Source of the DNA: Myxococcales bacterium
GTDB taxonomy: Bacteria > Myxococcota_A > Polyangia > Haliangiales > Haliangiaceae
Length of the DNA stretch: 39,953 bases
Assembly: GCA_016794525.1 (NCBI GenBank)
Contig: JAEUJY010000119.1
Span: 1 to 39,953 of the forward strand
Direction of reading: 5' to 3'
Part shown: positions 1 through 39,953 of the stretch, in pieces
Numbering within the stretch: position 1 is the stretch's first letter
Layout of the letters: the number at the start of each line of letters is the position of its first letter
Notes under the pieces: generated by a model
Seen by the model: the letters and a program-made list of their open reading frames with translations, nothing else
What the model was told of the DNA's origin: nothing
Databases searched by the model: none
Translations under genes and position numbers: made by a program

Positions 1-1247
1 ACCGCCACGCCGGCGGCGAGCAGCCACGGCCAGCGCCGCGGCCCCCGCGGCACCGACGGCACCGACGCCACCGACGCCACGGCCGGCATCGACGCCGGCC
101 CCGCGGGCGGCGGGCTCGCCGGCGCGACCGCCGCGCTCGCGCCGGTGCCCACGCCGCGCACCGCCGCCGGGGCCGGCGCGGCGCCGCGGATGGTCTGGGC
201 CGGCGGGCGCCCACCGAGCACGCGCTCGACCAGCGCCGCCAGCCCGGCGTCGTCGGGCCGGTAGCCCAGGCCGCGCTCGACCAGCCGGGTCGCGAGGAAC
301 CGATCGCCCGCCGCGTGGGCCGCCTCCGCCGCCATCGCCAGCTCGACCGCGCGGCGCGCGGCGATGCCCGCCGCCACCTCGGCCGGCGCCGCGATCCACC
401 GCGCGCGCTCGGCCGGCAGCGACGCCGGCGTCGTCCAGTCGACCAGCCGCTCGAGCTCGGCGGCCAGCGCCGCGCCGGTCGCCGGCCGTCGCGCCGGGTC
501 CGCGTCGAGGCAGCGGGCGACCAGCGCCGTCAGCTCGTCGCTGGCCGCCGGCGCCAGCTCGGCCAGGCGCGGCGCGCGGCCGGCCAGGATCGCCGCGACC
601 TCCTCGCTGCCGCGCCGCCGCTGGAACGGCCGCCGCCCGGCGATCGCCTCGAACAGCACCACCGCCAGCGCCCAGACGTCGGAGGCGGGCGACGGCAGCC
701 GATCGTCGATCTGCTCGGGCGCCATGTACGGCACCGAGCCGGTCAGCGTGTCCTCGGCGGTGTGGCGGCTGTGCTCGGGGCCGAGCGCCAGGCCGAGGTC
801 GATCACGATCACCGCGCCGTCGCGATCGATCACAAGGTTGTCGGGCTTGAGATCGCGGTGCACCAGCCCGGCGGCGTGGATCGCGCCGACCGCGTGGGCC
901 GCGGCGATGATCAGCGCCAGCGCCACCTCGGGCACCAGCGGCCCGGCGGCCAGCGCGGTGCGCAGGGTCGGCCCCGCCACCACCGGCGTCACCAGGTACG
1001 GCGCGGCGCCGTCGACGCCGGCGTCGATCAAGCGCACCACGCCGGGGTGCTCGATGCGGCGCAGGCTGTCGACCTCGCGGTGGAACCGCGCCAGCGCGTC
1101 GGGGCCGAGATCGTCGCGCAGCCGCTTGAGCGCCCAGCGCTGCCCGGCGCCGTCGGCCACCTCGTAGACGGTCGACCATCCGCCGGCGCCGATGACGCGC
1201 TCGACGCGGTAGGGCCCGATGCGCGTGCCGGCCGGCGCGGTCGTCAC
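1..1247 (-). CDS. Hanks-type Ser/Thr protein kinase, C-terminus cut off by the window edge
   Basis: The frame reads from a GTG at 1247 to the window start with no stop, so only the N-terminal 415 or so residues are visible. Kinase motifs are clear: glycine loop GAGGWSTVYE (residues 20-29), VAIK-type lysine K41, HRDLKPDN with H130, an APEQI activation-segment end and a DVWAL subdomain IX motif. The metal-binding DFG is DLG here (VIDLGLAL). After the kinase domain comes an Ala-rich stretch with AAHAAGDRFLATRLVERGLGYRP, then an Ala/Pro/Ser-rich linker and what looks like the start of a membrane segment (PWLLAAGVA). This order, the DLG variant and the GLxYRPD motif recur in the kinase at 27223-28737, so the two are paralogs. 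It is probably a membrane-anchored cytosolic kinase; substrates are unknown. The GTG start is chosen because it lies just ahead of the RIGPYRVE lead-in typical of these kinases. Confidence 0.88.
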   Translation of the reverse strand, partial: MTTAPAGTRIGPYRVERVIGAGGWSTVYEVADGAGQRWALKRLRDDLGPDALARFHREVDSLRRIEHPGVVRLIDAGVDGAAPYLVTPVVAGPTLRTALAAGPLVPEVALALIIAAAHAVGAIHAAGLVHRDLKPDNLVIDRDGAVIVIDLGLALGPEHSRHTAEDTLTGSVPYMAPEQIDDRLPSPASDVWALAVVLFEAIAGRRPFQRRRGSEEVAAILAGRAPRLAELAPAASDELTALVARCLDADPARRPATGAALAAELERLVDWTTPASLPAERARWIAAPAEVAAGIAARRAVELAMAAEAAHAAGDRFLATRLVERGLGYRPDDAGLAALVERVLGGRPPAQTIRGAAPAPAAVRGVGTGASAAVAPASPPPAGPASMPAVASVASVPSVPRGPRRWPWLLAAGVA

Positions 1248-1383
1248 GCTCCCACGCTACCCGAAGTCCGGACCGGCGGCCGATTCTGGCGGACAATCCT
1301 GTCACCGCCCCCGCCCCCCATCGGCAACTGCGCGAAGCTACGATGGTCTCGGGTCCGGCACGAGACTTGGATTACCGCCCGCC

Positions 1384-2754
1384 ATGCACCGCCTCCGCCT
1401 CGCCAGCGCCCTGTGCGCGCTCGCCGCCTGCGACCAGGGCAGCAAGCCCGCCGCCGCGCCGCCGCCCCCGCCCGCCCTCGACGCCGCCCGCGCCCTCGCC
1501 CCCGCGCCCCCCGCCCCGGCCCCGCCCGCCGAGGCGATGCCCCCGGTCGCGTACCAGGGCGCGCCCGGCCCCGCCTACCTCGGCGTCGACGGCGCCGGCC
1601 TGTACCGCCTGGTCGACGGCACCGTCACCAAGCTGATCGGCCACAAGTACCCCATCAAGCAGATCGTCGTCGGCGCCGACGGCGCGGTGTTCGCGGTGGC
1701 GATCGGCGGCATGTGGAAGCTGGGCAAGGGCCCGCCCGAGCGCCTCGACAACAGCGGGCTGCGCTCGCTCGAGCGGATCGCGCTCGGCCCCGACGGCGTG
1801 CTGTGGGGCACCGATCGCCGCGGCGTCTTCCGCTGGGACGGCACCTGGACCGAGGAGCCGGCCAGCACGTTCGGCGGCGATCAGGAGCTCATCTACGACC
1901 TCGCGGTCGACCGCGACGGTCGGGTGTGGGTCATGCAGAGCGCCGCGCTGTGGCGGCTCGACGGCGATCACTGGAGCAAGCTCGACATCGGCTTCGCCGG
2001 CACCAGCCAGCCGTTCTTCTCGGCGCTGGCGATCCACCCCGACGGCACGGTCTACGTCGCCGGCACCCCCGGCACGTTCGCGTTCGCCAACGGGCGCTGG
2101 CGCAAGACCGGCCTGGCCGGCCGCTACGGCTCGCTCGACGAGCTCGCGGTCAGCCCCGCCGGCCACGTCGCCGGCTCCGGCGGGGTCGGCACGATCGCCG
2201 TGCAGGCGCCGGCCGGCGCGGTGCGCACGATCGAGCTCGACGACGGCCCGGCCCGCGCCCACCGCGGCGACGTGCTGGCGATCGACGGCGGCGGCCGCAC
2301 CTGGATCACCACCGACAACGGCCTGGTCATCCTCGATCGCGACGGCGCGCTGGCGCAGCAGTGGCTGCCCGGCACGGTCGCCGGCGTCACCGGCAAGCTC
2401 ACCGCCGCGGCCGTGGTCGGCGACGGCCCGGCGCTGCCCACGCTCACCGCCGCCGCCACCGGCACGATCGCCGGCAAGGTGCTGCGCGCCGGCAAGCCGG
2501 TGGGCGGCGCCGCGGTCGAGCTGTGCGACTCGCCGCTGACGATGTTCACCCGCACGCCGTGCGAGTCGTCGACCGCGTCGTTCCGCGCCACCACCGCCGC
2601 CGACGGCACCTTCGCGCTGCCCGGCGTGCCGGTCGGCACCTACGGCTTCGCGGTCAAGCCCGCCGCCCAGTGGATCATCCTGATCGGCGGCGACTGCTGC
2701 ACCGCGCTGACCGCCGGCGGCACGTACGACGTCGGCGCGATCACCCTCGATTGA
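1384..2754 (+). CDS. Predicted lipoprotein with beta-propeller-like body and C-terminal carboxypeptidase-regulatory-like domain
   Basis: Taken from the ATG at 1384 (456 residues), because this puts a lipoprotein signal peptide at the N-terminus: MHRLRLASALCALAAC with Cys16 as the likely lipidated residue. A longer in-frame reading from 1219 has no such signal. A Pro/Ala-rich linker (about residues 20-55) follows. The body has repeated short motifs of the kind GPDGVLWGTDRRGVF, DRDGRVWVMQSAALW and HPDGTVYVAGTPGTF, which resemble two-component-regulator-type or SMP-30-type propeller blades. The last 95 residues (GTIAGKVLRAGKPVGGAAVEL through TTAADGTFALPGVPVGTYGF) match a carboxypeptidase-regulatory-like (CarboxypepD_reg) beta-sandwich. 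It is probably a periplasmic or outer-membrane-anchored protein. The ligand is unknown, and no enzyme motif is visible. It is divergent from the kinase at 1-1247, so a shared control region around 1248-1383 is possible. Confidence 0.8.
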   Translation: MHRLRLASALCALAACDQGSKPAAAPPPPPALDAARALAPAPPAPAPPAEAMPPVAYQGAPGPAYLGVDGAGLYRLVDGTVTKLIGHKYPIKQIVVGADGAVFAVAIGGMWKLGKGPPERLDNSGLRSLERIALGPDGVLWGTDRRGVFRWDGTWTEEPASTFGGDQELIYDLAVDRDGRVWVMQSAALWRLDGDHWSKLDIGFAGTSQPFFSALAIHPDGTVYVAGTPGTFAFANGRWRKTGLAGRYGSLDELAVSPAGHVAGSGGVGTIAVQAPAGAVRTIELDDGPARAHRGDVLAIDGGGRTWITTDNGLVILDRDGALAQQWLPGTVAGVTGKLTAAAVVGDGPALPTLTAAATGTIAGKVLRAGKPVGGAAVELCDSPLTMFTRTPCESSTASFRATTAADGTFALPGVPVGTYGFAVKPAAQWIILIGGDCCTALTAGGTYDVGAITLD

Positions 2755-2757
2755 ACC

Positions 2758-2802
2758 GACCCCCTGGGAGGGGTTGTCGACAAGCCCTCCCCCGGCGGGG
2801 TC
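2758..2802 (+). terminator. Long inverted repeat just after the lipoprotein stop; terminator-like
   Basis: The stop codon ends at 2754. From 2758 the sequence folds as nested arms: GACCCC (2758-2763) with GGGGTC (2797-2802), GGGAGGG (2766-2772) with CCCTCCC (2785-2791), and a central TTGTC/GACAA (2774-2783). The position directly behind a stop suits transcription termination. No U-tract follows, so it is not a textbook intrinsic terminator. Confidence 0.5.
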
Positions 2803-2936
2803 GTGCCCCCGCCGGCCCCCGCCCGCTACGCGAAACCGGTGCGGGAATCGACACCGGCCTCGACGACCTCCACCGACCTGCGGCGTCCGCCGCCAGGCCA
2901 CGCCTTTGCTCGTCTCGCTTCGTGAAAGGAACGCCC

Positions 2937-3329
2937 ATGACCTCGACCGCGCTCACCACCACCGCCCCCGCCCCCATCGCCAAGAGCCACGGCGGCCTGA
3001 TCGCCGGCAAGCTCAACGTCCGCTTCGGCAAGGTCGAGCTGACCGCCAGCGAGCTGCGGGTGCTGACGATCAGCCGCGCCTACCAGATGTTCGGCCTGAT
3101 CGGCATGCTGCTCGGCCGCCGCGCCAAGGGCACGCTGGCGCTGACGATCGATCTGGGCCGGGTGCGCACCGTCGCCCGCGGCAAGTACGGCCTCAACAAG
3201 AAGATCCTCGATCTCACCGTCGAGGACGGCCAGACCCACCGGGTGATGGTCGAGGACTTCGATCGCTTCGGCGCCGCGCTGCGCGACCAGCTCGCGGCCC
3301 GCGGCACCGCCGCCTGGAACGTCGCCTGA
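2937..3329 (+). CDS. Small PH/GRAM-like domain protein of unknown function
   Basis: This 130-residue protein starts at an ATG preceded by AAAGGA (2925-2930, spacing 6), the best ribosome site in this stretch. It lies in a much longer open frame that begins at 315, but the upstream part is antisense to a kinase and a reading-frame shadow. The N-terminus is Thr/Ala/Pro-rich, with no signal peptide. Residues about 20-120 read KLNVRFGKVELTASELRVL, then LTIDLGRVRTVARGKYGLNKKILDLTVEDGQTHRVMV, then a helix FGAALRDQLAA. This pattern of short strands with a closing helix resembles bacterial PH or GRAM-type domains, which often bind lipids or proteins. That assignment is by eye only. It may be cytosolic. 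The ribosome site is nearly identical to that of the isocitrate dehydrogenase gene (AAAGGAACGC in both). Confidence 0.7.
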   Translation: MTSTALTTTAPAPIAKSHGGLIAGKLNVRFGKVELTASELRVLTISRAYQMFGLIGMLLGRRAKGTLALTIDLGRVRTVARGKYGLNKKILDLTVEDGQTHRVMVEDFDRFGAALRDQLAARGTAAWNVA

Positions 3330-3379
3330 GCCCTCGCAGGTCGCGTCGAACCGCCGGAGGCGGTCTCGAAGTCAACCTG

Positions 3380-3492
3380 CCCGTGCCCGTGCCCGTGCCC
3401 GATCCGGCCTCGCCTTCGTGTTCTTCCTCGAAGAAGAGCCGCAGCCCGCCGGGCACGGGCACGGGCACGGGCACGGGCACGGGCACGGGCAC
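3380..3492. repeat. Inverted hexanucleotide arrays (CCCGTG)3 and (GGGCAC)7 forming a long hairpin between convergent genes
   Basis: Three CCCGTG units (3380-3397), followed by CCCGAT, face seven GGGCAC units (3451-3492) in inverse complement orientation. Between them sits a small hairpin, TTCTTC (3421-3426) with GAAGAA (3430-3435) around a 3-base loop. The element fills most of the 175 bases between two convergent stops (3329 and 3505). A bidirectional terminator or mRNA 3'-end stabiliser is a reasonable inference. The unequal arm lengths imply copy number slips. The same hexamers occur at 15449-15534 and 27160-27177. Confidence 0.8.
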
Positions 3493-3504
3493 GGGGAGCC
3501 ACGC

Positions 3505-5517
3505 TCAGCGCACGACGTACGGCCGCGCCTGGACGATGTACAGCTGGTCGCCGACGAACAGCCACTCGATGTCGAGCGGGCTGTCGGGCGAGAACAAGCC
3601 CCAGATGTCGCGCGCGGCGCGGCCCAGCACCTCGGCCCGGGCCTGGGTGATCACCGGCTGGCCCTTCTTGGGGTTGGGCACCTCGCGCACGCCGCCCTGG
3701 CCGTCGAACACCAGCATCGTGTCCTCGTCGGAGCGCGACAGGATGCGCAGGCCGCGGTTGTGGACGTCGTAGAGCAGGCTCTCGGGCACCTTCTTGCCCT
3801 CGACGACGCGCAGCCCGAGCCCGCTCTTGGCGTTGATCGTGTAGGTGGTCTTCTGCGCCGGATCGGTCGGGTGCGCGGTGACCAGCACGCCGGCCGCGGT
3901 GGCGTTGACGCCGACCTGCACCAGCACCGCGCCGTAGACCTTGGTGTGGTCGATGCCGAACAGCTGCCGCTCCTCGTAGCCGCGCAGCGTCCACACGCTG
4001 GCCCACACGTCCTTGACCGCCTGCGCCACCGCGTCGATGCCCTTGGCGTTGGGGATCGTGTCGTAGAGCCCGGCGCCCGAGAACCCGGGCAGGTCCTCGG
4101 CGTTGGTCGAGCTGCGCACGAACACGCCGACCTTGGCGTCGCCGCCGGTCAGCTCGCCGAGGCGCTTGGCCAGGAGCGCGACGAACGCCGGATCGAGCGG
4201 CGCCGCGCTGATCGCCGCGCGCAGCTCGGCCAGCGCCTGCTTGCGGTAGCCGGCGTCCTTGCGGAAGCGCGCGTCGGCGAGCAGCGCCGCGATCTTCGCG
4301 TGCAGCCCGGCGGCCTCGAGGTGCGCGTCGTAGTACGCGATCGGCACGCCGAAGCCCGGCGGCACCTGGAAACCGGCCAGCTTGCCGTGGACGATCTCGC
4401 CGAGGTTCGACGCCTTGGTGCCGTAGGCGCTGGCGTCGACGGCGCGCAGCGCGTCGAGGCCGCGCAGGTCCTTGGCGCTCAGGTCGGCCGGCGGGATCTT
4501 GACCGTGCGCGCGGTCTGCACCCGGGCCTGCCACGCGGCGATCTCGTCGGGCGTGGCCTCGCGCAGCGTGTGGCCGCCGCCGGTGGCCTCGAACACGACG
4601 GTCTTGCCGACCAAGCCGGCGTAGGTGGTGGCGGCGCCGCGCAGCCCCACGTTGGGGATGCCCCAGGCCCGCGCGCGCAGGCTGACGTGGGCCAGCGGTG
4701 TCGAGAACGTCTCGGAGATGATGCCCGCGACCGGCGTGATGTCGGGCAGGCTCTCCGGGAGGATCACGATCTCGTCGGGCGCGAAGGTGAGGTCCTCGTA
4801 GGCCACGCCGGCCGGCACCAGCCGCAGCGGGCCGATGGCCTTGCCGGTGTTGAACGCCTGGTAGCTGGCCGCCTTGTACAGCTTGTCGTTGGTGATCACC
4901 GGGACGTCGGTGAGCTGGGTGGCGATCTGCTCCTGGTAGTCGGAGTCGGGGCGGTACTTGACCTGATCGCCCAGGTAGAACGTCGCCTTCATCTTCTGGT
5001 AGGCGCGCCGCACGTGCGCCGCCGAGGCCTTGTCGCCCTCCCAGAACGCCAGCGTCCACACGTCGGCGGCGAGGTGGTGGACCAGGTAGCACATCATGTA
5101 GTCGGGCTTCTGGTAGCCGTAGTTGCGGTCGACCTGCCGGTTGAGCTGCTTGGTCTTGGGCGTCTTGAGCAGCTCGCCGAAGATGAAGTCCTTGTGCACC
5201 TTGTAGACGTCGACGTCGAAGTAGTAGATGGCGTCGGTCTTGGTATCGAGGATGAACTTGGTGAAGCGCTCACCGCCGATCTCGACCGAGTACGCCATCA
5301 GCGTCGCCTCGTCCGGGATGTGATCGGTCCACAGCCGGCGCGGCGCCGGCGCCACCGCGGGCGCGCCGGCGTCGATCGGCGGCGGGGCCGCGTCGACCAC
5401 CGCGACCTGCGCCGCGTCGAGCGCGGGCGGCGGCGGCGGCGGCGGGGACGATGACTTGCTGGCGCAGGCCAGCCCGCACGACACGAGCACCAGGGTGGAC
5501 CAGACGAACCGCGCCAT
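3505..5517 (-). CDS. Lipoprotein with alpha-glucan-water-dikinase-like domain order (phosphohistidine domain, then PEP/pyruvate-binding domain)
   Basis: The product has 670 residues, starting at ATG 5517. The N-terminus MARFVWSTLVLVSCGLAC is a lipoprotein-type signal (Cys14 fits the lipobox LVSC, Cys18 is an alternative), followed by a Pro-rich linker. Residues about 60-220 are unassigned. A swivelling phosphohistidine domain follows, with PLAHVSLRARAWGIPN and His277 as the expected phosphate carrier. The last 300 residues form a PPDK/PEP-synthase-type nucleotide-binding domain: TKASNLGEI, VPPGFGVP, VFVRSSTNAEDLPGFSGAGL followed by YDTIPN, then VWASVWTLRGYEER and IEWLFVGDQLYIVQARPY. In PPDK and PEP synthase the ATP domain comes first. 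Here the His domain comes first, as in plant glucan water dikinases, and the motifs (SHVSVRAR-like, GLYDTIPN, VWASVW) are also closest to those from memory. The family moves the beta-phosphate of ATP to a glucan. An exported version would lack obvious ATP, which is odd. The substrate is not established. Confidence 0.82.
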   Translation of the reverse strand: MARFVWSTLVLVSCGLACASKSSSPPPPPPPALDAAQVAVVDAAPPPIDAGAPAVAPAPRRLWTDHIPDEATLMAYSVEIGGERFTKFILDTKTDAIYYFDVDVYKVHKDFIFGELLKTPKTKQLNRQVDRNYGYQKPDYMMCYLVHHLAADVWTLAFWEGDKASAAHVRRAYQKMKATFYLGDQVKYRPDSDYQEQIATQLTDVPVITNDKLYKAASYQAFNTGKAIGPLRLVPAGVAYEDLTFAPDEIVILPESLPDITPVAGIISETFSTPLAHVSLRARAWGIPNVGLRGAATTYAGLVGKTVVFEATGGGHTLREATPDEIAAWQARVQTARTVKIPPADLSAKDLRGLDALRAVDASAYGTKASNLGEIVHGKLAGFQVPPGFGVPIAYYDAHLEAAGLHAKIAALLADARFRKDAGYRKQALAELRAAISAAPLDPAFVALLAKRLGELTGGDAKVGVFVRSSTNAEDLPGFSGAGLYDTIPNAKGIDAVAQAVKDVWASVWTLRGYEERQLFGIDHTKVYGAVLVQVGVNATAAGVLVTAHPTDPAQKTTYTINAKSGLGLRVVEGKKVPESLLYDVHNRGLRILSRSDEDTMLVFDGQGGVREVPNPKKGQPVITQARAEVLGRAARDIWGLFSPDSPLDIEWLFVGDQLYIVQARPYVVR

Positions 5518-5562
5518 CGGGTGAGGCTACACCGGGGGCGCGGCCGCCCGCCCCTCGGACCG

Positions 5563-5572
5563 CGGGATCCCG
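5563..5572. promoter_or_regulatory. 10-bp perfect palindrome in a divergent intergenic region
   Basis: CGGGATCCCG lies midway in the 112-base gap between the divergent starts at 5517 and 5630. It could be an operator half-way between two promoters. The region is so GC-rich that chance is a serious alternative. Confidence 0.2.
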
Positions 5573-5629
5573 GCGGTGCACGGCGGCGCGATCCGGCCGA
5601 ACCACCGAGAGCCCATCCCGGAGGATCTC

Positions 5630-8797
<3,168 letters not shown>

Positions 8798-8799
8798 TC

Positions 8800-10242
8800 A
8801 TGCGCCCCGCCCTCCTCCTCGGCGGCGTCGCGGTCGCGCTCGCGGCCTCGGCGACCGCCGCCGCGGCGCAGGCCACGGTCATCTACGCCCCCGACTTCGA
8901 TCCCGACCGGTTCCTGCTGACCTCGGACCCGCACGCGATCGGCCTGACCGAGAGCGCGCGCCCGCTGGCGGCCGGCACCTACGCCGCGGGCCTCGCGCTG
9001 CGCGCCGGCGGCGCCCCGCTGCGGGTCTGCGTCGAGGACCAGGGCACCGGCGCGTGCACGACCCAGGGCGACCTGGTGTCGAGCCGGGTCGGCGCCGATC
9101 TGGTCGCGGCGATCGGCTTCGGCCGGGTCGGCCTGCACCTGCAGCTGCCGATCGTGCTGCACCAGGGCAGCGACTTCGACGCCGCCGCCAACGGCAGCGA
9201 CCTCGCGGCCGCGGCGATCGGCGACGTCCGCGTCGGCGGCAAGGCCCGGGTGTGGCAGGCCGGCGCGCTCGCCGTCGGCTGGGACCTGACCGCGTCGATC
9301 CCGACCGGCGGCGGCGACAACTTCGTCGGCGACGCCGGGACGGTGATCGAGAACCGCGCGCTGGCCGACTGGCGCCGCGGCCGCGTCGCGATCGGCGCCG
9401 GCCTCGGCTACGCGTGGCGCTCGAGCGCCGCCCGGCTCGGCGATCTGTACGTCGCCGACGAGGCGCTGTGGTCGCTGGCCGCCGCGTACCAGGTGACGCC
9501 GCAGGCGACCGCGGGCCTCGCCGTGTTCGGGCGGGTCGGCGTCGCCGCCGATCCGGCGCCGGTCATGGCCCCCGGCGCGCTCGGCTGGGAGGAGCGGCCG
9601 GCCGAGGTGCTGGCCTCGGGCACCTACCGGCTGTCGGCGCGGTTGGCCGTCGAGGCCGGCGCCGGCACCGCGCTCGATCGCGGCTACGGCGCCGCGCCGT
9701 ACCGGGTCATGGCCGGCGTGCGCTGGAGCGGCCAGCCCGCCGCGCGCCCGCCGCGGATCGCCGCGGTGGTCGTGGCGGCGCCGCCGGTGGCGCCGCCGGT
9801 CGAGGTCGCGCCGGTCGAGCCGCCCGCGCCCGAGCCGCCGCCTGCGCCCGAGCCGCCGCCTGCGCCCGAGCCGCCGCCCGTGGTGGCGACGATCGTCGAC
9901 GACCACATCGCGATCCCCGACCGCATCCACTTCGCGAGCGGGACCGCCGACCTCACCGCCGACAGCACGCCGGTGCTCGACGCGGTGGTCGCGGTGCTGG
10001 CGGCGCACCCGGCGCTGCGGATCCAGATCGCCGGCCACACCGACGCCCGCGCGTCGGCCGGGTGGAACCAGCGGCTCAGCCAGCGCCGCGCCGACGCCGT
10101 CCGCGCGTACCTGGTGGACCACGGCATCGACGGCGCGCGCCTCACCACGGTCGGCTTCGGCGAGGCGCAGCCGCTGTCGCCGGGCCGCGGCGCCGAGGCC
10201 GACGCGGCCAACCGGCGCGTCGAGTTCGTGATCGTGCCCTGA
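8800..10242 (+). CDS. OmpA-family outer-membrane protein (porin-like barrel plus peptidoglycan-binding domain)
   Basis: The product has 480 residues from ATG 8800. A GTG at 8794 is in frame (GTG ATC ATG) and overlaps the previous stop by 4 bases, so it is an equal candidate. The signal peptide is MRPALLLGGVAVALAASATAAAAQA. Residues about 30-320 show alternating short strands typical of a beta-barrel. A Pro hinge with three copies of an 18-base unit encoding APEPPP leads into residues about 367-480. These carry the OmpA/MotB fold: RIHFASGTADLTADSTPVLD, IQIAGHTDARASAGWNQRLS, RADAVRAYLVDHGI, TVGFGEAQP and NRRVEFVI. The C-terminal domain normally grips peptidoglycan. It is coupled to the TSP3-repeat protein upstream. 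In many bacteria TSP3 repeats and OmpA domains are fused in one protein, so a physical pairing here is plausible. Confidence 0.9.
   Translation: MRPALLLGGVAVALAASATAAAAQATVIYAPDFDPDRFLLTSDPHAIGLTESARPLAAGTYAAGLALRAGGAPLRVCVEDQGTGACTTQGDLVSSRVGADLVAAIGFGRVGLHLQLPIVLHQGSDFDAAANGSDLAAAAIGDVRVGGKARVWQAGALAVGWDLTASIPTGGGDNFVGDAGTVIENRALADWRRGRVAIGAGLGYAWRSSAARLGDLYVADEALWSLAAAYQVTPQATAGLAVFGRVGVAADPAPVMAPGALGWEERPAEVLASGTYRLSARLAVEAGAGTALDRGYGAAPYRVMAGVRWSGQPAARPPRIAAVVVAAPPVAPPVEVAPVEPPAPEPPPAPEPPPAPEPPPVVATIVDDHIAIPDRIHFASGTADLTADSTPVLDAVVAVLAAHPALRIQIAGHTDARASAGWNQRLSQRRADAVRAYLVDHGIDGARLTTVGFGEAQPLSPGRGAEADAANRRVEFVIVP
9826..9879 (+). repeat. 18-bp tandem repeat x3 encoding the APEPPP hinge
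   Basis: Units at 9826-9843, 9844-9861 and 9862-9879 read GCGCCCGAGCCGCCGCCT, the last with one change. They encode the Pro-rich linker between the barrel and the peptidoglycan-binding domain. Hinge length could change by slippage. Confidence 0.85.
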
Positions 10243-10632
10243 TCACGGGTGGCCGTCGGCCCACGCGACGTGGGCCGCGAGCTCGGCCGGCGGCTCGCGC
10301 CAGCGCTCGCGGCGGCGGGCCCGCAGGGCCTCGACGATCGCCAGCAGCTGCGGGTCCTGCTTGCTGCGGGTGTCGTGGCGCTTGCCCTTGCCGCGGTTGC
10401 ACGCGCCGCACGCCAGCGCGATGTTGGCGAGCGCGTTGTCGCCGCCGTGGCGCTGCGGCCACAGGTGCTCGATCGTCGCCGCCGAGATCGGGGTGCCGTC
10501 GCTGGCGATCGTCAGCGGGCTCTTGCAGTGGATGCACGCGCCGACCCACACCGCGGCGGTGCCGTGGCGGCTGGGCTCGAAGGTGCGATCGGTCGCGACG
10601 ATCGCGAGCACCCGCCGCTGCTTGCCGGTCAC
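10243..10632 (-). CDS. HNH endonuclease domain protein
   Basis: The product has 129 residues from GTG 10632, whose first bases overlap the stop of the upstream gene (GTGA). Residues 33-36 (CIHC) and 75-78 (CGAC) form the two Cys pairs of a zinc ribbon. Between them lies TIEHLWPQRHGGDNALANIAL, with His56 as the metal and general-base region, followed by CNRGKGKR. This is a standard small HNH (McrA-like) core, without any added DNA-recognition domain. The family cuts or nicks DNA using one divalent metal. No signal peptide is seen, so it is presumably cytosolic, although the two genes before it encode exported proteins. The physiological role is unknown. Its stop touches the OmpA gene's stop with no gap (TGATCA at 10240-10245). 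Confidence 0.85.
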   Translation of the reverse strand: MTGKQRRVLAIVATDRTFEPSRHGTAAVWVGACIHCKSPLTIASDGTPISAATIEHLWPQRHGGDNALANIALACGACNRGKGKRHDTRSKQDPQLLAIVEALRARRRERWREPPAELAAHVAWADGHP

Positions 10633-12689
10633 GGGAAGAAGCAGCCCGGCGGCGTCGCGGTGGCGCCGGTGACCGCGTTGTCGGCCATCACCAGCTCGCG
10701 CTTCCAGAAGCACAGGTCGCTGGCGAACCGCAGGTAGCCGTACTGGTACAGGGTCGGGTTGCCGGTGTTCTCGATCAGCCGGCGATCGGGATCGTGGCGA
10801 TCGCCGTGACGGCGCGCGACGACGGTCGCGGCCGCCGCCAGCGCGTCCTGGGCCTCGCCCAGCCGCAGCGCGCCGATCGAGCGATCGCCGTCGGCCGCCG
10901 CCACCGCCGCGGCGTAGATGTCGGCGATGAACGCCGCGCGCAGCCGCGTGATCACGACGCCGTCGATCACCTCGGCCGCCCAGCGGTCGTCGGCCGGCAG
11001 CCGCTGCGTGCGCTCGGCGATCTCGCCCAGCTTGGCGGCGTAGGCCTCGAGGTCGGCCAGCGTCCCGGCGGCGAACGCCCGCCGCGCGGTCGGCGTCAGC
11101 TGCGCCACCTGGTCGACGTCGATCCGATCGGGCTGCGAGACGATGCCGGCCTCGACGCCCTGGTCGATCAGCGCGTCGCGCCCGGCCTGGTACGCGGCCA
11201 GCCGCTGGCCGATCAGCGCGTCGTGCTGGGCCAGCGCCAGCTCGACGATGCGCGGCGGCAGCTCGGGGTGATCGGGCGCGTACACCTCGGCCAGCTGATC
11301 GAGCACCGACGTCGGCTTCTGGTAGCTGGCGCGCAGCGCGGCCAGGTCGTTCTGCCAGTAGCCCCACTCCCAGCCGGTCGAGAACAGCAGCTGCTCGTCG
11401 AGCTGCGCCCACCCGCCGGCGGTCGCGGCGGCGGCGATGCGATCGACGTCGAGCTGCCGCGACAGCATGTACAGCGGCAGGTACGCCGGCACCGAGTCGT
11501 CGAAGGTCACCCAGTACGCGGTCTCGGGCTTGTACTGCACGCGCAGCCGGGCCCGCAGCCGATCGAACAGGAACTGGCGGTGCTCGTCGAACTCGTCGTG
11601 GTGGTACGCCCCGCCCGCGTCCTCGAACAGGTTGTAGTATATGACCGTGTGGACCTGCGGCACGATCCGCGGGTCGCAGAACTTCACGAGGAAGTAGTAG
11701 ATCAGGTTCTGGCCCATGTAGTCGACGCGCTGGTCGGGCGAGTCGCCGACGTGGATCACCGTCGTGACCTCGGCCTGGGGCGCCAGCGCGTGCAGCTGCG
11801 CGTAGGCGTCGTCGACGGTGGCGACGAACGTCGCCGGGTCGGCGCCGAAGAACTCGCCGAACGACAGCTCGTAGCCGTCGAACGGCAGGCCGTCGACCAG
11901 CCGCGGCAGCCGCTCGGCGATCTGGTCGTGGCTGGGCCGGGCGCCGTCGTCGATCAGGTCGTAGCCGTTCTGCAGGCTCGACGCGCCGAACAGCTGTAGC
12001 CCGAGGCCGGCCTTGAGGCCGCGGCGGTGGGCCGCCTCGAGCAGCGCCGCGGTCGACGCCTGCCAGGCCGCGCCCCGGGTCGGCTCGAGGATGTCGTCGA
12101 GCGCGACCCACTGCACGTAGTTGCCGCGGTTCTTGAGGATCCAGTCGAAGATCCGCCGGGCCTTGGCGCCGTCGTCGGTCGGCACCCACAGCGCGAACAG
12201 CGCCTCGGTCGGGTGCAGCGTGTGCAGGTGCAGGCCGCGGACGCGCATCTCGGGCGCGTGGACCACGCCCAGCCGCGCCACCGCCGCCGGGTCCGGCGTC
12301 GGGCGCGGCGGCACGTAGGTGTCGAACGGGTGGCGGAAGCGGTAGCCGAGCAGCTCGAAGACCTCGGCGACGCCGTACTGCGCGCCCAGCCGGTCGCTGG
12401 CGTGGACGGTCCAGCCGCGGCCGTCGGCCGCGCCGTCGACGCGGTAGCACTCGGCGCAGCCGCCGAGATCGGTCGCGACGACGATCCGGTACTGCGCCGC
12501 CGGGGCCGGCTCGCCGGTGGCGCCGACCGTCAGGCCGCGCCCCGGGATGAACGCGACGAACTCGTCGAACGTCGTCACCAGCTCCGGCGGCACCTCGAGC
12601 GCGATCGTCGCGTGGATGCCGTCGCCGCAGCCGGCCCACGCCAGCGCCGCCGCGACCGCGAGCGCCAGCCCCGGCGCGCCGCGCCTCAC
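10629..12689 (-). CDS. Lipoprotein resembling a glycoside hydrolase (GH20-like N-terminal domain plus TIM-barrel-like region)
   Basis: The product has 686 residues from GTG 12689, which overlaps the preceding stop as GTGA; a longer frame upstream is antisense shadow. The signal peptide ends with a lipobox (ALAWAGC, Cys21). Residues about 25-130 (YRIVVATDLGG, VHASDRLGAQYGVAEVFELL, YRFRHPF) look like the small alpha/beta domain that precedes the catalytic barrel in GH20, GH67 and related enzymes. A barrel-like region follows, with MRVRGLHLHTLHP, FDWILKNRGNYVQW, LKAGLGLQLFG and FDGYELSFGEFFG, then a helical C-terminus. The acidic residues in the ELSFGEFFG segment are candidate catalytic residues, but this is a guess. 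I cannot name the family or substrate. It is probably outer-membrane-anchored. It belongs to the operon 13672-10243. Confidence 0.78.
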   Translation of the reverse strand: MRRGAPGLALAVAAALAWAGCGDGIHATIALEVPPELVTTFDEFVAFIPGRGLTVGATGEPAPAAQYRIVVATDLGGCAECYRVDGAADGRGWTVHASDRLGAQYGVAEVFELLGYRFRHPFDTYVPPRPTPDPAAVARLGVVHAPEMRVRGLHLHTLHPTEALFALWVPTDDGAKARRIFDWILKNRGNYVQWVALDDILEPTRGAAWQASTAALLEAAHRRGLKAGLGLQLFGASSLQNGYDLIDDGARPSHDQIAERLPRLVDGLPFDGYELSFGEFFGADPATFVATVDDAYAQLHALAPQAEVTTVIHVGDSPDQRVDYMGQNLIYYFLVKFCDPRIVPQVHTVIYYNLFEDAGGAYHHDEFDEHRQFLFDRLRARLRVQYKPETAYWVTFDDSVPAYLPLYMLSRQLDVDRIAAAATAGGWAQLDEQLLFSTGWEWGYWQNDLAALRASYQKPTSVLDQLAEVYAPDHPELPPRIVELALAQHDALIGQRLAAYQAGRDALIDQGVEAGIVSQPDRIDVDQVAQLTPTARRAFAAGTLADLEAYAAKLGEIAERTQRLPADDRWAAEVIDGVVITRLRAAFIADIYAAAVAAADGDRSIGALRLGEAQDALAAAATVVARRHGDRHDPDRRLIENTGNPTLYQYGYLRFASDLCFWKRELVMADNAVTGATATPPGCFFP

Positions 12690-13672
12690 TGGACGTTGAT
12701 CGGGTAGGTGAAGGTGAAGCTGGCCTTCTGCACCGCCGGGAACGTCACCGCCTTGGCCGCCTTGTCGATGCAGCGCCCGGTCGGCGTGTCGACGAAGTCG
12801 CCGGTCTGCTCGTACGCGGTGATCGTGCCGGCGCCCGACACGGTGTAGACCAGCTTGGCCTTGCCGGGCACGCCGTAGTCGTCGAAGCAGGCGCGCGCCG
12901 CGGCGGTCACCGGCTTGAGCACGGTCTTGAGATCGTCGGGCGACAGCGTCGCGGGCAGCGCGGCGCTCGGATCGGTCTCGGGCGCCACCTCGGCGACGAG
13001 CTGGCCGCAGGCCGCGGGCTCGGCGGGCAGCGCGTCGGCCTTGGGGCTGGCGCAGACGATCGCGCCGTCGCACGGCTGCCACACGCGGAAGCCGAGGATG
13101 TCGACGGCGAGCACCCGGTGACCGTCGGTGGCGGCCAGCCCGTCCTGCGCGGCCGCCAGCTTGATCACGAACTGGCCGCGGGCGGTGGCGGCCTGGGCCC
13201 GCCAGCGATCGGCCGCGCCCTGGTTGGGGAACGACCGCGCCGCCTGGTGCACGCCGACCGCGGTGGCGACGTCGCCGGTCCAGCTCGGCGGCGCCTTGGC
13301 GCTGACGATGTAGAGGCCGCCGACCGGCTTGGCGCACGCGACGCAGCCGGTCAGGTTGAGCAGCATCGCCTTGGCGTCGGGATCCCACGGGCTGATCGTG
13401 AACGCGCCCGGCTCGGCGTCGACCAGCCAGGTGCCGGCGCGCAGCGTGGTCAGGCGGTGGTCGCGCACGGTGCGGCACAGCCGCTGGCTCATGCCGTCGC
13501 CCTGATCGCAGGCCGCGCTCAGCGCCCAGGCCACGCCGGCGAGGTCGGCGCCGTCGAGCCGGCCGGCGCCGCGCGCCAGCTCATCGAAGCTGCCGTCGGC
13601 GTGGGCCGTCGGCGTCGACACGAACGCGACCGCGACGGTCGCCACAGCGAGAGCGCATCCCCGGATCCGCAT
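12686..13672 (-). CDS. Exported protein with AgmX/PglI-type C-terminal domain
   Basis: The product has 328 residues from ATG 13672, with a signal peptide (CALAVATVAVAFVSTPTAHA). The open frame reaches back to 15427, but that extension is antisense to malate dehydrogenase. The middle part contains several Cys residues in pairs (NLTGCVACAKP, CDGAIVCASP) that may form disulfides. The last 90 residues (ACFDDYGVPGKAKLVYTVSG, GRCIDKAAKAVTFPA, ASFTFTYPINVQ) match the layout of the myxobacterial AgmX/PglI C-terminal tail: a Cys near the start, a strand-rich core, a second Cys and a final FP...Y-P strand. Two more copies occur at 19584-22693. It heads an operon with the glycosidase-like lipoprotein and the HNH protein, joined by GTGA overlaps. 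Molecular function is unknown. Confidence 0.78.
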   Translation of the reverse strand: MRIRGCALAVATVAVAFVSTPTAHADGSFDELARGAGRLDGADLAGVAWALSAACDQGDGMSQRLCRTVRDHRLTTLRAGTWLVDAEPGAFTISPWDPDAKAMLLNLTGCVACAKPVGGLYIVSAKAPPSWTGDVATAVGVHQAARSFPNQGAADRWRAQAATARGQFVIKLAAAQDGLAATDGHRVLAVDILGFRVWQPCDGAIVCASPKADALPAEPAACGQLVAEVAPETDPSAALPATLSPDDLKTVLKPVTAAARACFDDYGVPGKAKLVYTVSGAGTITAYEQTGDFVDTPTGRCIDKAAKAVTFPAVQKASFTFTYPINVQ

Positions 13673-13840
13673 AGGCCGGGGTGGTACCGCGGCGCGCCGG
13701 GGCTTGCAACTGCGCCCGGGGCGGGCGCCCACGCCGCGCCAGGAATCCGAGTCCCGAACACGATCGCGCGTTTCGGGTGGGGTACGTCCCCGTCGAGCGC
13801 GGGTGGCCAACCGGACGTCGCCGTCCCACCAGCCCCACCT

Positions 13841-13859
13841 GGGTCTTTTCGAAAGACCC
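13841..13859. terminator. Perfect 8-bp stem, 3-base loop hairpin
   Basis: GGGTCTTT (13841-13848) pairs with AAAGACCC (13852-13859) around TCG. It sits 4 bases beyond the stop of the YkvA-like gene (minus strand) and upstream of the next minus-strand gene, so it probably ends the YkvA transcript. No clear U-tract follows on the minus strand. Confidence 0.6.
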
Positions 13860-13863
13860 TCTT

Positions 13864-14403
13864 TCAAGCCTTGAGCTTGTGCGAGAGATACGCCTTGAGC
13901 CGGACCTCGGCGTCGGCGGCGTCGGTGATCACCACCGGCACGGTCTTCTTGACCTCGTCGTCGACCTCGGCGAACAGCGCCTTGCGCGCCGCGGCGTCGG
14001 CGAGCACGTTGGCCGGGGTCCGGCCGCGCACCGCGGTCTCCGACAGCTTGGCGCAGTAGGTGCGCAGCTTGTCGTAGGCGGCGCTGCCCAGGAACTCGCT
14101 GATGCGCTCGGCCTCGTTGGCCATGCGCGACAGGTTGATCTCGTGGCCCTCGGAGACCGCCGCCAGGCCGTGGCCGGCGGCCAGCTGCGAACACACCCGC
14201 AGCACCATCACGTCGTCGAGGGCGCCGATGCCTCCCTCCCAGTCGGGCACCAGGTCCATGCGCGTCACCAGGTAGCCCAGGGCGCCTGCGGCGAGACGTC
14301 GCGCCTCGGTCTCGGCGTTCGACTCGATCAGCGCCTTCAGCGCCGCCACGTCGCTGACGATCGACTCCGACCACGACTTGAAGGTCTCGATGTGCTTGGT
14401 CAC
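13864..14403 (-). CDS. YkvA/DUF1232 family protein
   Basis: The product has 179 residues, from GTG 14403 (reading VTKHIETFKSWSESI). The DUF1232 core is visible in ALGYLVTRMDLVPDWEGGIGALDDVMVLRVC, with the diagnostic DLVPD and a following DD pair. No export signal is present; the core may sit in or at the membrane as a hairpin. A soluble helical C-terminal part (YCAKLSETAVRGRTPANVL) ends in KAYLSHKLKA. The function of the family is not established. The gene is divergent from malate dehydrogenase, with only 67 bases between the two starts, so the promoters must be close together or overlap. A strong hairpin lies just past the stop. Confidence 0.75.
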   Translation of the reverse strand: MTKHIETFKSWSESIVSDVAALKALIESNAETEARRLAAGALGYLVTRMDLVPDWEGGIGALDDVMVLRVCSQLAAGHGLAAVSEGHEINLSRMANEAERISEFLGSAAYDKLRTYCAKLSETAVRGRTPANVLADAAARKALFAEVDDEVKKTVPVVITDAADAEVRLKAYLSHKLKA

Positions 14404-14470
14404 CCGCCGACGGTATCCCTTGGCCTCTGGCTTGCCAAGCCGGCACCGGCGGGGGTATGCACCGCCCACC

Positions 14471-15415
14471 ATGATCAAGCGTCCCAAGATCGCCATCGTT
14501 GGCGCCGGCGGTAACGTCGGCGCGGCCGTCGCCCAGTGGGCAGTCCAGAAGGAGCTCGGTGACCTGGTGCTCATCGATCTCAAGGCGCAGGCCGCCGAGG
14601 GCCGCGCCCTCGACCTGACCCAGTGCGGCCCGTGGGAGGGCTTCAACAACACGTCGTTCGTCGCCAGCGCCGACCTCGCGGCGATGGCCGGCGCCGACGT
14701 CGTGGTCATGACCGCCGGCGTCCCGCGCAAGCCGGGGCAGTCGCGCGAGGAGCTGATCAACATCAACGCCGGCATCGTCCGCGACATCTGCAAGGGCGTG
14801 AAGGAGCACGCGCCGAACGCCGTGCTGATCGTCGTGTCGAACCCGCTCGACGCGATGGTGTTCGTCGCCAAGCAGGTCACCGGCTTCCCCCGCGAGCGCG
14901 TCATCGGCTCGGCCGGCGTGCTCGACAGCGCCCGCTTCCGCACCTACCTGGCGCTGGCCGCCGGCGTGTCGGTCGAGGACGTCCACGCGATCGTGCTCGG
15001 CGCCCACACCGACAAGGACATGGTCCCGGTGCTGTCGACCGCGACGATCGGCAACGTGCCGGTCGGCAAGTTCCTGTCGGCCGAGCAGCTGACCAAGGTC
15101 GTCGACGACACCAAGAAGGGCGGCGCGACGCTGACCGCCCTGATGGGCACGTCGGCGTGGCTGGCGCCGGGCGCTGGCACCTGCCTGATGGTCGAGGCGA
15201 TCGTCCGCAACCAGGGCCGCATCCTGCCCTGCTCGGTCGAGCTCAACGGCGAGTTCGGCGTCACCGGCGCCTTCGTCGGCGTGCCGGTCAAGCTGTCGGC
15301 CAAGGGCGCCGAGGCGGTCTACGAGTTCGAGCTCTCCGCCGCCGAGAAGGACGCGTTCGCCAAGTCGGTCGCCGCCAACGTCGAGCTGATGGGCATCGCC
15401 AAGGGCTTCCTCTGA
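14471..15415 (+). CDS. mdh: Malate dehydrogenase (LDH-like family)
   Basis: The product has 314 residues from ATG 14471. It interconverts malate and oxaloacetate with NAD in the cytosol (TCA cycle). The N-terminal Rossmann signature is IAIVGAGGNVG, with acidic VLIDL at the end of strand 2, which favours NAD. The substrate loop AGVPRKPGQSREEL carries the arginines that select malate over lactate, and VSNPLDAM is the usual NPVD-type motif. GSAGVLDSARFRTYLA supplies the Asp and Arg. The catalytic His is His179, in LGAHTDKDMVPV. The usual motif is GGHGDxMVP, so this protein has one extra residue and an Ala just before the His. Length is normal for the family. Isocitrate dehydrogenase lies 3 kb away on the other strand, beyond a histidine kinase, so TCA genes are loosely grouped here. 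Confidence 0.93.
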   Translation: MIKRPKIAIVGAGGNVGAAVAQWAVQKELGDLVLIDLKAQAAEGRALDLTQCGPWEGFNNTSFVASADLAAMAGADVVVMTAGVPRKPGQSREELININAGIVRDICKGVKEHAPNAVLIVVSNPLDAMVFVAKQVTGFPRERVIGSAGVLDSARFRTYLALAAGVSVEDVHAIVLGAHTDKDMVPVLSTATIGNVPVGKFLSAEQLTKVVDDTKKGGATLTALMGTSAWLAPGAGTCLMVEAIVRNQGRILPCSVELNGEFGVTGAFVGVPVKLSAKGAEAVYEFELSAAEKDAFAKSVAANVELMGIAKGFL

Positions 15416-15448
15416 TCGCCTGATCACCGGGCCGCCCCGGGCCCCATG

Positions 15449-15534
15449 CCCGTGCCCGTGCCCGTGCCCGTGCCCGATCCGGTCTCCGATCCGGATCCCG
15501 ATCCGGATCCCGATCCCGATCCCGCTCCCAACGG
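15449..15534. repeat. Hexamer arrays: (CCCGTG)4 followed by CCSGAT-type units
   Basis: Four CCCGTG units (15449-15472) are followed by about ten CCCGAT/CCGGAT-type units (15473-15534), some degenerate. The array fills the gap between the convergent malate dehydrogenase and histidine kinase genes. Unlike the element at 3380-3492, it has no long inverted arm. The CCCGAT unit also ends the left arm of that first array, which suggests a related origin. Confidence 0.8.
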
Positions 15535-15554
15535 CGCCCGCCCGCGCCGCCCGC

Positions 15555-18146
15555 TCACACCGCCAGGTCAGCCTCGCCGCCGTCGTTGACGCGCTGGCCG
15601 CGCAGCACCCGGCCGATCGCGTCGAGCAGCGCCGCCGGCGAGCACGGCTTGGCGATCAGGCCGTAGGCGCCCTCGGCCAGGAGCGCGTCGGCGTCGGCGG
15701 CCGAGGTGAAGCCCGAGATCAGCAGCACCCGCAGGTCGGGGTGCGCGGCGCGCGCCTTGCGGAACATCTCCGGGCCGGCCATCACCGGCATCGCCATGTC
15801 GAGCAGCACGACGTCGAAGCCGCCCGGCGTGGCGGCCAGCGCCTCGAGGCCCTCGCGGCCGTGGGCGGCGACCACGACCTCGTAGCCCTCGCGCTCGAGG
15901 TGGCGCTGGGTCATCGTCCGCAACAGCGGCTCGTCGTCGACGATCAGCACCCGGCCGCGGCTGGCGGTGGGCGGGGCGGTGACGCGGCTGGGCTCGCGGG
16001 CGGCGTCGACGACCGCGGCCGCCTTGTCGCTGATCGGCACCAGGATGCGGAACGTCGCGCCGGCGCCGGGCGCGCTCTCGACGTCGATCGCGCCGCGGTG
16101 GCGCTGCACCGTGGCGTAGACCATCGCCAGCCCCAGGCCGGTGCCGCGCCCCAGCGCCTTGGTGGTGAAGAACGGCTCGAAGACCCGCTGGCGGGTCGCC
16201 TCGTCCATGCCGGGGCCGGTGTCGGTCACCGTGAGCGCGAGGTAGTCACCCGGCGGCAGCGTCGGGTGGTCGCCGAGCGTCGTCACCTTCAGCGCGATCG
16301 TCACCCGGCCGCGGTCGCCCATCGCGTCGGCGGCGTTGAGGCACAGGTTGAGCAGCGCGTGGTAGAGCTGGCCGGCGTCGCCCTCGATCGCGCCCAGGGT
16401 CGGCGCGAACGACGTCTCGACCTTCAGCTGCGGCGGCAGCGTCCGCGCCAGCGTCGCGACCACCGAGGTCACCACCGACTCGGGCCGCAGCACCTCGAGC
16501 TGCGCCAGCGGGCCCTGCCGGGTGAAGCCGACCAGGTTGCGCGTCAGATCAGCGGCGCGGCGGGCGGCCAGCAGGATCGCCTCGGCGTCGGCGCGCAGCT
16601 CCTCGCTGGGCGCGTCGGCGGCGATGAACTCGGCGGTCGACATGATCGCCGCCAGCGCGTTGTTCATGTCGTGGGCGACGCCGCCGGCGAGCCGGCCGAT
16701 CGCCTCCATCTTCTGCGCGTGCTGCAGCTGGGCCTGGCTGGCCTCGCGCTCGGCCCGGGCCTGCTCGCGCTCGCGCTCGTGCTCGACGCGGTCGGACACG
16801 TCGCGGGCGTTGAGCACCAGGCCGGCCACCGTCGGATCGGCCAGGCCGTTGGTGCCGATCACCTCGACGTCGATCCACCGGCCGTCGTCGTGGCGCTGCC
16901 GCCAGCCGGTGGTCGCCGGCGCCGCCGGGTCGGCCAGCAAGCGCGCGATCAGCGCGTCGACCGCGGCGGCGTCGTCGGCGTGGACCAGCTCGGCGAGGGC
17001 CCGGCCGACGCAGGCGCCCTCGGCGTCGCCGAACACCCGCGCCGCCGACGGGCTGACCCACCGCACCCGGCCGTCGCGATCGACGACGCTGATCACGTCG
17101 GCCGACTGCGCGACCAGCGCCCGGAACCGCGCCTCGCTGGCCCGGGTCGAGTTCTCGGCGGCGATCCGCGAGTTCTCGCGCCCGGCGACGATCTGCCGGG
17201 TCACGACCAGCGCCACCAGCAGCGCCGCCGCCCCCAGCACCAGCCGTTGCCCGACGGTCTGGGTGTGCCCGAACGAGGCCACCAGCACCGCGAACGTCGC
17301 GAGCAGCGCGGCGTGCGGCAGCCAGCTGCTCAGCCGCGGCCGGGGCGCGGCGGCGGTCGGCGCGGCGGTCGCGGCGGCGTCGCGTCGTTGCAGGTGGCCG
17401 GCCACCGCCATCACCGCGTAGCCCAGCGCCCAGAAGCTGTCGGTGATCCGGGTGCCGCGGTACTGCCCCGACAGCAGATCGTGGGCGTACGCGAGGTCGG
17501 CCACGAACAGCGCCGCGAACCCGCCGATCAGCGCGTGCAGCGAGCGCCGGGTGCCGGCCGGCAGCTGCCGCGCCAGCACCGCGATCACCGCGACGCCGAG
17601 CACCATGTCGGCCAGCGGGTACAGCGACAGCAGCGTCACCTCGAGCGCGGTGTGATCGCTGGCCACCGGCAGCAGGACGAACTGCAAGATCGCCGCGCCG
17701 CCGCCGACCATCATCGTCGACGCGTCGAGCGCGAAGGTCAGCCGCTCGGCCCGCGAGCCGAGCCGCTCGGGGAAGTGCAGCAGCCCCACCAGCGCGATCG
17801 GGAAGCACGCCGTGAAGAACGCGTCGCCCACCGACGGGAACGCGTCGCGGTGGGCGATCAGCGACAGGTAGTCGTAGGTGACGTTGGCGACGAGCCACGA
17901 CCCGCACCCGAGCGCCAGCAGCCACCACCCCCGCCGGACCCGCGGCGACGCGACCGCGCGCGCGGCCCGCACCATCACCACCACCGCGGCGATCAGCACC
18001 GGGTAGTCGGCCAGCTCGCCGACCCACGTCGGCGCCCCCGTGGCGTTGACGTTGGCGGCGGTCCACCCGACGTAGGCGAGCGTGTAGAGCACCACGCCCG
18101 CGATCAGCCAGGCCTGCCAGCCACGGGCCTGCGTGAGGCGCCCCAT
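15555..18146 (-). CDS. Hybrid sensor histidine kinase: multi-pass membrane sensor, PAS, kinase, receiver
   Basis: The product has 863 residues from ATG 18146; an in-frame ATG at 18200 is also possible, but adds a stretch that does not look membrane-like. The first 300 residues contain about nine hydrophobic segments, forming an integral membrane sensor. A PAS domain follows ([20 protein letters not shown], about residues 335-460), then a coiled linker and a phosphoacceptor helix, [16 protein letters not shown] with His492. The ATPase domain has [11 protein letters not shown] (N box), [10 protein letters not shown] and [17 protein letters not shown]-terminal receiver has [12 protein letters not shown], phospho-accepting Asp783 in VVLLDMAMP and the conserved Lys in LIAKPCSP. 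Phosphate probably passes from His492 to Asp783 and on to an unknown partner. No response regulator gene is adjacent. The signal sensed is unknown. Confidence 0.93.
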
Positions 18147-18233
18147 CCTGACCAGGATCGCGCGAAACCCCGCGGCGGCGCAACCGCCGCCGACCGGCAT
18201 TGGCCCGACCCGGACGGTCGAGCCCGGCGGCTG

Positions 18234-19454
18234 CTACCAGCTCGCCATCTCGGTCTTGAGGTTGGCGTCGAGCGTATCGAGGAAGTCCTGGGTGGTGAGC
18301 CAGGGGTGATCCTTCGAGATCAGGATCGCCAGGTCCTTGGTCATCTTGCCGCTCTCGACGGTCCGCACGCACACCTTCTCGAGGGCGTCGGCGAACTTCA
18401 CGACGTCGGGCGTGCCGTCGAACTGGCCGCGGTACTTGAGGCCCTGGGTCCAGGCGAAGATCGACGCGATCGGGTTGGTCGAGGTCGGCCGGCCCTTCTG
18501 GTGCTCGCGGTAGTGGCGGGTCACGGTGCCGTGGGCGGCCTCGGCCTCGACGGTCTTGCCGTCCGGCGTCAGCAGCACCGACGTCATCAGGCCGAGCGAG
18601 CCGAAGCCCTGGGCCACCGAGTCCGACTGGACGTCGCCGTCGTAGTTCTTGCACGCCCAGACGAAGCCGCCGTCCCACTTCATCGCCGAGGCGACCATGT
18701 CGTCGATCAGGCGGTGCTCGTAGGTGGTGCCCGCGGCCTTGAACTTCTCGGCGAACTCCTCGTCGAAGACCTTCTGGAACAGGTCCTTGAACCGGCCGTC
18801 GTACTTCTTGAGGATCGTGTTCTTGGTCGACAGGTACAGCGGCCAGCCGCGGTTGAGCGCGTAGTTCATGCAGCTGCGCGCGAAGCCGAGGATCTGCTCG
18901 TCGAGGTTGTACATGCCCATCGCGACGCCGCCGCCCGGGAACTCGAACACCTTGTACTCGACCGGCTTGCCGCCGTCGGCGGGCGTGAACGTCATCGTCA
19001 GCGTGCCCTTGCCCGGCACGACGAAGTCGGTGGCCTTGTACTGATCGCCGAAGGCGTGGCGGCCGACGACGATCGGCCGGGTCCAGCCCGGCACCAGCCG
19101 CGGCACGTTCGAACAGATGATCGGCTCGCGGAAGATCGTGCCGCCGACGATGTTGCGGATCGTGCCGTTGGGCGACTTCCACATCTCCTTGAGGCCGAAC
19201 TCCTTCACCCGGGCCTCGTCGGGGGTGATCGTCGCGCACTTGACCGCGACGCCGTACTGCTTGGTCGCGTTGGCGCTGTCGATCGTCACCTGATCGTTGG
19301 TCGCGTCGCGGTGCTCGATGCCGAGATCGAAGTACTTGAGGTCGATCTCCAGGTACGGGAGGATCAGCTTGTCCTTGATGAACTGCCAGATGATGCGGGT
19401 CATCTCGTCGCCGTCCATCTCGACGACGGGGTTCTTCACCTTGATCTTGGCCAT
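18234..19454 (-). CDS. icd: NADP-dependent isocitrate dehydrogenase, eukaryotic-type subfamily
   Basis: The product has 406 residues from ATG 19454, with AAAGGA at 19463-19468 (spacing 8). It oxidises isocitrate to 2-oxoglutarate and CO2 with NADP (TCA cycle). The homodimeric eukaryote-like form is recognised from [20 protein letters not shown] at the N-terminus, [71 protein letters not shown] and [20 protein letters not shown] with its following NPIASIFAW. These cover the substrate Arg/Asn residues and the metal-binding Asp. Length matches that family, not the shorter E. coli-type proteins. The next gene downstream on the same strand is the histidine kinase, 87 bases beyond the stop. Confidence 0.96.
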
Positions 19455-19551
19455 CGGAGCGTTCCTTTGCGGGGCGGCCGCGAGGTGCGGCGCGCCGCGT
19501 TCTTAGCGCACGCCGACGGTCGTCGGCAACCGATGCGCCGGGGCGGTGTCG

Positions 19552-19566
19552 GACGGTGATACCGTC
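19552..19566 (+). promoter_or_regulatory. Short inverted repeat ahead of the tandem lipoprotein genes
   Basis: GACGGT and ACCGTC arms flank a 3-base GAT, ending 17 bases before the ATG at 19584. An operator is possible, but the arms are short and the region is GC-rich. Confidence 0.2.
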
Positions 19567-19583
19567 AAGCGCCGGAGGGCCCG

Positions 19584-21212
19584 ATGCACCGTCACGCCAC
19601 CTGGATCGCCGTCGTCGCCCTCGTCGCCGCCGGCTGCGGCAGCGACCGCCCGGCCGGACCACCGCGCCTGGGCCAGCGCGCCGACGTCGCGGCGCTGACC
19701 ACCGCGCTGTGGGCGGCCGTCGCCGCGCCGGCCGATGCGCGCGCGGCGCACGTGGCCGCCGCGGTCGCGGCCCAGTGCGGGCCGGCGTGCGCCTGCCTGA
19801 CCGGCGCCCCGGGCGCGCCGGCCTGCCCGGCGGCCAACGCCTCGGTGCCCGCGGGCTGGCCCGCCCTCGAGCTGGTCGGCCGCTACCTGCGCGAGCAGCT
19901 CGAGCTGGCCCACGGCCGGGACCGCGAGATCCTCGCCGAGCCGGTCGCCGGGCTGGTGGTGCCGGTGGCCCGCCTCGACGCCGGCGTCGCGCTGCCGACC
20001 GCGACCACCGTCCGGCCGCTTTCGCTCGCGCCGATCGTCCGGGTCGACGGCCAGGGGGCGACCACCGTCGCGCGCCACCCGGTCGTGACGTTCGGAGACG
20101 CCGGCGCCGCGGTGACCGATCCGCCGCCGGCCCGCCCGGTCGACGGCGGCGCGCTGCCCGGCGCGGTCGCCGCCGTGGCCGCCGAGCTCGACGCGCGGCC
20201 CGCGCCGGCGCCGCATCCCGACGCGGGTGTCGACGCCTTCGCCAGCGGGCTCGACGACGCCGACGCCATCGGCGGGCTGCTCGGCGACCCCGACGCCGGC
20301 GGCTTCGGTTTCGGCCGCACCGGCTTCGGCCCCGGCGGCGGCACCGGCTGGGGCACGATCGGCACCGGCCGCTACGGCACGATCGGCGGGGGCGAGCGCT
20401 TCGAGCTGTGGTCCATCCCCGCCGATCGCGAGGCGCTGGCCGCGGGCCAGGCGGTGTTCGCGTTCGCGCCCACGCTGGCCGTCGACACGCTCGATCTGCT
20501 GGCGACACCCGGCGGCGCGCTGGCGGTCCGGGCCGGCGACCGGGTCGCCGAGCTCCCGTGGACCTTCCGCCCCGGCGCCCGCATCGACAGCGTCGTCGGC
20601 GTGTCGCTGGCGCGGACGCCCGACGGGCTGGCGCTGGCCAACGACGGCGGGGCGCTGGTGAGCTGGCCGATGCCGCTCACGCCAGCCGACCGCGCGACCC
20701 TCGAGCAGCGCCTGGCCCAGCTGCCGCCCGCCGCGCGCGAGCGCCTCACCGTCGAGGTCTACGACGTGACCGTGGCCGACGCCGTCGCGACGCTCGAGCT
20801 GGCCGCCGCGCTGGCGCCGCGCATCACGCTGGTGCGGCGGCGGACGGTCGCCTGGGGCGGCGGGCTGTACAGCGGCTCGACGCCGACCGGCCCGCAGGTG
20901 CGCATCGGCATCCCGCAGGCGGTCGGCGACCTCGACAAGGCGATCATCCGCCGCTACATCAAGCGCAACATCCTCAAGATCAGCTACTGCTACGAGAAGG
21001 AGCTGCTGGTGACGCCGACGCTCAGCGGCACGGTGACCACCCAGTTCTTCATCAGCCCCACCGGCAGCGTCAGCACCGCCAACGCCTCCGGCGTGTCGCC
21101 CGAGGTCGCCAGCTGCGTCGCCGGCGTCATCAAGGCCATCGAGTTCCCCCAGCCGCGCGGCGGCGGCGGCGTCCAGGTCAACTACCCGTTCCGCTTCTCG
21201 CCCGCGCCGTGA
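19584..21212 (+). CDS. Lipoprotein with Gly-rich linker and AgmX/PglI-type C-terminal domain (paralog 1)
   Basis: The product has 542 residues from ATG 19584, with GGAGGG at 19573-19578. The lipoprotein signal is MHRHATWIAVVALVAAGC (Cys18). Residues about 30-125 contain Cys pairs (AQCGPACACLTG) and a helical WPALELVGRYLREQLE. Residues about 235-270 are a Gly-rich low-complexity linker (GFGFGRTGFGPGGGTGWGTI). The middle region (about 275-430) is strand-rich with no known motif. The last 85 residues (IIRRYIKRNILKISYCYEKE, TVTTQFFISPTGSVSTANAS, SPEVASCVAGVIKAIEFPQP, VQVNYPFRFSPAP) are a clear AgmX/PglI tail: helix with a YCYEKEL-like Cys, strands, second Cys and FP...YPF. Proteins with this tail occur around myxobacterial motility and cell-envelope machines, but many have no known role. 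A GTGA overlap couples it to its paralog. Confidence 0.85.
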   Translation: MHRHATWIAVVALVAAGCGSDRPAGPPRLGQRADVAALTTALWAAVAAPADARAAHVAAAVAAQCGPACACLTGAPGAPACPAANASVPAGWPALELVGRYLREQLELAHGRDREILAEPVAGLVVPVARLDAGVALPTATTVRPLSLAPIVRVDGQGATTVARHPVVTFGDAGAAVTDPPPARPVDGGALPGAVAAVAAELDARPAPAPHPDAGVDAFASGLDDADAIGGLLGDPDAGGFGFGRTGFGPGGGTGWGTIGTGRYGTIGGGERFELWSIPADREALAAGQAVFAFAPTLAVDTLDLLATPGGALAVRAGDRVAELPWTFRPGARIDSVVGVSLARTPDGLALANDGGALVSWPMPLTPADRATLEQRLAQLPPAARERLTVEVYDVTVADAVATLELAAALAPRITLVRRRTVAWGGGLYSGSTPTGPQVRIGIPQAVGDLDKAIIRRYIKRNILKISYCYEKELLVTPTLSGTVTTQFFISPTGSVSTANASGVSPEVASCVAGVIKAIEFPQPRGGGGVQVNYPFRFSPAP

Positions 21213-22693
21213 CGCCGCGGTGGTGGGCCCACACGATCGGGGTCGGCGCGGCGATGGCGACGCTGGCGTGCCACGGCGACCGCCCGCGCGACGCGCCGAC
21301 GCCGGCGCCCGCCGACGCCCGGCCGGGCGAGTTCGGTCCGGTCGCCGACGCCGCCGAGCTGCGGCGCCGCCTCGAGGACGTGGCCGCCGCGCCGGCGGCG
21401 GTGCGGGCCGACGCGCTCGGCCGCGCGGTGCTGGCGATGTGCGGGACCGACTGCAAGTGCGTCGGCATGCTGGCGAGGGCGCCCAACTCGGGGTGCGTGC
21501 ACACCGGGGACGTGGATGCGTTCACCTGGCCCGCGCTCGAGGAAGCCGGCCGGTACCTCGCGCAGCAGGTCGCCCACGCGGCCCCCGCCGATCGCCCGGC
21601 GCTCCTCGACGCGATCGCGGCGATCGCCATCGCCGTGCCGCGCCTCGACACCCGCGGGCTGCCGCCGGCCGCCCGCGTCGCGGCTGCGCCGGCGAGCGCC
21701 GGGTGGATCGGGCTCGACGGCGACGCCGCCTTGGTGGGCGCCTGGGACCAGGCGCGGTTCGGCCCGACCGGCGCGCGGCTCGACCGCGCGCCCGCCCCGC
21801 GCCGGGTCCCCGACGACCAGCTCGATGCGGCGATCGCCGCGTTGACGCCGCCGGCCGCCGCGCCCGCCGCGCCGGCCACGGCCGACGACGCGACGATCGT
21901 CCTGGCTGGCACCTTCGATGGGCCGCCGGCCGAGGGCCAGGTCGTGGTCGCCGCCCGCGCGCAGGTCGCGTTCGCGCGCGCGGCCCAGATCCTGGCGCGT
22001 CACGGCGGCACGATCGCGGTCGCCGCGCCCATGGGGCCCAACGTCCTGCGCTGGACCTTCGCCGCCGCCGCGGCGGCGCCGCCGCCGTCGCCAGGCCGGC
22101 TGGTGGTGACGGTCCGCCGCGGTCACGTCCAGATGATGCTCGGCCGCGCGCGCCTCGAAGCATGGACGGGACGGCCGCCGCCCGACACGCTGCCCGACAC
22201 GCTGCGGCAGCTGGAGTACGGCCCCCTCGACGCCCCGATCGTGGTGGACGTCGGCCCCGCGGCCACCGGCGAGGTCGTCGCGGTGCTCGACGCGGTGTCC
22301 GGGATGCGACGGCCGGTCGTCGTCCTGGCCACGCCGCCCGCCGCCGGCGCGACTGCCGGGGTGCCCGGCGTCCCGCAGGTCGAGGTTGGCCCGTTCGCCG
22401 TCGTCGGCACGGTCTCGCCCGATCGGATCCAGCGCCACCTGGGCCAGCGGCGCGCGCCGCTGCTCGCCTGCTACCGGGAGCTGCTCGCGGAGGCCCCGAC
22501 GGCGGCGCCGACGCTCGACGCCGCGTTCTTCATCGATCCGGACGGCCCGGTAACGACGGCAATGATCCAGGTCGGCGATCCGGCGCTCGCCGCGTGCGTC
22601 GAGGCCGCGCTCAAGCGGATGCGCTTCCCGGCGCCGCGGCCGGGCACCGGCGGGGTCCAGGTCCGCGGGCCGATCCGGTTCAGCCTCCGCTGA
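21209..22693 (+). CDS. Lipoprotein with AgmX/PglI-type C-terminal domain (paralog 2)
   Basis: The product has 494 residues from GTG 21209, overlapping the previous stop by 4 bases. The signal is VTPRWWAHTIGVGAAMATLAC (Cys21). It repeats the architecture of the gene before it: a Cys cluster (MCGTDCKCVGM), a WPALEEAGRYLAQQV helix, a VPRLDTRGLP segment, a strand-rich middle and the AgmX/PglI tail (IQRHLGQRRAPLLACYRELL, DAAFFIDPDGPVTTAMIQVG, LAACVEAALKRMRFPAPR, VQVRGPIRFSLR). The Gly-rich linker of paralog 1 is missing. The pair looks like an old tandem duplication, with divergence greatest in the middle. Both are predicted to be anchored in the envelope, and they may form a hetero-complex. Function is unknown. 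Confidence 0.85.
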   Translation: MTPRWWAHTIGVGAAMATLACHGDRPRDAPTPAPADARPGEFGPVADAAELRRRLEDVAAAPAAVRADALGRAVLAMCGTDCKCVGMLARAPNSGCVHTGDVDAFTWPALEEAGRYLAQQVAHAAPADRPALLDAIAAIAIAVPRLDTRGLPPAARVAAAPASAGWIGLDGDAALVGAWDQARFGPTGARLDRAPAPRRVPDDQLDAAIAALTPPAAAPAAPATADDATIVLAGTFDGPPAEGQVVVAARAQVAFARAAQILARHGGTIAVAAPMGPNVLRWTFAAAAAAPPPSPGRLVVTVRRGHVQMMLGRARLEAWTGRPPPDTLPDTLRQLEYGPLDAPIVVDVGPAATGEVVAVLDAVSGMRRPVVVLATPPAAGATAGVPGVPQVEVGPFAVVGTVSPDRIQRHLGQRRAPLLACYRELLAEAPTAAPTLDAAFFIDPDGPVTTAMIQVGDPALAACVEAALKRMRFPAPRPGTGGVQVRGPIRFSLR

Positions 22694-22730
22694 CCCGCGC
22701 CGCGCGCGTCGACCGGGTACCGTCGCCGCC

Positions 22731-23114
22731 ATGCACCTCGACGCCATCGGCATCGTCGTCACCGACCTCGCGGCCGCGGTCCGCTTCTACCGCCTGCTCG
22801 GCCTGCCCTTCGCCGACCCGGGCCCCGACGAGGATCACCTCGAGGCCACGACCACCGGCGGCGTGCGGGTGATGCTCGACAAGGAGGCGCTGATCAAGAG
22901 CTTCGCCCCCGACTGGGTCGAGCCGCGCGGCCAGCGGGTCGGCCTGGCGATCCGCTGCGCGTCGCCGGCCGAGGTCGACGCCACCTACGCCGCGATCGTC
23001 GCCGCCGGGTTCACCGGGGCCAAGCCGCCGTGGGACGCGTTCTGGGGCCAGCGCTACGCCCAGGTCGCCGATCCTGACGGCAGCAAGGTCGATCTGTTCG
23101 CGCCGCTGGCGTGA
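22731..23114 (+). CDS. VOC-superfamily protein (glyoxalase/bleomycin-resistance fold)
   Basis: The product has 127 residues from ATG 22731, 37 bases after the lipoprotein pair. It shows one complete VOC module: IGIVVTDLAAAVRFYRLLGL at the start, a central VRVMLDKEAL strand, then EVDATYAAIVAAGFTGAKPPWDAFWGQRYAQVADPDGSKVDLF. The closing DPDG-D-F motif is typical. Metal-ligand positions cannot be assigned safely; the usual first His is replaced by Gly (IGIVV), and an Asp or Glu at the end may be retained. Candidates include an isomerase, a dioxygenase-like enzyme or an antibiotic-binding protein, and I cannot choose among them. No signal peptide, so cytosolic. It converges with the Cys-rich lipoprotein gene, 13 bases apart. 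Confidence 0.85.
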   Translation: MHLDAIGIVVTDLAAAVRFYRLLGLPFADPGPDEDHLEATTTGGVRVMLDKEALIKSFAPDWVEPRGQRVGLAIRCASPAEVDATYAAIVAAGFTGAKPPWDAFWGQRYAQVADPDGSKVDLFAPLA

Positions 23115-23127
23115 CGCGGCCGCGCGC

Positions 23128-23532
23128 TCAGAACGGGCAGCTGATCACGACCTCGCGGTAGTCGGTCTCGTAGCAGGTCGCGCCGGTGGCGCGCATCACG
23201 CAGGCGCGCGTGCGGTTCTGCGGCGACACCGTCGCCTGCACGTTGCAGCCGGCGCGGGTCTGGAAGCCGCAGCTGGCGTCGCAGCGCTGGTACGCGGCGC
23301 CGCAGGTCGACCACGCGCTCCACGCGCCGCAGGTCTTGGTGCCGGTGCAGGTGACGTTGGGGCTGCAGGTCGCGACGACGGCGCTGGCGCTGGCGCCCAG
23401 CGCCGGCGCGGCCTCGTCGCCGGCGAGGTCGTCGCCGAGGTCGTCGGGCGGCGCGGCGTCGTCGCCGCCGGCGACGCAGCCGCCCGCGGCGAGGGCCAGG
23501 ATCAGGGTGAACGTGACGGTGGCGATCTTCAT
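23128..23532 (-). CDS. Small Cys-rich lipoprotein with a WSxWSxC-like segment
   Basis: The product has 134 residues from ATG 23532, preceded by GAGGAG. A lipoprotein signal (MKIATVTFTLILALAAGGC, Cys19) is followed by an acidic linker (DDAAPPDDLGDDLAGDEAAP). The mature domain, about residues 55-134, carries around ten Cys residues, enough for four or five disulfides. TKTCGAWSAWSTCGAAYQRC resembles the WSxWSxC motif of thrombospondin type 1 repeats, but the rest of that domain's Arg ladder is not obvious. It is probably exported and surface- or periplasm-facing. A longer frame to 23736 crosses the divergent AraC gene and is rejected. I see no enzyme motif. Confidence 0.75.
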   Translation of the reverse strand: MKIATVTFTLILALAAGGCVAGGDDAAPPDDLGDDLAGDEAAPALGASASAVVATCSPNVTCTGTKTCGAWSAWSTCGAAYQRCDASCGFQTRAGCNVQATVSPQNRTRACVMRATGATCYETDYREVVISCPF

Positions 23533-23713
23533 GCGCGTCTCCTCGGGTACGGGTGCCCACGCACGGGCTCGTGCGCGTCGACGATCGGCCGCGATCGCGG
23601 CGATCCTCCGCTGCGTCCTACGAGCCAGCGGCCGCCGCGCCTCCCGCGTGTCCGCTTCTATGCATGCCGGCGCGCGCGACGATCCGTTCGCCGCGCCGCC
23701 GCGTACCACCGCC

Positions 23714-24604
23714 ATGCTGTCGTTCCGCCGCGCCACCTGGGCGCCGGCGCTGGCCGCGGGGCGCGGGGCCTACTTCCTCTTGCACCCGGCGCTCCGCGTC
23801 TACGTCGTCGCCAGCCACGGGCTCACCCACGAGAAGCGGCTGTACGCCGGCACCACGCTCGCGCACGCGCCCGGCCGCCGCCAGCTCGCGCAGCTGGTGC
23901 TCGACGGCGCGCTCCGCCTCGGCGACGGCGCGGCGACGCGCTGGCTCGGGCCCGGCGAGCTGTCGCTGCAGCCGCGCAGCCTGCCCGACGAGCGCTGGCA
24001 GGGCGCGCGCTTCGCGGCGCTGGTCGTCGAGTGGACGCCGGCGCCCGGCGCGATCGTGCCGCGCTGGACCACCGGCGCGCTGGCGCCGGCGCTGGTGGCG
24101 TGGAGCCGCGCGTGGAGCGAGGCGCTGATCGCCGCGCCGCCGGCGACCGCCGACGCGGCGCGCGCGACCGCGGCGCTGCTCGATCGCTGGCGCGCGGCGG
24201 GCGTGCCGCTGCCGGCGCTCGACGCCGCCGCGCTCGCGCCGCCGGTGCCGCCGGCGATCCGCACGCTGGCGACCGCGCTGGGCGACGCGCTGTCGGATCT
24301 GGCCGCGCGGCCGATGCTGGTCGATCTCGAGGCGCGGTGCGCGCGCTCGGGGCGGCACCTGCGGCGGGAGCTGGCCGACTTCGATCGCTACTACGGGTTC
24401 CCCGGCGGCACGTCGTGGCACCGGGTGTCGCGCTGGTGGCGGCTGTCGATGGCGACCTGCCTGATGACCGCGCGCGGCGCGACCACCGAGGGCGTCGCCG
24501 CGGCGCTCGGCTACGGCTCGCCCCAGGCGTTCTGCCTGGCGATGGCCCACGCCGGCCTGCCGTCGCCGGGCCAGGTCGCCGCCGCGGCGGCGCGCCAGGC
24601 GTGA
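23714..24604 (+). CDS. AraC-family transcriptional regulator
   Basis: The product has 296 residues from ATG 23714. Another in-frame ATG at 23660 would add 18 residues (MHAGARDDPFAAPPRTTA) and cannot be excluded. The N-terminal half ([50 protein letters not shown]) looks like a cupin-type sensing domain. The C-terminal 100 residues hold the two helix-turn-helix units: [19 protein letters not shown], then [20 protein letters not shown], and [20 protein letters not shown] with its GYGSPQAF motif typical of the second AraC helix-turn-helix. It probably binds DNA in response to a small ligand. It is divergent from the Cys-rich lipoprotein gene, so regulation of that gene or of itself from the shared 180-base gap is a fair guess. 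It converges on the sigma-54 activator gene. Confidence 0.85.
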
Positions 24605-24634
24605 CCGCCGCGACGATCGGCGCGCCCCGCCGGC

Positions 24635-26332
24635 TCAGCCCTGGTAGCGGTACAGCGAGCGCAGGCTGATGCCGAGCGCGGCGGCCGCCGCCTCGCGGTT
24701 GCCGCCGTGGCGCGCGATCACCGCGGCGACGTAGCGGCGGGCGAAGTCGTCGCGCGCGGCCTCGAGCGAGCGGCCGAGATCGCCGAGGTCGTCGACCGCC
24801 GGCGCGGGCGGCGGCGGCGCGCCCAGCCCCAGCGTCGCCGCCTCGATGGTCGCGCCGTCGGCCAGCACCGCCGCGCGGCGCATCGCCGCCTTGAGCTCGC
24901 GCACGTTGCCCGGCCACGGGTGCGCCCGCAGCGCGGCGATCGCCGCCGGCGCCAGCGCGTGGGCCCGCAGCCCGAGCTGCGCCTCGGCCTGCTGCAGGAA
25001 CAGCCGCGCCAGCGTGATCACGTCGTCGCCGCGCGCCGCCAGCGGCGGCAGCGCCACCGTCACCTCGCGCAGGCGGTACAGCAGGTCGGCGCGGAACTGC
25101 CCCTCGGCGACCGCGCGGTCGAGGTCGCGGTGGGTGGCGGTGACGACGCGCACGTCGACCGGGCGCGGCTGGTTCTCGCCGAGCCGCACCACCTCGCGCT
25201 CCTGCAGCACGCGCAACAGGCTGGCCTGCATCGCCAGCGGCATGTCGCCGATCTCGTCGAGGAACAGCGTCGAGCCGTGCGCCGCCTCGACCTTGCCGAC
25301 GCGATCGCCGGTGGCGCCGGTGAACGCGCCCTTCTTGTGCCCGAACAGCTCGGCCTCGAGCAGCCCCGCCGGCACCGCGGCGCAGTTGACCGCGATCATC
25401 GGCCGCTCGCGCCGCCCGCTCGCCGCGTGCAGCGCGCGCGCCGCGACCTCCTTGCCGGCGCCGGTCGGCCCGACGATCAGCACCGCCAGATCGGTCGGCG
25501 CGACCCGCGCGACGATCGCCGCGGCGGCGACCATCGCCGGCGCGTCGCCGACCAGCTCCGACGGCGACGCCGCGCGGCGGCCGCGCCGCAGCTGGGCCAC
25601 GAACGGGATCGCCATCGACGCGATCACCTCGACGTCGTGGGCGCGGCGCGGGCCCAGCGGCCGCGCCGGATCGACCCGCCCCAGGTACAGCGCGCCGAGC
25701 ACCCGGCCGCCGAGCACCATCGGCGCCGCGAACACCGAGCCCAGGCCCAGCGCGACCACCGAGGTCACGTGGTGGTAGCGGCTGTGGCGCGCCAGATCGG
25801 CGGCGGCGACCGCCTCGCCGCCGGCCAGCACGTCGGCGACGATCGTGTCCGACAGCAGCAGCTGCGCGTCGGCCAGCGGCTGGCCCCGGCGATCGCGCGC
25901 CACCGCCACCGTCCACGCGTCGCCGTCGCGCAGGATCACCGCGCCCGAGTCGGCGTCGGTCAGCGCCACGACCCGCTCGAGCAAGAGCGCCAGCGCCTCG
26001 TCGGCCGAGTCGACGCCGGCCAGCGCGTCGGCGATCTGCCCGACCGGGATCGGCGCGTCGTCGCCGCCGGGCGGCGTGAGCAAGAGCCGCACGCCGTCGA
26101 TCACCGTCGCCTGGTTGAGCGCGAGGCGGTGCCGCGCCCCGCTCGCCATCACCACCACCGTCACGCCCTCGGCGTCGGCCTGCGCCACCAGCCAGTGCGG
26201 CGGCACCGTCGCCAGCTTGACGTCGGCGCCGGGCGCCGCGCCGATCGTCGTCAGCGCGCGCCGCAGCGGCACGCGCACCGGCGTGGTCGACGGCGGCTGG
26301 GTCAGCCACAGCTCGGGCGGGTCGGACGACAT
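24635..26332 (-). CDS. Sigma-54-dependent transcriptional activator: FHA-like, GAF, AAA+ and Fis-type HTH domains
   Basis: The product has 565 residues, from ATG 26332. The first 80 residues ([17 protein letters not shown] to IDGVRLLL) resemble an FHA domain, but the phosphothreonine-binding Arg and Ser are not apparent, so binding may be lost. A GAF domain spans about residues 85-250 ([51 protein letters not shown]). The AAA+ core has Walker A GPTGAGKE (about 288-295), GAFTGA (about 334-339), which contacts sigma-54, Walker B LFLDEIGD (about 355-362), FRADLLYRL and [17 protein letters not shown]. The final HTH is [20 protein letters not shown]. No receiver domain is present, so it is driven by the GAF or FHA input, not by phosphotransfer. 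Such proteins often work downstream of Ser/Thr kinases in myxobacteria, and one lies 0.9 kb away (27223-28737). Confidence 0.94.
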
Positions 26333-26358
26333 GGCGTCGGCGGCGGGGCCGAGCCCGA

Positions 26359-26366
26359 GTGTACAC
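26359..26366. promoter_or_regulatory. GTGTACAC palindrome upstream of the sigma-54 activator gene
   Basis: This perfect 8-base palindrome lies in the 62-base gap between the lipoprotein stop (26395) and the activator start (26332). It could be an operator for autoregulation. No -24/-12 sigma-54 promoter was recognised beside it. Confidence 0.2.
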
Positions 26367-26394
26367 GCTGCCGCCATCACCACCGCGGCGCCGG

Positions 26395-27042
26395 TCAGTG
26401 CTCGGCCAGGAGCGCGCGCGCGTCGGCGATCGGCAGCTCCGACAGCATCTGCAGGTCGTCGGACATCGGCGCGGGGTCGGCCTTCTTGAGCTTGCCGACG
26501 ATGCGGTAGCCGCCGTCGACGTAGACGAACGACCACAGCGAGTAGACCTTGGAGCCGTCGGGGCGCTGGAAGCGCATCGCGTACAGCGGCACCGGCGCGA
26601 CCATCGTGCGCAGCGCCCGCGACTGGAAGCCGGTGCCGCGCTCGTCCTTGGCGTCGGCGATGCGGCGGGTCTCGACCTTGCTGCGACCTTCGTCCTGGAC
26701 TAGGCGGCGCATGACCTTGGCCGCGTCGGTGGCGAACTGCGGCAGGCCGGTGTGGGTGTACTCGTCGGCGAGCCGCGCGCCGGCGTCGGCGCCGAAGGTG
26801 GCGGTGAACCAGCCCGCGGGGTCGGGCAACGTGGCCGACCGGGCCAGCGCGGTCACCATCGCGTCGTCGCCGCGCTTGGCGGCGGCCACGAGGTCGTCAG
26901 CGAAGGCCTGGAAGCCGGCCTCGCCTTCGTCGTAGTGCTTGACGTGGGGCGCGCTCTTGCCGCAGGCGGCGAGCAGGATCAGCGCGAGCGCGAGCGCGCG
27001 GAGGAGGCGGGGGCGGATGAGCGTCGATGCGTGTGCGTTCAT
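26395..27042 (-). CDS. Small lipoprotein of unknown function
   Basis: The product has 215 residues from ATG 27042. A canonical lipobox LLAAC gives Cys27 after a hydrophobic stretch ([14 protein letters not shown]). The mature part has an alpha-helical first half ([38 protein letters not shown]) and a strand-rich second half ([37 protein letters not shown]). The second half resembles small periplasmic domains of the NTF2-like or DUF-type class, but no family can be named. A longer frame up to 27177 begins inside a CCCGTG-type repeat (MPVPVP) and is rejected. The gene precedes the sigma-54 activator by 62 bases on the same strand and may be cotranscribed. The signal may read out an envelope condition; that is inference only. 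Confidence 0.72.
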
Positions 27043-27159
27043 GGCGGCGCCGATGAGCAGGCCCGGTGCCAGGCGCGGACGCTCGCGATTCCGGAGGGTT
27101 GCGCAGGAGATCGGGGTGCCACTGCCATCGGTGGCTGCCATCGATGACACGCGGGTAGC

Positions 27160-27223
27160 GGGCACGGGCACGGGCACGGGGCAGGTCGCCGCGAAGCGCC
27201 GCAGGCGCGTCGCGGCACCCTGC
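27160..27223 (-). terminator. Nested hairpin plus (GGGCAC)3 behind the Ser/Thr kinase stop
   Basis: Right after the kinase stop (27223-27225) the sequence folds as GCAGG (27181-27185) with CCTGC (27219-27223), GCCGCGA (27188-27194) with TCGCGGC (27210-27216), and GCGCC (27196-27200) with GGCGC (27204-27208) around a GCA loop. Three GGGCAC units (27160-27177) follow in the direction of transcription. A terminator is the likely role; there is no U-tract. Confidence 0.55.
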
Positions 27224-28737
27224 TAGAAGCTGTCGAGGTACAGCCGGCCGCCGGCGATCACCATCTTCATGGTCTCGGTGTGGCCGCCGTCGAACCGGAA
27301 GTCGACCTCGGCCCCGTCCCAGCCGCGCCGCACCGCGAGCACCTGCGCGTCGCGGAACATCTCGCGGAACGCCGGGAACCGCGGGCTGGTCTCGGTCAGC
27401 TCGCACAGCTCGCGGACGTCGCGATCGCCGCGCCCGGGCTGGCACAGATCGGCCAGCTCGCTGGCGTCGCCCGAGCGGGCGGCGTCGACCAAGGTCGCGA
27501 TCAGCTGCGCCGGATCGGTGTACGAGCCGTGGCCGCGGCGGCGCACGACCTGCGAGCCGACGACCGCGCCGATCGCCAGGATCGCGACGCCGCCGCCCAG
27601 CCAGCTCCAGCGCAGGCCGCCGCGCGGCACCGGCGGCGGGGCCGGCAGCGCCACCACGGTGGCCGGCGTCGGGCCGACCGGCGGGGCCGCCGGCGCCGGC
27701 AGCGCGGTCGCCAGCGCCGCCGCCAGCCCGGGGTGATCGGGGCGGTACGCGAGGCCGCGATCGATCGCGCGCATCGCCGCGAACGCGTCGCCGCGCGCGC
27801 TGGCGTCGGCGGCCAGCGCCACCGCGCGATCGGCCTCGCGCGCCGCGACCTCGGCCTGCCACGCCGCGCGATCGCCGACGATCCGCCGCGCCACCGTCGC
27901 CGGCGGCGCGCCCGCGGTGGCCGCCTCGACCCACGGCGCCAGCGCCGCGACGACCGCCGCCGCGTCGGCCGGGCGCGCCGCGCGATCGCGCGCCAGCAGG
28001 CGATCGACCAGCGCCGCCAGCCCGGGCGCGACCCGGCGATCCAGCTCGTCGATGGGCGCCCGCGCGCCGGCGAGGATCGCCGCGACCTCCTCGGGCGCGC
28101 GCGCGCGACCGAACGGCCGCTGGCCGCAGGTCAGCTCGTACAGCATCACGCCCAGCGCCCAGACGTCGCTGGCCGGGCTCACCTCGCCCTCGATCTGCTC
28201 CGGCGCCAGGTACGGCACCGAGCCCGCGACCGCGCCCTCGTGGGTCTGGCGGGTCCACGCCGCGTCGAGCGCCAGCCCCAGATCGATCACCACCACCTGC
28301 CCGGTCGCGGTCAGGATCGCGTTGTCTGGCTTGAGGTCGCGGTGGACCAGCCCGACCGCGTGCAGCGCCGCCGCGCCCGCGGCGACGCCGGCGACCAGCA
28401 CCACCGCCGCCTCGGGGCCGAGGCCGCCGTCGGCGAGCAGCGCCCGCAGGCTCACGCCCTCGAGCCGCGGCATCACGACGTAGGTCAGCTCGGCGGTGAC
28501 GCCGCCGTCGACGATCCGCACGACGCTCGGGTGCTCGAGGCGGATCATCGCCGCCAGCTCGCGCTCGGCGCGGGCCCGCGCGGTCGGATCGCCGGCGTGC
28601 GGGATGACCTTGATCGCCAGCGCCTGGCCGCCAGCGCCGCGGGTCGCGTAGACCGCCCCGCCGCCGCCCGCGCCGAGCACGTCGCCCAGCACGTAGCCGG
28701 CGATCACCGAGCCGATCGGCGCGAGGGTCGGGAGCAC
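27223..28737 (-). CDS. Membrane-anchored Hanks-type Ser/Thr protein kinase
   Basis: The product has 504 residues from GTG 28737, seven bases after the stop of the VIT transporter gene. Glycine loop LGAGGGGAVY (residues 21-30), Lys43 (LAIKV), HRDLKPDN with His132, IDLGLAL (DLG in place of DFG) and YLAPEQIEG are all present, so it looks catalytically competent if DLG is tolerated. A helical segment with ARGDAFAAMRAIDRGLAYRP follows, then a Pro-rich linker and one membrane span (WSWLGGGVAILAIGAVVG, about residues 375-395). The last 110 residues lie outside the membrane and contain two Cys in LADLCQP and RELCEL; they may sense something. The kinase at 1-1247 is a paralog with the same order. Coupling to a metal transporter suggests a link to metal or envelope status (inference). 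Confidence 0.92.
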   Translation of the reverse strand: MLPTLAPIGSVIAGYVLGDVLGAGGGGAVYATRGAGGQALAIKVIPHAGDPTARARAERELAAMIRLEHPSVVRIVDGGVTAELTYVVMPRLEGVSLRALLADGGLGPEAAVVLVAGVAAGAAALHAVGLVHRDLKPDNAILTATGQVVVIDLGLALDAAWTRQTHEGAVAGSVPYLAPEQIEGEVSPASDVWALGVMLYELTCGQRPFGRARAPEEVAAILAGARAPIDELDRRVAPGLAALVDRLLARDRAARPADAAAVVAALAPWVEAATAGAPPATVARRIVGDRAAWQAEVAAREADRAVALAADASARGDAFAAMRAIDRGLAYRPDHPGLAAALATALPAPAAPPVGPTPATVVALPAPPPVPRGGLRWSWLGGGVAILAIGAVVGSQVVRRRGHGSYTDPAQLIATLVDAARSGDASELADLCQPGRGDRDVRELCELTETSPRFPAFREMFRDAQVLAVRRGWDGAEVDFRFDGGHTETMKMVIAGGRLYLDSF

Positions 28738-28744
28738 GGCGCGC

Positions 28745-29440
28745 CTACACCACGGTCCCGAACCACGCGCCGATCGCCGCCGACGCCGCCATCGCGACCG
28801 CGCCCAGCGCGCCGACCCGCAGCGCGCCGCGGGCGACGCCGGCGCCGCCGACCCGCGCGGCCAGCGCGCCCAGCCCGACCAGCGCCGCCAGCGACGCGCC
28901 GGTGATCACCGCGACCGCCGCGCCCATCGGCACCAGCGCCGCCAGCGCCAGCGGCCACGCCGCCCCGAGCGCGAACGCCGCCGCCGACGACCCCGCCGCC
29001 TGCAGCGGCCGCGCCGCGCCGGTCTCGGTCAACCCCAGCTCGTCGCGGGCGTGGGCGCCGAGCGCGTCGTGGGCCATCAGCTGCGCCGCGACCTGATCGG
29101 CGAGCGCGCGGTCGAGGCCGCGCGCGACGTAGATGCCGGCCAGCTCCTCGTGCTCGTGCTCGGGGCTGGCGGCCAGCTCGCGGGTCTCGCGCGCGAGGTC
29201 GGCGCGCTCGGTGTCGGCCTGCGAGCTCACCGACACGTACTCGCCGGCGGCCATCGACAGCGCGCCGCCGACCAGCCCGGCGACCCCAGCCACCAGCACC
29301 GCGCCGCGGGTCGCGTCGGCCGCCGCCACGCCGGCCAGCAGGCTCGCGGTGGACAGGAGGCCGTCGTTGGCGCCGAGCACGGCGGCGCGCAGCCAGCCGG
29401 TGTGCTGGCTCTTGTGGATCTCGTGGTGGCGCGCCGGCAT
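28745..29440 (-). CDS. VIT1/CCC1-family iron/manganese transporter
   Basis: The product has 231 residues, from ATG 29440. The family moves Fe(II) or Mn(II) across membranes. The diagnostic start is present: HHEIHKSQHTGWLRAAVLGA, then NDGLLSTASLLAGVAAA, then GLVGGALSMAAGEYVSVSSQ. The acidic cytoplasmic helix follows (TERADLARETRELAASPEHEHEE through GAHARDELGL), carrying the Glu/His residues that gather metal in this family. Three more membrane spans follow, ending GAIGAWFGTVV, giving the usual five. Length is normal. The next gene, 7 bases on, is a Ser/Thr kinase, so the two are almost certainly cotranscribed. It is divergent from the Lnb-like gene, with a 95-base gap. Confidence 0.93.
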   Translation of the reverse strand: MPARHHEIHKSQHTGWLRAAVLGANDGLLSTASLLAGVAAADATRGAVLVAGVAGLVGGALSMAAGEYVSVSSQADTERADLARETRELAASPEHEHEELAGIYVARGLDRALADQVAAQLMAHDALGAHARDELGLTETGAARPLQAAGSSAAAFALGAAWPLALAALVPMGAAVAVITGASLAALVGLGALAARVGGAGVARGALRVGALGAVAMAASAAIGAWFGTVV

Positions 29441-29535
29441 CGCGGCGGGACGGTACCGCGAATCGCGCGCGGCGACCGCCGCCGGGCCGCCGGCCGAGCG
29501 TTGCGCGCGCCGCGGCCGCGGCGAATACTCGGGCC

Positions 29536-30741
29536 ATGCCCCTCGCGACGCTCGGGCGCGCCGGCCGCGCGCTGCCGCTGGCGCTCCTGTTGCTGGTCCT
29601 CGCGCCGCCCGCCGCGCGCGCGCAGCCCGCCGCCCCCGACCTCGCGCAGATCGACGACGCGTCGCCGGTGATCGAGCTGGTGACGATGGGCGTCGGCGCG
29701 CGGATCTGGGAGCGCCACGGCCACATCGCGCTGTGCGTGCGGCCGCGCGAGCCGGCCCGCGCGGTCTGTTACAACTACGGCCTCGGCGACTTCGCGCACC
29801 CGCTGGCGATGGGCTGGGGCTTCTTCCGCGCCGCCGGCAACTTCTGGGTCGGGCGGCAGTCGCCGCGGGTGCTGACGACGATCTACGAGGCGGCCGACCG
29901 CGACGTCTGGGTGCAGCCGCTGCCGCTGACCGCCGACGAGAAGCGCCGGCTGCTGGCGCGGCTCGAGCACGACGTCCAGGACGCCCACAAGCGCTACGCC
30001 TACGATCACCTGACCGACAACTGCTCGACCCGGGTCCGCGACGCGCTCGACGAGGCCACCGGCGGCAAGCTGCGCGCGCTGCGGGTGCCGTCCGACGGCC
30101 GCACCTACCGCGACCTGGCGCGGCGCGGCTTCTTCGGGATGCGCGTCGCGCTGCTGATCACCGACCTCGCGATGGGCCGCGCGGCCGATCGCGTGCCCAC
30201 CTACTACGAGCGCATGTTCTTGCCCGAGTACCTGCGCGAGGCGGTACAGCGGCTGTGGGGCGTCGAGCCGGTGGCGGCCTACCGGCGCAAGGGGCCGCCG
30301 CCGCCGAGCGACGGCCCGAGCGGCCGCGTCCTGCTGGCGCTGATCGTCGTCGCGCTGGCGGCGCCGGCCGGGCTGGCGCGCTGGCGGCGGCGCTGGCAGC
30401 GCGCCGCGCTGTGGGTCGCGCTGGCCCCGCAGCTCGTGCTCGGCCTGACCTTCTGGGCGCTGGCGATCATCAGCCCCCTGCCCTACGTGCGCTGGAACGA
30501 GACCTGCCTGGTGTTGCTGCCGCTCGATCTGCTGCTGGTGATCGGCCCGGCGCGCTGGCGCGTCGGCTACGCCCGGGCCCGGGTCGCGATGATCGCCGCG
30601 CTCGCGCTCCTGCTGGCGGTCGGCGTGCTGCGCCAGCCGCTGTGGTCGATCCTGGCGTGGCCGCTGATCCCCGCCGCGGCGGTCGCGCTGCCGACCCGCG
30701 CCCGCGCGACGTCGGGCCCGAGCGGCGCCGCGATCGGCTGA
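29536..30741 (+). CDS. Lnb/DUF4105-type exported membrane protein
   Basis: The product has 401 residues from ATG 29536. A signal peptide (ALLLLVLAPPAARAQ) is followed by a DUF4105 (Lnb N-terminal) domain: IWERHGHIALCV with His61/His63, CYNYGLGDFAHP with Cys79, NFWVGRQSPR, YAYDHLTDNCSTRVRDAL with Cys163, and YRDLARRGFFGMRVALLITD. The HGH...NCSTR pair resembles a Cys-His active site. Lnb of some Firmicutes transfers an acyl chain within lipoproteins, and the DUF4105 family is thought to share that fold. Residues about 265-390 hold three or four membrane spans, so the active domain should face the periplasm. Given the many lipoproteins nearby, a lipoprotein-modifying or related lipid acyl-transfer role is attractive, but it is inference; the genome may also encode classic Lnt. 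Confidence 0.82.
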   Translation: MPLATLGRAGRALPLALLLLVLAPPAARAQPAAPDLAQIDDASPVIELVTMGVGARIWERHGHIALCVRPREPARAVCYNYGLGDFAHPLAMGWGFFRAAGNFWVGRQSPRVLTTIYEAADRDVWVQPLPLTADEKRRLLARLEHDVQDAHKRYAYDHLTDNCSTRVRDALDEATGGKLRALRVPSDGRTYRDLARRGFFGMRVALLITDLAMGRAADRVPTYYERMFLPEYLREAVQRLWGVEPVAAYRRKGPPPPSDGPSGRVLLALIVVALAAPAGLARWRRRWQRAALWVALAPQLVLGLTFWALAIISPLPYVRWNETCLVLLPLDLLLVIGPARWRVGYARARVAMIAALALLLAVGVLRQPLWSILAWPLIPAAAVALPTRARATSGPSGAAIG

Positions 30742-30754
30742 CGCGCGGGCGGCG

Positions 30755-31585
30755 CTACGGCGCCAGGTGCGGTCGCAGCCGCGCCGCGAACTCGGCCGGG
30801 TGCTCGCGGTGCATGAAGTGGCCGCCGGGCATCGCCTCGACCGCGTAGCCGCCGGTGAACATCCGGCCGGCGCGGCGCATGTCGTCGGGCGACACCATCG
30901 GATCGGTCGCGCCGGCGAACGCCACCGTCGGCACCGCGATCGGCGCCCGCAGCCAGGCCGGCACCCACAGCCGCAGCGCGCGGTAGTAGCCGAACGCGGC
31001 GTCGAGGCTGCCGGGCGCGGCGAAGGCGGCGCGCACCGCGGCGAACTCCGCGGGCGCCGGCGCCCAGGCCGGCGACCAGCGCCGGTAGATCGCGGTCAGC
31101 CCGGCGAAGTCGTCGCGGGCGAAGCGCGCCGCGGCGCCGCGCCGCTTGTAGGCGAGGAAGTGGCGCGCCCGCCAGGTCCGGATCGGCGTCGGCCGCAGGG
31201 TCGCCGGGTGCGGGATGGCGAGGGTGATCAGCCGACGGATCCGCGCCGGCTCGAGCTGCGCCGCGGCGTACGCCGCCAGCGCGCCCCAGTCATGGCCGAC
31301 GACGATCGCCGACTCGGCGCCGAGCGCGGCGATCAGCGCGAGCACGTCGCGGCCCAGGGTCGCGGCGTCGGCGTCGCGGGCCGGCACGCCGGTCGGCGCG
31401 TAGCCGCGCATCCACGGGCTGACGGCGCGCACGCCGGCCGCCGCCGCCGCCGGCCGCGCGTCATCCCAGGTGCGCGCGGTGTCGGGGAAGCCGTGCAGCA
31501 TCAGCACCAGCGGCCCGGCGCCGGCGGCGAGGTACGCGAAGCGCAGGCCGTTGGCCTCGACGTAGGCGATCGCGTCGGCGGTCAC
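30755..31585 (-). CDS. Alpha/beta hydrolase of the epoxide hydrolase/dehalogenase type
   Basis: The product has 276 residues from GTG 31585, overlapping the upstream stop as GTGA. The oxyanion-side motif is [16 protein letters not shown] (31-35 HGFPD). The nucleophile elbow is [11 protein letters not shown] with Asp99, so it is an Asp-type elbow like epoxide hydrolases and haloalkane dehalogenases, not a Ser esterase. A cap domain (about 135-205) contains [23 protein letters not shown] supplies the acid region and [10 protein letters not shown] the catalytic His. The family opens epoxides or removes halogens through an ester intermediate. It is cytosolic; no signal. A glutamine amidotransferase gene precedes it in the same operon, which gives no direct clue to the substrate. 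Confidence 0.88.
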
Positions 31586-32301
31586 AGCGTCCGCACCACC
31601 GGCGCGCCGTCGACCGCGTCGAGGACGTGCAGCGAGCGCTCGGGCAGCTCGCGCCACGCCTCGTCGGTGAGCGGCTCGCTCGCGACCACCAGCGTCGCGG
31701 TGCGGCGATCGTCGTCGCCGCCGTGGCGCACCAGCGCGAACAGCGCGCGGCCCAGCCGGTGGGCGTAGATCCGCCGGCCGCAGGCCAAGAGGAAGTTGAG
31801 CGAGCCGAGATCGCCGCCGGCGTGCAGCGCGTCGACCGCCGCGCGCACGCCGCGCTCGACGTCGCCGGCGCGATCGATCTGGGTCGCGATGAACGCGAAC
31901 AGCCGCTCGCTGTCGGTGTCACCGACGATCGCCGCGCGCCGCGCCGCCGAGGTCTGCGCGGTCAGCGCGGCGAGGTGCGCGACGGTGCCGTTGTGCGCGA
32001 ACACCAGCGGGCCGCAACAGAACGGGTGGGTGTTGGCCAGCGCGGTGGCGCCGACGGTCTTCTGCCGCACGTGCGCCACCACCACCCGCGCGCGGGTCGC
32101 GGCCGCGACCGCCTCGAACGCCGCCGACCGCTGCGCGCACGCGGTGTCGCGGTGCACCGCCCAGCCGTCGCCGTCGTCGATCGCGACGCCCCAGCCGTCG
32201 GGGTGCTCGGCCGCCAGCGTCCACAGGCTGCGCGGCGCGTCGCGCAGGAGCGCGCGCGCGCTCACCGGCTGGGCCGCGAGCATGCCGAACATCCTGCACA
32301 T
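31582..32301 (-). CDS. Class II glutamine amidotransferase (YafJ/EgtC type)
   Basis: The product has 239 residues, from ATG 32301. This start is chosen because the next codon is TGC: removal of Met exposes the N-terminal Cys nucleophile of Ntn hydrolases (CRMFGMLA). An in-frame ATG at 32310 would add MGT and bury the Cys. Further motifs fit the family: [20 protein letters not shown] with the glutamine-binding Arg, [20 protein letters not shown] with oxyanion-hole Asn and Gly, and [12 protein letters not shown]. The domain alone makes up the whole protein, so it probably works on a small molecule or with a partner. EgtC, which cuts gamma-glutamyl groups in ergothioneine synthesis, and the uncharacterised YafJ are alternatives. 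No other ergothioneine genes are visible nearby. It overlaps the alpha/beta hydrolase gene. Confidence 0.88.
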
Positions 32302-32356
32302 CGTCCCCATTATCGACCGGCGCCGCCGCGCGTCGAGTTTCTGGCCGGGTAGCCGG

Positions 32357-33586
32357 CTACCGGCGGGCGCGGGACCGGCGCCGGCGCGCCACGACCGCCG
32401 CCACCAGCAGCCCGACGCCCCCGCCGGCCCCTCCCCCGCCCGCGCGGCAGCCGCCGTCGGGGCCGAAGCAGGCCTCGCCGTCGACCCGGGCCAGCTCGAC
32501 GCGATCGAGGTCGACGGTCGCCACCACCACGCCGGCCGACGACAGCCGCCGCAGCACCAGCTTCGAGACGCCACCCTCGGGCGAGGCGGCGTCCTCGGCG
32601 GTCACCAGCCACAGCTCGTCGCCGGCCGGCACCGCGACCGCGTCCGCGACCCCGGGGACCTCCAGCAGCGGCGCCGCGGTCCCGTCGGCCGCGACCCGGG
32701 TCAGCGTGGCGACGCGGTCGCGCGGGAACTCGATGGGCCCGGTCGGCGACAGCGCGAGCTGCGCCGCGGCGCCCGACGCCATGCCGACGAGCGGCCGGCC
32801 CGCGGCCGCGCCGGTGGGGCCGCGCGCCACCACGACGCCGTCGGCGCCCAGGTCGAAGGCCTCGACGCCCCCCGCGCCCGACGTCGCGTAGACGCGCGGC
32901 CGGTCGCCGCCGTCGACCACCGCGAGCAGATCATGGACGCGGGCGATCTCCACCGGCGCCGCATCGAGCGGCTGCCCCGCCGCCGAGAACCGCCTGCCGA
33001 GGATCTGCGGCGCCGGGCCCTCGCTCCACACCAGCCACACGACCGGGCCGGCGATCGCCGGCACCGGCACCGCCGCGACCCCGGCCACCGGCCACACCGG
33101 CGCCGCGACCACCGCGCCGTCGGGCTGGACCAGCCGCAGGTGGATGCCCGCCGCGTCGCCGGCCTGGTACCAGGCGACCGCGACGAGGCCGTCGCGCGCG
33201 TCGGCCCGCGCCACGGTCGGCACGGCGGCCGCGGTCGCGAGCACGGCGGGCTCCCCGACGGCGCGCCCGGCCCCGTCCAGGCGCCGCAGCGTGAGCCGCC
33301 GCAGCTCGCTCTCGATCTCGACGAACCCATCGGCGGTGGGCAGGTAGGTCAGCGTGTCCGGCAGGGTGAGCTCGTCGCGCGCGCCGATCGTGGCGCCGGC
33401 GAGGTCGGACACCAGCAGGCGGTCGAAGCGCCGCACGATCACGCGATCGCCGCCAGCGGCCGCGCGCAGGGAGCGGATCGGCTGGCCCTCCCAGCGCGTG
33501 GTCGGCGTGCAATCGTCGCCGCGGGCGGCGGTCGCGAAGGTCGCGACGAGCGCGCAGGCCAGGAGTCCGGACGTGATGGGGCGCAT
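32357..33586 (-). CDS. Exported protein with a propeller-like body and MYXO-CTERM-like tail
   Basis: The product has 409 residues from ATG 33586, with signal peptide MRPITSGLLACALVATFATA, cleaved near ARGDD. Frames reaching to 33688 or beyond only add Arg-rich sequence and are rejected. The body is strand-rich with repeated WVEGPAPQILGRRFSAAGQPL-like and VRADARDGLVAVAWYQA-like segments, which suggests a beta-propeller. The C-terminus (EACFGPDGGCRAGGGGAGGGVGLLVAAVVARRRRSRARR) has the layout of a MYXO-CTERM signal: Cys within a Gly-rich stretch, hydrophobic helix, basic end. The protein should be moved to the cell surface and anchored there. No enzyme motif is visible. It stands alone, 55 bases upstream of the amidotransferase start. 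A perfect inverted repeat abuts its start codon. Confidence 0.75.
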   Translation of the reverse strand: MRPITSGLLACALVATFATAARGDDCTPTTRWEGQPIRSLRAAAGGDRVIVRRFDRLLVSDLAGATIGARDELTLPDTLTYLPTADGFVEIESELRRLTLRRLDGAGRAVGEPAVLATAAAVPTVARADARDGLVAVAWYQAGDAAGIHLRLVQPDGAVVAAPVWPVAGVAAVPVPAIAGPVVWLVWSEGPAPQILGRRFSAAGQPLDAAPVEIARVHDLLAVVDGGDRPRVYATSGAGGVEAFDLGADGVVVARGPTGAAAGRPLVGMASGAAAQLALSPTGPIEFPRDRVATLTRVAADGTAAPLLEVPGVADAVAVPAGDELWLVTAEDAASPEGGVSKLVLRRLSSAGVVVATVDLDRVELARVDGEACFGPDGGCRAGGGGAGGGVGLLVAAVVARRRRSRARR

Positions 33587-33614
33587 GGCCCGACCAACGA
33601 GCAAGCGTCGGGCC
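33587..33614 (-). promoter_or_regulatory. Inverted repeat directly against the ATG of the exported protein gene
   Basis: GGCCCGAC (33587-33594) and GTCGGGCC (33607-33614) flank 12 bases and end one base before the ATG at 33586. In the mRNA the stem would cover the ribosome site, and there is no Shine-Dalgarno-like sequence. It may be an operator, or a structure that limits translation. Confidence 0.4.
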
Positions 33615-33712
33615 AGGCGCCGATCGCGCCGCCCGGCTGGCGCGGCCACCGCGCTGTCCACCTTCGAACGCCCCGCACACCGATCCACCGCGCGGTGTCG
33701 GTTCGTGGACGC

Positions 33713-34372
33713 CTACCAGGACCGACGGGCGCGCGGGCGGCGCTGGCCGTACGCGGCGAACTGCCGGCGGGCGTCGTCGAGCTCGGCCTTGCCCAGCACG
33801 TGCGGCGGCCCCAGCTGCGCCGCGTGCCAGTACTGGCTGGCCAGGGTCTCGACCTCGGCCGCCAGCCGCAGCGCCGCCGGCAGGTCGGCGCCCAGCGCGA
33901 CCATGCCGTGGTTGGCCATCAGGCACGCGTCGCCGCCGGCCAGCGCGGCGACGACGTTGACCGCCAGCTGCGCGCTGCCGAAGGTCGCGTAGTCGGCGCA
34001 CGGGATCTCGTCGCCGCCGGCGCGCACCACCATGTAGTGGATCGCCGGGATCGGGCGGCGCAGGCAGCTGATCGACGTGCAGAACAGCGAGTGGGTGTGG
34101 ACGATCGCGTGGACGTCGGGGCGCGCCGCCAGCAGATCGCGGTGCAGCTGCCACTCGCTGGTCGGCGTGCGCTGGCCGGGCGCGACCGCGCCGTCGGGCT
34201 TGACCTCGACGGCGTCGTCGCCGGTCAGCTCGCCGTAGGGCATGCCCGACGGCGTCACCAGCAGGCCGCCGGGGCTGCGCACGCTGACGTTGCCGGTCAT
34301 CCCCGGCGACAACCCCAGCTCGCTCATCCGGCGCGCGGTGCGCACCAGCTCGTCGCGCAGCCGCATCGTCAT
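33713..34372 (-). CDS. Class II aldolase, fuculose-phosphate-aldolase type; predicted methylthioribulose-1-phosphate aldolase
   Basis: The product has 219 residues from ATG 34372, overlapping the mtnA stop by 4 bases (ATGA). It is very close to E. coli FucA: Glu73 in SEWQLH, metal ligands His92 and His94 in HTHSLF and His155 in NHGM, and Tyr113 in IHYMVVRAGG followed by DEIPCADYATFGS. These numbers match those of FucA, and the glycine-rich GMTGNVSVR segment is also kept. FucA-type aldolases split ketose-1-phosphates to DHAP and an aldehyde using Zn. The gene sits last in mtnP-apt-mtnA, so its likely substrate is 5-methylthioribulose-1-phosphate, giving DHAP and methylthioacetaldehyde. MtnB dehydratase is the alternative family, but it belongs to a different class II aldolase subgroup. 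Cytosolic. Confidence 0.86.
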   Translation of the reverse strand: MTMRLRDELVRTARRMSELGLSPGMTGNVSVRSPGGLLVTPSGMPYGELTGDDAVEVKPDGAVAPGQRTPTSEWQLHRDLLAARPDVHAIVHTHSLFCTSISCLRRPIPAIHYMVVRAGGDEIPCADYATFGSAQLAVNVVAALAGGDACLMANHGMVALGADLPAALRLAAEVETLASQYWHAAQLGPPHVLGKAELDDARRQFAAYGQRRPRARRSW

Positions 34373-35460
34373 GGCCGGGCGTGCTCCGGGAACAGCGCCG
34401 CCAGCCCCGCCGCGGTCGCCGGGGTCGTGCCGCGCTCGGTGATGAGGCCGGTGACCAGCCGCCGCGGCGTCACGTCGAACGCCGGGTTGGCGACCGCGCT
34501 GCCGGACGGCACCACCGCCACCCGCGCCGGGCGGTCGTCGCCGTCGCGCCCGGCGACCCAGCGCACCTCGTCGGCGGCGCGCTCCTCGATCGGGATCTCG
34601 GCCGGCTCGCCCACCGTCCAGTCGATGCTCGGCGACGGCGCGGCCACGTAGAACGGCACGCCGCAGTCGTGGGCGGCCAGCGCCTTCAGGTACGTCCCGA
34701 TCTTGTTGCAGACGTCGCCGTTGCGCGTCGTGCGATCGGTGCCGACGATGCACAGGTCGACCTGGCCGTGCTGCATCAGGTGGCCGCCCGCGTTGTCGGC
34801 GATCACCGTGTGCGGGACGCCGTGCTGCGCCAGCTCCCACGCGGTCAGCATCCCCTGGTTGCGCGGCCGGGTCTCGTCGACCCACACCTCGACCGGCAGC
34901 CCGGCCTCGTGGGCCTTGTAGATCGGCGCCAGCGCGGTGCCCCAGTCGACGGTGGCCAGCCACCCGGCGTTGCAGTGGGTGAGCACGCGCACCGGCTGCC
35001 CCGGCCGGCGCGCGGCGGCGGCGCGCAGGAGCAGCTCGCCGTGGCGGCCGATCGCCTCGCACTGCGCGGCGTCCTCGTCGACGATGCGCGCCGCGGCGGC
35101 GAACGCAGCGGCGGCCCGGTCGCCCGGCGCCACCGCCGCCAGCTCCGCGCCCATGCGGTCGAGCGCCCAGCGCAGGTTGACCGCGGTCGGCCGGGTCGCG
35201 GCCAGGGTCGCGCGCGCCGCGGCCAGGCCGGCGTCGCTGGGGTCGACGCGCAACGCCAGCGCCACGCCGTAGGCCGCGGTGGCGCCGATCAGCGGCGCGC
35301 CGCGCACGTGCATGTCGCGGATCGCCCGCGCGGCCCCGGCGAGGTCGTCGATGCGCAGCCACGCGATCGCGTACGGCAGCCGGGTCTGATCGAGCACGAC
35401 GACCGCGTCGCCGGCCTCGGCCAGCTCGATCGATCGCCGCCAGCGGCCCTCAACCTTCAT
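34369..35460 (-). CDS. mtnA: S-methyl-5-thioribose-1-phosphate isomerase
   Basis: The product has 363 residues, from ATG 35460, whose first 11 bases overlap the end of apt. It converts methylthioribose-1-phosphate to methylthioribulose-1-phosphate. Active-site residues are visible: Cys163 in LTHCNAGWLATVDWG and Asp242 in VGTDRTTRNGDVCNKIGTYL. The N-terminal RGAPLIGATAAYGVAL and the MLTAWELAQHGVPHTVIADN stretch match the MtnA/eIF2B-like fold. Length matches the family. It is translationally linked to apt upstream and to the aldolase downstream by overlaps. Confidence 0.96.
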   Translation of the reverse strand: MKVEGRWRRSIELAEAGDAVVVLDQTRLPYAIAWLRIDDLAGAARAIRDMHVRGAPLIGATAAYGVALALRVDPSDAGLAAARATLAATRPTAVNLRWALDRMGAELAAVAPGDRAAAAFAAAARIVDEDAAQCEAIGRHGELLLRAAAARRPGQPVRVLTHCNAGWLATVDWGTALAPIYKAHEAGLPVEVWVDETRPRNQGMLTAWELAQHGVPHTVIADNAGGHLMQHGQVDLCIVGTDRTTRNGDVCNKIGTYLKALAAHDCGVPFYVAAPSPSIDWTVGEPAEIPIEERAADEVRWVAGRDGDDRPARVAVVPSGSAVANPAFDVTPRRLVTGLITERGTTPATAAGLAALFPEHARP

Positions 35461-35976
35461 CGTCGGTGAACCCGCACAGCGCGTGGACCGCCCCGCCGGC
35501 CTCGGCCAGCTTGGCCCGCCCGCCGAGGTCGGTGAGCTCGATGACGAACGCGCACTCGACCACGACCGCGCCGACCTGGGCCAGGAGCGCCAGCGCCGCG
35601 CCGGCGGTGCCGCCGGTGGCCAGCAGATCGTCGACCACCACCACCCGCTCGCCGGCGGCGACCCCGTCGACGTGGACCTCGACCCGGTTGGTGCCGTACT
35701 CGAGCGCGTAGTCGTGGCCGATCGCCGCGTGCGGCAGCTTGCCCGGCTTGCGCATCGGCACGAACCCGACGCCGAGCGCGGCGGCCAGCGGCGCGCCGAA
35801 GATGAAGCCGCGGGCGTCGATCGCGACGACCTTGTCGACCTTGCCGCGGTAGCGCTCGACCAGCGCCGCGGTGACCGTCGCCAGCCCGCGCGGGTCGGCC
35901 AGCAGCGGCGTGATGTCGCGGAAGCGGATGCCCGGCTTGGGGAAGTCGGGGACGGTGCGGATCAGCGGCTTGAGGT

Positions 35977-35980
<4 letters not shown>
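35450..35980 (-). CDS. apt: Adenine phosphoribosyltransferase
   Basis: The product has 176 residues from GTG 35980, which shares 4 bases with the mtnP stop (GTGA). It makes AMP from adenine and PRPP in the cytosol. The PRPP-binding loop is VVVVDDLLATGGTA (113-126). VPDFPKPGIRFRDITPLL near the N-terminus and IDARGFIFGAPLAAALG are hallmark Apt sequences. VPMRKPGKLPHAAIGHDYALEYG carries the flexible loop. Here it takes up the adenine released by MtnP. It is the second gene of the operon, ahead of mtnA. Confidence 0.96.
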
Positions 35981-36867
<887 letters not shown>

Positions 36868-37205
36868 GGTGACCTAGAGCTACCACGGAACCACGCGGCC
36901 TCGATCGCCGGCGCCGCGACGCCCGCGCGCCGTGCCAACGCTGGCGACGGTTCGCCACCAGACCATCCGCGCCGGCTCAGACATTCTCGGTTGACCGGCG
37001 CCGGGTGAAGCGGCGCGCCCGTCGACCGCGGCGGGGTGAACCCGCGCGTCGCGATCGCCAACTATTTTCGTCGACCCGAAAGCGAGGCGTGACGGCCACC
37101 TCGCTGCTCCTCGACGCGCGCGCACGTCATCGACCTCACGCTGCCGATCGCTGTAGGTCCAACGCGCTCTTGCGAGGCGCGTGCGCGCGCTGCGAGCTTG
37201 CGAAC
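36868..37205. other. Divergent intergenic region, no gene seen
   Basis: This 338-base stretch separates the mtnP operon (minus) and the solute-binding-protein gene (plus). It has the only AT-richer patch for many kb (about 37060-37085, ACTATTTTCG and CCCGAAAGCG, with TTTCG and CGAAA arms around 6 bases). A repeated GGGTGAA lies at 37004 and 37034. The region probably holds both promoters. I cannot point to definite -35/-10 boxes, a riboswitch or a small ORF. Confidence 0.55.
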
Positions 37206-38735
37206 ATGCGAACGGTCTCACCGCAGCTCGTGACGTTGGTCGCGACGATCGCCGCGGCCTGCTCGACCACCTTCACGCCGCAGCCGTGCGCGATCGACGG
37301 CGACTGCGGCGACGGCCGCGTGTGCGAGCTCGTCGATCAGGCGCCGGCGTGCGTCGCCGCGGAGGACGCGCCGATCACGATCGGCCAGAGCGCGCCGTTC
37401 ACCGGCGGCAACCAGGCGCTCGGCGTCGGCATGCGCCAGGGCATCGCGCTCGCGCTCGACGAGGCCAACGCCGCGGGCGGCGTCCGTGGCCGGCCGATCC
37501 GGCTGGTGTTCAAGGACGACGGCTACGACCCGCTGCAGGCCGAGGCCAACGCGCGCACGCTGGTCGACGCCCGCCCCGGCCCGCCGACGCCGGCCTGCCC
37601 CAGCACCGCGACGCCGGTGTCCAACGGCGCGGTGCCGCCGGCGCTGGTGCCGGTGTCGACCACCGGGCTGGTGCGCGGCGACGACGCGGTGCTGGCGCTG
37701 GTCGGCAGCGTCGGCACGCCGACGATGGTGCGCGCCGCGCCGGTCGCGATCGAGACCGGCACGATCTACTTCGGCGCGTTCACCGGCGCGGCCTCGCTCT
37801 TGCGCGACGACAGCGCCGGGCCGTGCAAGCGCTTCGTCTTCAACGTCCGCGCCAGCTACGCGCAGGAGGCCCACGCCACCGTCGAGTACTTCCTCAACCG
37901 CGGCCTGACCGACTACCGCCGGCTGATCTCGTTCGACCAGAACGACACGTTCGGCAACGCCGGCTACACCGGCCTGGTGGCGGCGTGGCTCGACGAGCGC
38001 GGCGCGTTCCCGCCCGGGGCCGATCCGACGACGCCGATCGCGCGCTTCCGCTACGCGCGCAACGACGTCGACAGCGTGCCGGCGCAGGCGGTCGCGGCCG
38101 AGGCGTACCTGGCCGATCTGCTCACCGCGACGCCCACCGGCACGCTGCGGGTCGGCGTGATGCTGACCGCGACGTACGGCCCGGCCGCCGCGTTCATCGA
38201 GCACGTGCGGCGCTGGCAGTTCGACGGGCAGCAGGCCACGCTGGGCAAGGCCACCCGCCTCGAGCTGTACTTCTCGACGGTGTCGTTCGTCGGGCCCGAC
38301 GCGCTGGCCGCCGCGCTGGTCGACGCCGGCACCGTCGCGACGCCGGGCGGCCCGATGCCGTTCACGCAGGGCGTCGCGGTCTCGCAGGTGGTGCCCAACT
38401 ACCAGAGCGACCTCGGCGACGGCGTCGCCGCGTACCAGGCCGCGGTCGCGGCCGCCGGCGAGGCGCCCGGGTTCACCTCGCTCGAGGGCTACCTGGCGAC
38501 CCGGGTGTTCGTCGCCGGGCTCTTGCACCACCAGGGCCCGTTCACGCCGACCGGCCTGATCGACGCCTTCGAGACCTTGCCCGACCTCGGGCTCGGGCTC
38601 GGCGCCAACGCCGGCTTCGCCCGCGATCGCCACCAGTACCTGCAGTCGGTGTGGGGCACCACGATCGGCGCCGACGGCCGGTTCGCCAACCTCTACTACT
38701 GGACGGTCGGCAGCCCGATCCAGTTCTTCCAGTGA
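37206..38735 (+). CDS. Lipoprotein of the branched-chain-amino-acid-type solute-binding family
   Basis: The product has 509 residues from ATG 37206. The lipoprotein signal MRTVSPQLVTLVATIAAAC has Cys19. A short Cys-rich segment follows (CAIDGDCGDGRVCELVDQAPAC), probably disulfide-bonded and unusual for this family. The periplasmic-binding fold (Peripla_BP_6 type) starts with ITIGQSAPFTGGNQALGVGM and continues RQGIALALDEANAAGGVRGR, PIRLVFKDDGYDPLQAEANAR, FVFNVRASYAQEAHATVEYF and DQNDTFGNAGYTGLVAAWL. No ABC permease or ATPase gene is adjacent. The next gene is a Ser/Thr kinase whose start overlaps this stop, so the protein may act as a sensor rather than as part of a transporter. The ligand is unknown. 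Confidence 0.88.
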   Translation: MRTVSPQLVTLVATIAAACSTTFTPQPCAIDGDCGDGRVCELVDQAPACVAAEDAPITIGQSAPFTGGNQALGVGMRQGIALALDEANAAGGVRGRPIRLVFKDDGYDPLQAEANARTLVDARPGPPTPACPSTATPVSNGAVPPALVPVSTTGLVRGDDAVLALVGSVGTPTMVRAAPVAIETGTIYFGAFTGAASLLRDDSAGPCKRFVFNVRASYAQEAHATVEYFLNRGLTDYRRLISFDQNDTFGNAGYTGLVAAWLDERGAFPPGADPTTPIARFRYARNDVDSVPAQAVAAEAYLADLLTATPTGTLRVGVMLTATYGPAAAFIEHVRRWQFDGQQATLGKATRLELYFSTVSFVGPDALAAALVDAGTVATPGGPMPFTQGVAVSQVVPNYQSDLGDGVAAYQAAVAAAGEAPGFTSLEGYLATRVFVAGLLHHQGPFTPTGLIDAFETLPDLGLGLGANAGFARDRHQYLQSVWGTTIGADGRFANLYYWTVGSPIQFFQ

Positions 38736-38737
38736 CC

Positions 38738-39953
38738 ATGACCGCCCCAGCCCCCGCGGATCTCGCCGGCGTGCGCGTCGGCCGCTACCTCCTCCACCAG
38801 CCCATCGCCCAGGGCGGGATGGCGACGATCCACCTCGCGCGCCTGACCGGCGACGAGGGCTTCACCCGCATCGTCGCCGCCAAGCGCCTGCGTCCGGAGT
38901 ACGCCCACGACGCCGAGTTCGTGACGATGTTCCTCGACGAGGCCCGGGTCGCGTCGAAGATCCACCACGCCAACGTCGTGCCGGTGCTCGACGTGATCAG
39001 CGCCGGCGGCGAGGTGATCCTGGTGCAGGAGTACGTCCACGGCGTCGCGCTCGACAAGCTGTGCCAGCTGGCGCGGGCGCGCGGCGTGACGGTGCCGGTG
39101 CCGATCGCGGTGACGATCGCGACCCACGTGCTGGCCGGCCTGGGCGCCGCCCACGCCACCACCGACGAGCTCGGCGCGCCGCTGGCGGTGATCCACCGCG
39201 ACGTGTCGCCGCACAACATCATGATCGCCAGCGACGGCACGGCGCGACTCCTCGACTTCGGCATCGCCAAGGCCTCGGTCGCCGCCCACGTCACGCGCGA
39301 GAACTCGTTCAAGGGCAAGATCGCCTACTCGGCGCCCGAGCAGCTGCAGGGCGGCGCCACCCAGGCCAGCGACCTGTTCGCGTTCGGCGTCGTGCTGTGG
39401 GAGCTGCTCGCCGGCGTGCGCATGCACCAGGGCGCGTCCGGCGAGCGCGAGATCGTCGGGCGGATCATGTCGGGCACGCTGCCGCGGCTGGCGGTGGCGG
39501 TCGCCCAGGCCGACCCGTCGCGGCGCGCCGCGGTGCTGGCGGTGGCCTCGGTGGTCGAGCGCAGCCTCGCGGTCGAGCCCGCCGATCGCTGGCCCGACGC
39601 CGCGACGATGGCCCGGGCGCTGACCGATCGCGTGACGCCGGCCAGCACCACCGAGGTCGCGGCGTGGCTGCGCGAGCTCGGCCGCGAGCTGCTCGAGCAG
39701 CGCGAGCAGCGGCTGGCCGCCGACGAGGTGAGCTGGCGGCGCACGCTGACCCCGACCCGGGCGCGGCGGGTGTCGGAGCCCGACGTCGAGATCACCCGCG
39801 ATCCCGGGCACGACACCCGCGTGCGCCGGACCCGCCGCGCGGCGCTGGCGGCGGCGGCGGTCGCGATCGCCTGCGGCGCCGCGATCGCGTGGCTGTGGCC
39901 GCGGCCCGCCGCGCCGACGACGCCCGCCCCGACGACGCCTGCCGCGATCGCCC
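38738..39953 (+). CDS. Hanks-type Ser/Thr protein kinase, C-terminus cut off by the window edge
   Basis: The frame is open from ATG 38738 to the end of the window (405 residues seen, no stop). An in-frame GTG at 38732 overlaps the previous stop as GTGA and is a fair alternative start. Kinase motifs: IAQGGMATIHLARL glycine loop, Lys49 (AAKRL), HRDVSPHN with His153, LLDFGIAK (DFG) and KGKIAYSAPEQLQGG. The HRDLK lysine is Ser157 here, a change seen in many myxobacterial kinases; catalysis may still occur. After the domain come a helical part (AAWLRELGRELLEQREQRLA), a basic stretch, and one membrane span (AALAAAAVAIACGAAIAWLW, residues about 367-387), then a Pro/Thr-rich start to the extracytoplasmic part. 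The upstream solute-binding lipoprotein is a candidate ligand sensor for it. Confidence 0.88.
   Translation, partial: MTAPAPADLAGVRVGRYLLHQPIAQGGMATIHLARLTGDEGFTRIVAAKRLRPEYAHDAEFVTMFLDEARVASKIHHANVVPVLDVISAGGEVILVQEYVHGVALDKLCQLARARGVTVPVPIAVTIATHVLAGLGAAHATTDELGAPLAVIHRDVSPHNIMIASDGTARLLDFGIAKASVAAHVTRENSFKGKIAYSAPEQLQGGATQASDLFAFGVVLWELLAGVRMHQGASGEREIVGRIMSGTLPRLAVAVAQADPSRRAAVLAVASVVERSLAVEPADRWPDAATMARALTDRVTPASTTEVAAWLRELGRELLEQREQRLAADEVSWRRTLTPTRARRVSEPDVEITRDPGHDTRVRRTRRAALAAAAVAIACGAAIAWLWPRPAAPTTPAPTTPAAIA

Follow-up and report, generated by a model that had tools for sequence, protein, structure and literature searches.

A hexamer-armed hairpin between convergent genes of a Myxococcales genome, a likely decayed copy of an IS5-related, MITE-like element

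Introduction

Lineage-specific short tandem units scattered in intergenic spacers are known from cyanobacteria in the form of the STRR repeats, for which, to our knowledge, no link to the ends of insertion sequences has been reported. In the part of a recent survey of short tandem repeats that is used here, such repeats are described as fewer than expected in bacteria, with hexamers found more often in coding sequence (PMC12699852). Mobile elements that contain tandem repeats have also been described: BrickBuilt, a MITE of Porphyromonas gingivalis, is present in multiple intergenic copies and, according to the sections of its description drawn on here, combines internal tandem repeats with terminal repeats resembling those of the IS5 family (PMC4596501). 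For IS5 of E. coli, the portion of the published data considered here gives a duplicated PyTAPu target, most often CTAG (15 of the 24 listed sites; PMC5493358).

Here, we describe a large hairpin with hexamer arms in a 39,953-nt stretch of DNA (hereafter "the window") belonging to a Myxococcales bacterium, whose genome is available as a 9.8-Mb assembly of 177 contigs. Our literature search, which covered titles and the beginnings of abstracts and few subscription journals, found no description of the element presented here. Based on sequence comparison, the feature (approximately 3337-3499) is likely a decayed copy of a MITE-like element that is non-autonomous and akin to IS5-type insertion sequences, and its hairpin most likely arises from the build of the element and its insertion site, rather than being a purpose-made transcription stop.

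Results

Structure of the feature and its neighbourhood

The feature is located, as an earlier note based on the letters of the window had proposed, between two genes that face each other. Gene ends, here and throughout, were obtained with a purpose-made codon-usage gene finder and not from standard annotation. The locus is composed as follows:

2937-3329, plus strand: upstream neighbour, 130 aa, no family match
3333-3336, no strand: left outer border, CTCG where several sister copies have CTAG
3336-3380, plus strand: left terminal hairpin, GCAGGT...ACCTGC, which shares its last bases with the left arm
3378-3401, plus strand: left arm, (CCCGTG)n, 4.0 copies (TGCCCG x 4.0), three complete CCCGTG units
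3402-3449, plus strand: core, 48 nt, containing a TTCTTC/GAAGAA hairpin
3450-3495, minus strand: right arm, (CCCGTG)n, 7.7 copies (CGGGCA x 7.7), seven complete GGGCAC units
3493-3499, minus strand: GGGGAGC, the rightmost piece common to the window and contigs C51, C132 and C165
3505-5517, minus strand: downstream neighbour, 670 aa, PEP synthase-like (PPDK_N PF01326, E 1.1e-51)

The two arms, read directly from the sequence, form a perfect 24-nt inverted repeat with 100% pairing in four registers, and counting their complete units gave the same three CCCGTG and seven GGGCAC, in inverse orientation, as the earlier note. The second hairpin that it had seen between the arms, TTCTTC-CTC-GAAGAA, was located at 3421-3435, inside the core. 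The interval it had assigned, 3380-3492, contains a real feature, but is slightly shorter than the arms (3378-3495) and misses the left terminal hairpin. The latter has an RNAfold energy of -24.2 kcal/mol, and 39 of 45 columns aligned with the hairpin of C165. The right hairpin, present in C132, C109, and C82, is missing from the window copy; this loss, together with the CTCG found instead of CTAG, is the reason why we describe the copy as decayed. The CTCG at 3333-3336 is presumed to be a mutated target duplication. With a length of about 163 nt and a 48-nt core, the window copy has no room for a transposase.

A long stem had been predicted in RNA from either strand, and the folds of 3370-3500 bore this out: the energy was -90.1 kcal/mol on the plus strand (z -6.3) and -92.2 kcal/mol on the minus strand (z -6.7), and none of the 200 shuffles equalled either value. 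In a search of 2700-4000 against Rfam, nothing reached the gathering score; the best match, to mir-885 (30.8 bits versus a cut-off of 66), was sub-threshold and miRNA-like, and was rejected as a chance match to the stem.

The downstream gene places a Kofleriaceae MAG closest among named relatives, with 79% identity at the protein level. The closest orthologues came from seven relatives, including G004, in which the contig stops 39 nt downstream. At the orthologous locus, no hexamer array was detected within the DNA read in G001, G002, G003, G005, and G011, and G006 exhibited a different array, (CTCGGT)n, directly after the stop codon (L027:8020-8106, 3' of the orthologue of 3505-5517). CTCCGT/CTCCGG arrays were observed at this locus in the more distant G009. 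Conservation of the inverted layout in relatives, which the earlier note had made a test of its reading, was found in the sense that the layout recurs, but the loci that carry it are different from the orthologous one.

Other repeats were observed near the feature. A recurring palindromic spacer sequence, GAGGGTTTnnCGAnAAACCCTC-like, is located at about 2757-2810 beside a CCCCCGGC-rich hairpin, and similar pieces occur in spacers of C41 and C47, beside some arrays. At 6582-8676, repeats of roughly 129 and 120 nt lie in tandem inside the ORF 5576-8797 and encode Cys-rich/Asp-rich repeats.

Sister copies in the source genome

The word (CCCGTG)x3 yielded 190 forward and 184 reverse matches in the source genome, for which a backward control was uninformative because reversing this word gives the same cyclic repeat. 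It was present in 26 of the 56 genomes searched, source included, with 2 to 418 matches in each of the six other members of the source genus. A left hairpin together with inward-facing CCCGTG arms was found at six loci (the window, C51, C82, C109, C132, and C165), and a hairpin with a single arm at four more (C1 at 27.2 kb, C3, C7, and C38). The C1 half copy lies within the window:

27159-27216, minus strand: TAG stop of the predicted gene 27223-28737, hairpin, and 3.7 CCCGTG units

These ten loci, which have unrelated flanks, form a dispersed family; they were found in 1.92 Mb that includes five contigs (C51, C82, C109, C132, and C165) chosen for a match to the hairpin tail. The common plan is a hairpin of some 45 nt followed by a CCCGTG arm, the core and an arm in inverse orientation; some copies add a second hairpin. 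The best-kept copies read, from one border to the other, CTAG, a hairpin end (CAGGTTGCTGAGAAACGCC...), (CCCGTG)n, a short core, (GGGCAC)n, a hairpin end, and CTAG.

The window core was identical to those of C51, C132, and C165 at 34, 37, and 36 of 48 positions, respectively (best of 2000 shuffles, 23); the cores of C82 and C109 differ from it. A change in arm length, which the earlier note had read from the unequal arms, is also seen against the five two-arm sister copies: their left arms measured 33-36 nt and their right arms 19-36 nt, versus 24 and 46 nt in the window. The hairpin tail, GAAGTCAACCTGC, had eight exact occurrences genome-wide (control, 0), all eight of which adjoin CCCGTG arrays, and the arm-core junction, GTGCCCGATCCGGYCTCG, was found 11 times (5 exact and 6 with one mismatch; control, 0). 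Moreover, the lengths of the source CCCGTG arrays cluster, with 16 out of 47 measuring 33-34 nt, and ATC directly follows 18 out of 44; this suggests that many CCCGTG arrays may be copies of one module.

The hairpin consensus (score of at least 14) was searched for in the 70-nt flanks of the arrays. It was present in the outer flank of 11 out of the 44 CCCGTG arrays of the source genome, a fraction that, like array densities, is biased upwards because the statistics cover 1.92 of 9.8 Mb and many contigs were picked for CCCGTG matches; and in that of 10 out of the 13 arrays of G010, sampled as contigs with CCCGTG matches. None of the 57 inner flanks contained it (0/44 and 0/13, respectively) and, at other hexamer arrays, none of 227 outer flanks and one of 228 inner flanks had it. 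As the consensus was built from source copies, only the G010 result is independent, and the random-spacer null of this search included some of the elements themselves. Among the source arrays that had no sequence match, a strong outer hairpin (z < -3) was observed in 5 out of 29, and one on the inner side in 3 out of 40; the corresponding proportion was 2.1% of 385 random spacer pieces.

Two further CCCGTG observations deserve description. At 15447-15524 of the window, between convergent genes, a CCCGTG array runs into CCCGATCCGG/CCCGAT repeats; its inner junction is as in the element, and no outer hairpin match was found. In C37 (29976-30061 and 32008-32122), CCCGTG arrays resemble coding Gly-Thr linkers after lipoprotein-type signal peptides, when read on the minus strand.

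Borders of the element and relation to IS5-type transposases

The border position was occupied by CTAG in C132, C165, C38, and C3, by CTCG in the window and C82, and by GTCG in C109. CTAG was observed on both sides in three of the five two-hairpin copies (C132, G010 C13, and G010 L200), which read CTAG-CAGG...CCTG-CTAG; in C82 and C109, the other two, CTAG does not flank the copy on both sides. Terminal inverted repeats were likewise found in C132, L200, and G010 C13, and the window copy has the left end alone. CTAG was at the border of 17 out of the 27 arrays that have an outer hairpin, and the border TAG was the stop codon of a predicted gene in 17 (7/17 in the source genome and 10/10 in G010). 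In all ten hairpin-bearing arrays of G010, the hairpin starts at the TAG stop or no more than 3 nt from it, a position that would suit insertion into CTAG.

CTAG is present at a density of only 0.15-0.31 per kb, and 105 of its 287 occurrences in the source sample and 34 of 94 in G010 are TAG stops, the borders of the elements themselves being included in these counts. CTAG could also be part of the element end, rather than a duplication. In one test, an empty site was searched for in 15 further genomes from the genus of G010, with no match across the junction; where both halves matched, they were on different contigs.

The best sister copies start with CAGGTTGCTGAGAAAC, which in C132, C165, and others directly follows CTAG. 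This start is identical, at 15 out of 16 bases, to the end of an IS5-type element in G026, a genome of another genus; the window end agrees with it at 10 out of 16. At the left end of the G026 element, CTAG is followed by CAGGCTGCTGAGAAAC; the element encodes an open 361-aa IS5-type transposase (NF033581, 260.8 bits; cut-off, 140). In G017, TTAG and CAGGTCGTTGAAAAAC precede another NF033581 transposase (263.1 bits). No hexamer array was found in these two transposase stretches (L198 and L199); the right ends of the two elements lie beyond the DNA read.

In G010, which belongs to the same genus as G026, L200 and L193 (5942-6300) enclose remnants of an IS5-type DDE transposase (NF033581, 1.5e-30, below cut-off; PF01609, 1.4e-13), and these remnants lie between hairpins and arms like those of the element. 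A search for a transposase relative in the source genome found none; it may have been lost or may be unassembled. The end including CTAG, with one mismatch, was detected in 9 of 56 genomes, with 123 matches in G010 and 9 in the source genome (backward control, at most one per genome). Among the matches listed, many of those in G010 have the form CTGAAAA, which is probably another element of like type.

Hexamer satellites in the wider group

In G006 (L157-L176, 0.4 Mb, a sample chosen regardless of hexamers), we observed that 13 of the 17 convergent spacers of 60-500 nt are mostly (CTCGGT)n-type satellite, which extends close to both stops. By the looser measure used there (lag-6 match of at least 0.7), 0 of the 44 divergent spacers of G006 and 3 of the 50 convergent spacers of the source genome were positive. 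Hexamers predominated among perfect tandem spacer arrays of at least 24 nt (65/73 in the source genome, 35/39 in G006, and 11/11 in G010), in a census of unit lengths 4-15 that left out units of 1-3, and no 4-, 5-, or 7-mers were found in these three genomes. The leading units were CCCGTG, CTCCGG, and CCCGAT in the source genome, CTCGGT in G006, and CCCGTG in G010; (CTCGGT)x3 had 2509 matches in G006 and 30 at most in each of the 55 other genomes searched. Among spacers of 60-500 nt, perfect arrays were present in 6 of 17 convergent and 0 of 44 divergent spacers in G006, and in 6 of 22 and 0 of 49, respectively, in G010. CCCGTG arrays are spread more widely than the element, since 33 of the 44 in the source genome have no matching hairpin and the element end is absent, at one mismatch, from the CCCGTG-rich relatives G005, G001, and G009.

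In a broader reading, which we consider unlikely, species-specific six-base satellites would fill the convergent spacers of Kofleriaceae as putative transcription barriers acting in either orientation, and the window element would be their transposable form. The satellites themselves pose the question of why the units are nearly always six bases long, why they differ between species, and why they occupy convergent spacers.

Alternative origins of the hairpin

The earlier note had suggested a terminator, an RNA stability element or a protein-binding array; as primary identity, these give way to a dispersed family built of hairpin, arm and core. We regard as quite unlikely a selected bidirectional terminator or 3'-end RNA stabiliser, whose stem would pause RNA polymerase or block exonucleases. 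It would explain the very stable folds of both strands of 3370-3500, as well as the distribution of perfect hexamer arrays (24 nt or longer) among source spacers of 60-500 nt (13/50 convergent, 3/234 divergent, and 20/369 tandem spacers). However, neither strand has a T tract following the stem, and a search for terminator-like sites gave no match at the feature. The G010 hairpins, moreover, begin so close to the TAG stop that their start presumably falls inside the ribosome footprint; the ends and core common to several loci fit a mobile element, and a convergent location is equally expected where insertions are tolerated. Some terminator function of the window feature is possible, although nothing in these results supports it.

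Rho utilisation via sense C-rich hexamers 3' of genes was considered separately and found no support as a general rule: in tandem spacers, the pyrimidine-rich strand was sense versus antisense in 7 versus 13 cases in the source genome, 3 versus 5 in G006, and 2 versus 1 in G010.

Local microsatellite expansion, with hexamers slipping on either side of a palindrome and no transposition, is very unlikely to be the whole origin of the feature. The pure units and unequal arms are what it would produce, in a genome where hexamer arrays are common in spacers and most CCCGTG arrays have no matching hairpin. Slippage, however, does not yield inverted partners, a shared core, and shared outer hairpins at several loci. 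Among the oppositely oriented neighbouring CCCGTG pairs, 10 out of 11 point inwards, and the one that points outwards, in C165, possibly links two distinct copies; in the source genome, another four pairs of neighbouring CCCGTG arrays share one orientation. Neighbouring arrays of other units are in one orientation only (27 out of 27 CTCGGT pairs and 13 out of 13 CTCCGG pairs), which also argues against slippage as the source of the inverted layout. RAYT-mobilised palindromes of the REP/BIME type with hexamer repeats added are highly improbable: they too are short intergenic hairpins, often single or in inverted pairs, but the end sequence resembles an IS5-type DDE element and the remnants enclosed in G010 are DDE.

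Discussion

An odd hairpin between two genes can now be viewed as a recognisable copy of a mobile element. Because the hairpin end, arms and core recur together in a dispersed family, the inverted layout appears to have been inherited from that element. In the decayed MITE-like copy that we propose, an IS5-type transposase supplied in trans would have moved the element into CTAG targets, and tolerated insertions would lie at the ends of genes and in convergent spacers. CTAG is rare and about one third of its occurrences are TAG stops, so surviving insertions would be expected in these positions. After insertion, the hexamer arms would have changed by slippage and palindromic ends would have been lost, including the right hairpin of the window copy. 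The GC-rich RNA stem would result from the arms being inverted, with a possible incidental effect on the convergent transcripts. The proposed history suggests that a scarce target that can also serve as a stop codon may concentrate surviving insertions at the ends of genes.

The arrays of the source genome share with cyanobacterial STRR repeats their short, lineage-specific tandem units, and differ from them in being hexamers and not heptamers. The host of BrickBuilt, P. gingivalis, has a much lower GC content. BrickBuilt is the closer parallel, and the present element would join it as a further IS5-like MITE with built-in tandem repeats. The two are alike in the traits outlined above and in their mostly decayed ends, with both ends intact in 4 of the 19 BrickBuilt copies in the part of the account used here; unlike the window element, with its two inverted hexamer arms, BrickBuilt has one 23-nt repeat block between a leader and a tail, and the term "stop codon" is absent from its main text (PMC4596501). 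In comparison with the IS5 family (NF033581 transpos_IS5_4/PF01609), the window copy differs by having no transposase, and the G026 and G017 elements differ by having no hexamer arms in the DNA read. The likeness to this family lies in the target, since CTAG is the main one of E. coli IS5 in the data considered (PMC5493358), and in the ends, with CAGGnTGCTGAGAAAC and a YTAG border common to the sister copies and the G026 element.
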